Of a stretch of DNA of 64,000 bases, positions 1 to 64,000 are shown piece by piece. Source of the stretch: Mycobacterium gordonae (lineage in GTDB: Bacteria > Actinomycetota > Actinomycetes > Mycobacteriales > Mycobacteriaceae); the NCBI RefSeq assembly GCF_017086405.1, contig NZ_CP070973.1, positions 5,364,739 to 5,428,738 of the forward strand, given 5' to 3'. Below the pieces are notes generated by a model. The model saw nothing but the letters and a program-made list of their open reading frames with translations. It was not told the origin of the DNA and ran no database searches. Positions within the stretch are counted from its first letter, which is position 1, and the number at the start of each line of letters is the position of its first letter. A program made the translations under genes and the position numbers.

Positions 1-317
1 GCGGTGGAGGCACCGGTCACCATGTTGCGGGTGTACTGAATGTGTCCGGGGGTGTCGGCGATGATGAATTTTCGCTTGGGAGTGGCGAAATAGCGGTAGG
101 CGACGTCGATGGTGATGCCCTGCTCGCGCTCGGCGCGCAGCCCGTCGGTGACCAACGCGAGGTCGGTGTAGTCGTGACCGCGGTCCTTCGAAGTCTTCTC
201 GACGGCCGCCCACTGATCCTCCATGACCGCCTTGGAGTCGTAGAGCAATCGCCCGATCAGGGTGGACTTGCCGTCGTCGACCGAGCCTGCGGTCGCCAGT
301 CGCAACAATGTCGCCAT
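1..317 (-). CDS. cysN: Sulfate adenylyltransferase subunit 1 (CysN or CysN/C), 5' part only
   Basis: This is the GTPase subunit of ATP sulfurylase, which works with CysD to make adenosine 5'-phosphosulfate from sulfate and ATP. Only about the first 105 residues are in the window. They contain the P-loop GSVDDGKST (about residues 11-19), the switch-I motif GITID and the G3 motif DTPGH, all intact. The ATG at 317 overlaps the cysD stop (ATGA), so the two are translationally coupled. In M. tuberculosis the same protein is fused to an APS kinase (CysC) domain. Whether that fusion exists here cannot be seen because the gene runs off the left edge. Confidence 0.95.
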
Positions 318-1246
318 CAGAAGTACCCCTGCCGCTTACGGTCTTCCATTCCGGCCTCCGAGATCCGGTCGTCCGCCCTGGTGGCTCCGCGTTCTGTCAA
401 TCGTGACACCGCGGTCTCGGCAATGACCTCCGACACGGTGGCCGCGTCGGATTCCACGCAGCCGGTGCAGGTGACATCGCCGACGGTGCGGAACCGCACT
501 GAGGTCTCGAACACCTTCTCGTCGGCGCGCGGCTGCAGGTGCCGGTGCACGGCCAGCAGCATTCCGTCGCGCTGAAAAACCTTGCGGCGGTGGGCGAAGT
601 AGATCGACGGCAACTTGACCTTCTCGGCGCCGATGTAGGACCAGATGTCGAACTCGGTCCAGTTGGACAGCGGGAACACCCGGATGTGCTCGCCCTTGTG
701 GTGTCGGCCGTTGTAGAGGTTCCACAACTCGGGCCGCTGGGCCTTCGGGTCCCATTGCCCGAACTCGTCGCGGAAGCTGAACACCCGCTCCTTGGCCCGG
801 GCCTTCTCCTCGTCGCGGCGGGCGCCGCCGAAGGCCGCGTCGAACTTGTTCTCCGCGATCGCGCGCAGCAGCGTCACGGTCTGCAGTGGGTTGCGCGACG
901 GAATGGTCTCCACCACCCGGCCGGCGTCGATGTCGTCCTGCACCGAGGCCACCACCAGACGCACTCCGGCTTCCTCGACCAACTCGTCGCGGGTCTCGAG
1001 AACCTCGTCGAAGTTATGACCGGTGTCCACGTGCATCACCGGGAACGGCAGCCTGCCGGGCCGAAAAGCCTTGAGCGCCAAGTGCAGCATGACGATCGAG
1101 TCCTTACCGCCGGAGAACAGCAGTACCGGCCGTTCGAACTCGGCGGCCACTTCGCGAATGATGTGAATCGCCTCGGCCTCGAGCGAACGCAGATGGCTCA
1201 ACTCATATTGACCGACGGCGGGGCCGGCTTTGACGTCAGTAGTCAT
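317..1246 (-). CDS. cysD: Sulfate adenylyltransferase subunit 2 (CysD)
   Basis: CysD is the catalytic ATP-pyrophosphatase subunit of ATP sulfurylase, the entry step of sulfate assimilation into cysteine and PAPS. The 309-residue protein has the PP-loop SGGKDS at residues 45-50, followed by the family blocks [16 protein letters not shown] and a C-terminal [17 protein letters not shown]. It aligns closely with Rv1285 from memory. An ATG at 1252 would add only two residues. The ATG at 1246 was chosen because it sits about 8 nt after a GGGAAAAG stretch and matches the family N-terminus. It is first in a cysD-cysN operon, and a sigma-A-like promoter lies about 60 bp upstream. Confidence 0.96.
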
Positions 1247-1545
1247 CGGCATCTTTTCCCGGTTAAGTTGGTTGGATTGACCATATTTACTCTTATTAAT
1301 GACATGAAAGCAGCCACCTGTGCTGGTGTCAATGAGTTGGTGCCGGGTGGGCGAGCAGGCCGCCGGGAGCGTCTGCCAGCGGGCGCATGGTCTGGGCGTC
1401 TTACGCACTTCAGAGGAGCCGACTGGGGCGCACGGCTTCTCGCCGGTGCGGGTGATAGATTCCGCTTTCTACGCCGACGCCGCAGTGATCGCGCGGCCCT
1501 CGGCGCTCCTGTCCAACACGGTTCCGGTCGGAGTCTTACACGTCC
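1247..1545. other. Divergent intergenic region cysD / rimB-like
   Basis: This is about 300 bp between the cysD start and the rimB-like start. It contains the cysDN promoter (1304-1332) and an AT-rich leader. A short in-frame reading from an ATG near 1302 (MSLIRVNMVNP...) ends with a TGA that overlaps the cysD ATG. No convincing promoter was recognised for the rimB-like gene. Confidence 0.5.
1304..1332 (-). promoter_or_regulatory. Probable sigma-A-type promoter of cysDN
   Basis: Read on the minus strand there is a perfect TTGACA (complement of 1327-1332), a 17-nt spacer and TTTCAT (complement of 1304-1309). This predicts transcription starting near 1297, with a leader of about 50 nt before cysD. 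The -10 is only a partial match to TATAAT. The spacing and the perfect -35 are what support the call. Confidence 0.5.
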
Positions 1546-2031
1546 ATGGCGGGCAACATCGATAACGGCGAATGCACGCTGCTCGGATGGCGGGAGTGGG
1601 TGTCGCTCCCCGATCTGGGGATCAAACACATCAAGTGCAAGGTGGACACCGGCGCTCGGACCTCCGCGCTGCACGCCTTCTTCGTCGAGCCGCTGGTGGA
1701 GAACGGGCGGCGGCGGGTGCGATTCGGGATGCGCCCGCTGCAGCACGACGTGAGCATCGAACAGATCTGTCTTGCCGACGTCCTCGACGAGCGCGTGGTC
1801 GCGGACTCGGGCGGGCACCGCGAGCAACGCTTCGTCATCGAGACGTCGGTCGAGGTCTTCGGCGAGCGCTTCCGGGCCGAGATGACCCTCACCGATCGAG
1901 AGACGATGCGCTTCCGGATGCTGCTCGGGCGAACCGCGCTACGTGGACGTTTCCACGTCGACCCCGCGCGTTCCTACCTGTCGGGACGACCGCGTCGCGG
2001 CGCCGGCGGGCTGCCGGGAGGACGACGATGA
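1546..2031 (+). CDS. RimB-like retropepsin-type aspartic protease (ATP-dependent zinc protease family)
   Basis: This 161-residue protein belongs to the small family found next to RimK ligases, called RimB or the ATP-dependent zinc protease family and related in fold to retropepsins. The motif [11 protein letters not shown] at residues 32-42 carries the D-T-G active-site signature, and a distal LLGRTAL block matches the family. The gene overlaps rimK by four bases (ATGA at 2028-2031), so the pair is translationally coupled. In other bacteria RimB is thought to trim or regulate what RimK modifies. That role is inferred here. The M. tuberculosis genes I know at this locus do not include it. Confidence 0.8.
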
Positions 2032-2933
2032 GAATCGCGATCCTGTCGCGCAACCCGAAGCTGTACTCCACCCGCCGCCTGGTCGAGGCCGCAGAGCATC
2101 GCGGGCACGACGTCGTTGTGCTCGATCACCTCAAGTGCTACATGGATATCGCCTCCCATGACCCGGCGGTCCACTACCGCGGTGAGGAGCTCGAGTCTTT
2201 CGACGCGGTGATTCCCCGCATCGGCGCGTCGGTGACCTTCTACGGCTCGGCCGTGGTGCGTCAATTCGAGATGATGGGCACCTACTGCCTGAACGAGTCG
2301 GTCGCGATCACCCGATCGCGCGACAAGCTGCGCTCGCTGCAGATCCTGGCGCGCGCGGGGATAGGGCTGCCGGTCACCGCCTTTGCGCACTCCACCGACG
2401 CCACCTCTGAGCTGATCGAGATCGTTGGCGGCGCACCGCTTGTGGTGAAGCTGCTCGAGGGCACCCAGGGCAAGGGCACAGTGCTGTGCGAGACACGCTC
2501 CGCGGCCGAGGCCATCATCGAGGCATTCCGGGGGCTGCGGGCGAACTTCCTGGTTCAGGAGTACATCAAGGAGGCGCACGGCGCGGACCTCCGCTGCTTC
2601 GTCATCGGCAACAAAGTGGTCGCGGCGATGAAGCGCCAGGCGAGGCCCGGCGAGTTCCGCTCCAACCTGCACCGCGGCGGCGCCGCGTCGCTCATCCGGC
2701 TCACGCCCGAAGAGCGCTCGACCGCGGTGCGTGCCGCCCAGCGCCTGGGGCTGAACGTGTCCGGCGTCGACATCCTGCGCTCGAATCACGGTCCGGTGGT
2801 GCTCGAGGTCAATTCCTCGCCCGGCCTGGAAGGCATCGAGGAGGCGACCAAACGCGACGTCGCCAAGCTGATCATCGAGTTCATCGAGAAGCACGCCCGG
2901 CACGGCAAGACCAACACCCGGGGCAAGGGTTGA
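2028..2933 (+). CDS. rimK: RimK-type alpha-L-glutamate ligase (ATP-grasp)
   Basis: RimK enzymes add glutamates to the C-terminus of ribosomal protein S6 in E. coli, or make poly-alpha-glutamate. The protein has 301 residues, against 300 in E. coli RimK, and starts [18 protein letters not shown], the family N-terminus. The ATP-grasp core is visible: the [15 protein letters not shown] nucleotide loop at about residue 139, [18 protein letters not shown], and the metal-binding [14 protein letters not shown] near the end. It is the middle gene of a three-gene unit, with ATGA overlap upstream and TTGA overlap downstream. The substrate in a mycobacterium is unknown, and glutamylation of S6 is only a possibility. 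Confidence 0.93.
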
Positions 2934-3940
2934 GCACCGACCTGCTGATCGGCGGGGAGTCGATCCCGCCAGGCACCCGCGCCACCATCGAGCTGCCGAT
3001 TCCCCAGCTCTACACACACACGCCGCTGACGATGCGGGTGCAGGTGGTGCGGGGCCGGCGGGACGGCCCGCGGCTGTTCGTCTGCGCCGCGGTGCACGGC
3101 GACGAGCTGAACGGTGTCGAGATCATCCGCCGACTGTTGCGTCGGCCCGCGCTGGCGAAGTTACGCGGGACGCTGATCGCGATCCCGATCGTGAACGTGT
3201 ACGGGGTGCTGCACCACTCGCGGTATCTTCCCGACCGCCGCGACCTCAACCGCTCGTTCCCCGGCTCGGGACGCGGTTCGCTGACCGCGAAGCTGGCCGA
3301 CCGGTTCATGACCGAGATCGTCGCCAATTGCACCCACGGCATCGACCTGCACACCGCGGCCATCCATCGCGACAACCTTCCGCAGATTCGCGGCAACCTC
3401 GACGACCCCGAAACCCTCGCGCTGGCACGCAGCTTCGGAGTGCCGGTACTGATCAATGCCGCGGTCCGCGACGGCTCGCTGCGCGAGGCGGCCGCAGCGT
3501 TGGGCATCCCGACGCTGCTCTACGAGGCAGGCGAGGCGCTGCGCTTCGCAGAGCTGGCAATACGCCCCGGAGTGCAGGGCATCGTCAACGTGATGCGCGG
3601 GCTCGGCATGCTGCCATCGTCACGCCGGCGCCGGGCCCGCGCCGAGCCGTTCGTGGCGCGCTCGACCGCGTGGGTGCGCGCGCCCGAGAGCGGCATGTTC
3701 CGGGCCGCGAAGCCGCTCGGCGCCCGGGTGGACCGCGGCGAGCAGATCGGCACGATCGCCGATCCCTTCGGCGGCGCCGAGATCGCGGTGACGGCGGACC
3801 ATTCCGGGTTGGTGATCGGGCGAAGCCAGCTGCCGATCGTCCATCAGGGCGATGCGCTGTTTCACGTCGCGCGTTTCGAAGACGTCGTCGAGGTCGCGCA
3901 GCAGGTGGAGGACTTCCAGGCCGCCCACGACGAAGGGTGA
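2930..3940 (+). CDS. Succinylglutamate desuccinylase/aspartoacylase family zinc hydrolase
   Basis: This 336-residue member of the AstE/aspartoacylase family (M14-like zinc amidohydrolases) cleaves N-acyl amino acids or gamma/alpha-glutamyl-type amides. The zinc site is recognisable as VHGDELNG (His56, Glu59) plus GIDLHT (about residue 137), with a probable catalytic Glu in LLYEAGEA. The C-terminal part holds a lipoyl-like beta barrel typical of the family. Translation begins at TTG 2930, overlapping the rimK TGA, and no other in-frame start lies close by. Its coupling to rimK suggests it removes or edits the amino acids that RimK adds. That is inference. Confidence 0.82.
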
Positions 3941-3972
3941 CCGACGCCGCGGGGCGGGTGCAGGCCCCGCGC

Positions 3973-4030
3973 GAGCGGACGCAAAAGCACGTCATTTCGG
4001 CACGAAGATTGCGGACTTTTGCGTCTGCTC
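3973..4030. terminator. Long imperfect palindrome between convergent genes, probable bidirectional terminator or extragenic palindrome
   Basis: The left arm GAGCGGACGCAAAAG (3973-3987) and right arm CTTTTGCGTCTGCTC (4016-4030) pair over 15 positions with a single G-U type mismatch, leaving a 28-nt loop. It lies exactly between the aspartoacylase-like gene (+) and canA (-), which converge. The canA stop codon (4033) follows directly. Suits a transcript-end hairpin for both directions, and could also be one copy of a dispersed palindrome family. Confidence 0.6.
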
Positions 4031-4032
4031 GG

Positions 4033-4524
4033 CTAGAGGGTGACCTCTTCGAGCTTGCCGGTGGCGACGTCGAAGACGAACCCGCGCAGTGATTCGTGCT
4101 TGGTGACGAACGGGCTCTGCTCGATCCGCCGCAGCGATTGCCGAACATCCTCGGCGATGTCAGGGAACGCTTCGGCTGACCAGGGCGGCTTGATACCGGT
4201 CTCTTCCTGGATGCTGCGCTTGAAGTCGTCGTCGGTGAAGGTCAGCATCCCGCAGTCGGTGTGGTGGATCAGGATGATCTCCTTGGTCCCAAGCAGCCGC
4301 TGCGAGATCGCCAGCGACCGGATGGCGTCGTCGGTGGCCACACCACCGGCGTTGCGGATCACGTGCGACTCGCCCTCGTTGATGCCCAGCACCCGGTACA
4401 CGTCGATGCGGGCATCCATGCACGCCAACACCGCGATGTGTTTGCTCGGCGGCAGCGGCAACGGCCCCTGGAAGGCGCTCGCGTAGGTGGCGTTGTTGGC
4501 TAGGTAGTCGTCGGTAACCGTCAC
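4033..4524 (-). CDS. canA: Beta-class carbonic anhydrase (Rv1284 type)
   Basis: This 163-residue cytoplasmic enzyme interconverts CO2 and bicarbonate. The zinc ligands are visible as Cys35 in CMDAR (with the catalytic Asp37/Arg39 dyad), His88 and Cys91 in IHHTDCGM. Length and sequence match Rv1284, and the position between opp and cys genes is conserved. The start is a GTG at 4524 preceded by GAGGGAGA. It is divergent from oppB across 156 bp. Confidence 0.95.
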   Translation of the reverse strand: MTVTDDYLANNATYASAFQGPLPLPPSKHIAVLACMDARIDVYRVLGINEGESHVIRNAGGVATDDAIRSLAISQRLLGTKEIILIHHTDCGMLTFTDDDFKRSIQEETGIKPPWSAEAFPDIAEDVRQSLRRIEQSPFVTKHESLRGFVFDVATGKLEEVTL

Positions 4525-4680
4525 GCAGGTCTCCCTCGGGATGCGAAATCATATTTGCCAGCGGGTGGATGCCGCGGATCTTAACAACCGGCCAACCGTA
4601 TTTCACCGGTGCGGATCAGCCGGATCTGAATGTTCAGCGCCGGATCGCTACCCTGTCCCAATGCGGCAGGGTGATAAGGC

Positions 4681-5658
4681 GTGACGCGTTTTCTGCTGCG
4701 CCGATTGGCGAAGTACGCCGTGCTGCTGGCGTTGGCGTCGTTTCTGACCTTCTGTCTCACCTCGGTCGCGTTCTCGCCGCTGGAAAGCCTGATGCAGCGC
4801 AGTCCCCGCCCCCCGAAGGCGGTGATCGACGCCAAGGCGCACGATCTCGGCCTGGACCGGCCGATTCCGATCCGCTACGTCAACTGGGTATCGCACGCGG
4901 CGCACGGCGATTTCGGCAAGACGATCACCGGGCAGCCGGTAGGCACCGAACTGGGACGCCGCATCGGAGTCACGCTGCGGTTGCTGGTCATCGGGTCCGT
5001 GCTGGGCACGCTGCTCGGGGTGACCCTGGGGGCGTGGGGCGCCATCCGCCAATACCGGTTCAGCGACCGCATCGTCACTATCACCGCCTTGCTCATTCTG
5101 AGCACGCCGACCTTCGTCATCGCCAACTTGTTGATCATGGGGGCGCTGCGGGCCAACTGGGCGCTGGGCTACCAACTCTTCGACTACACCGGCGAGACGT
5201 CGCCTGGTGTCATCGAGGGGAGTTGGGCGGCGGTCGCCGACCGGCTGAAGCATCTGGTCTTGCCGACGCTCACGCTGACGCTGACTGCCGCGGCCGGCTA
5301 CAGCCGGTATCAGCGCAACGCGATGCTCGACGTGCTGGGACAGGATTTCATCCGCACCGCCCGCGCCAAAGGCCTGACCCGCCGCCGCGCACTGGTCAAA
5401 CACGGCCTGCGGACCGCACTGATCCCGATGGCGACACTGTTCGCCTACAGCGTGGCCGGTCTTGTCGGAGGCGCGGTGTTCGTCGAGAAGATCTTCGGCT
5501 GGCACGGCATGGGTGAATGGACGATCCGGGGAATCGCCACCCAGGACACCAACATCATCGCCGCGATCACGCTGTTCTCCGCTGCCGTCACGTTGCTTGC
5601 CGGGCTGCTGTCCGACATCCTCTACGCGGCGCTGGATCCGCGGGTGCGTGTGTCATGA
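4681..5658 (+). CDS. oppB: Oligopeptide ABC importer permease OppB
   Basis: This 325-residue inner-membrane permease is the same length as M. tuberculosis OppB (Rv1283c). It has an N-terminal helix beginning FLLRRLAKYAVLLALASF, about six membrane segments, and the EAA-type cytoplasmic loop (DFIRTARAKGLTRRRAL) that docks the ATPase. A GTG start at 4681 is the only sensible start, because the upstream ATG at about 4662 meets a stop within five codons. It overlaps oppC by four bases (ATGA at 5655). In M. tuberculosis the OppABCD system takes up peptides, and glutathione has been reported. Confidence 0.95.
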   Translation: MTRFLLRRLAKYAVLLALASFLTFCLTSVAFSPLESLMQRSPRPPKAVIDAKAHDLGLDRPIPIRYVNWVSHAAHGDFGKTITGQPVGTELGRRIGVTLRLLVIGSVLGTLLGVTLGAWGAIRQYRFSDRIVTITALLILSTPTFVIANLLIMGALRANWALGYQLFDYTGETSPGVIEGSWAAVADRLKHLVLPTLTLTLTAAAGYSRYQRNAMLDVLGQDFIRTARAKGLTRRRALVKHGLRTALIPMATLFAYSVAGLVGGAVFVEKIFGWHGMGEWTIRGIATQDTNIIAAITLFSAAVTLLAGLLSDILYAALDPRVRVS

Positions 5659-6554
5659 CCGCGGTCGAGCCCACCGAGGCAACGGAATTCACTTCACGCC
5701 GCACACTGGTGCTGCGCCGGTTCCTGCGCAACCGCTCGGCAGTGGTGGCCCTGGCGCTGCTGGTACTGCTGTTCATCGGCTGCTACGCATTGCCACCGCT
5801 GTTGCCCTACTCCTACCGCGACCTCGACTTCAATGCGCTGCTGCAGCCACCCGGCACCCGACACTGGTTGGGCACCAACGCTATCGGCCAGGACATGCTG
5901 GCTCAGACCCTGCGCGGCATGCAGAAGTCCATGCTGATCGGTCTCTGCGTGGCGGTGATCTCCACCGGGATCGCCGCCACCGTGGGATCCATCGCGGGCT
6001 ACTTCAAGGACTGGCGAGACGGGGTCCTGATGTTCGTGGTCGACCTCATGCTGGTGGTGCCCAGTTTCATTCTCATCGCCATCGTTTCGCCGCGGACGAG
6101 GAATTCGGCCAACATCATGTCGCTGGTGCTGCTGCTCGCGGCCTTCAGCTGGATGGTCAGTTCCCGCATGGTGCGCGGGCTGACCATGAGCCTGCGGGAG
6201 CACGACTTCATCCGTGCCGCACGGTACATGGGCGTCTCCAGCCGCAAGATCATCGTCGGCCACGTGTTGCCCAACGTGGCGTCCATCCTGATCATCGACG
6301 CGACCCTCAACGTCGGCTTCGCCATCCTGGCCGAGACGGGCCTGAGCTTTCTCGGTTTCGGCGTCCAGCCGCCCGACGTGTCCCTGGGCACCCTGATCGC
6401 CGACGGCACCCAGGCCGCCACCACCTTCCCCTGGGTCTTCCTGGTCCCGGCCGGGGTGCTGGTGCTGATCGTGTTGTGCGCCAACCTGACCGGTGACGGA
6501 CTGCGCGACGCGCTGGACCCCGGCGCCAGGACGTTGCGGCGAGGTGCGCAATGA
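5655..6554 (+). CDS. oppC: Oligopeptide ABC importer permease OppC
   Basis: The second permease subunit has 299 residues. It shows an N-terminal hydrophobic segment ([21 protein letters not shown]), a periplasmic [19 protein letters not shown] block typical of DppC/OppC, and the EAA loop [18 protein letters not shown]. Start and stop overlap its neighbours by four bases each (ATGA at 5655 and at 6551), so the operon is tightly coupled. It corresponds to Rv1282c. Confidence 0.94.
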
Positions 6555-8386
6555 GTTCGCTGCTGGAGGTGACCGACCTCGCCGTCACCTTTCCCACCGA
6601 CGGGACCCCGGTGACCGCGGTCCGCGGCATCACCTACCAGGTCAACCCAGGTGAAGTGGTGGCGATGGTCGGCGAGTCCGGATCGGGAAAGTCGGCGGCG
6701 GCGATGGCGGTGATGGGTCTGCTGCCGGAGTACGCCGCGGTGAGCGGTTCGGTCCGCCTGCAGGGCACCGAGCTGCTCGGGCTCGGCGACGACGGCATGT
6801 CGCGGTTCCGCGGCAGGTCGATCGGCATGGTGTTCCAGGATCCGATGTCCGCACTGACCCCGGTCTATACGGTCGGCGATCAGATCGCCGAGGCGATCCG
6901 GGTACATCAAGGGCCGGTCGGCAAGAAGGCAGCCCGGGAGCGCGCGGTGGAACTGCTTGAATTGGTGGGTATCTCGCAGCCTTCCCAGCGGGCCCGCGCC
7001 TTTCCACACGAACTGTCCGGTGGAGAACGCCAGCGCGTGGTGATCGCGATGGCGATCGCCAATGACCCGGACCTGCTCATCTGCGACGAACCCACCACCG
7101 CGCTCGACGTGACCGTGCAGGCCCAGATCCTCGAGGTACTCAAGAAGGCACGCGACGTCACCGGCGCCGGGGTCCTGATCATCACCCACGATCTGGGCGT
7201 GGTCGCCGAGTTCGCCGACCGGGCGTTGGTGATGTACGCCGGCCGGGTGGTCGAGTCGGCCGGGGTGAGCGATCTCTACCGAGACCGCCAAATGCCTTAC
7301 ACCATTGGACTACTGGGCTCGGTTCCGCGACTGGACGCCCCACAGGGCACCCGGCTGGTACCCATACCTGGCGCTCCCCCGTCGCTGGCCGGCCTCGAAC
7401 CCGGCTGCCCGTTCGCACCGCGCTGTCCGCTGGCCATCGACGAATGCCGAAGCGCGGAGCCGGATTTGATCGAAGTCGGGGTCGATCATCGAGCCGCCTG
7501 CATCCGCACCGAAAACGCCGCCGGGCGCAGCGCCGCCGAAATCTATGACGTCGACACCAAACAGGTCGCCGCCGCGCCCGAGGACTCCACCGTCGTGGTG
7601 CGGGTGCAAAACCTGGCCAAGACCTATCCCCTGACCAAGGGCGTGTTGCTGCGCCGCACCGTCGGTGAAGTGCGCGCCGTCGACGGCGTCAGCTTCGAAC
7701 TGCAGCAAGGCCGCACGCTGGGCATCGTGGGCGAATCCGGTTCGGGCAAGTCAACCACCTTGAATCAGATCCTGGAACTGACGACGCCGCAATCGGGTTC
7801 GATCGAGGTGCTCGGCACCGATGTGACGACCCTGCACACGGCCGGCCGCCGGTCGCTGCGCCGCAACATCCAGGCGGTGTTCCAGGATCCGGTGGCCTCG
7901 CTCGACCCGCGACTGCCCGTCTCGGAGCTACTCGCGGAACCGTTGCGGGCCAACGGTTTCAGCAAGAGCGACACCAACACCCGAGTAGCGGAGCTGCTGA
8001 CCATCGTGGGCATGCGCCGCGCCGACGCCAACCGCTATCCCGCCGAGTTCTCCGGCGGACAGAAACAGCGCATCGGTATCGCGCGGGCATTGGCCTTACA
8101 GCCCAAGATCTTGGCCCTCGACGAACCGGTGTCGGCCCTGGATGTCTCCATCCAGGCCGGGATCATCAACCTGTTGCTCGACCTACAGGATCAATTCGGA
8201 TTGTCCTATCTCTTCGTCTCCCATGATCTTTCAGTTGTCAAGCATCTGGCCCATCAGGTGGTGGTGATGTTCCGCGGCGCGGTGGTGGAACAGGGTGCCA
8301 GCGAGCAGGTGTTTGCCAATCCGCAACACGAGTACACGCGTCGGCTGCTGGGCGCGGTGCCGCAACCGGAGCCCGGCCATGCGTAG
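6551..8386 (+). CDS. oppD: Oligopeptide ABC importer ATPase OppD, two NBDs fused
   Basis: This 611-residue double ATPase corresponds to Rv1281c. NBD1 has Walker [10 protein letters not shown] near residue 37, signature LSGGERQR and Walker [16 protein letters not shown]2 has Walker [10 protein letters not shown] near residue 397, signature FSGGQKQR and [11 protein letters not shown]. Between them lies a Cys-rich stretch [16 protein letters not shown] followed by a further Cys in RAACIR. This is the iron-sulfur cluster domain reported to be needed for M. tuberculosis OppABCD function, and all four cysteines are present. It ends with TAG inside the oppA start region. Confidence 0.96.
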
Positions 8387-10037
8387 CAGGATGGGAGCGG
8401 CGTTGCTGGCCGCCGCGTTGGTGTTGTCGGGCTGCGCGACCGGCGGTCAGCTGACGCCCGCCGGCCCCGGCGCCGTCGGCAACGCGAGCGACATCAACCC
8501 GCAGAACCCGCAGACCCTCCAGGAGGGCGGCAACCTGCGGCTGGCGCTCATCGACTTCCCGCCGAACTTCAACATCCTGCACATCGACGGCAACTCGTCG
8601 GAGATCGCCGGGATGATGAAGGCCACGCTGCCCAGCGCCTTCACCATCGCGGCGGACGGCTCGGCAACCGTCAACACCAACTACTTCACCAGCGTCGAAC
8701 TCACCGGGACCAACCCGCAGGTCATCACCTACACCATCAATCCGAAAGCGGTCTGGTCCGACGGCAGCCCCATCACCTGGCGCGACATCGCCAGTCAGAT
8801 CCACGCCACCACGGGGACCGACAGCGCGTTCGAGATCGCCACGACCAACGGCGCCGACCGCGTCGCCTCGGTGACCCGGGGGGTCGACGATCGCCAGGCG
8901 ATCATGACCTTCGCCAAGCCCTATGCCGAGTGGCGCGGCATGTTCGCCGGCAACGGCATGCTGCTGCCCGAAAGCGTGACCGCCACACCGGAGGCGTTCA
9001 ACAAGGGCTGGCTCGACGCGCCGGGCCTGACCGCCGGGCCGTTCGTCATCAGCACGCTGGATCGAGCAAAACAGCGAATCGTATTGACCCGCAACCCCAG
9101 ATGGTGGGGCACGACGCCCCGCCTGGACTCCATCACCTACCTGGTGCTCGACGACCCGGCCCGGTTGCCGGCCCTGCAGAACAACACGATCGACGCGACC
9201 GGGGTCGCCTCGCTCGACCAACTCGTCATCGCCGAACGCACCAAGGGCATCTCGATCCGGCAGGCGCCGGCGCCGGTATGGACGCATTTCACCATGAACG
9301 GCGCCAACGGGTCGATCCTGTCCGACCGATCGCTGCGGTTGGCGGTCAGCGAGGGCATCGACCGGCGCACCATCGCCAACGTGGCGCTACACGGTCTCAC
9401 CGGCGACCCAGTGCCGCTGAACAACCACATCTTCGTGGCCGGGCAGGAGGGTTATCAGGACAACAGCATCCCGTACGACCCGCAGCGGGCTAGCCGCGAT
9501 CTCGATGCTCTGGGCTGGAAACGCAATGCCGAAACGGGTTTCCGCGAGAAGGACGGCCGGCAGCTGGTAGTGCGGATGCTGTTCTACGACGCGCAGAGCA
9601 CCAAGGCGGTCACCCAGATCGCCCAGCACAGCCTGGCCGAGATCGGTGTCAAGCTGGATCTGCAATCACGATCCGGCAGTGGCTTTTTCCGCGACTACGT
9701 CAACGTCGGGGCCTTCGACATCGCGTTGTTCGGCTGGGTGGGCGACGCGTTCCCGCTGTCCGGCCTCACCCAGATCTACGCATCCGACGGAGACAGCAAC
9801 TTCGGCAAGATCGGCAGCCCGGAGATCGACGACGCGATCGAACGAACGCTGAGCGAGCTCGACCCCGGAAAGGCCCGAGCGTTGGCCAATGAAGTCGACC
9901 GGCTCATCTGGGCCGAGGGATTCAGTCTGCCGTTGATCCAGTCGCCCGGGCCGGTGGCGGTGCGCAGCAAGCTGGCGAATTTCGGCGCCCGAGGGTTGGC
10001 TGACCTGGACTACACCGCCATCGGGTTCATGCGCTGA
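8379..10037 (+). CDS. oppA: Oligopeptide-binding lipoprotein OppA
   Basis: The extracytoplasmic solute-binding protein has 552 residues, somewhat shorter than the roughly 590 of Rv1280c. The N-terminus [19 protein letters not shown] is a lipoprotein signal with Cys19 in the lipobox LSGC. The SBP_bac_5 pattern is visible ([19 protein letters not shown], then the [12 protein letters not shown] block). The ATG at 8379 overlaps the end of oppD by eight bases. It is the last gene of oppBCDA, and its 3' end overlaps the convergent hydrolase by 11 bases. Confidence 0.94.
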
Positions 10038-11268
10038 CGCGGTGCAGCAGGGGCGGAACGGCCGCCTCCACGGTGGCCGCCACATCGATCGCCTTCCACA
10101 GCACGCGCATCGGCAGCCGGGCCGGCAGCGCGTCCAGCTCCCGGGCACGCCCGGCCAGCCCGTCGAATTCGCCGCGACATACCGCGCCGGCGATCGCCAA
10201 TGCGGCGGGCTCCCGAAAGTCCAGCGCACTGTGCGCCATGGTGGGCAGCCGCAACAGCTGCGAGTTGGGCAGCAGCGACATCGCACGTTCGGCCACCGCA
10301 AGCGGCGTGACCAGGTCACGCCCGCCGGCGATCACCACGGTCGGCCAGGTGAACTTCGGCAACTCGGCGCTCAGGTCATAGGGTTCGGCTTCGAATTCTG
10401 CTGTCTGGGGCAAGGTTTCGCGTACCGCCAGAGCGGGGTCGAGCGGCAGGCCGTCCGGTTCGGCGGCGTAGTCCAGTTCGCGGAACGCGATACGACTCAC
10501 CAGGTCGGATTCATACCGGTAGGGCACCTTCTGGCTCACCCCCATGGTGGTGAAGCGAACCAGCGCCCGCCACAGCATCTTGCGTCCGGTGAGCAGCAGG
10601 TCGAGTTGGTGGTTGAGCATGGGCGCCCCGCCGTAGCCGTACACCGTCGCCGCGACCTGCCCCGCCGACGGCGTCATGATTCCCGCGTCAACGAGGCGCC
10701 GAACCTTGGGCGCCAGCGTCGCCGTTTCGGGGTCCTCGCCCGTCAGCAGCACGCGGCGCAGCGCATCCCGCACGGCGACGATGTCGTGGGCGGACAGCAC
10801 CGGTGAATCCAGGATGAGCGCGTGCACCCGGCTGGGATGACCGACGCCGACACCCGCGGCGAGGTAGCTGCCGTAGGAGGAGCCGTAGATGACTGCCGAG
10901 TCCACATGCGCATCGTCGAGCACGGCGGCCACGTCGTCGACGACCTGCTCGATGGTCAGCGACTCCGGCGGCAGATCGGCGCCGGCATCGTCGTGGCGCG
11001 ACATTCCCAGCCCACGGTGCTCGATCATGATCACGTCAAGTCCGGCGGCGGCGGCGCGGCGGCGAAACCCCTGATACAGGCGCAGCGACGCCACGCCAGG
11101 CCCGCCCGGGATGATCACCAGCGGGTGTGTGGACTTGTGACCGGTGCGCACGTAGAACAGGTCGAACTCCTCGTCGCTGCCCGGCGATATCGGCCGGCGA
11201 ACCGGCCGCACCCCCGGCAACTTCGCCAGCTTGTCGTGCACTCGGCGCCGTTTGGCGTTCATGGTCAT
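10027..11268 (-). CDS. Alpha/beta hydrolase, proline iminopeptidase-like
   Basis: This 413-residue hydrolase has the features of the S33 prolyl aminopeptidase family: oxyanion HGGPG-like PGGPGVAS near residue 54, nucleophile elbow YGSSYGSY, a lid domain, the acid in GGRDLVTP and the base in MAHSALD. There is no signal peptide, so it is probably cytoplasmic. It lies convergent to oppA, whose tail it overlaps by 11 bases. Functionally it could finish the breakdown of peptides imported by Opp, but that is only suggested by proximity. ATG 11268 was used; ATG 11262 is also possible. M. tuberculosis has no gene at this place that I recall. Confidence 0.85.
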   Translation of the reverse strand: MTMNAKRRRVHDKLAKLPGVRPVRRPISPGSDEEFDLFYVRTGHKSTHPLVIIPGGPGVASLRLYQGFRRRAAAAGLDVIMIEHRGLGMSRHDDAGADLPPESLTIEQVVDDVAAVLDDAHVDSAVIYGSSYGSYLAAGVGVGHPSRVHALILDSPVLSAHDIVAVRDALRRVLLTGEDPETATLAPKVRRLVDAGIMTPSAGQVAATVYGYGGAPMLNHQLDLLLTGRKMLWRALVRFTTMGVSQKVPYRYESDLVSRIAFRELDYAAEPDGLPLDPALAVRETLPQTAEFEAEPYDLSAELPKFTWPTVVIAGGRDLVTPLAVAERAMSLLPNSQLLRLPTMAHSALDFREPAALAIAGAVCRGEFDGLAGRARELDALPARLPMRVLWKAIDVAATVEAAVPPLLHRVSA

Positions 11269-11337
11269 CGGAGGCAGCCCGTCATGCGTGTCATTCTGCC
11301 GAGATCGTCGATGTCCGGCACATCGGTCGCCTATGGG

Positions 11338-12918
11338 TCAGCTGCGGATCAGATCGGCGGCCCGCTCCCCTACCAGCACCGACGGGGCGTGGGTGTGCCC
11401 GCGAATGGTGCTGGGTATCACAGACGCGTCGGCCACCCGCAGCCCGTCGACGCCTCGCACCCTGAGCTGCGGGTCCACCACGCTGGTGTCGTCACTGCCC
11501 ATCCGGCAGGTGCCCATCGGGTGGTACAGGGTGTGCGAGCACATGGTCAGGGCCAGCTCCAGGGTGGCGTCATCGAGTCCGGTGCAGTTGCGCGGGCGCA
11601 CCACTGGTCCCAGCACGTCGCGCAGCGACGGAGTCTGGGCGAGTTCCGCGCAGATCCGCAGACCCGTCATCATGGCTTCGCGATCTCTGGGATCGGAGAG
11701 GTAGCGCGGGTCGATTACCGGCTTGTCGCGCGGATCGGCGGAGCGCAACGTGATCTGTCCGCGACTCTCCGGCGCGACCAGGATCGGGCCGAAGACGACA
11801 CCGTGCCCGGCCGCGGGTTGAAGTGCCTCGTCGTAGAACGGCGCCGGAGCGAAAATCAGCTCCAGGTCGGGCAGCTCGAGATCGGGCCGGCTGCGGATGA
11901 ATCCGTACGCCTCCCCGACGTTGGAGGTGAGCATGCCGCGCCGCCGCAGCAGATAGCTGATCAACTGCTTCGGCTTTTCCGCGGAGAACAGGCTGCCGTC
12001 GTCGACGTCGAACCCCACGGGTGTGACCAGATGGTCGATCAGGTTCTGCCCGACTTCGGGTGCGTGGCAGACGATCTCGATGCCGTGCCCGGCGAGCTGA
12101 TCGCGATCGCCGACGCCCGAAAGCATGAGCAGCTGAGGACTGTTGACGGCGCCGCCGCAGAGCACCACTTCACGACGGGCGTGCACGACGGAGGTGCGGC
12201 CGGCGTGTTGATACTCCACACCGACCGCGCGGGTGCCCTCGAAGATGATGCGGGTGGCCGTGGCCTCGGTGAGCAGGGTGAGGTTCTTGCGGGTCATCGC
12301 GGGCTTGAGGTAGGCGTCGGCAGCGCTGTACCGGGCGCCCCGGCGCTGCGTGACCACGGTTTCACAAAAGCCCTCGGGCGCAGCAGAATTGGGCTGCGCG
12401 GCGGGGTATCCATACTCGCGGGTGGCGGACAGCCAGGCCGCGGTCAACGGACGCGGGCTGCGCTGACGGGAAATGTGCAGCGGGCCCGTGACGCCGCTGT
12501 CGTCACCGCTGACGAAGTGCCATGCGGCGCTGACGTCCTCGATGCGCCGGTAGTACTCGAGCGCGGCGGCCCCCGACCAGTGCTCGTCGGCTCGCCTGGC
12601 CCACTCGTCGTAGTCGGCGCCGAAACCACGCACCCACATCATCGCGTTCATCGAGGAGCAGCCGCCGAGCACTTTGCCTCGGGGCCAGTAGATCTGGCGT
12701 CCGTTCAGTTCGGGCTGGGGTTCAGTGAGGTAGTCCCAGTCGACCTCACTGCGGAACAGTTTGGAGAACGCGGCCGGGATTCCGATGAACCTGTTGGTGT
12801 CGCCAGGTCCAGCCTCGAGCGCCGCCACCTCGGTGCCCGGATCCGCGGTCAGCCGATTGATCACGACGGCACCGGCGGAGCCGGTGCCGATCACCACATA
12901 GTCACGCTGAATGTCCAT
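11338..12918 (-). CDS. GMC-family FAD oxidoreductase (Rv1279 type)
   Basis: This 526-residue glucose-methanol-choline oxidoreductase is close in length to Rv1279 (528). The FAD-binding GTGSAGAVV lies at residues 11-19, the second GMC signature as WPRGKVLGGCSSMNAMMWVRG, and the active-site pair as SHTLYHPMGTCRMG and the later GHTHAPS. It is annotated in relatives as a choline dehydrogenase-like protein, but the alcohol substrate is not established. It stands alone, with about 70-95 bp on each side. Confidence 0.93.
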   Translation of the reverse strand: MDIQRDYVVIGTGSAGAVVINRLTADPGTEVAALEAGPGDTNRFIGIPAAFSKLFRSEVDWDYLTEPQPELNGRQIYWPRGKVLGGCSSMNAMMWVRGFGADYDEWARRADEHWSGAAALEYYRRIEDVSAAWHFVSGDDSGVTGPLHISRQRSPRPLTAAWLSATREYGYPAAQPNSAAPEGFCETVVTQRRGARYSAADAYLKPAMTRKNLTLLTEATATRIIFEGTRAVGVEYQHAGRTSVVHARREVVLCGGAVNSPQLLMLSGVGDRDQLAGHGIEIVCHAPEVGQNLIDHLVTPVGFDVDDGSLFSAEKPKQLISYLLRRRGMLTSNVGEAYGFIRSRPDLELPDLELIFAPAPFYDEALQPAAGHGVVFGPILVAPESRGQITLRSADPRDKPVIDPRYLSDPRDREAMMTGLRICAELAQTPSLRDVLGPVVRPRNCTGLDDATLELALTMCSHTLYHPMGTCRMGSDDTSVVDPQLRVRGVDGLRVADASVIPSTIRGHTHAPSVLVGERAADLIRS

Positions 12919-13014
12919 CGCGCATCCCTGTTTTGGAGCCTGACGGGTGGGTCGTGGGCCGGGCGTTGGGGATCAGCACCATTTGCCGAGTGTATTCCCG
13001 CCTGGTCGCCAGCA

Positions 13015-15645
13015 CTATGCGTTCAGGTCGATGCGATGCGCACCCGTGACACCGTCGTATCTGCTGGGACTGCACGTCAGCACGATCACCTGCCCGTGCG
13101 CGCCCACGCTGTCGAATACCTCGCCCATCTTCGCCAGCCGGTCCGGGTCGGTGAATCCCAGAGCGTCGTCAACGACGACGGGGACGGCGTCCTCTTTGGC
13201 GACCAGGCCCGCGCCGGCCAGTCTCGCCAGGATGCCGAGCTGCTCCTTGGCCCCGCCCGACAGTGACTCGTAGGACACGGTGACGCCGGCCAGGGTGCGG
13301 TTGAGGATTCGCAGGTCGCTGTCGATGTCGATTTCGAATGTCGGCCCGAACACCGGGCGGCCGAGGCGTTGCAGCTCGGCCCGGTAGGGCTCCACATATC
13401 GCTTGCGGGTGTCGTCGCGGTGACGGCACATCACCGACCGCAGCAGCTGCGCGGCCCGCGCGCGATCGCCCACCCGGGTGTGCTGGCTGGTGGCGTGCTC
13501 GAGTTCCGTCTCGGCGGCGTCAAGTCTGCCTTTCCGCCCCTCGCTGCGTAGCACCGCGAGCTCGATGCTGATCTCCTTCAACGCGGCGTTCGCGGCGTCG
13601 CGGCGCTCGCGCACCGTTTCGGCGATCTTCTGAGCCTCGGCGAGTTCGGCGGCGATCGTGTCCGGTTTCGCCGCGGCAAGAGCCCGGTTGAGTTCAGCCA
13701 CGCGGAGCTCGGCGGCGTGGGCCGCCTGACGCTCGGTGTCGGCCGTGGCCGCGAGAGCCTCGTCACCGAGCGAGGCCCGCTCCCCGGCCAACCGGGTCAC
13801 CGCCGCGTCGAGCTCGGCACGTTGAATGGCCGCGTCGTTGGTCAATATCGCTGTGCGCGTTGCGGCGTCGGCGAGGCGACGGGAAGCGGCGGCGGCCAGT
13901 TGGCGCCGGCTCTCACATTCGGCCTGGGCCGCCACGCGAGCCGATTCGGCCTCGTCCCGTTCGGCGCGAGCGCTGGCGGTGTCGCCGGCGAACAGATCAG
14001 GTTCGGCGGGCTGATTCGCTTGCAGCTGCGCCACCCTGGCTCGTAGCTGGTCCGCGTCTTCCTCTCCGCACAATCCCGCTAACGTGGCGGTTAGCCGGTC
14101 ACGATTGCTGCGCAGTTCCTCTCGCCGCCGGCCGGCCGACCGCGCGGCCGCGACGTCGGCTACCCCTGCCGCCTCCAGCGCCGCGTTGAGTTCCTGTTGC
14201 GCGGCAACGTATCTGGCTCGAACATCGAGTGCGGTGGCGCCCGGGACAACCCTGGTCGTCAGCACACCGGCGACTTCCACGTCGGTGGGGCCGGTGGCCG
14301 TGACCGCCCAACTCTGTCCGGCCGGTAGCGCGACCCGTTCGGCGCCGACCACCAGCTCGATGTCGGCGGTGGCAGTGAATTCCAGCACGGCGGAGACCAT
14401 CTCGAGCTGGTCACCGGCCCGATCGACCGACGCGGCAGCCTGTTCGATGCGCCGCAGCATCTCATCGGTGAGCACCAGAGCCGACAATTCCTGATTGATC
14501 GGATCGAGGTCGCGTCGGATTCCGTCGATCCTGGCCAGCCGGGCACTGAGCCGGTCGGCTTCCTCACGCTCGGCGATGCGGTCGAGGGCCCGGCGCGCCG
14601 CTTCGGTGCGATCATGCGCGGCCGCCAGCAGCGCAACCGCCTCCTGGGCGGCCGCATCACAGGCGGTGGCTTCCCGGGCAGCCACCGCCTGGTGGCCGGC
14701 CGCGTCCTCGGCTTGGGCGACTGATTTGGCGATTAATGCTGCGCGGGAGTCGATTTCGCTGATCAACGCCAGACGCCCGGCGTGCGCGGCGGTCGAGGCG
14801 GTGCTGGTCGCGGAAGCAGCGGCAGCGATCAATCTGGCTTCGCGCACCTCATCGGTGAGCACCTTGACTTGATCGGCCGCGGCCACCGCCGCGGCCAGCC
14901 GCGGGCCGATGGCCACACATTGTTGCGCCAGTTCCGCCGACTGGCGCGTCAGCTCGGTGTGGCGGTGCACCCGATCGTCGACCTCGGCCATCGCGCTGGC
15001 ACATTCGGCTACCGCAGCCTTGGCGGCGTCCAGGCGTGCCTGCGCCGCCGACCACTCCCCGGTCGGGCGGCCGGTCGCGGTGAAATAGCGCGCATATTCT
15101 GCGTCGATCCGCTCGATGAGCAGCGGCTCGGTACCCGACGATGCGGCGTCGCCGACGGATTGGGATGCGGCGATGTCGAGAGCGCGCGACAACGCATCGC
15201 AGTCCGACAGATCCACCGCCGCGGTCGAGGAAGCCTGCAACACACGCTGGGCGCGCCACAGCTCGGTGTCGACCGTCTCGGCCAACATCGTTCGCACCCG
15301 TTCATGGGCCTCGTCGCCGGTGAGTTGGGCACGGCGCGGCGCGAGGACTGTCAGCTCCGTCTCACACTTCTTGTGAAAGCGCTTGCGATACACGAAGCGG
15401 TAAGGGCCACTGCTGATTTCGGCGGTGACCTCGGAACCGACGTCGGCATTGGCGGGCTTGACCTGCTTTACGTCCTTTCTCGTCGAGCGGTCCTTGGATT
15501 CCAGCAGCAGGTCCAAAGCCTCGATCATCGACGACTTGCCGATCTCGTTGGCGCCGTAGACCACCACGACACCGTGGTCGGGGAACTCGATCTCCCGGTG
15601 CGCGATGCCCCGGTAGTTCGTCAGGGTCAGCCGGTGCAGCTTCAT
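13015..15645 (-). CDS. SbcC/SMC-like AAA ATPase (Rv1278 type)
   Basis: This 876-residue ATPase with SMC architecture matches Rv1278 (875). The N-terminal half has Walker A GANEIGKSS at residues 31-39. A long Ala/Glu/Arg-rich region from about residue 200 to 740 is typical of two antiparallel coiled-coil arms. The C-terminal half has the signature SLSGGAKEQLGIL and Walker B VPVVVDDALGF. It overlaps the upstream nuclease gene by four bases (ATGA at 15642-15645), like SbcC with SbcD/Mre11. The pair probably acts on DNA ends or hairpins. It is distinct from the canonical SbcCD by sequence, and its substrate is unknown. Confidence 0.9.
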   Translation of the reverse strand: MKLHRLTLTNYRGIAHREIEFPDHGVVVVYGANEIGKSSMIEALDLLLESKDRSTRKDVKQVKPANADVGSEVTAEISSGPYRFVYRKRFHKKCETELTVLAPRRAQLTGDEAHERVRTMLAETVDTELWRAQRVLQASSTAAVDLSDCDALSRALDIAASQSVGDAASSGTEPLLIERIDAEYARYFTATGRPTGEWSAAQARLDAAKAAVAECASAMAEVDDRVHRHTELTRQSAELAQQCVAIGPRLAAAVAAADQVKVLTDEVREARLIAAAASATSTASTAAHAGRLALISEIDSRAALIAKSVAQAEDAAGHQAVAAREATACDAAAQEAVALLAAAHDRTEAARRALDRIAEREEADRLSARLARIDGIRRDLDPINQELSALVLTDEMLRRIEQAAASVDRAGDQLEMVSAVLEFTATADIELVVGAERVALPAGQSWAVTATGPTDVEVAGVLTTRVVPGATALDVRARYVAAQQELNAALEAAGVADVAAARSAGRRREELRSNRDRLTATLAGLCGEEDADQLRARVAQLQANQPAEPDLFAGDTASARAERDEAESARVAAQAECESRRQLAAAASRRLADAATRTAILTNDAAIQRAELDAAVTRLAGERASLGDEALAATADTERQAAHAAELRVAELNRALAAAKPDTIAAELAEAQKIAETVRERRDAANAALKEISIELAVLRSEGRKGRLDAAETELEHATSQHTRVGDRARAAQLLRSVMCRHRDDTRKRYVEPYRAELQRLGRPVFGPTFEIDIDSDLRILNRTLAGVTVSYESLSGGAKEQLGILARLAGAGLVAKEDAVPVVVDDALGFTDPDRLAKMGEVFDSVGAHGQVIVLTCSPSRYDGVTGAHRIDLNA

Positions 15646-16790
15646 GCCGCGCCCCGGTCCGCCAGCCGTAGCAGTAGGGCCAACGCCGCCTGGGCGTCGC
15701 CCGAGTCGTCGGCCCCGGCGCGGGCCGTCGCAATGAGCTCCTCGACCGCCGACGCCGCGAAACCGCCGATGCCGAGGTCGTCGAATTCTCCGTCCGCGGG
15801 TACGACGGCCAGATCGGTATGGCGTTCCCACAGGCCCAGCCAGGCGAACAACCGGGAGTACCTGTCCAGGCAGGCGTCCAGCGCCGCGCGGTCGGTGACC
15901 GTCAACGATCCGGTCAGCGCCAGGCGCACCACCGTACGGTCCTTGTCGGGCATCAGGTCGAGGTTCAGGTCCAGATCGGCGATGCACCGGCTGGTGTCGA
16001 GCTGGTTGTGCAGGGTGACGAAACGCCATCGGCCGATGTGGCGAGCCTCGACGGTGACCGGCCGATGCGGATGGGTCTCGTCGATGTCGACGATCAGGAC
16101 GTGGCCGGGGTCGGCCTCGACATCGTCGTAGTTGGTGACCTCCGGCGACCCGGAGTACCAGACTCGTCCCGAATCACCGACTTCGGTGAGCGAATGCTTG
16201 TCGCCCAGCGCTACATAGTGAACCACGTTGTCGGACAGGGCCTGCTCGACGTTGGCGAGCCGGATCAACGAGGGCTTGGCACGGTCGGGGTCGAGCGCGT
16301 CGACGCCGCCGTGGGCAACCAGCACCCGGGTGGTGCCATCGGCGGGCAACCCGTCGAGGACGTCGGCCACCAAATCGGTGGTGGGGGCCTTCGACCGCCA
16401 CGGCGCCGCGACGATCTGTACGCCGGGGCGTATCTGGTGCACGCCGTCCCGATCCAGCACGACGACGTTGTCCGGGCATTCGGAGGTGAACAGCGCACCG
16501 GTGTAGACCGACGACGCATCCAGCGGGTCGTGGTTTCCCGGCAACAGGTAGACAGGGATACCGATGGCGCGCATGGCTTCCAGGGACTGGCCGATCACCT
16601 GCGGGGCGAGCTGGTTGTGCTCGAAGACGTCGCCGGACACCACCACGAACTCCGCACCGACTTCGGTTGCCAGCGCGCCGAGGCCGGCCACCGCGTCACG
16701 GCGGGCAGCCGAATAACGGGGCTGGGCATCCCCGGCCAGGAAGTGCCGGGTCATACCCAGTTGCCAATCAGCGGTGTGCAGGAACCGCAT
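15642..16790 (-). CDS. SbcD/Mre11-like metallophosphoesterase (Rv1277 type)
   Basis: This 382-residue calcineurin-fold nuclease partners the SMC-like ATPase. Metal-binding motifs appear in the right order: TADWQLGM near the N-terminus, SGDVFEHN, LPGNHDPLD, AHGGVD and LGDKHS. The ATG at 16790 is preceded by GGGGTCGAAGG. The C-terminal half lacks recognisable motifs and probably contacts the ATPase. It corresponds to Rv1277 and is divergent from the sixA-like gene across 222 bp. Confidence 0.9.
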   Translation of the reverse strand: MRFLHTADWQLGMTRHFLAGDAQPRYSAARRDAVAGLGALATEVGAEFVVVSGDVFEHNQLAPQVIGQSLEAMRAIGIPVYLLPGNHDPLDASSVYTGALFTSECPDNVVVLDRDGVHQIRPGVQIVAAPWRSKAPTTDLVADVLDGLPADGTTRVLVAHGGVDALDPDRAKPSLIRLANVEQALSDNVVHYVALGDKHSLTEVGDSGRVWYSGSPEVTNYDDVEADPGHVLIVDIDETHPHRPVTVEARHIGRWRFVTLHNQLDTSRCIADLDLNLDLMPDKDRTVVRLALTGSLTVTDRAALDACLDRYSRLFAWLGLWERHTDLAVVPADGEFDDLGIGGFAASAVEELIATARAGADDSGDAQAALALLLRLADRGAA

Positions 16791-17012
16791 GCCTTCGACC
16801 CCCTTCCAGAAGCGTGATCGGTGTTGCATCGGGAGTGTATGGCGGGGGGCCGACAAGCCCGGGGACGTCGGCCGGAGGGTCCGCCGTTCACTCCGATCCC
16901 GAGCCTGGGTGGCCACACAAGCGTGCACCGCCGCACCCCGACACGCCGCACTGGCTGGTATTTCGCACACCTTCGCCACACGATGGGCCGCCGCACTGGA
17001 TAACGTGAGCCC

Positions 17013-17516
17013 GTGGCTGAACCGCACACCCTGATCCTGATGCGACACGGCAAGTCGGCATACCCCGACGGGGTGCCCGATCATGACCGGCCGTTGGCCC
17101 CGCGCGGCCAGCGCGAAGCCGGATTGGCAGGCGATTGGTTGCGCGCCAATGCCCCGGCCATCGACGCGGTGTTGTGTTCGACGGCCACCCGAACCCGAGA
17201 GACCCTGTCGTGCACCGGAATCGACGCGCCGGTCCGCTACCTCGGGCGGCTCTACGGCGCCACTCCCGGCACCGTGATCGACGAGATCAACAGAGTTGAG
17301 GACGATGCTGCCACCCTGCTCATCGTCGGCCACGAACCGACGACATCCTCGCTAGCACTCATCCTCGCGGACGCCGACACCAGCAACATCTCTGCGGCGG
17401 AGCAGATCTCAGAGAAATACCCGACTTCGGCGATCGCCGTGCTACACGTCCCCGGCAGCTGGGCCGGCCTGGAGCCGGGCGGTGCCGCACTGGTCGAGTT
17501 CCACGTGCCGCGCTGA
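17013..17516 (+). CDS. SixA-type phosphohistidine phosphatase (Rv1276c type)
   Basis: This 167-residue histidine phosphatase superfamily protein has the catalytic RHG motif in ILMRHGKS near residue 12 and the second catalytic His in IVGHEP. It resembles SixA proteins that dephosphorylate phosphohistidine on signalling or PTS proteins; the mycobacterial target is unknown. The start is GTG 17013. Its stop codon (17514-17516) abuts the stop of the convergent PE_PGRS gene with no spacer. Confidence 0.9.
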   Translation: MAEPHTLILMRHGKSAYPDGVPDHDRPLAPRGQREAGLAGDWLRANAPAIDAVLCSTATRTRETLSCTGIDAPVRYLGRLYGATPGTVIDEINRVEDDAATLLIVGHEPTTSSLALILADADTSNISAAEQISEKYPTSAIAVLHVPGSWAGLEPGGAALVEFHVPR

Positions 17517-19346
17517 TCAACCGGGCAGGCCGGATACGCCTGCGCCGCCTGCCGTTCCGTTGGTTCCGGCGACGTTTTGTGCGACGCCCATGCCGCCCTG
17601 CCCACCCGCACCGCCGGCCCCGCCGGTTCCCCCGAGCCCGCCGAAGCCGCCGGAGCCGATGGCACCGCGGCCACCCGCACCGCCAATCAAACCACCGGCA
17701 CCGCCGGTGGCACCGGGTGCGCCACCGGCCCCGCCGTTACCACCGCCGCCGCCAGTGCCGCCGTTTCCGCCATTGCCGCCGACACCTCCCTGGGCAATGG
17801 TAGAAATCGATACGCCGCCTCCGCCGGCCCCACCGGCTCCACCGACCCCGCCGTAACCACCGAAACCACCGGCTCCCCCGGCCCCGCCGTCTCCGCTGGA
17901 CCCGCCACTGCCGAACAGTCGCCCACCGGCGCCGCCGTCACCGCCTTGGCCGCCGGCACCGCCGAGCCCCCCGATGCCGCCATTGCCACCCACGTTGCCA
18001 GAACCACCGTCGCCCCCGAAGTTGCGATCAAATATGCCGTTGCTGGAACCTGCTCCGCCGGCACCGCCGCCACCACCTGACCCACCCGGGGCGCCGGTAC
18101 CGCCCGCCCCACCAATGCCCCCGGCACCCCCGGCACCACCATTACCGACGAGGAATCCGCCTGCACCACCGCGTCCACCAACACCGCCCGTCCCCCCATT
18201 GCCCCCGACCGCACCATCGGCCCCACCACCGCCGTCCCCCCCGCTGCCGGCGAAATTCACCGCGCCGATGCTCGCGGCTCCGCCGGCGCCACCTGCGCCA
18301 CCTGCGGTGCCGGGGGACACGCCCGCGGCGCCGTTGCCCCCGTTACCGCCAACGCTGATGCCTACGGGCATCGTTGCTGCCCCGCCGACTCCACCCGCAC
18401 CGCCGTCTGTCCCACCGTCACCGCCCGCACCGCCAGTCGCAATAGCCCCGCCGGCAGTGGAAAACACGGTGCCGCCTGCGCCACCATTTCCACCGGTCAG
18501 ACCCCCGCCACCGGGACTGCCGGTACCGCCGTTGCCCGCGGTGACATCGCCAGCTTTCGAACTCTGCGCAGGGGCATTGCTGCCGGGGGTGGCAGCGCCG
18601 GTCGGCGTCGGATTGACGCCGGCTGCGCCGGCAAGACCGGTACCACCCTGCCCGCCGGCTCCCCCGTCACCGAACAGAAGCGCGGCACCGCCGTCACCGC
18701 CGCGACCGGGCAGACCGCCATTCACACCCGCGAGCGCGGCCCCACCCTGGCCGCCGGCTCCGCCGTTGCCCGACAGCATCCCGCCGGCGCCACCATTGCC
18801 GCCTGACTGCCCAGGCCCGCCGACCCCGCCGACCCCACCGTTGCCGAATAGCCCGGCGGCCCCGCCGTTGCCGCCGGCCTGGTTCGCCCCGCCCGAACCG
18901 CCATTACCGCCGTTGCCCCACAACAAGCCGCCGGGGCCGCCGGCCTGGCCGGTACCCGGGGCGCCGTTGGTGCCGTTGCCGATCAACGGACGACCGAGCA
19001 ACGCTTGAGTGGGCGCATTGAGCAAACCCAGGACACCGTCTTCCACCATCTGCAGGGGTGAGGCGCCGGCCGCTTCGGCGCCGGTGTACGCACTTGCCGC
19101 CGCCGTCAACGCATCGACGAACTGGGCCTGGAAGGCCACAGCCTGCGCTCCCAGTGCCTGATACGCCCGACCGTGTCGGGCGAACAGCGCCGCGATCTGA
19201 GTCGACACTTCATCTGCGGCAGCGGACACCACTGTCGTAGTAGCTGCCGAGGCGGTTCCGTTAGCCGCCCCGATTGTGGTGGCCAAACCAGCCAACCCCT
19301 GTGCGGCAGAGGATAATTCCGCTGGAGCTGTAATGAGGTACGACAA
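17517..19346 (-). CDS. PE_PGRS family protein
   Basis: This 609-residue PE_PGRS protein has a PE domain of about 100 residues ([18 protein letters not shown]..., [19 protein letters not shown]) with the family motif order, a linker ending in [11 protein letters not shown], and a long Gly-Ala-rich repeat domain to the end. It is expected to be a surface or secreted protein using a type VII system. The start is called at TTG 19346: the canonical M-S-Y position reads TTG, with GAAGGAG nine bases upstream, and no ATG fits. No PE_PGRS sits at this place in M. tuberculosis, so it is probably an insertion between the sixA-like gene and lprC. Confidence 0.88.
17530..18900. repeat. PGRS repeat tract (GGC/GCC-rich, Gly-Gly-Ala/Asn codon repeats)
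   Basis: The DNA is dominated by imperfect repeats of CCGCCGGCACCGCC-type units on the plus strand, coding for GGAGG/GGNGG on the minus strand. There is no larger unit of constant length. The edges are approximate. Confidence 0.85.
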
Positions 19347-19464
19347 CAGAACCACTCCTTCAGGTTCCCGACGACCATCGAAGAAGAGTCGATGGTACAA
19401 CCGGCAGGAGTGATACCAGACTGGTTTGGCGCAACCCGCCACGACGTGCCGCTCCAGCTGCGCG

Positions 19465-20019
19465 TCAGGCGTTGGTTGCGAGCGTCAACTCCATCAATTT
19501 GAGAGCCTGCCCGCACGCGTCGATTCCGGGCGCCTGCGGATTGATCCACCAGCCGACCACACCCGCCGCATCGCTGGCGACACCACATGCGCCGTTGGGA
19601 TCGCTGGGGCGCATCACAATCGAGTCGATGCCCTGGATCGAGCGGGTCTCGATCTGATACTTCAGCCCCTCGGCAACCTTGCGCTCGTTGCTCAGGCTGC
19701 CCTGCTCGAACCAGAACCGGGTGATATCGATCAGACCGGCCGGATTGGCCGCCTGCCACCGGCAGATGGCCCCGACAAACGTGCTCTGGATGTCGAGCGG
19801 GTCGGCGCCCACCGTCTTGGCCAGAATGTCCGTGGTAAGGACCTCGCACTCCTTGAGCAGGTTGGGATACTGCCGCTCGGAGTTGTCATTGCGCGGCACA
19901 CCCGCGCCACCTGCCTTCATCGCCTTGCCGTCGACGGAGCGGGAGCACCCGGTCAACACCACCAGGACGGCGATCAGCACCGCCGTCACTGTCTGGAACG
20001 CACGCATCCGCCGACTCAT
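19465..20019 (-). CDS. lprC: Lipoprotein LprC (DUF3558 type)
   Basis: This 184-residue exported lipoprotein has a signal peptide ending in the lipobox VLTGC with Cys25. The mature part contains conserved cysteines (ECEVL, ICRWQ, GACGVA, DACGQA) and matches the DUF3558 family, paralogous to LprB next to it. The ATG at 20019 overlaps the lprB stop (ATGA), so lprB-lprC are co-translated. It corresponds to Rv1275. Function unknown; a cell-envelope location is the only safe statement. Confidence 0.88.
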
Positions 20020-20588
20020 TTCGAATTCGCAATCGACTGGCGGGCCAATTCCTTGGCGATATCGCAGGCCGGCGGGAAGGGCTTCTGGCTGAAGCTCACC
20101 GACCATTCGATGAAGTCGTCGGAGAACTGGATTCCGACCTCACACAGCGAATCGCCCAGGGCCGGCTCGTTGCCGACGGCGATGAAGCCGCTGTGACCGT
20201 TGATGTTGATGTCCTCGACGCTGGCCCGGGAAAGCTCTTCGGTCTTGCGTTCACGCCCGATCGGGCTGCCGCGGTACCACGAGAAGGAGAAGTGCGGTCC
20301 CGAGATCCCGCCGCCGGCCAGCCACTGGCAGCCCACGGAGTTCTTGGCGGTGTTGACCAGCCCCGAGATCTTGGTCAGCTGCGTCACCGTTTCGTCGGTG
20401 ACGCCGCCGCATTGCGGGAAGAAGGGCCCGTGCTTGCCCTCCGCGTTCCCCGAACTCAACGGAACCGGTCCACCCGGCTTGTTGTCACCGGAACCGGAGC
20501 ATCCCGCCACTCCGGACACCAGAGCCGCGACCGCCCCACACGCCACGACCTGCTTCAAGACGAGCCCAGCCCACTTACGCCGCACCAC
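20016..20588 (-). CDS. lprB: Lipoprotein LprB (DUF3558 type)
   Basis: This 190-residue lipoprotein corresponds to Rv1274. It has a signal peptide with lipobox GVAGC (Cys30), then SGSGDNKPGG and the very conserved HGPFFPQCGGV, VGCQWLAGGG and SWYRGSPIGRE. The start is taken at GTG 20588; GTG 20585 is an equal alternative. Upstream, the DNA repeats GGTAGGTA twice, so the ribosome-binding site is ambiguous. It is divergent from the ABC exporter operon across 181 bp. Function unknown. Confidence 0.88.
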   Translation of the reverse strand: MVRRKWAGLVLKQVVACGAVAALVSGVAGCSGSGDNKPGGPVPLSSGNAEGKHGPFFPQCGGVTDETVTQLTKISGLVNTAKNSVGCQWLAGGGISGPHFSFSWYRGSPIGRERKTEELSRASVEDININGHSGFIAVGNEPALGDSLCEVGIQFSDDFIEWSVSFSQKPFPPACDIAKELARQSIANSK

Positions 20589-20769
20589 TACCTACCATTA
20601 CCTACCATTTCCCAAGGCTGCTGCCGGTCCACACGATGCACTGTAGCCGCAGCCCCGCGGGTCAACCACCGACACGCCATCTGATCAGGCGTTTCGGCGC
20701 AACACACAGACCCGGGCCGCGTCCGTTGGCGCGCAGCACCCCGCTCGCGAGATATGACACAGTTACCCC

Positions 20770-22518
20770 ATGCTCCTGGCACTGCTGCGCCAGTACATTC
20801 TGCCGTATCGCGCATTCGTGGCGGTGTTGATGGTCCTGCAGTCGGTCAGCACGCTGGCTTCGCTGTACCTGCCCACCGTCAACGCCGCGATCATCGACGA
20901 CGGCGTCGCCACGGGCAACACCGAAGCCATCATGCGGCTGGGCGTGGTGATGCTGGTGGTCACCGGTGTGCAGGCACTGTGCGCGGTGGGAGCCACCTAC
21001 TTCGGCTCGCGCACCGGCACCGGCTTTGGAAGAGACCTGCGCGCGGCGATGTTCGACCACGTGCTGCGCTTCTCCGAACACGAGACCGCTCGCTTCGGGG
21101 CGTCCACCCTGCTGACCCGCAGCACCAACGACGTCCGGCAGATCGTGTTCCTGGTTCAGACCAGCGCCACCGTGCTGGTCACCGCACCGATCATGTGCGT
21201 CGGCGGCGTCATCATGGCCATCCACCAGGAGGCGGCGCTGACCTGGCTGCTGCTGGTCAGCGTCCCGGTGATGGCGGTGGCCAACTACTGGATCATCTCC
21301 CACATGCTGCCGCTGTTTCGCGGCATGCAACGACTGATCGACGGCATCAACAGGGTGCTGCGTGACCAACTCTCCGGCGTGCGGGTGGTCCGGGCCTTCA
21401 CCCGCGAAGAATTCGAACGCGACAGGTTCGCCCGCGCCAACACAGCGCTGTCGAACGCGGCACTGGGCGCGGGCAACTGGCAGGCGCTGATGCTGCCGGT
21501 GACCACCCTGACCATCAACCTGTCCAGCGTGGCGCTGATCTGGTTCGGCGGCCTACGCATCGACGCGGGCCAGATGCAGGTGGGCTCGCTGATCGCCTTC
21601 CTGGCCTACTTCGCCCAGATTCTGATGGCCGTGCTGATGGCGACCATGACGCTGGCCGTGCTACCGCGGGCATCGGTGTGCGCCGAACGCATCACCGAGG
21701 TCCTGTCCACGTCACCGGCCATCGAAAGCCCCCGACAGCCGAAGTTCCCCCCGCATCCGATCAGCGGCCTGGTGCGTCTGGACGCCCTGACCTTCACCTA
21801 TCCCGGCGCGGATTATCCGGTGCTGCAAGACGTCTCGCTGACTGCCCGGCCCGGCACCACCACCGCGATCGTCGGCAGCACCGGATCTGGCAAGTCGACG
21901 CTGGTGTCGTTGATCTGCCGCCTGTACGACGCCACCGCCGGCAACGTCACGATCGACGGCATCGACGTCCGCGACTACGACACCGAACGGCTGTGGTCGG
22001 CGATCGGACTGGTGCCCCAGCGGGGCCACCTGTTCACCGGCACCGTCGCCGACAACCTGCGGTACGGCGCGGTGCCCGGGCAGCCGGTCACCGACGAGCA
22101 CATGTGGGAGGCGTTACGCATCGCTGCCGCAGCGGAATTCGTCCGGCCGCACGGGCTGCAGATGCGCGTCGCCCAGGGTGGCGTCAACTTCTCCGGCGGC
22201 CAGCGCCAGCGGTTGGCGATCGCGCGCGCCGTCATTCGCCGCCCGGCGATCTATCTGTTCGACGACGCGTTCTCGGCGCTCGATGTCCACACCGACGCGC
22301 GGGTGCGCACCACGTTACGGGAGGAAGCCGGCGAGGCCACCATTATCATTGTCACACAGCGAGTTTCGACCGCTTCCCAGGCCGACCAGGTGATCGTGGT
22401 CGACAAGGGCAGCGTCGTCGGCACCGGCAGCCACGAAGCGTTGCTGACCGAGTGCCCCACGTACGCCGAGTTCGCCGCCTCGCAAACGGTGAGCGCCGGA
22501 GTCGGGGGCACACCATGA
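20770..22518 (+). CDS. ABC exporter half-transporter, degenerate-NBD subunit (Rv1273c type)
   Basis: This 582-residue type IV ABC half-transporter has six membrane helices in the first about 310 residues, then an NBD with Walker [10 protein letters not shown] and signature NFSGGQRQR. Its Walker [13 protein letters not shown] has the catalytic Glu replaced by Asp. It is the first gene of a two-gene unit, overlapping its partner by four bases (ATGA at 22515). A TATGAC -10-like box lies at about 20752. The degenerate Walker B suggests it forms a heterodimer with the next gene. Substrate unknown; in M. tuberculosis the pair is proposed to move lipids or drugs. Confidence 0.93.
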
Positions 22519-24416
22519 GCGCAACGATGAGTGCCCGCCCCCGCGGCGCGGCCCCGGCGCCGCCCAACATGCGCTCGCGCGACTTCTGGGGATCGGCGCG
22601 TCGTCTACTGGGACGGTTGACCCCCCATCGGCGGTTGAGCATCGCCGTCATCTCGCTGGGGATCGTCGGCACCGCGATCGGGGTGACGGTGCCCAGAATC
22701 CTCGGGCACGCAACCGATCTGCTGTTCAACGGCGTGATCGGCCGCGGACTGCCGTCGGGCATCACGAAGGCCGAGGCCGTAGCGGCGGCGCGCGCCCGCG
22801 GCGACAGGGCATTCGCGGACCTGTTGTCCGGGATGAACGTGGTCCCCGGCCAAGGTGTGGACTTCGGCGCGGTGGCACGCACCTTGACGCTGGCACTGGT
22901 TCTGTACGTCGTTGCAGCGACGATGCTTTGGGGCCAGGCCCGACTTCTCAACGTCACGGTGCAGCGGACCATCACCAAGTTGCGCGCTGACGTGGAAGAC
23001 AAGCTGCACCGGCTGCCGTTGTCCTATTTCGATCGACAACAGCGCGGCGAGTTGCTCAGCCGGGTCACCAACGACATCGACAACATGCAGACGTCCCTGT
23101 CGATGACGATCAGCCAATTGGTGACGTCGATTCTCACCGTGCTCGGTGTGCTGGTCATGATGATGTGGATCTCGCCGCTGCTGGCGCTCATCACGGTGCT
23201 GACCGTGCCGCTGTCCCTGTTGGCCACCCGCGCGATCACCCGCCGTTCCAAGCAGTTGTTCGTGGCCCACTGGACCAGCACCGGACGCCTCAATGCCCAC
23301 ATCGAGGAGACCTACAGCGGCTTCACGGTGGTCAAGACATTCGGCCACCAGGCCGCCGCGCGCGCACAGTTCCACCAGCTCAACGACGACGTCTATCGGG
23401 CCAGCCTGGGCGCCCAGTTCTTCTCCGGATTGGTCGCTCCGGCAACGGGATTCATCGGCAACCTGGGCTACGTCGCGGTCGCCGTAGTCGGTGGCCTGCA
23501 GATTGCCGCGGGGCAAATCACGCTCGGCAGCATTCAGGCGTTCATCCAGTACGTGCGGCAGTTCAACACGCCGGTGGGTCAGGTGGCCGGGATGTACAAC
23601 ACCCTGCAGTCCGGGGTGGCCAGCGCCGAGCGGGTATTCGAACTGCTCGACGAGCCGGAGGAACCGCCGGACCGCGAACCGGGGCTGCGTTCACCGGGAC
23701 CCGGACGGGTCGAGTTCCAACACGTGAGTTTCGCCTACCACCGGGGCCACCCGGTGATTCATGACCTGTCGCTGGTGGCCGAGCCGGGCAGCACGGTCGC
23801 CATCGTCGGGCCGACGGGTGCCGGCAAGACGACCATGGTCAACCTGCTGATGCGGTTCTACGACGTCGACTCGGGCCGGATTCTGATTGACGACATCGAC
23901 ATCGCCACCATGAACCGCCACGCGCTGCGTTCGCGAATCGGCATGGTGTTGCAGGACACCTGGCTGTTCGACGGGACGATCGAGGAGAACATCGCCTACG
24001 GGCGTCCCGACGCCGGCCCCGCCGAGATCGCGGCGGCGGCGCGGGCGGCCTACGTCGACCGCTTCGTGCACACCCTGCCGGCCGGCTACCAGACCCCGAT
24101 CAGCGGGGGCGGTGGCAACATCAGCGCCGGCGAGAAACAACTCATCACCATCGCCCGGGCATTTCTCGCCCGCCCAGAGCTGCTGATCCTGGACGAGGCC
24201 ACCAGCTCCGTCGACACCCGCACCGAATTGCTGATCGCGCGGGCCACCCGGGAACTGCGCCGTGATCGAACCAGTTTCATTATCGCTCACCGCCTTTCGA
24301 CAATTCGCGATGCCGACCGCATCCTCGTCGTGCAAGCCGGGCGGATCGTCGAACAGGGCAGCCACGCCGAGCTGCTGGCCCGGCGCGGCTCCTACTACCA
24401 GATGACCCAGGCCTGA
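22515..24416 (+). CDS. ABC exporter half-transporter, catalytic-NBD subunit (Rv1272c type)
   Basis: This 633-residue partner of the preceding gene has an N-terminal extension and an insert between the first two helices (about residues 75-120, [20 protein letters not shown]). The NBD carries Walker [10 protein letters not shown] and an intact Walker [13 protein letters not shown], but its signature reads NISAGEKQ instead of LSGGQ. Its degenerate signature would face the degenerate Walker B of the partner, giving one catalytic and one non-catalytic ATP site. This is the pattern known from heterodimeric exporters such as TM287/288. It is probably co-transcribed with the preceding gene and ends 127 bp before lprA. 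Confidence 0.93.
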
Positions 24417-24543
24417 GCGCGCTCACACCGTTCTCGAATGAACCGCCAAACAAGGGAATTCGGCTCGATGTGAGCGGCGCCTCACTAAGCTCGGGTGTCG
24501 GCTGTTTGACTGTCCGCTGTTGGGCCAACATTAGGAGATGTCG

Positions 24544-25287
24544 ATGAAGCTACCGGCTCGTGCCTATCGGCAACTGGTCGCCGTCGCCGCCGCGCTCGCC
24601 GTCATCCTCGCCATCGGCGGATGCGGAAGCAAAGCCTCCAACAGCGCAAAAAATCCCGGAAGCACCACCAATGCCACCAGCGGCGAGGCGGCGACCCTGC
24701 TCAAGCAGGCCGCCGACGTGATGCGAAAGACCACCGGCATGCACGTCACGATCGCGGTCGACGGAGAGGTGCCCAACATCCGCGTCACCAAGCTCGAAGG
24801 CGACGTCTCCAACACACCCCAGACGGTCGCCACGGGCGTCGCCACGGTGCTGGTGGGCAGCAACACCGAAGAAGCCAGGTTCGTCTTCGTCGACGGACAT
24901 CTCTACTCGGACTTGGGACAGCCCGGCACCTACACCGACTTCGGCAGCGGCGCCTCGATCTACAACGTGTCGGTGCTGTTGGATCCCGATAAGGGTCTGG
25001 CAAACCTGCTTGCCAATCTCAAGAATGCGGCGGTGGCCGGAAGCCAGCAGGTGAACGGCGTCGCCACCACCAAGATCACCGGCAATTCCGCTGCCAGTGA
25101 TATCGCGACCCTGGCCGGCACCCGGGTGACCGACGAGAACGTCTCGACCGTGCCCACCACCGTCTGGACCGCCTCGGACGGGTCCTCTCACCTGGTCCAG
25201 ATCCAGATCTCCCCCACTGCCAACACCTCGGTGACGTTGACCATGTCCGACTGGGGCAAACAGGTCACCGCCACCAAACCCCTCTAG
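24544..25287 (+). CDS. lprA: Lipoprotein LprA, LppX_LprAFG family (copy 1)
   Basis: This 247-residue lipoprotein corresponds to Rv1270c. It has a signal peptide with lipobox AIGGC (Cys27) and an LppX_LprAFG domain beginning TLLKQAADVMRKTTGMHVTIAV. Family members fold into a half-barrel that carries triacylated lipids, and LprA is a TLR2 agonist in M. tuberculosis. ATG 24544 was chosen over 24538 because it lies six bases after TAGGAG. A closely related second copy is at 34000-34734. It is followed by a DUF4189 gene, the same pairing as in copy 2. Confidence 0.94.
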   Translation: MKLPARAYRQLVAVAAALAVILAIGGCGSKASNSAKNPGSTTNATSGEAATLLKQAADVMRKTTGMHVTIAVDGEVPNIRVTKLEGDVSNTPQTVATGVATVLVGSNTEEARFVFVDGHLYSDLGQPGTYTDFGSGASIYNVSVLLDPDKGLANLLANLKNAAVAGSQQVNGVATTKITGNSAASDIATLAGTRVTDENVSTVPTTVWTASDGSSHLVQIQISPTANTSVTLTMSDWGKQVTATKPL

Positions 25288-25314
25288 CGCCGAGCCCTCC
25301 GAAAGGATTCATCC

Positions 25315-25683
25315 ATGACGACGACCACCCGTCGACGGCGGCTAGCGGTCGCCGCCGCCCGCGTGGCGAGCGCCGCCGCCCTGGCAGTCGCCCTGGCCCC
25401 GACCGCCGCGGCGACCGACTCCTACGGTGCGATCGCGTACTCCGCCAACGGCTCGTGGGGACGCTCGCACGCTTACCCCACAAAGGCGGCAGCCGAGGCC
25501 ACGGCCGTGAAGTCCTGCGCCTACCCCGACTGCAAAGTCCTCACCACCTTCACCGCGTGCGGGGCGGTCGCGGCAAAAGACCGCGAATACAAGGGCGGGA
25601 TCGGACCCGACCTGAGCGCTGCGATGAAAGACGCCCTGAGCAAGCTGCCCGGCGGATACATCGACACCTGGGCCTGCAACTGA
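25315..25683 (+). CDS. Secreted DUF4189 protein (Rv1269c type, copy 1)
   Basis: This 122-residue exported protein has an Arg-rich start (MTTTTRRRRR-like), a hydrophobic segment and a probable cleavage after APTAAA near residue 34. The mature part has the DUF4189 pattern YGAIAYS...AEATAVKSC...DCKVLTTF..CGAV...WACN, with four cysteines that could form two disulfides. It is only 27 bp after lprA, with GAAAGGA before the start. Function unknown. The paralogue is at 34779-35168. Confidence 0.88.
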   Translation: MTTTTRRRRLAVAAARVASAAALAVALAPTAAATDSYGAIAYSANGSWGRSHAYPTKAAAEATAVKSCAYPDCKVLTTFTACGAVAAKDREYKGGIGPDLSAAMKDALSKLPGGYIDTWACN

Positions 25684-25747
25684 CCGGCGCCCTTGGTCAG
25701 GTCACTCCAAGAATTCGTAGAGATAACAGAAAGACCACCGGCCGAAT

Positions 25748-25808
25748 CTTTGCTCATCACGGCAACCGCCGAAGCGGAGCCAGACATCTATGAGCAAAGG
25801 ACACGACC
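25748..25808 (+). promoter_or_regulatory. Structured 5' leader that would mask the ribosome-binding site of the first C39-like gene
   Basis: CTTTGCTCAT (25748-25757) and ATGAGCAAAG (25790-25799) form a perfect 10-bp stem. The 32-nt loop holds a second hairpin: GGC/GCC (25761-25763/25779-25781) around CCGC-CGAA-GCGG (25766-25777). The right arm of the outer stem overlaps the Shine-Dalgarno AAAGGA (25796-25801), eight bases before ATG 25809. Folding should therefore reduce ribosome access. Confidence 0.55.
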
Positions 25809-26534
25809 ATGAAGACCCTGAAGGTCTCCTCGATCGCAAAGACCGCCCTTTACGCCCTGGCAGCCAGCGGGGTCGCCAGCGCCGTCGCGTTGGGGCTCGC
25901 CGGCCCCGCCGCGGCCGGGACCGGCACCATGTACGGCGACCCGACCACCGCGGCCCAGTACTGGCGTCACCAGAACTACGACGACTGCGCCATCATGTCC
26001 AGCGCCGACGTGGTCGGACAGATCACCGGCAAGCTGCCCTCGGAGCGGGCCATCATCAAGGTCGCCCAGTCCACCCCCAGCGCCTCGCACCCGGGTTCGA
26101 TCTACGTCAAGCCCGCCGACAAGAACGACCCCAACTCGGGCATGGGAACTGACCCGGACGACCTGCCGACGCTGTTGGCGCACTACGGAATTCACGCCAC
26201 CAACACCGATGAGGACAGCGCCGGCCGGACCGGTGTCGCCACCGGGATGGAGGCCCTCGAGCAGTACCTCGGCAGCGGTCACGCCGTCATCGTCGGACTC
26301 AACGCCGAGATGATCTGGAACCAGCCGATCGAGAACAGCGGCAAGGACGGCCAGCCACGCGCCGACCACGCTGTGGTGGTGACCGGAGTCGACACCGCCA
26401 AAGGCATCGTGCACCTCAACGACAGCGGCAGCAAGAACGGCAAGGACGAGCAGATCCCGATGGCCGTCTTCATCAAGGCCTGGGCCACCAGCCACAACTT
26501 CATGAGCGTCACCCAGGAGACGCGTAAGGGCTGA
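25809..26534 (+). CDS. Secreted C39-like (papain-fold) peptidase, copy 1
   Basis: This 241-residue protein has a signal peptide (hydrophobic residues 12-33, cleavage likely after GPAAA near residue 36). The mature domain resembles the Peptidase_C39_2 family. The likely catalytic Cys60 is in QNYDDCAIMSSADVVGQ, the His at about 187 in ADHAVVVTGVD, and the Asp at about 204 in VHLNDSGS, giving the Cys-His-Asp order expected of papain-fold peptidases. It is the positional counterpart of Rv1268c, though that match was not verified. A hairpin in the leader overlaps its ribosome-binding site, and a terminator-like hairpin follows. The substrate is unknown; it may act on peptides or on peptidoglycan cross-links outside the membrane. 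Confidence 0.75.
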   Translation: MKTLKVSSIAKTALYALAASGVASAVALGLAGPAAAGTGTMYGDPTTAAQYWRHQNYDDCAIMSSADVVGQITGKLPSERAIIKVAQSTPSASHPGSIYVKPADKNDPNSGMGTDPDDLPTLLAHYGIHATNTDEDSAGRTGVATGMEALEQYLGSGHAVIVGLNAEMIWNQPIENSGKDGQPRADHAVVVTGVDTAKGIVHLNDSGSKNGKDEQIPMAVFIKAWATSHNFMSVTQETRKG

Positions 26535-26541
26535 AGCCGAC

Positions 26542-26573
26542 AGGGGCAGCCGCCGGTCGCACCGGCTGCCCCT
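26542..26573 (+). terminator. Hairpin terminator candidate after the first C39-like gene
   Basis: AGGGGCAGCCG (26542-26552) pairs perfectly with CGGCTGCCCCT (26563-26573) around a 10-nt loop, starting seven bases after the stop codon. There is no U-run, which is usual for mycobacterial terminators. Confidence 0.65.
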
Positions 26574-26653
26574 CTGGCTTGTCGCCCTGAACGTCAAGAC
26601 ATTTCAGCGCCGCAGATAGGTCCACCCGCCGCGGGTCGAGAAAAGGACTTCCC

Positions 26654-27379
26654 ATGATGACCAACAAGATCGCTGCCGTCGCCAGGACGGCCCTGCTGGC
26701 CCTGCTGGCCGGTACGGCCGCGGGGTCTGTGGCGCTGGGTCTGGCCGCCCCCGCCGAAGCGTCCGCGGGCGGCATCGTCTACGGCGATCCCGCGGCAGCG
26801 GCCAAGTGGTGGCGCCTGCAGAAGTATGACGACTGCGCCATCATGGCAAGCGCCGACATCGTCGGCCAGATGACCGGCAACGAACCGTCGGAGCATGCCA
26901 TCATCGAGGTGGCGCGGTCGACGCCCAGCACCAGGCACCCCGGCTCGATCTACATCCAGCCCGCCGACCCACAGCACCCGGATTCCGGCAACGGCACCAA
27001 CCGCCTGGACATCCCGGCGCTGCTCGCGCACTACGGCGTGGGCTCGAAGACGACCGACGACGACGAGGCCGCCGGGAACGGCATCGCCACCGGCATGGAC
27101 GCCCTCAAGCATTACCTGGGCAGCGGCCACGCCGTCATCGTGAGCGTCAACGCCGAAATGATCTGGGGTGAGCCGATTGAAAACAAGGACGACGAAGGCA
27201 ACCCGGTGTCCGACCATGCGGTGGTGGTCACCGGCGTGGATACCCGCAAGGGCGTCGTGCACCTCAATGACAGCGGCAGCAAGAACGGCCGCGACGAGCA
27301 GATCCCATTGGAACTCTTCGCCAAGGCATGGGCGACCAGCCACCATTTCCTGCTGTACACCGTGGCCACGGTCAAATGA
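26654..27379 (+). CDS. Secreted C39-like (papain-fold) peptidase, copy 2
   Basis: This is a paralogue of the preceding gene with the same length (241 residues), a signal peptide ending near PAEASA, and the same putative catalytic set: Cys in QKYDDCAIMASADIVGQ, His in SDHAVVVTGVD, Asp in VHLNDSGS. Surface segments such as the DPQHPDSGNGTNRLD loop differ, suggesting a different substrate. AAAAGGA precedes ATG 26654 (ATG 26657 also possible). The leader hairpin seen before copy 1 is absent here, so the two copies are probably controlled differently. Confidence 0.75.
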   Translation: MMTNKIAAVARTALLALLAGTAAGSVALGLAAPAEASAGGIVYGDPAAAAKWWRLQKYDDCAIMASADIVGQMTGNEPSEHAIIEVARSTPSTRHPGSIYIQPADPQHPDSGNGTNRLDIPALLAHYGVGSKTTDDDEAAGNGIATGMDALKHYLGSGHAVIVSVNAEMIWGEPIENKDDEGNPVSDHAVVVTGVDTRKGVVHLNDSGSKNGRDEQIPLELFAKAWATSHHFLLYTVATVK

Positions 27380-27660
27380 CTGCCCGGCGCGAGGACGGGT
27401 TCTCATCCACCACTTGGCAATTCGAGTCCACACGGATCATCACCGGGACAGCGACGGCAATCCGCGGGACGGGCCGAAGGTCCCCAATCGCAGACGTGCC
27501 GGCTCCGGGTTGGTGCGAATCCACTGCACTGGCACCAGAATGACACGCTGTATGGGACCCGCAGTAACACGACCGACAGCGATCAGGACACAATAATGAG
27601 GAAGGTCGCCGTACTGGCACCTCGGTATTCGACAGGCATCGGAGCCGCGGCAGACCTGGA
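27380..27660. other. Intergenic region upstream of embR
   Basis: This is 281 bp with no gene. It contains one short inverted repeat, TGGTGC (27511-27516) and GCACCA (27532-27537), that could be a protein-binding site. I saw no clear -35/-10 pair. Confidence 0.4.
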
Positions 27661-28821
27661 ATGGCTGGGAGCGCGATGATGGACACACATCTCGAGTTCG
27701 GTGTGCTCGGACCGCTGGAGATGAAGATCGACCGGGCCCTGGTGCCCCTGGGAACACCCAAGCAGCGGGCCGTGCTGGCCATGCTGGTGATCAACCGCAA
27801 CCGGCCCGTCGGGGTCGACACGCTGATCACCGCCTTGTGGGACGAATGGCCGCCATCGGGGGCGCGCGCCAGCATCCACTCCTACGTGTCCAACCTGCGC
27901 AAGCTGGTCGGCGCCGCCGGAGTCGACCCCCGCCTGGTGCTGGCCGCGGCGCCACCGGGCTACCGACTCACCATCCCCGAAAACACCTGCGATCTGGGAC
28001 GGTTCATCGCCGAGAAGACGGCGGGTGTGCACGCCGCCGCATCGGGCAGCTTCGAACAGGCCAGTCGGCATCTGTCGGCGGCGCTGCGGGAATGGCGCGG
28101 ACCGGTTCTCGACGATCTGCGTGATTTTCCATTCGTCGACTCCTTCGCCACCGCCCTGGTGGAGGACAAGATCATCGCGCACACGGCAAAAGCGGAGGCC
28201 GAGATCGCGTGCGGACGGGCGTCGGCGGTGATCACCGAACTCGAGGCGTTGACGGTGGAGCACCCCTACCGGGAGCCGCTGTGGGCGCAGCTGATCACGG
28301 CGTACTACCTCACCGACCGCCAGTCCGACGCCCTGAACGCCTATCGCCGCGTGAAAGCGACCCTCGCCGACGACCTCGGAATCGATCCCGGTCCGACACT
28401 GCGGGCGCTCAACGAGAAGATCCTGCGCCAGGAAACTCTGGACGTGAAACAGAACGCCAAGGTGACCGCTGTGGGAACCGTCACCGTGCTGGACAAGCGC
28501 ACCATGGCCGCGACCCAGAAAGTGGCCGCCTACCTACGCGACGTTGCCACCGGCCACGACTACCCGCTGCGTTCGGCGGCGACCCGGATCGGCCGCCTCA
28601 GCGACAACGACATCGTCCTGGACAGCGCGAACGTCAGCCGACACCATGCCGTCATCGTGGACACCGGGACCAACTACATCATCAACGACCTGCGGTCCTC
28701 CAACGGTGTGCACGTGCGGCACCAGCGGATCCGCACCGCGGCCACCATCCACGACGGAGACCACATCCGGATCTGCGACCACGAGTTCACCTTCCAGATC
28801 GCTGCGCACACGCAGGCCTGA
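27661..28821 (+). CDS. embR: Transcriptional regulator EmbR (winged helix-BTAD-FHA)
   Basis: This 386-residue SARP-like regulator (388 in M. tuberculosis) controls arabinosyltransferase genes and is phosphorylated by PknH. There is an OmpR-type winged helix in the first about 100 residues (RASIHSYVSNLRKLVG), a bacterial transcriptional activation (BTAD) domain to about 265, and a C-terminal FHA domain. The phosphothreonine-binding residues are all present in RIGR, NVSRHHAV and RSSNGVH. ATG 27661 (MAGSA...) was chosen because it matches the known EmbR N-terminus. It lies directly upstream of a receptor kinase, as in the embR-pknH pair of M. tuberculosis. Confidence 0.95.
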   Translation: MAGSAMMDTHLEFGVLGPLEMKIDRALVPLGTPKQRAVLAMLVINRNRPVGVDTLITALWDEWPPSGARASIHSYVSNLRKLVGAAGVDPRLVLAAAPPGYRLTIPENTCDLGRFIAEKTAGVHAAASGSFEQASRHLSAALREWRGPVLDDLRDFPFVDSFATALVEDKIIAHTAKAEAEIACGRASAVITELEALTVEHPYREPLWAQLITAYYLTDRQSDALNAYRRVKATLADDLGIDPGPTLRALNEKILRQETLDVKQNAKVTAVGTVTVLDKRTMAATQKVAAYLRDVATGHDYPLRSAATRIGRLSDNDIVLDSANVSRHHAVIVDTGTNYIINDLRSSNGVHVRHQRIRTAATIHDGDHIRICDHEFTFQIAAHTQA

Positions 28822-29192
28822 CAAAGCACGCCGGTAGCGGGTGAATGTGCCACGTGCACAATGACTTCCGCGGTGTAGTCAGCCGGATTCCGGCAGCGCC
28901 GGGGCGGGCGCGGGCGCGGAGGTGAGCGGGTACCCGGGCAGCGGCGGGGTGGCCATTGCCACAAGACTTTTCGTGATCGCCGGCAGTCGAGCGCCAGCCG
29001 GACCCGGCCGTTAGCGTCACCATCACGACAACATGTGCGGTTTTCGGGTGAGGGTGTTGGCAGTCTTGTTGGCAAGCACCCGCCGTCCCGATTACCGTCA
29101 TGATTGCTGAGGCCGGTGGTTGCGCTCCATGCAATACCTGAAGGCTGTTGATAGTGTCGGCGGGATTTCGGGTTCATCGAGGAGGATCGGCA
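28822..29192. other. Intergenic region between embR and the first receptor kinase
   Basis: About 370 bp without a supported gene. The end nearest the kinase holds TGTTGATAGTGTCGGCG (29146-29162), which is repeated upstream of the second kinase, and AGGAGG just before the start. The rest shows nothing I could interpret. Confidence 0.5.
29146..29162 (+). promoter_or_regulatory. Conserved element upstream of kinase 1 (shared with kinase 2)
   Basis: The 17 bases TGTTGATAGTGTCGGCG occur identically at 29146-29162 and 37823-37839, 30 and 26 bases before the two kinase start codons. The GATAGT part could be a -10 box. Flanking bases diverge, so conservation of this block suggests function or recent duplication. 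Confidence 0.45.
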
Positions 29193-31022
29193 ATGAGCGA
29201 GGCACCAGACTCGCGGGTGGGCTCGACGTTCGGGCCCTACCACCTCAAGCGGTTGCTGGGCCGCGGTGGGATGGGCGAGGTCTACGAGGCCGAGCACACC
29301 GTCAAGGAGTGGACGGTGGCCGTCAAGCTGATGACCGCTGAGTTCAGCAAGGACCCGGTCTTCCGGGAGCGCATGAAGCGCGAGGCCCGCATCGCCGGGC
29401 GCCTACAGGAACCGCACGTGGTGCCGATCCACGACTACGGCGAGATCGACGGCCAGATGTACCTCGAAATGCGCATGATCGAGGGCACCGACCTGGACAG
29501 CGTGCTCAAACGCTTCGGCCCGCTGACCCCGCCGCGCGCAGTCGCGATCATCACCCAGATCGCCTCAGCCCTGGATGCCGCCCACGCCGCCGGGGTCATG
29601 CACCGCGACGTCAAACCCCCCAACATCCTGGTCACCCGCGACGACTTCGCCTACCTGGTCGACTTCGGCATCGCCAGCGCCACCACCGACGAGAAGCTCA
29701 CCCAACTGGGCACCGCCGTCGGGACCTGGAAGTACATGGCCCCGGAACGGTTTTCCAACGACGAGGTCACCTACCGCGCCGACATCTACGCCCTGGCCTG
29801 CGTGCTCTACGAATGCCTGACGGGGAGTCCGCCGTACCGTGCCGACAGCGCCACGACGCTGGTGACCGCGCACCTGATGGACCCGGTGCCGCAGGTCAGC
29901 GCCGCGCGCGCCGGCATCCCCAAGGGCTTCGACTCCGTCATCGCCCGCGGCATGGCCAAAAAGCCCGAGGACCGCTACGCCAGCGCCGGTGATTTCGCGC
30001 GGGCCGCGCACGACGCGTTGAGCGACCCGGACCAGGACCACGCCGAGGACATCCTGCGTCGCAGTCGGGAATCGACGCTGCCCGGCACCGCGGTGGCACC
30101 CTCGATACCGACCGGCCCGACACCGCCGCCCGCCGCGCCACCGCCGCAGTACTCGCCACCGCCCGCCTACGGCGACCCGATCGGCTCGGGGCCGTTGCAG
30201 CGGCAGTCGCCGACGAGCGCGCCCTCGTGGTCGCCCGGGAGCGGTCCGATACCGGCGAGTGGGCCCATCCCCGCCCAGGGTCAACCCACCCAGGCGCCGC
30301 AGTACTTCGGACAGAGCGGCGGCTGGGGCGGTGCCCCGTCCGGCCCGCAGCAGCCCGGCCCGCCGACCTGGAACCAGGGCGTTCAGCCCGGCGGCAAGCG
30401 CAGCCCGTGGCCCATCGTGGCGGGCGCCGCGGCACTGGTCGTAGTGCTCATCGTGGCCGGCGTCGGCATCTGGTTGGCCACGCGCCCGGACGACACCAAG
30501 TCGGCGACGGACACGACCACCTCGACCACCACCAGCTCCGGCAAGCCGACGACCACCAAGAGTGCGCCGGCGACCACCACGGCGGGCGGTGACCCGCAGA
30601 GCAGGTTGCTTTCGATGCTGCCCTCCGGCTACCCGTCGGGAACGTGCACGACGACCACCCCGAAGCCGAACAGCGTGTGGACCGGCACGATCGCCATGGT
30701 CGACTGCGGACAGAACACCAATCAGGGCGGTCCCAGCCGCGCGATCTATGGGCTGTTCCCCAACCTCGACTCACTGAAGCAGGCGTTCAACGACGACATC
30801 GCCGCCGTGCAGCTCGCGAACTGCCCTGGCGAGGGTCCGTCACCGGACGGCTGGCACTACGACCGGGACCCGACGGTCACCGCCGGAATGATCGCCTGCG
30901 GAACCTACAAGAACCACCCGAACGTGATCTGGAGCAACGAGGGCAAGCTCATGCTCAACGACGTCTTCGGTGATCCGGCAACGATCGAAGACCTGCACAA
31001 CTGGTGGATGAAATACGGCTGA
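29193..31022 (+). CDS. Receptor-like Ser/Thr protein kinase 1 (PknH-related kinase domain, different ectodomain)
   Basis: This 609-residue membrane kinase has a Hanks-type domain at about 10-275: GRGGMGEVYEAEH glycine loop, VAVKLM lysine near 45, MHRDVKPPN near 137, VDFGIAS near 157, activation loop with TAVGTWKYMAPE. A Pro/Ser-rich juxtamembrane linker follows to about 400 and one membrane segment (PIVAGAAALVVVLIVAGVGIW) at about 408-428. The extracellular part has a Thr-rich stalk and a sensor with four cysteines (GTCTTTT, VDCGQN, ANCPGEG, IACGTYK). This ectodomain is not the PknH_C type. It sits right after embR, so EmbR is a likely substrate. Confidence 0.9.
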   Translation: MSEAPDSRVGSTFGPYHLKRLLGRGGMGEVYEAEHTVKEWTVAVKLMTAEFSKDPVFRERMKREARIAGRLQEPHVVPIHDYGEIDGQMYLEMRMIEGTDLDSVLKRFGPLTPPRAVAIITQIASALDAAHAAGVMHRDVKPPNILVTRDDFAYLVDFGIASATTDEKLTQLGTAVGTWKYMAPERFSNDEVTYRADIYALACVLYECLTGSPPYRADSATTLVTAHLMDPVPQVSAARAGIPKGFDSVIARGMAKKPEDRYASAGDFARAAHDALSDPDQDHAEDILRRSRESTLPGTAVAPSIPTGPTPPPAAPPPQYSPPPAYGDPIGSGPLQRQSPTSAPSWSPGSGPIPASGPIPAQGQPTQAPQYFGQSGGWGGAPSGPQQPGPPTWNQGVQPGGKRSPWPIVAGAAALVVVLIVAGVGIWLATRPDDTKSATDTTTSTTTSSGKPTTTKSAPATTTAGGDPQSRLLSMLPSGYPSGTCTTTTPKPNSVWTGTIAMVDCGQNTNQGGPSRAIYGLFPNLDSLKQAFNDDIAAVQLANCPGEGPSPDGWHYDRDPTVTAGMIACGTYKNHPNVIWSNEGKLMLNDVFGDPATIEDLHNWWMKYG

Positions 31023-31319
31023 TCGAAGTCGAATGCCCAAGCGCCACAATCACATCGGGTGGTCGCGATGGGCGAGTCGCCGGGCTTGACGGAACCGCGT
31101 GTCGAGCCCAGCCGCGGCTAAGGCGACATCGACGGACAGCTGGCCCTTCTAGATGCGCCTCATCAAGGGCATCGACCTTGGCAGCCTGCGCACCCGCCAC
31201 GGCCGTGGCCGGCTCCACCCGCCGACGCCGTGCCAAGCTACTTCTGAGCCGGCGGTCGCGGCAGGCACGGTCCGCAGGACGTCATGATTCGCGCGGTCGG
31301 GTGTCAGCGGAGGCGTGGG
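31023..31319. other. Intergenic region between kinase 1 and FHA-ABC 1
   Basis: About 300 bp with no supported gene. The last bases GTGTCAGCGGAGGCGTGGG provide the ribosome-binding site of the transporter and resemble the GTAGCGGAGGCGTAG before the second copy. No other structure was recognised. Confidence 0.4.
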
Positions 31320-33857
31320 ATGGATGAGTTGACTACGGAGCCCGCCGGGTTGCGGGTGCGTGGGGGTGGTCGTCGTTGGGTGCTGGCCTCGGGGCGGGTG
31401 TGGACGGTGGGGCGTTCGGGTGAGTCCGATATTCAGTTGGACAATCCGCGGGTCTCGCGGGTGCATGCGGTGTTGGAGGCCACTGGGTCGGGGTGGGTGT
31501 TGTCCAATCGCAGCAGCAACGGCATGTATGTGGCGGGTGCGCGGGTGGAGCGGGTGGTGATCGCCGATCAGCCGGTGACGGTGGTGTTGGGATCGGCGAC
31601 CTCGGGAGAGCAGGTGGAGTTTCATCCCGGCCTGGGGAGCACCGGGCCGGTGTCGATCGGGCAGGCCACGACCAGGGTGGACCCGCTGCCGCTGCCGGTA
31701 CCGACGCGACCCGACGCCGCCGCCGAAACCCCCGAGACCGCCCCGACCACCGAGCTGGCGTTGCCGCCGCTGCCCAGCGATGAGCTGGGGCTGGGCACCC
31801 CGCCGGGGGTGCAGACCACCTCGCTGCGCACCCCGACCGCGGTGCATGCGATCGACGCTCAGACCATCAGCATCGGGCGCGCCCCGGAGAACACCGTGGT
31901 GTTACACGACCTGCTGGTCTCGCGCCGCCACGCCCTGCTGCGGCGCACCCCCGCGGGCTGGGAACTGCTCGATAACCACTCCGCCAACGGCACCTACGTC
32001 AACGGCACCCGCATCACCCGCGCGGTCATCGGCCCCGACGACATCGTGGGCATCGGCCACCAGCTGCTGCACCTGGCCGGCGAGCGCCTCGTGGAATACG
32101 TCGACACCGGCGACATCTCCTATGAAGCCGCCAACCTGCACGTCGAAACCCACGCGGGCCGAGGGCAAGCCAAAGTCCTACTCGATGACGTCAGCTTCGT
32201 GTTGCCCCAACGCAGCCTGCTGGCCGTCGTGGGCCCCTCCGGCGCCGGCAAGTCCACCCTGCTGGGCGCGCTGACCGGCTTTCGCCCCGCCACCACCGGC
32301 ACCGTGCGCTATGACGACCGCGACCTGTATGACAACTACCCCGAACTGCGCCACCGCATCGGCTTCGTCCCCCAAGACGACATCCTGCACACCCCCCTGA
32401 CCGTGCGCCGCGCCCTGAACTACGCCGCCCGCCTGCGCTTTCCCCACGACGTCAGCGCCACCGAACGCACCCAGCGCATCGAAGAAGTCCTCACCGAACT
32501 CGGCCTGGCCACCCAAGCCGACCAACGCATCGACTCGTTGTCCGGCGGCCAACGCAAACGCACCAGCGTCGCCCTGGAACTGCTGACCAAACCCTCTCTG
32601 CTGTTCCTGGACGAACCCACCTCCGGACTGGACCCCGGCTACGAAAAATCAGTCATGCAAACCCTGCGCACCCTGGCCGACGACGGCCGCTCAGTGGTCG
32701 TGGTCACCCACAACATCGCCCACCTCAACATGTGCGACCGCCTGCTGGTCCTGGCCCCCGGCGGCCGCCTGGCCTACTTCGGCCCACCCCAACAAGCCCT
32801 GGCCTACTTCGGCTGCACCGACTTCGCCGACCTGTTCATCCTGCTCGAAAACGACACCGACACCGACTGGACCACCCGCTACAACACCTCCCCCCTACAC
32901 GCCGCCTTCACCCCCACCCCCACCAACCACCCCCACACACCCCGACCCGAACACCCCACCAAACCCAAACCCCAACCCAAAGCCCAACAAAGCCCCCTGG
33001 CCCAATTCGCCATCCTGTCGCGGCGCTACCTCGCCGTCATCGCCGCCGACCGCCAATACACCCTGTTCCTACTCGCCCTCCCCCTGCTGCTGAGCCTGTT
33101 CACCTACGCCGTCCCCGGCGACGCCGGACTCTCCCTGGCCAACGCCATCACGCAGCAATCCAGGCAACCTACCCAGTTGTTGGTGCTGCTCGTCATCGGC
33201 GGGGCACTGATGGGGTGCGCGGGCTCCATCCGCGAGATCGTCAAGGAACAGGCGATCTACCGGCGCGAACACGGCATCGGACTGTCCGGCGCCGCCTACC
33301 TCGCCTCCAAACTCGTTGTGCTGGGCGTTATCTCCGGTTTGCAGGGGTTGATCTTCGGATTCCTCGGAGTCGCTTTCCTGCCGCCGCCCGACGACTCGCT
33401 GCTGCTGCAGTCCGGCAGCCCCGAGCTGCTTCGTCATGTCGGTTCGGCCGAGATCGCGGCCGCCGTCGTCGCCGTGACCGTGGTGTCGATGATCCTCGGC
33501 CTGCTCATCTCGGCACTGATCAGCAACGCCGACCGCGGCATGCCGCTGCTCGTGCTGGTCGTCATGGCCCAACTCGTGCTCTGCGGCGGCATGTTCGCCG
33601 TCAAAGACCGCATCCCACTGGAGCAGCTCGCCTGGCTCTCCCCCTCCCGCTGGGCCTACGCCATGGCGGGCTCGTCGCTCGGGGTGAACTACATCCGCCT
33701 CACCGACACCGACCCGATGTGGACCCACGACCGTGGGCACTATCTGACCGCCCTGGGGATGTGTTCGGCCCTGGGCCTGGCGATGGTGCTCCTGCTCGCC
33801 ATGCGACTACGCCGTCTCGATCGGCAGCCCAGGACCCGCAAGACCGCCCGCTGGTGA
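31320..33857 (+). CDS. FHA-ABC transporter, Rv1747-like (copy 1)
   Basis: This 845-residue ABC-2 exporter has two N-terminal FHA domains: about 20-95 with VGRSGESDI, RVSRVHAV, RSSNGMYV; and about 180-255 with IGRAPENTV, LVSRRHAL, HSANGTYVNG. The NBD has Walker A GPSGAGKST near 303, signature LSGGQRKRT near 406 and Walker B LLFLDEPTSGLD near 429. A Pro-rich linker and about six membrane helices (578-840) follow. The inter-FHA linker carries several Thr (ATTRVDPLP, TPETAPTTEL) that could be kinase sites. In M. tuberculosis Rv1747 is phosphorylated by its neighbour PknF. Here kinase 1, immediately upstream, is the probable partner. Residues from the first FHA to NAI near 610 are identical to copy 2. 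Confidence 0.92.
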   Translation: MDELTTEPAGLRVRGGGRRWVLASGRVWTVGRSGESDIQLDNPRVSRVHAVLEATGSGWVLSNRSSNGMYVAGARVERVVIADQPVTVVLGSATSGEQVEFHPGLGSTGPVSIGQATTRVDPLPLPVPTRPDAAAETPETAPTTELALPPLPSDELGLGTPPGVQTTSLRTPTAVHAIDAQTISIGRAPENTVVLHDLLVSRRHALLRRTPAGWELLDNHSANGTYVNGTRITRAVIGPDDIVGIGHQLLHLAGERLVEYVDTGDISYEAANLHVETHAGRGQAKVLLDDVSFVLPQRSLLAVVGPSGAGKSTLLGALTGFRPATTGTVRYDDRDLYDNYPELRHRIGFVPQDDILHTPLTVRRALNYAARLRFPHDVSATERTQRIEEVLTELGLATQADQRIDSLSGGQRKRTSVALELLTKPSLLFLDEPTSGLDPGYEKSVMQTLRTLADDGRSVVVVTHNIAHLNMCDRLLVLAPGGRLAYFGPPQQALAYFGCTDFADLFILLENDTDTDWTTRYNTSPLHAAFTPTPTNHPHTPRPEHPTKPKPQPKAQQSPLAQFAILSRRYLAVIAADRQYTLFLLALPLLLSLFTYAVPGDAGLSLANAITQQSRQPTQLLVLLVIGGALMGCAGSIREIVKEQAIYRREHGIGLSGAAYLASKLVVLGVISGLQGLIFGFLGVAFLPPPDDSLLLQSGSPELLRHVGSAEIAAAVVAVTVVSMILGLLISALISNADRGMPLLVLVVMAQLVLCGGMFAVKDRIPLEQLAWLSPSRWAYAMAGSSLGVNYIRLTDTDPMWTHDRGHYLTALGMCSALGLAMVLLLAMRLRRLDRQPRTRKTARW
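31342..33149 (+). repeat. 1,808-bp direct repeat, copy 1
   Basis: This segment matches 35262-37069 at a constant offset of 3,920 bp, and I saw no mismatch by eye. It covers both FHA domains, the NBD and the first membrane helix. Identity stops abruptly at both ends. Further shared patches follow at 33234-33315 and 33474-33596. Confidence 0.9.
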
Positions 33858-33897
33858 TCGAGATGTTTGCTTAATGCCCGAAAAATGGGTCTGGCCA

Positions 33898-33928
33898 AGC
33901 GAATACCGGCAGGTTTACGCTATTCGCT
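33898..33928. promoter_or_regulatory. Inverted repeat upstream of lprA copy 2
   Basis: AGCGAATA (33898-33905) and TATTCGCT (33921-33928) form a perfect 8-bp inverted repeat with a 15-nt spacer, 72 bp before the lprA2 start. It could bind a dimeric regulator or form a leader hairpin. The first lprA copy does not have it. Confidence 0.4.
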
Positions 33929-33999
33929 GGCTTTGGTGCGCCCTCCAGATCAGTTTGCCCCGTGGCAACGCTCCGGTTGCCTCAACGAAGGAGATGTCT

Positions 34000-34734
34000 A
34001 TGAAACTGAAGCTCTGGTCCCGAGCCGGCGCCGGGGCCGCAGCAGCGGTCGTGGTGACGGCCCTGGTGCTCACCGGCTGTGGCAGTCCCAAGAACAGCAC
34101 GTCCGGCAGCGGGTCCAACGCACCCAACGTCGACGCCGCGAGCACCGTCAAACAGGCCGCGGAGGCGATGCGCAAGGTCACCGGGATGCACGTCAGCCTC
34201 ACCGTTACGGGCTCGGTGCCCAATCTGGAGGTGACCAAGCTCGACGGCGACGTCTCCAACACGCCGCAGACCGTGGCCAACGGCACCGCGACGCTGACGG
34301 TCGGCAAGAGTCCCGTCGACTCGAAGTTCGTCTTCGTCGACGGCCACCTCTACTCCGATGTCGCAGAACCCGGGAAATTCACCGACTACGGCAACGGCGC
34401 ATCGATCTATGAAGTCTCCACGCTGCTCGATCCCGACAAGGGCCTGGCCCACTTGCTGGCCAACCTGCAGAGCCCGAAAGTGAGCGGCACCGAGCAGATC
34501 AACGGCGTCGCGACCACGAAGATCACCGGTACATCGTCGACTGACGACGTCGCAACGCTGGCCGGGTCACGCCTGAGCCCGCAGAACGCGCCGCCCACCC
34601 CGACCACTGTCTGGATCGCCTCGGACGGCTCCTACCACCTGGTCAAGATCGAAATCACCCCGGTCGAGAACGGGTCGGTGTCGATGACCATGTCGGAGTG
34701 GGGCAAACAAGTCACCGCGACCAAGCCGGTCTAG
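34000..34734 (+). CDS. LprA-like lipoprotein, LppX_LprAFG family (copy 2)
   Basis: This 244-residue paralogue of the lprA product at 24544-25287 has lipobox LVLTGC with Cys27 and the same LppX_LprAFG domain (KQAAEAMRKVTGMHVSLTV, FVFVDGHLYSDV, MSEWGKQVTATKPV). ATG 34000 was preferred over 33994 because it lies six bases after AAGGAG. It lies between the two FHA-ABC transporters, in the same order lprA-DUF4189 as copy 1. The probable role is lipid carriage or display in the envelope; the lipid is unknown. Confidence 0.92.
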   Translation: MKLKLWSRAGAGAAAAVVVTALVLTGCGSPKNSTSGSGSNAPNVDAASTVKQAAEAMRKVTGMHVSLTVTGSVPNLEVTKLDGDVSNTPQTVANGTATLTVGKSPVDSKFVFVDGHLYSDVAEPGKFTDYGNGASIYEVSTLLDPDKGLAHLLANLQSPKVSGTEQINGVATTKITGTSSTDDVATLAGSRLSPQNAPPTPTTVWIASDGSYHLVKIEITPVENGSVSMTMSEWGKQVTATKPV

Positions 34735-34778
34735 CACCTCGTGGAACCCGATCTTTTTCAGCGCGGAAAGGAACCATC

Positions 34779-35168
34779 ATGGGATTGACCGCTTTTCAGG
34801 CGCGCTTTCCAGGAGGCGCGGTGGTCGCACTGGCCGGCGTGGCGGCGGTGACGACGTTGCTGATCGCGCCGGCGCCGACCGCACGCGCCGACGGCCAGTA
34901 CGGCGCGATCGCCTACTCGCCGTCGGGGCAGCTGTTCGGCCGAACCAAGGACGCTCCGTCGCGAGCCGCCGCGGAGAGCGCCGCGATGAGCGCGTGCGGC
35001 AAGTCCGACTGCAAGGTTCTGGTCTCCTTCTCCGAATGCGGTGCGGTCGCCGAAAACAACGCCGGGGATCACGCCGGAGGGTACGGGTCGACACTGCTCG
35101 CCGCGGAGAGGGACGCCATGACGCGGCTCGGCACCGCGGGATGGATCGGCACCTGGCTCTGCAACTAA
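34779..35168 (+). CDS. Secreted DUF4189 protein (copy 2)
   Basis: This 129-residue exported protein has a hydrophobic segment (AVVALAGVAAVTTLLIA) and likely cleavage after TARA near residue 37. The mature domain repeats the DUF4189 pattern: QYGAIAYSPSG, MSACGKSDCKVLVSFSECGAV, GTWLCN. Four cysteines match copy 1. GAAAGGAA precedes ATG 34779. It lies 44 bp after the lprA copy and 65 bp before FHA-ABC copy 2. Function unknown. Confidence 0.86.
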   Translation: MGLTAFQARFPGGAVVALAGVAAVTTLLIAPAPTARADGQYGAIAYSPSGQLFGRTKDAPSRAAAESAAMSACGKSDCKVLVSFSECGAVAENNAGDHAGGYGSTLLAAERDAMTRLGTAGWIGTWLCN

Positions 35169-35233
35169 AGTCGATGCGCCCCGCCCGCCCGCGCGCTGAT
35201 CGGGGCGGCGTGGTCGGTGTAGCGGAGGCGTAG

Positions 35234-37747
35234 ATGGACGAGGTGTCGGGGGTACCGGAGACCGCCGGGTTGCGGGTGCGTGGGGGTGGTCGTCGTTGGG
35301 TGCTGGCCTCGGGGCGGGTGTGGACGGTGGGGCGTTCGGGTGAGTCCGATATTCAGTTGGACAATCCGCGGGTCTCGCGGGTGCATGCGGTGTTGGAGGC
35401 CACTGGGTCGGGGTGGGTGTTGTCCAATCGCAGCAGCAACGGCATGTATGTGGCGGGTGCGCGGGTGGAGCGGGTGGTGATCGCCGATCAGCCGGTGACG
35501 GTGGTGTTGGGATCGGCGACCTCGGGAGAGCAGGTGGAGTTTCATCCCGGCCTGGGGAGCACCGGGCCGGTGTCGATCGGGCAGGCCACGACCAGGGTGG
35601 ACCCGCTGCCGCTGCCGGTACCGACGCGACCCGACGCCGCCGCCGAAACCCCCGAGACCGCCCCGACCACCGAGCTGGCGTTGCCGCCGCTGCCCAGCGA
35701 TGAGCTGGGGCTGGGCACCCCGCCGGGGGTGCAGACCACCTCGCTGCGCACCCCGACCGCGGTGCATGCGATCGACGCTCAGACCATCAGCATCGGGCGC
35801 GCCCCGGAGAACACCGTGGTGTTACACGACCTGCTGGTCTCGCGCCGCCACGCCCTGCTGCGGCGCACCCCCGCGGGCTGGGAACTGCTCGATAACCACT
35901 CCGCCAACGGCACCTACGTCAACGGCACCCGCATCACCCGCGCGGTCATCGGCCCCGACGACATCGTGGGCATCGGCCACCAGCTGCTGCACCTGGCCGG
36001 CGAGCGCCTCGTGGAATACGTCGACACCGGCGACATCTCCTATGAAGCCGCCAACCTGCACGTCGAAACCCACGCGGGCCGAGGGCAAGCCAAAGTCCTA
36101 CTCGATGACGTCAGCTTCGTGTTGCCCCAACGCAGCCTGCTGGCCGTCGTGGGCCCCTCCGGCGCCGGCAAGTCCACCCTGCTGGGCGCGCTGACCGGCT
36201 TTCGCCCCGCCACCACCGGCACCGTGCGCTATGACGACCGCGACCTGTATGACAACTACCCCGAACTGCGCCACCGCATCGGCTTCGTCCCCCAAGACGA
36301 CATCCTGCACACCCCCCTGACCGTGCGCCGCGCCCTGAACTACGCCGCCCGCCTGCGCTTTCCCCACGACGTCAGCGCCACCGAACGCACCCAGCGCATC
36401 GAAGAAGTCCTCACCGAACTCGGCCTGGCCACCCAAGCCGACCAACGCATCGACTCGTTGTCCGGCGGCCAACGCAAACGCACCAGCGTCGCCCTGGAAC
36501 TGCTGACCAAACCCTCTCTGCTGTTCCTGGACGAACCCACCTCCGGACTGGACCCCGGCTACGAAAAATCAGTCATGCAAACCCTGCGCACCCTGGCCGA
36601 CGACGGCCGCTCAGTGGTCGTGGTCACCCACAACATCGCCCACCTCAACATGTGCGACCGCCTGCTGGTCCTGGCCCCCGGCGGCCGCCTGGCCTACTTC
36701 GGCCCACCCCAACAAGCCCTGGCCTACTTCGGCTGCACCGACTTCGCCGACCTGTTCATCCTGCTCGAAAACGACACCGACACCGACTGGACCACCCGCT
36801 ACAACACCTCCCCCCTACACGCCGCCTTCACCCCCACCCCCACCAACCACCCCCACACACCCCGACCCGAACACCCCACCAAACCCAAACCCCAACCCAA
36901 AGCCCAACAAAGCCCCCTGGCCCAATTCGCCATCCTGTCGCGGCGCTACCTCGCCGTCATCGCCGCCGACCGCCAATACACCCTGTTCCTACTCGCCCTC
37001 CCCCTGCTGCTGAGCCTGTTCACCTACGCCGTCCCCGGCGACGCCGGACTCTCCCTGGCCAACGCCATCGAGAAGATGTCGACACAACCGGGCCAACTCC
37101 TGGTGTTGCTGGTCATCGGTGGCGCGCTGATGGGCTGTGCTTCCTCGATTCGGGAGATCGTCAAGGAACAGGCGATCTACCGGCGCGAACACGGCATCGG
37201 ACTGTCCGGCGCCGCCTACCTCGCCTCCAAACTCGCCGTCCTCGGCGCCATCACCACCGCTCAGGGACTGATCCTGGGCCTGCTCGGCGTGGCATTCCTG
37301 CCCGCGCCGGACCAGTCGGTGGTGATGCCCTGGCCCCGGATCGAGGTAGCCGTGGCGGTGGTGGCGGTGACCGTGGTGTCGATGATCCTCGGCCTGCTCA
37401 TCTCGGCACTGATCAGCAACGCCGACCGCGGCATGCCGCTGCTCGTGCTGGTCGTCATGGCCCAACTCGTGCTCTGCGGCGGCATGTTCCCGGTCAAAGA
37501 CCGCATCCCACTGGAACAGCTCGCCTGGCTCTCCCCCTCCCGCTGGGCCTACGCCATGGCCGCCTCGACCGTCGATCTTAACGATCTGCGGCGGACCGCC
37601 GGCGGAGATCAGGACCCCATGTGGGACTACGACGTCGGTAGCTGGTTGATCGCCGCGGCAGCCTGCGCCGCGCAGGCGGTCGTGCTGGTGGTACTCATCG
37701 TGCTGCGGCTCCGGCGCATGGGGCCGCAACGACGGGCCAGGAAGTAA
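35234..37747 (+). CDS. FHA-ABC transporter, Rv1747-like (copy 2)
   Basis: This 837-residue paralogue of the copy-1 transporter is identical in both FHA domains and the NBD. It differs in the first 15 residues, in parts of the membrane domain (EKMSTQPGQLL loop, a 9-residue deletion near the fourth helix) and in the C-terminal tail (DLNDLRRTAGGDQDPMWDYD). The variable parts are therefore extracytoplasmic loops and the end, while the phospho-reading and ATPase parts are uniform. It lies 118 bp upstream of kinase 2, mirroring the kinase 1-copy 1 pair in opposite order. Confidence 0.92.
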   Translation: MDEVSGVPETAGLRVRGGGRRWVLASGRVWTVGRSGESDIQLDNPRVSRVHAVLEATGSGWVLSNRSSNGMYVAGARVERVVIADQPVTVVLGSATSGEQVEFHPGLGSTGPVSIGQATTRVDPLPLPVPTRPDAAAETPETAPTTELALPPLPSDELGLGTPPGVQTTSLRTPTAVHAIDAQTISIGRAPENTVVLHDLLVSRRHALLRRTPAGWELLDNHSANGTYVNGTRITRAVIGPDDIVGIGHQLLHLAGERLVEYVDTGDISYEAANLHVETHAGRGQAKVLLDDVSFVLPQRSLLAVVGPSGAGKSTLLGALTGFRPATTGTVRYDDRDLYDNYPELRHRIGFVPQDDILHTPLTVRRALNYAARLRFPHDVSATERTQRIEEVLTELGLATQADQRIDSLSGGQRKRTSVALELLTKPSLLFLDEPTSGLDPGYEKSVMQTLRTLADDGRSVVVVTHNIAHLNMCDRLLVLAPGGRLAYFGPPQQALAYFGCTDFADLFILLENDTDTDWTTRYNTSPLHAAFTPTPTNHPHTPRPEHPTKPKPQPKAQQSPLAQFAILSRRYLAVIAADRQYTLFLLALPLLLSLFTYAVPGDAGLSLANAIEKMSTQPGQLLVLLVIGGALMGCASSIREIVKEQAIYRREHGIGLSGAAYLASKLAVLGAITTAQGLILGLLGVAFLPAPDQSVVMPWPRIEVAVAVVAVTVVSMILGLLISALISNADRGMPLLVLVVMAQLVLCGGMFPVKDRIPLEQLAWLSPSRWAYAMAASTVDLNDLRRTAGGDQDPMWDYDVGSWLIAAAACAAQAVVLVVLIVLRLRRMGPQRRARK
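35262..37069 (+). repeat. 1,808-bp direct repeat, copy 2
   Basis: Partner of 31342-33149, same length, no difference seen by eye. Extra matching patches lie at 37154-37235 (same offset) and 37367-37489 (offset reduced by 27 bp). Confidence 0.9.
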
Positions 37748-37822
37748 CCCCGCCGGGTGACACCGAATACGCTGGTGATGGCCCCCGACTGCATTTTGCG
37801 GTTTGCGCCTCTACCAGGAGGT

Positions 37823-37839
37823 TGTTGATAGTGTCGGCG
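37823..37839 (+). promoter_or_regulatory. Conserved element upstream of kinase 2
   Basis: Second copy of TGTTGATAGTGTCGGCG. Here TTGCGC (37803-37808) lies 18 bases before GATAGT (37827-37832), a plausible -35/-10 pair. Confidence 0.45.
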
Positions 37840-37865
37840 ACGTTGGTTGATTTGGAGGATCAGCG

Positions 37866-39821
37866 ATGAGCGACACGCAGAGTTCGCGCGTCGGGTCGAT
37901 GTTCGGGCCGTACGAACTCAAGCGGTTGCTGGGCCGCGGTGGGATGGGCGAGGTCTACGAAGCCGAGCACACCGTCAAGGAGTGGACGGTGGCCGTCAAG
38001 GTCATGACCGCTGAGTTCAGCAAGGACCCGGTCTTCCGGGAGCGCATGAAGCGCGAGGCCCGCATCGCCGGGCGCCTACAGGAACCGCACGTGGTGCCGA
38101 TCCACGACTACGGCGAGATCGACGGCCAGATGTACCTCGAAATGCGTCTCATCGAGGGCACCGACCTGGACAGCGTGCTCAAACGTTACGGCCCGCTGAC
38201 CCCGCCGCGCGCGGTCGCGATCATCACCCAGATCGCCTCAGCCCTGGATGCCGCGCACTCCGCCGGGGTCATGCACCGCGACGTCAAACCCCCCAACATC
38301 CTGGTCACCCGCGACGACTTCGCCTACCTGGTCGACTTCGGCATCGCCAGCGCCACCACCGACGAGAAGCTCACCAAGATGGGCACCGCCGTCGGGACCT
38401 GGAAATACATGGCCCCGGAACGGTTTTCCAACGACGAGGTCACCTACCGCGCCGACATCTACTCGCTGGCCTGCGTGCTCTACGAATGCCTGACCGGCGG
38501 TCCGCCGTACCGCGCCGACAGCGCGGGGTCCCTGGTCACGGCGCATTTGATGAACCCGGTTCCGCAGGTCAGCACCGCACGCGCCGGCATCCCCAAGAGC
38601 TTCGACTCCGTCATCGCCCGCGGCATGGCCAAAAAGCCCGAGGACCGCTACGCCAGTGCGGGTGACCTGGCGCTGGCCGCCCACGAAGCTCTGAGCTCGC
38701 CCGACCAGGACCACGCGGAGAACATCCTGCGTCGCAGCCAGGAAGCCACGCTGCCCGGTCCGCCGACCGCGATGTCGCCACCCACCATGCCCGCCGGCGC
38801 GCTCGCTCCGCCGCAGCGCCCGGGACCGCCAAGTGCCCCGCCACCATCGTCGCGGCCGCCCGCCCCGCAGTACAGCGGTAGCTCCGGACCGTCGGGGCCC
38901 CCAGGTGCGGCACCAGGTCCGGCACAGCAGCAGCGGCCGTCCACGCCGTCCGGCCATCCCGCGTGGAACCCCGTCAGTGGACCGATTCCGGCCGCGGGCC
39001 CGCACCCGCAGAACAATCCTCCGTATCACCAGAGCGGCGGTTGGGGCGCCGGACCGCCGAGCACGCCGATGTCATCTGGCCCGATCCCGTCGGCGTGGAG
39101 CCAGGGCCACCCGCCCCAGCCGGCACCAGCCAAGCGCAATCTTTGGCCCATCATCGCCGCAACCGCCATCGTGGCGGTGCTCGTCGTCGCGGGGGTGATC
39201 ATCTGGCAAGTCGCCCAACCGGATCCGGCGCCCAAACTCAAACCCGTCGCCGAGGACCGGTTGAGTTCGCTGCTGCTGACGGCCTCAGAGGTCAACGCGG
39301 TGATGGGTTCATCGACGATGCAGCCCGGCAAGCCGATCACGACGGTGGACTCCTCACCGGTGACGATGTCGATCCCCGACTGCCAAGGTGCCGTGTACGG
39401 CAGTCAGGGTCCGGCGTATGCCGGTAGCGGCTACACCGGGATCAGCGGGTTGGTCTCGTCCGAGCCGGGTGACAGTTACGACCACTGGGTCAACCAGGCC
39501 GCCGTCACCTTTCCGACCGCAGACAAAGCAAAGTCTTTCCTGCAGAGCTCGCTGAACAGATGGAAGGGCTGCGCGGGCAAGACTGTCAGCGTCACCAACT
39601 CGGGCAAGACCTATCGATGGACCTTCTCCGAGGTCCGGGGGACCTCGCCGAAGATCACGGTGATCGACGCTCAGGAAGGCGCCAACGGCTGGGAGTGCCA
39701 GCGGGCGATGGAAGTGGCCAACAACGTGATCGTCGACGTCAACGCCTGCGGCTATCAGATCACCGACCAGGGCGGCCAGATCGCCGACAAGATCGTCGCC
39801 AAGGTCAACAAGGAGAAGTAG
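37866..39821 (+). CDS. pknH: Receptor Ser/Thr protein kinase PknH-like (kinase 2)
   Basis: This 651-residue kinase has a catalytic domain (10-275) nearly identical to kinase 1: GRGGMGEVYEAEH, VAVKVM, MHRDVKPPN, VDFGIAS, TAVGTWKYMAPE. A Pro-rich linker leads to a membrane helix at about 427-450 (IIAATAIVAVLVVAGVIIW). The ectodomain is the PknH_C type, with four conserved cysteines in PDCQGAVY, GCAGK, ECQRAM and NACGYQ. On the ectodomain this is the better PknH orthologue, although it is separated from embR by the duplicated block. A TGGAGG ribosome-binding site precedes ATG 37866. Confidence 0.93.
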   Translation: MSDTQSSRVGSMFGPYELKRLLGRGGMGEVYEAEHTVKEWTVAVKVMTAEFSKDPVFRERMKREARIAGRLQEPHVVPIHDYGEIDGQMYLEMRLIEGTDLDSVLKRYGPLTPPRAVAIITQIASALDAAHSAGVMHRDVKPPNILVTRDDFAYLVDFGIASATTDEKLTKMGTAVGTWKYMAPERFSNDEVTYRADIYSLACVLYECLTGGPPYRADSAGSLVTAHLMNPVPQVSTARAGIPKSFDSVIARGMAKKPEDRYASAGDLALAAHEALSSPDQDHAENILRRSQEATLPGPPTAMSPPTMPAGALAPPQRPGPPSAPPPSSRPPAPQYSGSSGPSGPPGAAPGPAQQQRPSTPSGHPAWNPVSGPIPAAGPHPQNNPPYHQSGGWGAGPPSTPMSSGPIPSAWSQGHPPQPAPAKRNLWPIIAATAIVAVLVVAGVIIWQVAQPDPAPKLKPVAEDRLSSLLLTASEVNAVMGSSTMQPGKPITTVDSSPVTMSIPDCQGAVYGSQGPAYAGSGYTGISGLVSSEPGDSYDHWVNQAAVTFPTADKAKSFLQSSLNRWKGCAGKTVSVTNSGKTYRWTFSEVRGTSPKITVIDAQEGANGWECQRAMEVANNVIVDVNACGYQITDQGGQIADKIVAKVNKEK

Positions 39822-39835
39822 CCGTCCGACCGGGC

Positions 39836-40396
39836 TTACCCGGACAGGTCGGGTCCCTCGGCGCGCAGGTCGTCGACTGCCGACATGGCGTCGCGCAGCT
39901 TGGCCAGCCACTCCTGCGTGTGCTCGCCGACCAGCTTGACCGACCAGGCCAGCGCGTCGGCGCGCGATCGTGCGATGCCCGCGTCGACCAACGTGTCGAG
40001 TACCTGACGTTCCGGTTGCTTGAGGCGTGTCATGACCGGCACGGCGATGTGGGTGAACAAGATCCGCTCGCCGTTCACCTCGACGCCCCAGGAGACCTTG
40101 CGACCGTAGCGGTCCTGCGCCTCTTCGGCGATGGCCATCCGCTCCGGCCGGGTCTCTTCGCGGAAGCGCGAGACCCGCCCCTCGGCACGAGCAGAGCTCT
40201 CGTCGGCGTCCGTTGGCAGCGTGCCGACGACGGTGATTTCCTCGCGATCGACGATGACCGTCGGGTCGCCGTCGAACCATGCTTCGGGAAGGCGGCCGGC
40301 GAACCACTCGGGCGCGCCGCTGGCATCGGGTTGCTCGGCCTGCTGCCAGCCGCCGGGGCGCCCGTGGCGGCGCCCGTGATGATGATGAAGTTTCAT
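39836..40396 (-). CDS. Hypothetical protein with probable C-terminal ribbon-helix-helix-like segment
   Basis: This 186-residue protein of unknown function has a His/Arg-rich N-terminus (MKLHHHHGRRHGRPGG), a middle part with acidic and aromatic residues, and a C-terminal stretch (ERQVLDTLVDAGIARSRADA) that resembles the helix-turn of ribbon-helix-helix regulators, followed by a helix (LVGEHTQEWLAKLRDAM). It occupies the position of Rv1265, but equivalence was not verified and the length differs. The upstream DNA has three TTACA repeats plus an inverted copy, which fits autoregulation. It converges with kinase 2, 14 bp apart. Confidence 0.6.
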   Translation of the reverse strand: MKLHHHHGRRHGRPGGWQQAEQPDASGAPEWFAGRLPEAWFDGDPTVIVDREEITVVGTLPTDADESSARAEGRVSRFREETRPERMAIAEEAQDRYGRKVSWGVEVNGERILFTHIAVPVMTRLKQPERQVLDTLVDAGIARSRADALAWSVKLVGEHTQEWLAKLRDAMSAVDDLRAEGPDLSG

Positions 40397-40745
40397 GATT
40401 ACATGATTACACCGTTACATTCGTATCGGTGTAAGTTTCGCTCCCGGCGAAACTTGCTCCCTGCGGCGAGCACTTGCTCCGGACTGCCGGAAACCGTTGC
40501 CATCGGTCACTGGCAGTTGTATTTTTAGGAGCGAAGCAGGCCCGGAAGTGACCGAATATCAAGCGCCGGAAGAAGGGTGAAAAACGGCCGCGTAAGACCC
40601 GCAGTAGTCGAGTCGACAACGCCCCCGCGAGTCACGCCGGGCCTGCCCATGCGTCCCGGGCCTTCCCGCCGAGTTGAGACGCCGCCCGCTTTGCCGGAGA
40701 ACGCAACAACTCCCCAAATGAGCGCCTAGAGCGCGCTCACGCTTG
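40397..40745. other. Intergenic region with patterned repeats near the hypothetical gene
   Basis: About 350 bp without a gene. The part next to the hypothetical gene (40399-40434) is rich in TTACA repeats. The remainder, up to the adenylyl cyclase stop at 40746, shows no coding or RNA feature that I could support. Confidence 0.5.
40399..40434. promoter_or_regulatory. Putative operator: phased TTACA repeats and inverted repeat
   Basis: TTACA starts at 40399, 40407 and 40415, exactly eight bases apart, and the inverted TGTAA lies at 40430-40434. Within this, TTACACCG (40407-40414) and CGGTGTAA (40427-40434) are a perfect 8-bp inverted repeat. It directly precedes the ATG at 40396 of the minus-strand gene. 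Confidence 0.55.
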
Positions 40746-41870
40746 TCAGGGGCGGCGGACCCGGAAGAGTTTGACTTCACTCTTGATGCCTTTGAGCCGT
40801 CGGGCGCCCGCGAAAGACCACTGGAACCCGGCATCCTCGCCGATGGCCTCGCAGACCGCATCGGTCGCCAGCACGGTGCCCGGGCGCGCGACCCCGGTGA
40901 CCCGACTGGCCGCGTTGACCGGACTGCCGAACCAGTCACCGGCCCGGCTCACCGCCATGCCCTTGGCGACACCGGCCCGCAGCCTGGGAAAGTCGTTGTC
41001 GTTGTCCACCGTGTCGACCAGCTTGAGGACCGTGTCCAGCAACGGAGCCGGCTCGGGGCAGACCAACATCACCGCGTCACCGATCGTCTTGATGAACCGC
41101 ACCGGCGGAACGGTCAGGTCGCGGGCCAGGTCGGCCAGTCGCCCCGCGAGCAGACTCAGCTCCTCGGCCGAGACCACCTCGCCCAACTTGGTGAACCCCA
41201 CGAGATCGGCGAAGGCGACCGCGACCGATCGGGCTCCCGGCAGTGGCTTGCCGGCCGCGCGCTCGGCGGCGTTGACGGCTTCGGTCTCCATCATGTGGCG
41301 CAACTGCAGGAACAGCATCTGGTGGATCATCGGGCCGAGTAACGGCGCGATCCGGCCGATCAGCACCTGGGATCCCTGCGCGATCTGCACTTCGGAGGCA
41401 CCCGGTCGGATGATCGCGGCCAGGGCGGTGAACCGCATGACTTCGGCCGCATGGGACAGGCCTTCGGCGAGCACGCGCACCACACCCACCACCTGATCGG
41501 GGTTGAGCCCCAGGTCGACGAAGCGCTGGGCGAACGCGGCCGCCTCGCCGTCGGCCCGCATGTGCACGACCGCGTCCGGATCGTCCACCCGGGCCAATCC
41601 GATGGCGCGCTGCACCCGCTGCAGCAGGTCCAGGTCGATGCCGTACGTCTCGCTGATCTCCCGCGCCGAAACGTAGGTGCCGTCGTCGCCGATGAGGCGG
41701 CGGGACGCCAGCAACAGCGGCGGATTGGTCGTCGCGATCTCCTCGGCGCTGATGCCCTGTTCGAGCAACCAGCGGACCAGGTCAGCGCGCTCAGCGCGCG
41801 CTTGGCCTGCGAGTCCGTCGAGCAGGTCGTCGAGATCCGGGGCGTCCGCGTGATCGGCCACGTCGTCCAC
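40746..41870 (-). CDS. Class III adenylyl cyclase, Rv1264 type (pH-sensing)
   Basis: This 374-residue soluble cyclase has an N-terminal regulatory domain (residues 1 to about 200) and a C-terminal catalytic CHD domain. The first metal Asp is in [14 protein letters not shown], the Lys and second metal Asp in [12 protein letters not shown], and the transition-state region in [12 protein letters not shown]. In M. tuberculosis Rv1264 the N-terminal domain inhibits catalysis at neutral pH and is relieved at acid pH. GTG 41870 was chosen; GTG 41861 is possible. M. tuberculosis has a longer C-terminus. The gene is divergent from the glycosylase with only about 30 bp between them. Confidence 0.93.
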
Positions 41871-41900
41871 GTTAGAGCCCGGGCTGCGCCATGATGTGAG

Positions 41901-42404
41901 GTGATGGCCGAACCGCTGCTCGACGGGCTCCCACCGGTGATCGACGGCCGGGCCCAGGTGTTGATCCTGGGCTCCTTCCCCAGTGTCCGCTCGCTTCTCG
42001 ACGGCCGGTACTACGCCAATCCGCGCAATGCCTTCTGGTCGATCGCCGCGGAACTGTTCGGGTTCGACTGTACTGCAACATATTCCGAACGGCTGGCGGC
42101 ACTGCAAGCGCAGCGGGTGGCGCTGTGGGATGTGTTGCGCAGCTGCCGCCGAGCCGGCAGCGCGGACGCCGCGATCGACCCGAAGACCCTGGTGGTCAAC
42201 GACTTCGACTGGTTGTTCGACACCTACCCGGGGATCGCCCGGGTGTACTTCAACGGCGCGGCGGCGGCCGGTCTGTTCGAACGGCTGAGCCGGCACCCGG
42301 CACCGGTGACGTCTCGCCGCCTGCCCTCGACCAGTCCGGCACATGCGATCCCGCGGGCGGCGAAACTGACCGCCTGGGCCGTGCTGACCGAGGCTGGCTC
42401 ATGA
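41901..42404 (+). CDS. DNA-deoxyinosine glycosylase-like (Mug/UDG superfamily)
   Basis: This roughly 167-residue protein matches the hypoxanthine-DNA glycosylase family of the UDG fold: [20 protein letters not shown] near residue 20, [14 protein letters not shown], and the C-terminal LPSTSPAHA motif. It would remove deaminated bases to start base excision repair. GTG 41901 and ATG 41904 are both possible starts, close behind GAGG. It overlaps the end of amiB2 by six bases. A second uracil glycosylase (udgB) is about 9 kb away. Confidence 0.82.
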
Positions 42405-43787
42405 CGCCGGCGGCCGCCGGTGTGCCCACGGCCGGGCGGCTTCGATCTGCGCGGACAACGACAGCAACGTCGCCTCGTCGTACGGACGGCCGACCAGTTG
42501 CACTGACATGGGCAGCCCGTCGTCATCGAAATCCCACGGCACCACGGCTGCGGGCTGGCCGGTCAGATTCCAGATCTGCTGATACGGGACGCGTTGAGCC
42601 ACAAGCAGTAACGTGGACACACCACCCCGCCGTTGGTAGGCGCCGATGCGGGACGGTCCGGCCGCGGTGCCCGGGGTGATGACCACGTCGACGTCGTCGA
42701 AGATCGATTGAATCCGGGTGCTCAAACCGGTTTCGGCGGTTCGCAACGCGGCCATCGTTCGATCGGAGAAGAACGAACCGAGACGGGCGATGGAGCGGGT
42801 GCGCCTTTCTAGTCGCTCCGGGTGGGCCATGGCGTCCGCGTCGTCGCTGATGCCCCGCAGAAACCGGGGCAGGTAGTTCGCATACAGCGAGGCCGGGTAT
42901 ACCGGGTCGCGCTCGATCACCTCATGTCCGAGATCGCGCAGCAACGCCCCGGCCTGCTCGACCGCGGTCACCTGTGCCTTGCCGACCCGCACGGGCATGG
43001 GGGTAGGTACCTTGGTGCTCAACGCAATTCGCAGCTGACCGGGCGGGCGTGCGGCAGCGGCGGCGAACTCGCCTTCGGGGCCGGGCACGGTATTCGTCGC
43101 GTCGAGAAGCAACGCCGCGTCGAGTACCGAACGTGTGATCGGCCCGTTGACGCTCAGACCCTGCCATGCGTCGTCGTGCGGTTCCAACGAGATCCGGTCA
43201 CGCTGTGGTTTCAGCCCGAACACCCCGCACCAGGTGGCCGGGATCCGGATCGAGCCGCCGCCGTCGGAGCCCAGGGCCAACGGCGCCAGGCCCGCCGCGA
43301 CCGCGGCAGCGCTGCCGCCACTACTGCCGCCGGGTGTGCGTCGGGGATTCCAGGGATTGCGGGTCACGCCGAAGGTCAGCGACTCGGTGAATGGCATGAT
43401 CATCAGCTCCGGCACCGAGGTCTTGCCGATGATCACCGCGCCCGCCGCGCGTAGCCGGCGCACCACCTCGGCGTCATCGGTGACGGCCGGTCCGTGTCCG
43501 CCGCTGCCGTACGTGGTCACCTCTCCGGCGACGTCGACATCGTCCTTGATCGCTATCGGCACACCCAGCAGTGGCCGCCGCTCGCCGGCGTCGAGCCGTT
43601 GCTGGGCGGTCTCGGCTTCCGCGCGCGCCCCGTCATAGCGCACCACCCGGTAGCAGCGCAGCTCGCTGTCGAGCTTCTCGATCCGTTCCAGATAGAGCTC
43701 GAGGAGCACCGGGGCGTCGATGACACCGTCGGCGAGCAGTCGCGCCAGTTCGGCCACACCGGCGAACGCGAGATCGCGAGGGTCCAC
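42399..43787 (-). CDS. amiB2: Amidase AmiB2
   Basis: This 462-residue amidase-signature enzyme is the same length as Rv1263. The Ser-cisSer-Lys triad is visible: Lys in VPIAIKDDVDVAGE, cis-Ser and nucleophile in PGGSSGGSAAAVAAG. It hydrolyses amides to acid and ammonia, with unknown natural substrate. The GTG at 43787 (protein beginning DPRDLAFAGVAELARL after Met) fits the family start. Confidence 0.94.
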   Translation of the reverse strand: MDPRDLAFAGVAELARLLADGVIDAPVLLELYLERIEKLDSELRCYRVVRYDGARAEAETAQQRLDAGERRPLLGVPIAIKDDVDVAGEVTTYGSGGHGPAVTDDAEVVRRLRAAGAVIIGKTSVPELMIMPFTESLTFGVTRNPWNPRRTPGGSSGGSAAAVAAGLAPLALGSDGGGSIRIPATWCGVFGLKPQRDRISLEPHDDAWQGLSVNGPITRSVLDAALLLDATNTVPGPEGEFAAAAARPPGQLRIALSTKVPTPMPVRVGKAQVTAVEQAGALLRDLGHEVIERDPVYPASLYANYLPRFLRGISDDADAMAHPERLERRTRSIARLGSFFSDRTMAALRTAETGLSTRIQSIFDDVDVVITPGTAAGPSRIGAYQRRGGVSTLLLVAQRVPYQQIWNLTGQPAAVVPWDFDDDGLPMSVQLVGRPYDEATLLSLSAQIEAARPWAHRRPPAS

Positions 43788-43944
43788 CGCCGCAGCGTAT
43801 CTCGCTGATGTCTGCCGGGGGCGCTCATGGCGGTGACGCGCGTCGGCAGCACGCGCCGAACGTGAACTGACGGCCAACAATCGGCCGAATTCTCGCCACG
43901 GTTGCACGTTCGGCGACCAAGCGCGAGCCAAGTACCGTGGCGAG

Positions 43945-44373
43945 ATGTCCTGCGTATTCTGCGCGATCGCAGCCGGCGAAGCCCCGGCCATCCGGATCCA
44001 CGAAGACGACAGCTATCTGGCGATCCTCGACATCCGGCCCTTCACCCGCGGCCACACTTTGGTGATTCCCAAGAACCACACCGTCGACCTCGACGACACC
44101 CCGCCGCAGACGCTGGCCGGCATGATCGCCCTCGGCCAGCGCGTCGCCCGGGCGGCCAAGTCGACCGACCTGGCCGACGCGACCAACATCGGCATCAACG
44201 ACGGCCGCGCCGCCTTTCAGACCGTTTTCCATATTCACCTGCACGTGCTGCCGCGGCGCGACGGCGACAAACTCTCGGTGGCCAAGGGCATGCTGGTGCG
44301 CCGGGATCCCGACCGCGAGGGCACAGCGCGGATCCTGCGTGACGCGCTGGCCCGCATCGACACGAGCGGTTAG
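43945..44373 (+). CDS. HIT-family hydrolase (Rv1262c type)
   Basis: This 142-residue histidine triad protein has a metal-binding CVFCAIAAGE start and the catalytic HIHLHVLPR. Such proteins hydrolyse nucleoside phosphoramidates or AMP-conjugates. It corresponds to Rv1262c (144 residues). The start ATG 43945 begins MSCVFC, the family start. The GGDEF/EAL gene follows by about 100 bp. Confidence 0.93.
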   Translation: MSCVFCAIAAGEAPAIRIHEDDSYLAILDIRPFTRGHTLVIPKNHTVDLDDTPPQTLAGMIALGQRVARAAKSTDLADATNIGINDGRAAFQTVFHIHLHVLPRRDGDKLSVAKGMLVRRDPDREGTARILRDALARIDTSG

Positions 44374-44473
44374 CCGCGACCGAGGCGTCAGACCCGCGCC
44401 GGCAGCGCCGGCAGCGGTTTATCCTGTTTGGGCGTGCGGTGAAGCTCCTAGGTCCTTCGCCTGCGGAGAATGC

Positions 44474-47400
44474 ATGTGCGAGCTGGAGCCACGAATGAAG
44501 CGCTGGGCGGGGATGCGGTGCCCGTTCACTGGACTGACCGTCCGGGTCACCGGTGCCGTCGTCGGCGGTTACAGCCTGGCTGCGGCGCTGGTCATCGCGT
44601 CCTCGGTCTGGGGTTGGCAAGGCCCCTACGCCACCCGTCCGGCCGTGCAAGTGGTGACCGTGCTCTGTCTGACGTTTTCTGCCACCTGCGCCTGCCGGGC
44701 GGCGCGGCACTCGCTCGGACGCCGCCGGTTCGGCTGGGCGGCGTTGGTGGTGGCACTGGCCGGTTGGGCCGCCGGGGAGATCATCTGGTCGGTGTACGAC
44801 GTGCGCTCCGAGTTCGAACACGCCAGTCACCCCGCCGACGCGGAGATTGTGCTGCTGCTGTATCCGCTCGGGGTCTTCGCCGCGATGCTGTTGCTGTCCA
44901 ATCCGCCCGGTGGTCACAACCTCTGGCGGCTGGTGCTGGACGGCGTCATCGTATCGATGTCGCTGTGGGTGGCCTCCTGGGTGTTCGTACTCGACAAGCT
45001 GCTGAAGACCGACAGCAGCTCCCGGCTGGTGACGGTGGCGCATGTCAGCGCCGACGTCGTCCTCATGACGAGCGCAATTCTGCTGTTGTCGAGAAATCGT
45101 CCCGGTAGGAGGCGCAGCGTCAACCTGTTCGCCAGTGGTGTAGCGACGATCATGCTCGCCGACATGCTGGTGCTGTTCCAGACCGGGATCGGCAGCTACC
45201 ACACCGGTGACCTGGTCGATGTGAGCCGGGTGGCCGGGCTGGGCCTGATGGCGCTGGCCGGTCTGGTCAGCGTCCAGGAGCCGACGGTAGTGAACATGAG
45301 TCCGGAAATCACGTCCCACACCCGGCTGTGGCTGCCCTACCTGCCGTTGTTGCTGGCCGCCGCCCTCGGGTTGGGGCACGCGGTGCGCTTCATGCGGCAC
45401 GGGCCGTTGGTGGTGGGGTTGGGCATTCTGGTCGCCGCGGTGCTGGCGCGCCAGTTCGTGGTGCTGGTCGAAAACCAGGGCCTGTTGACCGAAGTGGCCG
45501 AAGAGGCTTTCCGGGACAGTTTGACCGGCCTGGCCAACCGCGCCAACTTCCTGCACAAGTTGGAGCGGGCTCTCGCCCAGCGTCGGGAAGACTCCGAGCC
45601 GATCGCCGTCATGTGCCTCGACCTCGACAACTTCAAGTCGGTCAACGACGCACTCGGCCATCCGGCGGGTGACGAACTGCTGGTCCGGGTCGCCGGCCGG
45701 CTCAGCACCACACTGGGCGATCAGGGCACCGTCGCGCGGCTCGGTGGCGACGAATTCGCGGTACTCATCGAAGGTCCGGTCGAGGAATCGCACGCGGCAG
45801 CCGAGCGCGTTCTGGAATCGTTCAATGCCGCGATCGTCGTCGACGGTGTTCCGTTGGCGGTCCGGCCCAGCATCGGTTTCACGGTGGCCGCCCCAGATTC
45901 CAATCACACCGTCGATGAACTGCTGCGCCACTCCGACCTTGCCATGTATGCCGCCAAACGCGAAGGCGGGCAATGTATCCGCAGCTTCGTGCCGGATCTG
46001 CCGTTGCCCTATGCGCTGCCCGAACTCAACAACGAGTCGATGCTGGCCCTCAAGAGCAGCCTGGAGAACGGATTTGACGGCGCTCGTCTCTACCGAAGCG
46101 CCAGCACCGCCAACGCCTCCGTGCTGGCGCGTACGATCAAACCGCTTGCCGCCGTAGCTAAATCGCCGACGGACGAGATCCAGGACGTATCCCACAGCGT
46201 TCGGTGGCCCCCGATGGCCATACGGATCAGCCTCGGCGCGCTAACGATCGGCGTGCTGGTCTTCGCGTCGTCGTGCCTGCCCGATCCGCACGCCGACCAC
46301 ACCCCGTTCTTCGCCAACGTCTTTTACCCGGTGCTGAATTTCTTTGCGGCCGCACTGATCGGGTATCGGGCGTACCGTGTCAAGGCCGACCGGGCGGCGT
46401 GGATGCTGATCGCCACCGGGACGGCCGTGTCGGCCCTCGGCGACGTCGTGTACGCAAAGTGGGTTCCGAACGGTCAGTCGCCGTCGATTGCCGACGCGGC
46501 TTACCTGAGTTTCTATCCGTTCGTCTACCTAGGGTTGCTGCTGCTGATGCGGGCCCGCCTCAAGCGGGTACCCGTCCCCGTCCGGCTGGACTGCGTGGTG
46601 TGCGGGTTGGTGATGGCCTCAGTGGCTGCCGCTCTGACAGCCGGACCCATCCACACGGCCGCGACGAAGGCGCCGGCCACGGTGCTGGTGGGCCTGATCT
46701 ATCCGTGGCTCGACCTGGTCCTGTTGGCGCTGGCCGCCGGCATGCTGCCGATCCTGGGCTGGCGCCACGAATTCCGTTGGGGCCTGCTCGTTATCGGGTT
46801 CGTTCTGTTCGCGGCCGCCGACACCGCGTACCTGTTCGAGACTTCGGCCGGGTCGTACCGGGTCGGCACAATGCTGGACGCCTTCTGGCCGGCGTCGTAC
46901 CTACTGATCGCGGTCGCCGGCTGGACGGCGTGGTCGTCGGCGCCGCCGTCACCCAGACGCTCGCTGGGCTCCTACGTAGCTCCGGTTGCCAGCACCATCG
47001 TCGCGCTGGCGGTCACCGCCTCGAGCAACGAGTCGCGCGCCGCGTCGGTGCTGGCCGCGCTGAGCCTGATCGCCGTGGCGGCTCGATTCTCGGTGACCTT
47101 CCGGGAAGTGAGCATCATGGCCGAAAAGCACAAACAGGCCATGACCGATCAGCTGACCACACTGCCCAACCGGCGCTCCCTGGCAACCACACTGACTGCC
47201 GTACCACTCGCCCTGCCGCCGGCTGTCGGCCCCGCGTTGAGCACCAGGGGGCCGGCCCGCCGGGCGCTGCTGTTACTGCAATTGCACGAGTTCGACGAGA
47301 TCTCCGACACGGTGGGACACCGCTTCGGCGACGACCTGCTGTGTCAGATCGCCAATCGGCTGAGCCTGAACGTGCGTCGCGAAGACATGCTTGCCCGTGC

Positions 47401-48490
47401 GGGCAACGACGAGTTCGCGATTCTGCTTGCCGAGGGCGCCGATCTGATCTCCGCGCGCGCGCAGGCGGGCCGGCTGCTGGAAGCGCTGAACGAGCCGTTC
47501 ACGCTGGATCCGATGACCGTGCAGGTGGACGCCTTCATCGCCATCGCCCTGTTCCCCGATCATTGCGATCATCCCCAGGAACTGCTCAATCGCGCCGAAA
47601 TCGCTCTGCCGCACGCCAAATCCGCCAAGGGCAAGATCGCGGTGTACGACGCGGCATACGAGTTGTATCGCGACAACGACCCCAACCTCGTCGAGGAGCT
47701 ACGTGCGGCGCTGGCCGACGGTAACGAACAGCTGACGTGCCACTACCAGCCCAAGGTCAACGCGAGCGACGGCAGCGTGCACAGCGTGGAGGCGTTATTG
47801 CGCTGGCACCACCCCAACCGCGGGCTGCTGTTGCCGGAGGAGTTCCTGCCGGCCGCCGAGCGTGCCGGTCTGATGCGCAAGGTGGCCAACCGCACCGTCA
47901 ACCTCGCTCTCGAACAGGCTCGGTGCTGGCGCGAGCAGGGCATGGCGCTGACGGTGGCCGTCAACCTGTCCACGACGAACCTGCTGGACCTCGACCTCGT
48001 CGGCACCATCGAACAACTGCTGACGACCCATGGTTTGCCCGCCGACGAACTCATCATCGAGATCACCGAAAGCACCCTCGTAGACTCCGCACGCTCGCGC
48101 AGCACCGTGGCCGCGCTGCAGCGCCTCGGGGTGCGAATCTCCCTCGACGACTACGGAACCGGATGGTCGTCGCTGGCCCGCCTGCAGGACGTCTCGGTCG
48201 ACGAGCTGAAACTCGACCGGGTGTTCGTGGCGCGTCTTGCCCAGGACCCGCGCTCGGTGGCGATCGTGCGCTCCACGGTGGCCCTGGCCGCAAGCCTCGG
48301 CGCGGACCTGATAGCCGAGGGCGTCGAAGACGAGGCGACCCTGCGCGCGCTGCGGCAGTACGGATGCACCATCACTCAAGGGTTTGTGCACAGTCCGCCG
48401 ATGCCGGCCGGTGATCTGCTGCGGTGGATCGCCGACCATGCCCCTGATGAGGTGGCGAGCGAACCTGAGCAGGCCGGGGTTACCGACTAG
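44474..48490 (+). CDS. Large membrane cyclic-di-GMP protein: TM-GGDEF-TM-GGDEF(degenerate)-EAL
   Basis: This protein has about 1,338 residues. The first half has roughly eight to nine membrane segments (to about residue 330) and a GGDEF domain with an intact RLGGDEFAV site near 424 and RDSLTGLANR near 347. A second membrane block (about 580-870) follows, then a GGDEF-like domain whose site reads AGNDEFAI near 976, and an EAL domain with EALLRW near 1105, VNLST, IEITES, LDDYGTGWSSL, ELKLDR and EGVEDE, all phosphodiesterase residues. It can therefore probably both make and break cyclic-di-GMP. Starts at ATG 44474 and 44495 both have ribosome-binding sites. M. tuberculosis has no such gene at this locus. 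Confidence 0.88.
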   Translation: MCELEPRMKRWAGMRCPFTGLTVRVTGAVVGGYSLAAALVIASSVWGWQGPYATRPAVQVVTVLCLTFSATCACRAARHSLGRRRFGWAALVVALAGWAAGEIIWSVYDVRSEFEHASHPADAEIVLLLYPLGVFAAMLLLSNPPGGHNLWRLVLDGVIVSMSLWVASWVFVLDKLLKTDSSSRLVTVAHVSADVVLMTSAILLLSRNRPGRRRSVNLFASGVATIMLADMLVLFQTGIGSYHTGDLVDVSRVAGLGLMALAGLVSVQEPTVVNMSPEITSHTRLWLPYLPLLLAAALGLGHAVRFMRHGPLVVGLGILVAAVLARQFVVLVENQGLLTEVAEEAFRDSLTGLANRANFLHKLERALAQRREDSEPIAVMCLDLDNFKSVNDALGHPAGDELLVRVAGRLSTTLGDQGTVARLGGDEFAVLIEGPVEESHAAAERVLESFNAAIVVDGVPLAVRPSIGFTVAAPDSNHTVDELLRHSDLAMYAAKREGGQCIRSFVPDLPLPYALPELNNESMLALKSSLENGFDGARLYRSASTANASVLARTIKPLAAVAKSPTDEIQDVSHSVRWPPMAIRISLGALTIGVLVFASSCLPDPHADHTPFFANVFYPVLNFFAAALIGYRAYRVKADRAAWMLIATGTAVSALGDVVYAKWVPNGQSPSIADAAYLSFYPFVYLGLLLLMRARLKRVPVPVRLDCVVCGLVMASVAAALTAGPIHTAATKAPATVLVGLIYPWLDLVLLALAAGMLPILGWRHEFRWGLLVIGFVLFAAADTAYLFETSAGSYRVGTMLDAFWPASYLLIAVAGWTAWSSAPPSPRRSLGSYVAPVASTIVALAVTASSNESRAASVLAALSLIAVAARFSVTFREVSIMAEKHKQAMTDQLTTLPNRRSLATTLTAVPLALPPAVGPALSTRGPARRALLLLQLHEFDEISDTVGHRFGDDLLCQIANRLSLNVRREDMLARAGNDEFAILLAEGADLISARAQAGRLLEALNEPFTLDPMTVQVDAFIAIALFPDHCDHPQELLNRAEIALPHAKSAKGKIAVYDAAYELYRDNDPNLVEELRAALADGNEQLTCHYQPKVNASDGSVHSVEALLRWHHPNRGLLLPEEFLPAAERAGLMRKVANRTVNLALEQARCWREQGMALTVAVNLSTTNLLDLDLVGTIEQLLTTHGLPADELIIEITESTLVDSARSRSTVAALQRLGVRISLDDYGTGWSSLARLQDVSVDELKLDRVFVARLAQDPRSVAIVRSTVALAASLGADLIAEGVEDEATLRALRQYGCTITQGFVHSPPMPAGDLLRWIADHAPDEVASEPEQAGVTD

Positions 48491-48544
48491 ACGTGGCGAT
48501 CGCAAGCGCGGCACGTGGCCGGGCGCCGCGGGTCGCCACCATCT

Positions 48545-49585
48545 CTAGTAGAGCTCCTTGGCCAGCAGTTCCAGCGTGGCCACCCGGGCCGGTGCGGTCC
48601 GGGGATCGGTGCCACGACGAGCCGAGGCCACCGGGTGCACCATCACCTCGTCGACACCGAAGCGTTCAGCCAGCGCCCGTACCTGATCGGCGGCCTCGGC
48701 GGGCGCGCCGACGACCGCCCGCGCCAGCCCGCTGTCCACGATGTGCTGCTGTTGCGGGGTGAGGGTGGCCTGCCGCGCCGCTTCGACCAGGTGCACCGGG
48801 CCCAGCGGCTGGCCGGTACGCAGCCGGGCCATGATCTGGAGATTGGGCAGTATCAATTCCATTGCCTCGTCCCGGGTTTCGGCTACTGACGCGTTGACCG
48901 TCAAGAACGTGACCGGCTGGGGCGTAACGTCGCTGGGCCGGAAATGGTCGCGGTAGTACTGCAACGCTTCCTCGGTCCCCTGCCCGGAGAAATGGTGGGC
49001 GAACACGTAGGGCAGCCCTTTGGCGGCGGCCAGGCGCGCCGAGTACATCGATGAACCCAGTAGCCACAGTCGCGGCTCGCTGGCGGCCGCCGGGGTCGCC
49101 TTGAGCGTGTAGTCCCCCGAACGCAGCGGCACCCGGACGCCGCGGGGACTCATCAGCGCGACCACATCGTCGAGGTACTCAGGGAAATTCCCGATATCGC
49201 GGTCGTCGCGGCCGCCGCGCAGCGCGTAGGACGTGACCGGATCGGAGCCGGGGGCACGGCCGATGCCGAGGTCGATGCGACCCGGCGCGGCGGCCTCCAG
49301 CAGGGCGAACTGCTCGGCCACGGCCAACGGCGCGTGGTTGGGCAGCATCACCCCTCCCGAGCCGAGGCGTAGCTGGTGGGTTTGCGCGGCCAGGTAGGCG
49401 ATCAGGACCGGCGGGCTGGTGGCGCCCACCGAGGGCATGTTGTGGTGCTCGGCCACCCAGTAGCGCGTGCAGCCCAGCCGGTCGGCCGTCTGCGCCAGCG
49501 ACACGGTGGCCGCAAGCGCGTCGCCGGTGGACTGGTCGCTGCGCACCGGAACCAGGTCAAGGACGGAAAGGCGCACGGTGGGCAC
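48545..49585 (-). CDS. LLM-class flavin-dependent oxidoreductase (MsnO8-like)
   Basis: This 346-residue member of the bacterial luciferase-like monooxygenase superfamily has an N-terminus LSVLDLVPVRSDQSTGDAL and YWVAEHHNMPSVGATSPPVLI, characteristic of the MsnO8/YhbW-type subgroup, plus GRIDLGIGRAPGSDP. These are TIM-barrel enzymes using FMN or F420. The subgroup usually uses FMNH2, but the substrate is unknown. The start is GTG 49585. It converges on the GGDEF/EAL gene, with 54 bp between stops. Confidence 0.87.
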   Translation of the reverse strand: MPTVRLSVLDLVPVRSDQSTGDALAATVSLAQTADRLGCTRYWVAEHHNMPSVGATSPPVLIAYLAAQTHQLRLGSGGVMLPNHAPLAVAEQFALLEAAAPGRIDLGIGRAPGSDPVTSYALRGGRDDRDIGNFPEYLDDVVALMSPRGVRVPLRSGDYTLKATPAAASEPRLWLLGSSMYSARLAAAKGLPYVFAHHFSGQGTEEALQYYRDHFRPSDVTPQPVTFLTVNASVAETRDEAMELILPNLQIMARLRTGQPLGPVHLVEAARQATLTPQQQHIVDSGLARAVVGAPAEAADQVRALAERFGVDEVMVHPVASARRGTDPRTAPARVATLELLAKELY

Positions 49586-49616
49586 AACGCATCCGGGTGG
49601 GCAGATGTTCCCCGAG

Positions 49617-50738
49617 TCAGTAGTTCAGCAGCGTGAACGAATTCACGATGAGGTCGAACTGCTCCTGGGAAATGGGCGCACCACCGGGGATGCTGTCGCT
49701 GGCCAGGAACTGGGTGCGCTCGGTGTAGGCGTGGAAGCGCTTGAAATAGTTGGCGAATCCGAGCCCGTGATCGATGCGGGCCAGTTTGAGTTCGCCGGCC
49801 AGGACGGTTGCGCCCAGCAATGCAAGGCTGGTGCCCTGCCCGGACAGCGGCGAGGCGCAGTAAGCGGCGTCACCGACGAGCGCAACCCGCCCAATTGACC
49901 AGTGGTCCATCACAATCTGGGACATCTCGTCGAAGTAGAAGTCCGGCGCCGTGCGCATGAGCTCCAGCAGCTGCGGTCGCACCCAGCCGTCGTCGGCCAT
50001 CCGCCGCTCCAGCTCGGCGAACTGAGCTTCGGTGTCGCGGTAGTCGATTCGCAGCTCCGGGTCCATAAACCCCAACATCGCCCGCGCTTCGGAGTTGCGG
50101 CGCGCACTGTAGACCCCGGCCATGCTGGAGTCGCCGTAGTGCCACTTCTGCCAGTAGTCCAGGTCCAGAAAATTCGGCACGGTGAAGATCGCCGCAAAGG
50201 TGCCGAGCCGCTTGATGAATCGTTCTTCGGGGCCGAAAACCAGCCGGCGCACGTTGGAGTGCAGGCCGTCGGCGCCGATCACCAGGTCGAAGCTGCGTGG
50301 GTCGGAGTTCTCGAAGGTGACGTTGACCGCGGGACCGAGGTTCTCCAGGGTGTCGATGCTGTCGTCGAACAGGAACTCGGTCTTCAATTTCGTTTCGTCA
50401 TAGAGCAATCCGACCAGGTCGTCGCGCAACAACTCGATGTCCGGGTTGTTGATCGGCCCGCCGGTCGGCGTCGATTCGGTGTCTTCGGAAAGCACGTTGC
50501 CGTCCCGGTCGACGACCGAGGATCCCTGGATGTTGGTCTTGCAGTCCTGTGCCGCGGCGCGCAGGCCCATCCGGTCGAGCACCTCGAGGGCCGGACCGCG
50601 AACGTCGATCGCCTGACCCCCGGGACGCAGCCCGGGATAACGCTCCACCACGGTGACCGCATAGCCATTGCGCTGCAGCCAGTAGGCCGCGGTGAGCCCG
50701 GCCACACTGGCGCCGGACACCAGCACCGATTCCACCAT
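49617..50738 (-). CDS. FAD-dependent monooxygenase (Rv1260 type)
   Basis: This 373-residue PHBH-fold flavoprotein has FAD-binding GASVAGLTAAYWLQ at residues 9-22, a DG motif as VIGADGLHSNVRR, and GDAAYCASPLSGQGTSLA. It resembles aromatic or tetracycline-type hydroxylases; the substrate is unknown. Its ATG overlaps the udgB stop by one base (TAATG), so the two are translated together, as Rv1259-Rv1260 are in M. tuberculosis. Confidence 0.9.
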   Translation of the reverse strand: MVESVLVSGASVAGLTAAYWLQRNGYAVTVVERYPGLRPGGQAIDVRGPALEVLDRMGLRAAAQDCKTNIQGSSVVDRDGNVLSEDTESTPTGGPINNPDIELLRDDLVGLLYDETKLKTEFLFDDSIDTLENLGPAVNVTFENSDPRSFDLVIGADGLHSNVRRLVFGPEERFIKRLGTFAAIFTVPNFLDLDYWQKWHYGDSSMAGVYSARRNSEARAMLGFMDPELRIDYRDTEAQFAELERRMADDGWVRPQLLELMRTAPDFYFDEMSQIVMDHWSIGRVALVGDAAYCASPLSGQGTSLALLGATVLAGELKLARIDHGLGFANYFKRFHAYTERTQFLASDSIPGGAPISQEQFDLIVNSFTLLNY

Positions 50739-51544
50739 TACCTGATTCCTGCCAGCTTCTTCGCGTCCTCGAACACCTCATCAAGCATTGCCGGAGTCAA
50801 CCTACCCGTGAACATGTTCTGTTGGCTCGGGTGGTAGCAGCCCAGCAGTCGCACCCCGGCGGGCAACTCGGCGACGACGCCGTGGCCGAACTTCGGCTTA
50901 CCCGCCCCGCCGTTGAGGCGCAAGGCGATCTGCCAGGCAAACCCGCCGAGTGCGACCACCACCCTGACATGCGGGGCGACCAACCGCCATTCGGCGTCCA
51001 GCCACGGCGCACAGGTGTCCCGTTCGGCCGGGGTCGGGGCATTGGCCGGTGGCGCGCAGCGCACCGGCGCCACGATGCGAATCTCCTTGGCACGCAACCC
51101 GTCCGCGGCGTCGACGCTGGTGGGCTGATTGACCATTCCGGCCCGGTACAGGGCCGCGTACAGCTGGTCGCCGGAACGGTCGCCGGTGAACATCCGGCCC
51201 GTCCGATTGGCGCCGTGCGCGGCGGGCGCCAGGCCGACGATCAGCAGCCGCGGCCGCTTCGCCCCCCAGCCCGGCACCGGACGGCCCCAGTACGGCTGGT
51301 CGGCGAAGGCTCGCCGTTTGGCCAGGGCGACGTCCTCGCGCCAGGTGACCAGCCGGGGGCAGGCCCGGCACATGCTGATCGCGGCGTCGAGTTCGGCGAC
51401 CGATCCGGACGCGTCAGCCAGCGCCGCGACGCCGGCAGCGTCGGCGGCCACCGGGGTGCGCGACGTCGCCGGGTCACCCGGCCATCCGGCGCCGGGCGGC
51501 ACCGGCGACGCGAAGGCCCGGCCGGTGTTGGGATGGTTGAGCAC
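50738..51544 (-). CDS. udgB: Type 5 uracil-DNA glycosylase UdgB
   Basis: This roughly 268-residue iron-sulfur DNA glycosylase removes uracil and other deaminated bases. Cluster cysteines are visible in MCRACPRL and in [16 protein letters not shown]. The catalytic motif reads [19 protein letters not shown], and the C-terminal loop [13 protein letters not shown] 51544 was chosen, the closest start to the conserved region [20 protein letters not shown]. It is divergent from tap across 74 bp. Confidence 0.92.
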
Positions 51545-51618
51545 GTCTACATCCTGCCGCCGGAGAAATTCAGTGGTCCCGGCGACGCCTATGGCGCTAG
51601 ATTCAGCCGCGATATCCC

Positions 51619-52863
51619 ATGACCGAAAAAAGCCGCCGCCCGGCATTCCTGCTGCTGTTCGCCACGTTGATGGCGTGTGCGGGCGACGGCATCTCGATCG
51701 TCGCTTTCCCCTGGCTGGTGCTGCAGCGCCAGGGCAGCGCGGGGCAGGCGTCGATCGTGGCGGGGGCGACCACACTGCCGCTGTTGTTCTCCACGCTGCT
51801 AGCCGGCACCGCCGTTGATTACTTCGGTCGTCGCCGGGTGTCGATGGTCTCCGACGCCCTCTCGGGGGCCGCCGTGGCCGCGGTTCCCGTCATCGCCTGG
51901 GCGTACGGCACCGAGGCGGTCAACGTGGCGGTGCTGGCGGCGCTGGGTGCGTGTGCGGCCGCCTTCGACCCGGCCGGGATCACCGCCCGCCAATCGATGC
52001 TGCCCGAGGCCGCCGCCCGGGCGGGTTGGTCGCTGGACCGGGTCAACAGCGGCTACGAGGCGATCCTGAACCTGGCTTTCATGGTCGGACCGGGAATCGG
52101 CGGACTGATGATCGCAACGCTCGGCGGCGTCAACACGATGTGGATCACCGCGGGAGCCTTCGCGCTGTCCATCGTGGCGATCGCCCTGCTGCGTCTGGAC
52201 GGCGCCGGTAAGCCAATGCACGCCTCCCGCCCTGACGGTCTGTGGTCGGGGATCTCCGAAGGCCTGCGATTCGTGTGGAGCCTGCGGGTGCTGCGCACGC
52301 TGGCGTTGATCGACCTCACCGTCACCGCGCTGTACCTGCCGATGGAGAGCGTGCTGTTTCCCAAGTACTTCAGCGATCGCCACCAACCGGGTGCGCTGGG
52401 CTCGGTGCTGATGGCGCTATCGCTCGGTGGATTGGTCGGTGCGCTGGGCTACGTGGGGCTGGTGAAGCGGTTGTCGCGCCGCATCATCATGTTGACCGCA
52501 GTGCTGACACTTGGTGTGACGGCGGCGGTCATCGCGTTGTTGCCGCCGCTGCCGGTGATCTTGGCGCTGGTGGGGTTGGTGGGGCTGGTCTACGGTCCGA
52601 TTCAGCCGATCTACGCCTATATTTTGCAGACCAGGGCGCCGGCACATCTGAGGGGACGGGCGCTCGGAGTCATGACGTCGCTGGCCTACGCGGCGGGCCC
52701 GCTGGGGCTGGTGTTGGCGGGTCCGTTGACCGATGCCGCCGGGTTGCAGGTGGCGTTCCTCGCACTGGCGCTGCCGATCGTGGTCACCGGGGTGTTCTGC
52801 ATCCGGCTGCCGTCGTTGCGGGAACTTGACCGCGCGCCGCAGTTCGCCGCCGAACCCAACTAG
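51619..52863 (+). CDS. tap: MFS multidrug efflux pump Tap (Rv1258c type)
   Basis: This 414-residue MFS transporter has 12 predicted membrane helices, with signature motif [14 protein letters not shown] after helix 2. The sequence and position beside udgB match Rv1258c, the Tap pump that exports tetracycline, aminoglycosides and rifampicin and is induced by WhiB7 in M. tuberculosis. The short upstream region has an AT-rich AAATTC at about 51567, but I could not define a WhiB7-type promoter with confidence. Confidence 0.92.
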
Positions 52864-53119
52864 GACCGGTGGGCGACGCAGTGCCCCTGCGGTCCGGGCG
52901 TCGGTAGCGGCAGCCGGAGGTGTAAACCGCTAATTCTGGATGTGTTCCGCCGAGTAATTTCGGTGGCCGTGGCGCCGTCGCCGGGGCATGCTGGCGTTGC
53001 AGGCGCCGGTACCAGCGGCGGGACCTGGCGGAAGTCCTGAATCCCCCGGCGTCGACGCCTGACACCGTCCGCTCCGGACCGGCTGTCCGGCTCCCCTGGC
53101 CATACGTAGGATCGATCCG

Positions 53120-54481
53120 GTGGACGTGCTGGCCAGCCTGATCGCCGAACTGCCCGAAGGTATGGTGGTCACCGATCCCGCCGTCACCGAGGGCTACCGG
53201 CAGGACCGAGCGCTGGACCCGTCGGCAGGCAAGCCGCTGGCCGTGGTCCGCCCGCGGCAGACCAAAGAGGTGCAGACAGTGCTGCGCTGGGCCGCCGCGC
53301 ACAAGGTGCCAGTGGTGACCCGCGGGGCGGGCAGCGGCCTGTCCGGCGGAGCCACGGCGGTCGACGACGGAATCGTGCTGTCCACCGAGAAGATGCGCGA
53401 CATCACCATCGACCCGGTGACCCGTACCGCGGTGTGCCAGCCGGGGCTGTTCAACGCCGAGGTGAAGAAGGCGGCCGCCGATCACGGGCTGTGGTACCCG
53501 CCCGATCCGTCGTCCTACGAGATCTGCAGCATCGGCGGCAACATCGCTACCAACGCCGGTGGCCTGTGCTGCGTCAAGTACGGAGTCACCACCGACTACG
53601 TGCTGGGCATGCAAGTGGTGCTGGCCGACGGCACGGCCGTCCGGTTGGGCGGTCCCCGGCTGAAAGACGTTGCGGGACTTTCGCTGACCAAGCTGTTCGT
53701 CGGCAGCGAAGGAACGCTCGGCATCGTCACGGAGGTGACGCTGCGGCTGTTGCCCGCGCAGAACGCGTCGAGCATTGTGGTGGCCAGCTTCGCCTCGGTG
53801 GGGTCGGCAGTCGACGCGGTGCTCGGAGTCAGCGCGCGGCTTCGCCCGTCGATGCTCGAGTTCATGGACCAGGTGGCCATCAACGCCGTCGAGGACACGT
53901 TACGGATGGACCTGGACCGTTCCGCGGCGGCCATGCTAGTGGCCGGGTCGGACGAACGCGGACGCGCCGGCACCGAGGACGCCGAGGTGATGGCCGCGGT
54001 ATTCGCCGAACATGGTGCGACCGAAGTGTTTTCGACCGACGATCCGGACGAGGGCGAGGCGTTCGTCGCCGCCCGCCGGTTCTGCATTCCGGCGGTGGAG
54101 GCCAAGGGATCGCTGTTGCTCGAAGACGTCGGGGTGCCGCTCCCGGCGCTGGGCGCACTGGTCACCGGGATCGCCCGGATCGCCGACCAGCGGGACCTGA
54201 TGATCTCGGTCATCGCCCACGCCGGAGACGGCAACACCCACCCACTGCTGGTGTTCGACCCGGAGGATGCGGCGATGGCCGACCGGGCGCAGGTCGCCTA
54301 CGGGGAGATCATGGATCTGGCAGTCAGACTGGGCGGGACGATCACCGGCGAACACGGTGTCGGCCGACTGAAGCGGCCGTGGCTGGCCGACTATCTGGGA
54401 CCCGAGGTCATGGACCTGAACCGGCGCATCAAGGCGGCCCTCGACCCGGACGGGATTCTCAACCCTGGGTCGGGTATCTAA
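53120..54481 (+). CDS. FAD-linked oxidase, glycolate oxidase/D-lactate dehydrogenase type (Rv1257c)
   Basis: This 453-residue VAO/PCMH flavoprotein has an N-terminal FAD-binding domain (VTRGAGSGLSGGA, IGGNIATNAGG, GSEGTLGIVTEVTLRLLP) and a C-terminal FAD-oxidase_C domain with the metal-binding IAHAGDGNTHPLLVFD and GEHGVGRLKRPWL. It oxidises 2-hydroxy acids. The start is GTG 53120. It stands alone, 61 bp before cyp130. Confidence 0.93.
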   Translation: MDVLASLIAELPEGMVVTDPAVTEGYRQDRALDPSAGKPLAVVRPRQTKEVQTVLRWAAAHKVPVVTRGAGSGLSGGATAVDDGIVLSTEKMRDITIDPVTRTAVCQPGLFNAEVKKAAADHGLWYPPDPSSYEICSIGGNIATNAGGLCCVKYGVTTDYVLGMQVVLADGTAVRLGGPRLKDVAGLSLTKLFVGSEGTLGIVTEVTLRLLPAQNASSIVVASFASVGSAVDAVLGVSARLRPSMLEFMDQVAINAVEDTLRMDLDRSAAAMLVAGSDERGRAGTEDAEVMAAVFAEHGATEVFSTDDPDEGEAFVAARRFCIPAVEAKGSLLLEDVGVPLPALGALVTGIARIADQRDLMISVIAHAGDGNTHPLLVFDPEDAAMADRAQVAYGEIMDLAVRLGGTITGEHGVGRLKRPWLADYLGPEVMDLNRRIKAALDPDGILNPGSGI

Positions 54482-54507
54482 TTGCGGACCTTGGCCCGCC
54501 GGGGCGA

Positions 54508-54536
54508 TTGACAGACTAGCGAGTGTGTCGTACCAA
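54508..54536 (+). promoter_or_regulatory. Promoter of the cyp130-tetR operon with overlapping palindrome
   Basis: TTGACA (54508-54513), a 17-nt spacer and TACCAA (54531-54536) place the predicted transcription start at or next to the ATG (54543), so the mRNA is probably leaderless. GACAGAC (54510-54516) and GTGTGTC (54523-54529) form an inverted repeat with six of seven pairs, lying in the spacer as expected for a TetR operator. Confidence 0.6.
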
Positions 54537-54542
54537 TAAGAC

Positions 54543-55784
54543 ATGACTGCAGTTGTGTCTCACGCCGCGCCGGCTACGTTCGTGCTCGCCACGGCCGAAA
54601 CCTGGTCGAACCCCTGGCCGATGTACCGGGCGCTGCGCGACCGCGACCCGGTGCATCACGTCGTGCCGGCGGGGCATCCCGACCACGACTACTACGTGTT
54701 GTCACGACACGCCGACGTCTGGGCGGCCGCCCGCGACCACCAGACGTTCTCCTCGGCAGAGGGCCTGACCGTCAACTATGGCGACCTGGACATGATCGGG
54801 CTGCGGGACAACCCACCGATGGTGATGCAGGATCCGCCGGTGCACACCCAGTTCCGCAAGCTGGTGTCCCGCGGGTTCACGCCGCGCCAGGTCGAGGCCG
54901 TCGAACCCAGGGTGCGCGAGTTCGTCGTCGAGCGCATCGAAAGCATCCGGGCGCGCGGCGAAGGCGACATCGTCGCCGAATTGTTCAAGCCCCTGCCGTC
55001 GATGGTCGTTGCGCATTATCTCGGTGTGCCGGAAAAGGATTGGGCTCAGTTCGACGGCTGGACCCAGGCCATCGTCGCGGCCAACACCGCCGAGGGCGGG
55101 ATAGCCGGCGCGCTGGAAACCGTCGGCGAGGCGGTGGGGACCATGATGTCCTACTTCACGGCGCTGATCGAACGACGCCGGGTCCAACCCGAGGACGACA
55201 CGATTTCGCACCTGGTCGCCGCCGGGGTCGGCGCCGATGGAGACATCTCCGGCATCCTGGCCATCCTGGGCTTCACGTTCACCATGGTCACCGGAGGCAA
55301 CGACACCGTCACCGGCATGCTCGGCGGCTCAATGCCGTTGCTGCACGAACGGCCCGACCAGCGTCGGCTTCTGGTCGAGGATCCGGACCTGATCCCCGAT
55401 GCTGTCGAGGAACTGCTGCGGCTCACCTCGCCGGTGCAGGGCCTGGCCCGCACCGTCACCCGCGACGTCACGATCGAGAACACCACCATTCCGGCCGGTC
55501 GCCGGGTGCTGCTGCTCTACGGGTCGGCTAATCGCGACGAGCGCCAATACGGCGACAACGCCGCCGAACTCGACGTCACGCGCCGGCCACGCAACATCTT
55601 GACCTTCAGCCACGGCGCACACCACTGCCTCGGGTCGGCGGCGGCGCGGATGCAATCGCGGGTCGCACTGGGCGAATTGCTCAGCCGCTGCCCGGGTTTC
55701 GAGGTCGATGCGGCCAACATCGAGTGGTCCGGCGGCCACTACGTCCGGCGTCCGCTCTCGGTTCCGATTCGGGTCCGGACCTGA
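54543..55784 (+). CDS. cyp130: Cytochrome P450 CYP130
   Basis: This 413-residue P450 (405 in M. tuberculosis) has the I-helix VTGGNDTVTG, the EELLRLTSP ExxR motif and the heme loop TFSHGAHHCLGSAAARMQ with its ligand Cys. CYP130 binds azoles in M. tuberculosis; a natural substrate is not settled. The stop overlaps the TetR start by one base (TGATG). A TetR-like palindrome lies in its promoter. Confidence 0.95.
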   Translation: MTAVVSHAAPATFVLATAETWSNPWPMYRALRDRDPVHHVVPAGHPDHDYYVLSRHADVWAAARDHQTFSSAEGLTVNYGDLDMIGLRDNPPMVMQDPPVHTQFRKLVSRGFTPRQVEAVEPRVREFVVERIESIRARGEGDIVAELFKPLPSMVVAHYLGVPEKDWAQFDGWTQAIVAANTAEGGIAGALETVGEAVGTMMSYFTALIERRRVQPEDDTISHLVAAGVGADGDISGILAILGFTFTMVTGGNDTVTGMLGGSMPLLHERPDQRRLLVEDPDLIPDAVEELLRLTSPVQGLARTVTRDVTIENTTIPAGRRVLLLYGSANRDERQYGDNAAELDVTRRPRNILTFSHGAHHCLGSAAARMQSRVALGELLSRCPGFEVDAANIEWSGGHYVRRPLSVPIRVRT

Positions 55785-56371
55785 TGGCGGGTGACTGGCT
55801 AGGCGATCGACGCAACGAGGTCGCCGCGGACCGGATCCTCGACGCCGCCGAGCAACTCTTCACCGAACACGACCCGGCGTCCGTCGGCATGAATGAAATA
55901 GCCAGGGCCGCGGGCTGTTCCCGCGCGACCCTGTACCGGTATTTCGACAGCCGGGAGTCGTTGCGCATTGCCTACGTCCATCGCGAGACCCATCGACTGG
56001 GACGTGAGATCCTCGCTTTGATCGAACGCATCAAGGAGCCGAGGGAGCGGCTGGTCGCCGGCATCACGGCCACCTTGCGAATGGTTCGCGAAAACCCAGC
56101 GTTGGCAGCATGGTTCGGGTCCACCCGATTGCCGATCGGTGGCGAAATGGCCGGACAGTCGGAGGTGATCACCGCACTGGCATCGGGATTCCTCGCCTCC
56201 CTGGGCCCGCCGCCAGGTGACGTGGACGGCGCCATCGAACGCCGCGCGCGGTGGGCGGTGCGGGTGATCGTCTCGATGCTGATGTTCCCCGGCGGCGACG
56301 CGGACGACGAGCGGGCGATGATCGACGAGTTTCTGGTCCCGGTCGTGGCACCGGTCTCTACCCGCAATTGA
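55784..56371 (+). CDS. TetR-family regulator of cyp130 (Rv1255c type)
   Basis: This 195-residue TetR protein has an N-terminal HTH (RILDAAEQLFTEHDPASVGM, IARAAGCSRATLYRYF) and a C-terminal ligand domain with a helix-rich pattern. It is translationally coupled to cyp130 (shared TGATG), and probably represses the operon through the palindrome at 54510-54529. The ligand is unknown. Confidence 0.92.
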   Translation: MAGDWLGDRRNEVAADRILDAAEQLFTEHDPASVGMNEIARAAGCSRATLYRYFDSRESLRIAYVHRETHRLGREILALIERIKEPRERLVAGITATLRMVRENPALAAWFGSTRLPIGGEMAGQSEVITALASGFLASLGPPPGDVDGAIERRARWAVRVIVSMLMFPGGDADDERAMIDEFLVPVVAPVSTRN

Positions 56372-56441
56372 TCCTGCGTCGTAAACTGCGCGCAGCAGGC
56401 GTACGTGTTTCGGGACGGGTACGACAGAGGCAGGGTTTGTG

Positions 56442-57395
56442 ATGACGAAACCGTTGATCGCTCCGACCAGAGTCTTCCGGGACTACTTGTGCAATTCGTT
56501 GGTGTGGAGGGATTTTCTGGTTCAAGGTGGCTTCGTCAACGGCGACATCGTCATCGTCACCCCCGTCAAGTCCGGGACGACGTGGACCCAGCGAATAGTC
56601 CAGCAGATCCTGCGCAATGGGGCTGAGAACGGCGGTAGCCTCTCGGATACCTCGCCGTGGCTGGATTCCAGCTGGGGCGATCACGCTGAGATGCTCGACG
56701 TGCTCGCGCGCCAGCGCGAGCTTGGGGGCAGGCGGGTCATCAAATCCCATCTACCCGCGGACGCGCTGCCGATCGCCGCAGAGGCTCGGTACGTGTTCGT
56801 CGGGAGAAACGGCAAGGACTCGGGAATCAGCTTCCACAACATGCTTACCAACTACTCCGAATCGACGATGTCGACGATCAACCAGACCTACGCGAAGTGG
56901 TCGGGCGAATCGACACCATTGGTGGTTCCCGAGAACTTGCAGGCATTCTTCGATCTGTGGCTCGATACCGGCGGCAGCGGCTGCGGCGACCTGTTCGACC
57001 TGGTGCGGTCGTGGTGGGAATTGCGCGGCGAGCCGAATGTCCTACTGCTGCACTACCGGCAGCTCACTGATGATCTCCCGGGCCAGATCACCCGACTCGC
57101 CGCATTCATCGGCATCGACCCGGCATCGTTGGACATCGGTGTCATTGCCGAGCATTGCTCGTTCGACTACATGCGCGGCCACGCGGACAAGATGGCTCCG
57201 TTCAACGGGGCACACATGTCGAGCGCCCAAGCCTTCTTCCACAAGGGGCCCACGCGTGATTACCGCAGCGAGCTCACGTCGGAACAGGTTGCGCGCTTCG
57301 ACCAGGTCGCCGTGCAGAAATTGGGCAGCCAGTGCGCGCACTGGCTCGAAAGGGGCGAGTTATCGGACGGCTGCGAGGTCGGCGGCCTCCGCTAG
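56442..57395 (+). CDS. PAPS-dependent sulfotransferase
   Basis: This roughly 317-residue sulfotransferase has a 5'-phosphosulfate loop VTPVKSGTTWTQRIVQQIL near residue 42, and a 3'-phosphate region YVFVGRNGKDSGISFHN. The C-terminal loop reads HKGPTRDYRS instead of the common RKG-x-x-GDW. It would sulfate a lipid or small molecule using PAPS made by the CysDN branch. ATG 56442 has AGGCAGGG six bases upstream; GTG 56439 is an alternative. The last 36 bases overlap the convergent MFS gene. Confidence 0.88.
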   Translation: MTKPLIAPTRVFRDYLCNSLVWRDFLVQGGFVNGDIVIVTPVKSGTTWTQRIVQQILRNGAENGGSLSDTSPWLDSSWGDHAEMLDVLARQRELGGRRVIKSHLPADALPIAAEARYVFVGRNGKDSGISFHNMLTNYSESTMSTINQTYAKWSGESTPLVVPENLQAFFDLWLDTGGSGCGDLFDLVRSWWELRGEPNVLLLHYRQLTDDLPGQITRLAAFIGIDPASLDIGVIAEHCSFDYMRGHADKMAPFNGAHMSSAQAFFHKGPTRDYRSELTSEQVARFDQVAVQKLGSQCAHWLERGELSDGCEVGGLR

Positions 57396-59417
57396 CTCGT
57401 CGCAGTCGTGATACCAATCCCGTTGGACTAGAACGTCATCCGCTATCCGCTGCAGGGCAGCGTCGAACTCTTCGTCGCCCTCATCGGCGAAGCCGGCTGG
57501 CAGTGTGAGGTTGTCGACAACCCAGCGCCGGATCAGAGCAGACACGGAGTCGACCTGACGTAGCCCCTCGGCGGTCAGCGAAAGCTCGCCGCCGGCGCGC
57601 GACACGTAACCGAGTTGCACCAGACGGTCGAAGACAGGTTCGAAGACTTGATGAGGTAAGTGGAACCGACGGGCGATGTCGATGAGCCGCGCGGTCTCCC
57701 CGGATCGTTCGTCCTGGTAGACCCGCAGTACCCCCCACAGCCCCGCGACGTCGAGTTCACAATCAGGTTGGGAAGCAAGGTCTTCCAGGTGCACCTGCGG
57801 CGTCTCGGACAGCAGGTTTGCGACCGCGATCTCCAGGACGTCCGCTGGCGTCTTGACTCTCGGCACAGCGAAACCGTCTCCCAGGCAGGTGGGGCTGTCG
57901 TGAACCCCGGTGAGGGGAGCCTCATGCAGGAAGAGCGCGAAAACGAAGCCGGTCAACGCGACGAATGCCGCGCACAGGAACACTTGCGACAACGAGCGGG
58001 CGTACGCCCCGACCATCAGCGACGCGAGATGCTGCGGGAGATGGTGCATGGCTGCCGGCGAATGCATGACCTCGGCAGACATGCCGTTGGCCGTCAGGAC
58101 CGAACCCACTCGCCCGCCCAGGAAGTTGGCGAACAGCGCGCCGAAGATGGCGGCGCCGAATGCCCCACCGACCAGACGGAAGAAGGTCACTCCCGAAGTG
58201 GCGACCCCAAGGTCTTGAAAACACGACGTGTTCTGCACGATGAGGATGAGGACCTGCATGGCGAAACCGATGCCCGCGCCGAGGATCACGAGGTAGAACG
58301 ACTGCACCGCCCAGGGCGTCGACTCGTCCATCCGGGCCAGCAGCAGGAAGCCGACGGCCATCAGCGCCGTGCCCGCCAGCGGGAAGATTTTGTACCGGCC
58401 GGTCCGACCAACCAGAATGCCGACGGCCAACGATGTGGTCAACAAACCGACCACCATGGGCAGCGTGCGCAGGCCGGAGGTGGTCGCCGAGACACCATCG
58501 ACGTAGCGCAGATACATCGGCACGAAGGTCAACGCGCCCAGCATCGCGAATCCCACCAACAATGACAGCACCGCACACACCGAGAAGACCGGGCTGCGGA
58601 ATAGTCGGGGCGGCAAAATGCCCGCAGCCGCACGACTTTCCACCCAGACGAAAAGCACCAGCGCTAGACCGGCGGCAGCGAACAGCGCCATGATCGGCAG
58701 CGAACCCCAGGCGTAGGTGGTGCCGCCCCAACTCGTGGCCATGATCAAAGCCGTGGCGGCGAAGCCGATCACAAGTATTCCGACGTAGTCGATGGCCGGT
58801 CTGGGCCGTCGGGGCAGCGCGGGGATGGCTGCGGCGGCCACCGCGAGAACCGTGAGGGAAGTGGGCACATTGACCCAGAACGCCCAGCGCCAGTTCAGGT
58901 AGTCGGCGCACAGGCCACCCAGGAACGGGCCAGCCACCGTGCCGACCCCGAATATCGCCCCGAGGGCTCCCTGAAAGGTGCCGCGGCTGCGCAGCGGAAA
59001 CACTTCACCGACCAGTGCGGCGGACGTCACGGCGATGGCACCCGCGCCGACGCCCTGCACCATGCGGGAACCAGCCAACATGGCCATCGTTTGGGAGCAC
59101 GCGCACAACACCGAGCCGGTCAGAAAAATCATGGCCGCACTGCCCAGCACCCGTTTGCGGCCCAGCAGGTCGCCGAGCTTGCCGGCTGCCGGGACGACGA
59201 CGATGCCGCCGAGCAGATACGCGGTGACCGCCCACGACTGCTGTCCGGCGTCGCCCAGATCTGCCACGATCGTCGGTAACGCGGGCACCACCATGGCCTG
59301 GTCCATCGCCGCGACTACCACGCCAAGCGCAAGCGCAGCGAAAATTACCCGGCTCCGGACGGAACTGACTGTGTTGCTGGGGGATCGATCACCGATAGCA
59401 GCGGTCGGGTTCGTCAT
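57360..59417 (-). CDS. DHA2-family MFS exporter with C-terminal winged-helix-like domain
   Basis: This 685-residue transporter of the EmrB/QacA type has about 14 membrane helices in residues 20-510, including MDQAMVVPALPTIVADL and GKLGDLLGRKRVLG. A soluble C-terminal domain of about 160 residues follows, with a helix-rich segment RLIDIARRFHLPHQVFEPVFDRLVQLGYVS(R) and LSLTAEGLRQV, the pattern of a winged helix. Rv1877 is of similar length and may be related. ATG 59417 was chosen, with GGGAACGGAA before it. Substrate unknown. Confidence 0.87.
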   Translation of the reverse strand: MTNPTAAIGDRSPSNTVSSVRSRVIFAALALGVVVAAMDQAMVVPALPTIVADLGDAGQQSWAVTAYLLGGIVVVPAAGKLGDLLGRKRVLGSAAMIFLTGSVLCACSQTMAMLAGSRMVQGVGAGAIAVTSAALVGEVFPLRSRGTFQGALGAIFGVGTVAGPFLGGLCADYLNWRWAFWVNVPTSLTVLAVAAAAIPALPRRPRPAIDYVGILVIGFAATALIMATSWGGTTYAWGSLPIMALFAAAGLALVLFVWVESRAAAGILPPRLFRSPVFSVCAVLSLLVGFAMLGALTFVPMYLRYVDGVSATTSGLRTLPMVVGLLTTSLAVGILVGRTGRYKIFPLAGTALMAVGFLLLARMDESTPWAVQSFYLVILGAGIGFAMQVLILIVQNTSCFQDLGVATSGVTFFRLVGGAFGAAIFGALFANFLGGRVGSVLTANGMSAEVMHSPAAMHHLPQHLASLMVGAYARSLSQVFLCAAFVALTGFVFALFLHEAPLTGVHDSPTCLGDGFAVPRVKTPADVLEIAVANLLSETPQVHLEDLASQPDCELDVAGLWGVLRVYQDERSGETARLIDIARRFHLPHQVFEPVFDRLVQLGYVSRAGGELSLTAEGLRQVDSVSALIRRWVVDNLTLPAGFADEGDEEFDAALQRIADDVLVQRDWYHDCDELAEAADLAAVR

Positions 59418-59896
59418 GGTTCCGTTCCCGTCGATATTTGGCCCCAAAACTCGGGATTACGTCGAGTTTGTCGGGAAAGTTCCGCTGCGTCTACAGATAG
59501 TCGAATTCGGAATTGTATTCGAGCTCAACATTGCAGGCACTAATAAAAGCCGGATGATCGCAGCCGGATCATCCCTCGCTCATGGTGAGACGGTCTCGGC
59601 CATCTTGTTCACCGGCATGGTAAGCACCTGCGCCCCGCTCATGAATCGGACTCCGTCCATCCCCAGGACCTCGACGCTCACCGAGAAGGCTGACCCGAAT
59701 CGGCATCCCGACATCTGGTCGCTCTGATTTTCCCCGGCGTTATGCCGTTGTATACGGACCCGATTCCGATCCGCTGTCCGCGGCCGTAGTTATGCCGGCT
59801 ATGGATGTTTACCGGCTTCGCGATGATGTATGTTCTCGACAAATCCACAGTGACGACTGTCGGTGTGACGGCGTCGCACAAAGTGGGAGGCGCGCC
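59418..59896. other. Long intergenic region between the MFS gene and PE remnant
   Basis: This is 479 bp without a convincing gene. It has an inverted repeat TCGAAT (59501-59506)/ATTCGA (59517-59522) about 90 bp from the MFS start, and a perfect hairpin GGATGATC (59552-59559)/GATCATCC (59567-59574). A short minus-strand reading (59580-59714, 44 codons) has plausible composition, but I could not match it to any family. Confidence 0.45.
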
Positions 59897-60115
59897 ATGT
59901 CATTCCTGTCGATTACGCCGCAACTGCTGTCGGCAACCGCTACCGGTGTCGCGAAAATCGGCTCCGGCATCGTCGCGGCCGACGTGGCTGCAGCGGGCGC
60001 CACCACCAACGTGCTCGCCGCCGGCGCCCACGAGGTTTCGACGGCAACAATCGCGACGCTATTCGGCGCAGATCGGCAGATTCCGGCTGGTGTTCCGCAC
60101 CGATCGGCCGCCTGA
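59897..60115 (+). pseudogene. PE-domain gene remnant
   Basis: A 72-residue product begins MSFLSITPQLLSATATGVAK and continues GATTNVLAAGAHEVSTATIATLFGA. That is the first 55-60 residues of a PE domain, with GGGAGG before the ATG. After LFGA, where a PE domain normally continues to about residue 100 (YQALSAQ...), the reading changes and ends at TGA. It looks like a truncated or frameshifted PE gene. A functional short PE is less likely. Confidence 0.7.
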
Positions 60116-60249
60116 GCACGGGCGGTGAGCCGTCGTTAACGATCGGATCGTTCCGGCTGGTGACCGGTGATGTCCGCAGCAACACCTAAGTTGCCACCCC
60201 GTTACGTTCGCATCGACAGCGGTGCCGGGCCAGGGATTGTCTTTGCAGC

Positions 60250-60876
60250 TCATTCCGACACCAGGGTCACCCAGCGGGTGGCTGTGGGACGACGGGCTAC
60301 CTCGGCGCAGAGATAGTGAGCCAGGTCTGATCGGTGCAACGTTTGCCTCGACCCGACCCGACCGGCGACTTCGATTGGAGTGGAGGCTGATTCGTCATCA
60401 AGCCGCGGTGGCCGCACTACAGTGATTCGGAGCTCGCAACCTGCGATCAGCTCTTCTTGTCTGTCCACTTCAGTCAGTCGTTCTCGGCCAACGGCTCTGG
60501 TATAGACCAACCGGCCGAACCAGGACAGTCGTCCCGCGCTTGCTGCGCCGCCCAGGGCTGACACCACGATCAGATGTGCGTCGGTTGCCACGTCGGCGAC
60601 CGCCGACAACAGCACCTTCGTTGCATCGGAGCGCACCGTGCCGACATCGCCGTCACGGCGCGGCGCGACCAGCGTGATAACGGCATCGGCAGCACCCACC
60701 GCATCGGTGACCGCCATCTGGTCGGTAGCATCACCGCCGATGACACGTGTTGTCGCGCAACGTGTTCCGACACGCTCTACGTCGCGTGCCAGCACTGTGA
60801 CAGTGTGTTCGCGTTCGAGCATGGGAAGCAACAGGGTGCCGGTCAATCCCGTGGCGCCAAGCAAGGTGACTCTCAT
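60250..60876 (-). CDS. NAD(P)-binding SDR-type (atypical short-chain) protein
   Basis: This 208-residue protein has the dinucleotide motif VTLLGATGLTGTLLLPML at the N-terminus, followed by LVAPRRDGD and VVSALGGAA. It belongs to the NAD(P)-dependent epimerase/SDR_a5-like group, such as NmrA or YwnB-like proteins. It is divergent from a TetR gene, with two matching palindromes between them, and its predicted promoter overlaps them. Reaction unknown. Confidence 0.85.
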   Translation of the reverse strand: MRVTLLGATGLTGTLLLPMLEREHTVTVLARDVERVGTRCATTRVIGGDATDQMAVTDAVGAADAVITLVAPRRDGDVGTVRSDATKVLLSAVADVATDAHLIVVSALGGAASAGRLSWFGRLVYTRAVGRERLTEVDRQEELIAGCELRITVVRPPRLDDESASTPIEVAGRVGSRQTLHRSDLAHYLCAEVARRPTATRWVTLVSE

Positions 60877-60896
60877 TGCAACAAAACTCCGACCTC

Positions 60897-60949
60897 ATGT
60901 TGACTCCGACAACATCAAGATAGCCGCTAATGTTGTCAACGTCAACATT
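60897..60949. promoter_or_regulatory. Two palindromic operators (ATGTTG-N7-CAACAT) over the SDR promoter
   Basis: Site 1 is ATGTTG-ACTCCGA-CAACAT (60897-60915). Site 2 is AATGTTG-TCAACGT-CAACATT (60929-60949). Both are perfect inverted repeats with seven-nt spacers, and their centres are 33 bp apart. On the minus strand TTGACG (complement of 60940-60945), 17 nt and TATCTT (complement of 60917-60922) make a good promoter for the SDR gene, so bound repressor would block it. Confidence 0.7.
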
Positions 60950-60959
60950 GAGGAGAGGC

Positions 60960-61361
60960 GTGGATATCAGGACTTATCACCACGCAAACCTGCGGGCGGC
61001 ACTGGTAGAGGCCGGTCTGCAACTACTGGATGAGGGCGGCCCGGAGACGGTGCAAATCCGAGTGGCCGCCATGATGGTGGGGGTTAGCCATGCCGCGCCG
61101 GCGCGCCACTTCAGCACCGCGGCAGGCTTTCTGGCGGCTGTCGCTGCGGTTGGTTACGAGCAGCTGGCCGACGCACTGGCCGCTTCCGCTGCCGCCCAAA
61201 CCGATTCGCGCAGAGCTTTTCGCGCCGTCGGATTGGCCTACGCGATCAGAACGCGCGTTCAAAGCCCAGGACCACGGCCCTCGCCGCGAAGGCTAACCCG
61301 GGGAGCATTGAATTGGCTGTCGAATGATGGGATCCGCGACGCGGCTCGCTTGAGACCGTAA
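60960..61361 (+). pseudogene. TetR-family regulator with disrupted C-terminus
   Basis: The reading from GTG 60960 (GGAGAGG upstream) encodes an intact N-terminal TetR domain: TYHHANLRAALVEAGLQLLD and VSHAAPARHF. It then shows the start of a WHG-type effector domain to about residue 100 (AFRAVGLAYAIR). After that it turns into a basic, Pro-rich stretch ending at 133 residues, while relatives have about 190. A deletion or frameshift near 61250 is likely. DNA binding might survive, but dimerisation or ligand sensing probably does not. Confidence 0.65.
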
Positions 61362-61527
61362 TCGATAACGCAAAATCGTTGGTGCGGAGTGGCCTTGAGG
61401 AAGGGGGTGGTGGCTGATGTGACAACCGGTCACGGCCGTCCCATGAGCGGTCCGACCTGCGGTCGCCAGTGCCGATTCCCGCCTGATAACGACGTAGCGA
61501 GCGCTCGATGCGATCCACCTGCAAGGA

Positions 61528-63810
61528 TCATCGCAGCCGGATCGTCACCTCGTCGATGGTGCCGTTGAAGGCAAACGTGCCGTCATAGGTGTCGGCCGCC
61601 GGGGTTCCACCGTCCATGCCGACGTCGACCCCTTCGTCGGCGCTGAAGCCGAATGGCACAGTGCGCTCGATCCGTGACGCACCGACCTGGCGGCCGTCCA
61701 CCAGCAATCTAGCCAGCCCACCTTTGCCCAGACCGCCACCGTCGTAATCGAATTCGATCGCAACCGTCGCCGCTCCGGCGGGCAACACCTTCGTCGCGGT
61801 GACGGTGGTGTACTCCGAGCCGAAGTAGTTGTATGTGAATGCGGGCAGCCCGTTGAGCACGTACAGCGACATCCCCGCGAAGTAGCCGCCAGCTGCCAAC
61901 AGGACCCCCGATACCGCCGCACCGCCAGGGGTGTCGATTGACGCGGTGATCGAATACGACCGGTTGAACGCGCTGCGGATGATGTCCTCGGGCATCCGGA
62001 TTGCCCCCTGTCCGAAGGAAATCGAGGACCGCTCGCCCAGAATCGTGGGGCGCGCGCCCATCGCACGGATGGGTCCGCGGTCATCGAGCGGGAACACATT
62101 GCAGGCGGCGGCTTCGGCGTCAAACAGGGCCTGCAGTTCGGCGAGCTTGTCTGGACGCTCGGCAGCGAGGTCGGTGGCCTGACTGTAGTCGCTGCGCAGG
62201 TCGTACAGCTCCCAGCGGTCATCGGAGAACGCCGGCAGCGCGCCTTTGCGCCACTGAATCTTGGCGTGGTAGGTGCACGCCATCCATTCCTCGTGATAGA
62301 TACCGCGGGTTCCCTGGATCTCGAAATACTGAGTGCGACGACGACCCTCGGCCTCGGCATCGTCGAAGGTGTACGCCAGACTGATTCCGTCATAGGGCTT
62401 TTGGGCTATACCGTGGACGTCCGTCGGTTGCGGGACACCCGCGGCTTCCAGGACCGTGGGGGCGATGTCGATGACATGGTGAAACTGGCAACGCAGCCCT
62501 CCCCGGTCGGCGATCCGACGGGGCCAGGTCACGATCATCGGGTTACGAGTGCCCCCGAAGTGGCTGGCGAACTGCTTGGTGAATTGGAACGGTGTGCACA
62601 TCGACCATGCGAATCCGACTGGGTATTCGTTGTTGGCCTTCGGCCCGCCGAATTCGTCCATTTTCGACAGCACCACCGCGACGTCCTCCTGCAGTCCGTT
62701 CAGTGCCACCATTTCGTTGAAGACACCGTCGATTCCCCCGGCCGGGGCGGCCCCGTTGTCGCCGATGATGTAGATGAACAAGGTGTTGTCCCACTCCGAC
62801 ATGTCTTTGAGAGCCTGGACCATCCGCCCGATTTCGTGGTCGGTGTGGGCCAGGAATCCCGCGTAGACCTCCATCAGCCTGGCTGCGATGCGCTGCCTAT
62901 CGGGGGAGATGGAGTTCCACGCGGGAATGGAGTCGTGCCGCGCCGTCAACTCGGTGTCCGCGGGGATCACGCCCAGCTGTTTCTGGCGGGTGAAGATCTG
63001 CTCGCGAAGGGTGTCCCAGCCCGCGTCGAAGCGGCCCCGAAAGGGCTCGCTCCACTCGGGTGAGACCTGATGCGGGGCGTGGGTAGCCCCGGGAGCCCAG
63101 TAGGCGAAAAAGGGCCGGTCCGGCGCAACGGCTCGCCCGCGACGCACCCACTCGATCATCCGATCGGCGAGGTCGGTCGTCAGGTGGTAGTTCTCGACAC
63201 CCTCGGGACGTTCGATTGGTGTGGTGCCGTGGTAAAGGCCCGGATTATATTGGTGCGCTTCCCCACCCATGAACCCGTAGAACTCCTCGAAGCCCATTCC
63301 GGTGGGCCACCGATCGAACGGGCCGGCCGGGCTGACCTCCCACACCGGGGTGTTGTGCCATTTGCCGAACGCCGCGGTGCTGTATCCGTTGAGCCGTAGC
63401 GTCTCGGCAATGGTGGCGGCCGATTTCGGGATGATGCTGTTGTAGCCGTCGTAACCGGTGGCCCACTCGGTGATGTTGCCGGTGTTGACCGCATGGTGGT
63501 TCCTGCCGGTGAGCAGTGCCGCCCGCGTCGGTGAACACAACGCCGTGGTATGAAACCGATTGTAGCGCAGACCTTCTCGCGCCAACAGATCGCCGGTGGG
63601 CGAGGGAATTGGACCGCCGAAGGTCGCGGTGGCCCCGAACCCGACGTCGTCGAGCAGCACGATGACCACGTTCGGGGCGCCCTGCGGGGGTCGGATGGGC
63701 GCGATGGTCGGCATCACCGATTCGGCGATCGTGGGACCGGCCCTGCCGCCACTCGGTGTGTCAGGAAGTGGCAGCGTGGTGCGATCGTGTATCGCGTCTC
63801 GGTGGGACAT
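61528..63810 (-). CDS. Arylsulfatase (AtsB/AtsD-like, type I formylglycine sulfatase)
   Basis: This 760-residue sulfatase has metal-binding LLDDVGFG near residues 52-59 and the formylglycine motif LCSPTRAALLTGR with Cys92. It also shows FGKWHN, GDNGAAPAGG and a C-terminal extension of about 200 residues with a beta-rich, concanavalin-like look (DEGVDVGMDGGTPAAD). Similar to Rv0663-type arylsulfatases by memory. No signal peptide is evident. It would remove sulfate from aryl or alkyl esters. ATG 63810 was chosen over 63816. Confidence 0.92.
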   Translation of the reverse strand: MSHRDAIHDRTTLPLPDTPSGGRAGPTIAESVMPTIAPIRPPQGAPNVVIVLLDDVGFGATATFGGPIPSPTGDLLAREGLRYNRFHTTALCSPTRAALLTGRNHHAVNTGNITEWATGYDGYNSIIPKSAATIAETLRLNGYSTAAFGKWHNTPVWEVSPAGPFDRWPTGMGFEEFYGFMGGEAHQYNPGLYHGTTPIERPEGVENYHLTTDLADRMIEWVRRGRAVAPDRPFFAYWAPGATHAPHQVSPEWSEPFRGRFDAGWDTLREQIFTRQKQLGVIPADTELTARHDSIPAWNSISPDRQRIAARLMEVYAGFLAHTDHEIGRMVQALKDMSEWDNTLFIYIIGDNGAAPAGGIDGVFNEMVALNGLQEDVAVVLSKMDEFGGPKANNEYPVGFAWSMCTPFQFTKQFASHFGGTRNPMIVTWPRRIADRGGLRCQFHHVIDIAPTVLEAAGVPQPTDVHGIAQKPYDGISLAYTFDDAEAEGRRRTQYFEIQGTRGIYHEEWMACTYHAKIQWRKGALPAFSDDRWELYDLRSDYSQATDLAAERPDKLAELQALFDAEAAACNVFPLDDRGPIRAMGARPTILGERSSISFGQGAIRMPEDIIRSAFNRSYSITASIDTPGGAAVSGVLLAAGGYFAGMSLYVLNGLPAFTYNYFGSEYTTVTATKVLPAGAATVAIEFDYDGGGLGKGGLARLLVDGRQVGASRIERTVPFGFSADEGVDVGMDGGTPAADTYDGTFAFNGTIDEVTIRLR

Positions 63811-63906
63811 GCGCACGCCTTTTCAGGGGTAGCCGAATTCGTTCTGTTTCGAATACCACAAGGTGCCGCGCCCCGGCGGCGATTTCGCCGACGCGGCCGC
63901 CGCGCG

Positions 63907-64000
63907 TCAGGCCACCCAATAAGCCTGCGACTTAATGGATTTCCTCGGGATCCCGAAGTCGTCCCGCAACACCTTGACGACGGAGCGGGTGGTGCGGCTG
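63907..64000 (-). CDS. Siderophore-interacting protein, 3' end only
   Basis: The last 31 codons of a minus-strand gene read ...RTTRSVVKVLRDDFGIPRKS and then end in SQAYWVA. The pattern V-x-x-x-L-R-x-x-x-G-I-x-x-x-x-I-x-x-x-x-YW is the C-terminus of the SIP domain of ferric-siderophore reductases. Only the tail is in the window, so the call is tentative. It ends 97 bp before the arylsulfatase start, on the same strand. Confidence 0.55.
   Translation of the reverse strand, partial: SRTTRSVVKVLRDDFGIPRKSIKSQAYWVA

Follow-up and report, generated by a model that had tools for sequence, protein, structure and literature searches.

The window, the whole 64,000-nucleotide stretch of Mycobacterium gordonae DNA that was analysed, contains genes for an EmbR-like regulator, a PknH-type kinase, an exporter (copy A), a lipoprotein, a DUF4189 protein, a second exporter (copy B) and a PknH-type kinase with a PknH_C sensor domain, in this order (Table 1). 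The ectodomain of the first kinase gave no PknH_C match in Pfam. Each exporter combines two FHA domains, an NBD and an ABC2 membrane domain in one chain, the arrangement of the Rv1747 type, and a PDB sequence search with the exporter returned generic ATPase-domain matches (ABCA, ABCB and ABCG). The order embR, PknH-type kinase, FHA-ABC exporter, PknH-type kinase is that of the RD900/tbd2 locus, except that the place of the single tbd2 between the kinases is taken by a pair of exporters that flank two more genes. In gene order and domain content, the locus matches a variant of embR-pknH1-tbd2-pknH2 (RD900) with tbd2 doubled. Four neighbouring genes have 90–94% nucleotide identity to those of M. 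gordonae DSM 44160. Tandem C39-like peptidase genes (25809–26534 and 26654–27379; 73% alike in DNA), which are paired in relatives too, lie between the first DUF4189 gene and embR. Related species have a third PknH-type kinase between the first kinase and copy A (L021, 5865–7547; L074, 8191–9987; L034, 7208–8923), which is absent from the window.

Table 1. Genes and segments of the doubled exporter locus (positions in the window)
Feature	Position	Strand	Basis
EmbR-like regulator (Trans_reg_C, BTAD, FHA)	27661..28821	+	Pfam
First PknH-type kinase (pknH1 position)	29148..31022	+	Pfam Pkinase; synteny
Copy A: FHA-FHA-NBD-ABC2_membrane exporter, 857 aa, tbd2/Rv1747-like	31284..33857	+	ORF; Pfam FHA x2, ABC_tran, ABC2_membrane
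Homogenised core, copy A: FHA1, linker, FHA2, NBD, TM1	31342..33149	+	1,808 bp exact; core clusters by genome
V2, copy A type-specific segment: predicted extracytoplasmic loop 2 (aa 698–723)	33375..33452	+	never homogenised in four genomes; fixed A/B residues
Identical TM4-TM5 patch between V2 and V3	33474..33596 (copy 37367–37489)	+	sequence comparison
V3, copy A type-specific segment: predicted loop 3 end + TM6 (aa 790–850)	33651..33833	+	divergence, tree, fixed residues
LppX_LprAFG lipoprotein between copies	33874..34734	+	Pfam PF07161, 2.7e-62
DUF4189 protein between copies	34698..35168	+	Pfam PF13827
Copy B: architecture as copy A, 837 aa	35234..37747	+	ORF; Pfam
Homogenised core, copy B	35262..37069	+	1,808 bp exact; core clusters by genome
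V2 counterpart, copy B	37295..37345	+	sequence comparison; fixed A/B residues
V3 counterpart, copy B	37544..37735	+	divergence, tree, fixed residues
Second PknH-type kinase, PknH_C sensor domain (pknH2 position)	37866..39821	+	Pfam Pkinase, PknH_C

Direct comparison within the window showed that the cores of the two exporter genes are identical over 1,808 bp, without a single substitution, at an offset of 3,920; the coordinates and offset given for this block in the sequence-only reading are right to the base. The same reading described a mosaic tail with two matching patches. Both patches are exact, and the first (33234–33315, 82 bp) also lies at the offset of 3,920, but the second (123 bp) is not in this register as had been claimed: an intervening 27-nt indel shifts its offset to 3,893. 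In the pairwise alignment proposed as a check, copies A and B differed at 162 of 2,496 aligned coding bases, and these differences were clustered rather than evenly spread. The longest clean run was 1,808 bases, as compared with 197 when the same 162 differences were shuffled 2,000 times. The sequences flanking the exporter genes are unrelated between the copies at the offset of 3,920.

We searched 396 genomes of the genus, 45 of which had a strong match. Where the tails allowed a locus to be typed, most loci carried a single B-type copy adjoining pknH. The complete two-copy arrangement, with the lipoprotein and DUF4189 genes between the copies, was found in the window genome (G000), G006, G243 and G237. 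Contigs end or begin inside the repeat when M. gordonae DSM 44160, M. innocens and M. attenuatum are assembled from short reads; with short-read assemblies of the M. gordonae and M. kansasii groups broken here, copy numbers and variant calls at this locus are unreliable. M. ostraviense (L035, 8450–12450) has rearranged remnants with both tail types present: copy A is interrupted and shows rearrangement and several exact 99-bp repeats, and copy B is a 3′ remnant. M. asiaticum 1165133.8 and G121 have copy A only, together with the lipoprotein gene, and M. asiaticum DSM 44297 has a B-type copy only, without it; two genomes labelled M. asiaticum (L027 and L028) retain different single copies. Some single-copy species have A alone and others B alone, so neither type can be required in all species. 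The distribution of two-copy, split and single-copy loci indicates that the duplication is older than the species compared, and the B position, with its wider distribution, may be the ancestral one.

Within the four two-copy genomes, the dS values between the FHA2-NBD segments of copies A and B were 0, 0, 0.019 and 0, against 0.12–0.66 between species. The V2+V3 segment (residues 698–723 and 790–850) gave values of 0.85–1.3 between copies A and B within genomes and 0.30–0.86 between orthologues. The trees were opposed in the same manner. The core tree paired the copies by genome and rejected the A|B split (delta lnL 1089, AU 3e-40), and the V2+V3 tree was compatible with the A|B split and rejected pairing by genome (delta lnL 296, AU 4e-5). 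The locus thus has two marks of concerted evolution: paralogues within a genome are closer than orthologues across species, synonymous sites included, and the duplication predates the species compared, as seen from the tail tree and from the tails and intervening genes, which are orthologous by position. Given the conflict between the core tree and the tail tree, an old duplication must be combined with recurrent homogenisation of the core. At the level of sequence, these results show that the duplication predates the split of the gordonae-like and kansasii-like lineages and that the core was homogenised separately in each, and they support repeated homogenisation by gene conversion between old duplicates. 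The gene conversion put forward in the sequence-only reading is supported by these likelihood gaps and by synonymous sites that are identical within genomes and diverged across species.

To locate the segments relative to the membrane, we relied on topology predicted from hydropathy, which places V2 and V3 as given in Table 1; an AlphaFold model of copy A (with nine relatives) was discarded for topology and fold searches, its mean pLDDT being 37.6. V2 and V3 differ by 30–45% between the copies. In the gordonae/asiaticum group, 25 of 25 residues fixed by A/B type fell within residues 704–726 or 796–847, and none was found elsewhere in 575–856. Divergence had been attributed earlier to the extracytoplasmic loops, and every type-fixed residue indeed maps to the predicted loop 2 or loop 3/TM6. 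These comparisons show that V2 and V3, both predicted to face outward, are unhomogenised in all four two-copy genomes. Loop 1 is unprotected, being homogenised in G237 and present in a B-like version in MAG26_A. Between V2 and V3, the TM4-TM5 patch has homogenised four-fold sites in three genomes, and the tree test of this short segment only leans to homogenisation (orthologous tree, AU 0.09). The FHA linker stays copy-specific in G006 and G243. Both copies of the window linker are somewhat nearer to B (68–71% versus 62–64%), which weakly suggests a transfer from B to A.

These results, taken together, make it probable that the exporters are old tandem tbd2 paralogues in which recurrent ectopic gene conversion homogenises the cytoplasmic part and selection keeps the outward segments distinct. 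The tbd2 gene of the embR-pknH/RD900 locus was duplicated long ago, giving copies A and B. Recurrent ectopic conversion between them keeps the FHA domains, the ATPase domain and TM1 identical within each genome, and conversions overwriting loop 2 or loop 3/TM6 would have been removed by selection. Both exporters might then read the same phospho-signal of the adjacent PknH-type kinases through their shared FHA domains, and release different cargo or pass it to partners that differ, for example the LppX_LprAFG lipoprotein encoded between them. Such a common input with a varied output, already proposed from the sequence alone as an object of selection, is plausible. The retained loop differences do point to selection, whereas the identity of the core comes from conversion and not from selection.

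Selection on the loops is deduced from their persistence, and divergence alone could block conversion. Neutral conversion limited by homology, with loops that escaped long ago since divergence stops pairing and strand exchange, would require no selection on output. We consider this rather unlikely, although the divergence of V2 and V3 is enough to hinder homologous exchange and loop 1, which is less type-conserved, was homogenised in some lineages. The TM4-TM5 patch, exact over its whole length in the window, lies between V2 and V3 and was nevertheless homogenised in three lineages, so exchange occurs beyond a diverged stretch. The tails are also constrained within types, with a dN/dS of about 0.1 between the closest species (G006 and G243).

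Independent recent duplications in each lineage would likewise yield core clustering by genome. They are very improbable, as the tails, the lipoprotein and the DUF4189 protein are orthologous by position across species and the A–B tail dS exceeds species divergence; we rejected them as contradicted by the tail tree, in which tails group by position. Equally slight is the probability of an assembly artefact, a concern raised in the initial reading, whether by false duplication of one copy or by false homogenisation of the pair during assembly or polishing. Short reads resolve an exact repeat of 1.8 kb with difficulty, and several drafts break here. However, four independent assemblies contain two in-register copies with distinct flanks; the other three assemblies consist of 1, 2 and 5 contigs, and three of all four of 1, 2 and 2 contigs. 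The G243 core moreover shows a few real differences, so the copies were not simply collapsed. Purifying selection alone, without exchange, is hardly credible even though the protein sequence of the NBD is highly conserved across species, because selection at the protein level cannot hold synonymous sites identical, and 0 of 211 four-fold sites of FHA2+NBD differ between the copies in the window genome as compared with 63 of 172 between the window genome and G237.

We carried out a similar comparison of the two PknH-type kinases within genomes, using the first 150 amino acids of the kinase domains. These were 96–98% identical in the window genome, 98–99% in G006, 97–100% in M. asiaticum DSM 44297 and 97–100% in G121 (nt), and the ectodomains were about 35–55% alike. 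The kinase-domain tree paired both copies in G121 (support 99) and in M. asiaticum DSM 44297 (support 100). In the gordonae group the kinases separated by position; any exchange there would therefore be older. A rule for the whole locus can be proposed only tentatively: conversion may keep the cytoplasmic signalling parts (both kinase domains and the exporter FHA and ATPase domains) interchangeable while selection preserves distinct outward parts (kinase sensors and exporter loops 2 and 3). If this is true, the locus would hold two sense-and-export lines built on one common cytoplasmic chassis.

Repeats elsewhere in the window genome were checked by a DNA search and in the Rv1747-like FHA-ABC array at 1.49 Mb (L072; G000 contig 1, 1488000–1504000). 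The array has four well-diverged tandem paralogues, and G006 has three there. No segment of the four paralogues is homogenised, and their G006 orthologues are far closer. Two lprA-like lipoprotein genes, 72% alike, are not homogenised either. Thus, homogenisation characterises the exporter pair and does not affect every tandem pair in the genome. Another Rv1747-like pair, in G245 (L087, 9051–11675 and 13945–16485), shows 100% identity from FHA2 into the early part of the membrane region, together with a diverged FHA1 and smaller patches, and is possibly a second, independent case of domain-limited homogenisation.

Most known cases of concerted evolution in bacteria involve whole genes. Judged from its sequences, the exporter pair provides a clean new example in a bacterial membrane protein in which concerted evolution is domain-limited (one-sided). 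Conversion is limited to one side of the membrane in four species, and the excluded part points to the residues that distinguish the exporters. The 25 fixed residues, in two segments, constitute a short list of candidates for what determines the choice of cargo or partner in exporters of the Rv1747/tbd2 type, the substrates of which are not yet settled.

Prokaryotic paralogues have been described that undergo long-lasting concerted evolution, with recurrent conversion across species at synonymous and non-synonymous sites (PMC6053082). In the available portions of that report the cases are handled as whole genes, whereas conversion in the window affects a membrane protein on one side only; the text of that report contains neither ‘ABC transporter’ nor ‘Mycobacterium’. 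Our literature search found no paper that describes gene conversion at tbd2 or exporter loops that escape it. In TLR1 and TLR6, the conserved part is the intracellular domain. These mammalian tandem membrane-protein paralogues, the divergence of which is limited by gene conversion (PMC2077338), are eukaryotic receptors, unlike the bacterial exporter pair. Rv1747 is an FHA-FHA-ABC exporter encoded beside pknF (PMC5549992, PMC3908365); its FHA I binds a phosphorylated partner and its loss lowers PIM levels (PMC5549992). It shares with copies A and B the domain order FHA-FHA-NBD-ABC2 membrane domain and the adjoining gene for a partner kinase, but lies at a separate locus, and the Rv1747-like array of the window genome is not homogenised. 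RD900 of the M. tuberculosis complex consists of embR-pknH1-tbd2-pknH2, with highly similar kinase domains, and its deletions have been proposed to result from recombination between the PknH-type kinase genes (PMC7785237). The window shares the order of embR, PknH-type kinase, FHA-ABC exporter and second PknH-type kinase, but has two tbd2 copies around the lipoprotein and DUF4189 genes where RD900 has one; recombination would cause deletions in RD900, whereas exchange in the window locus homogenises the exporter cores.
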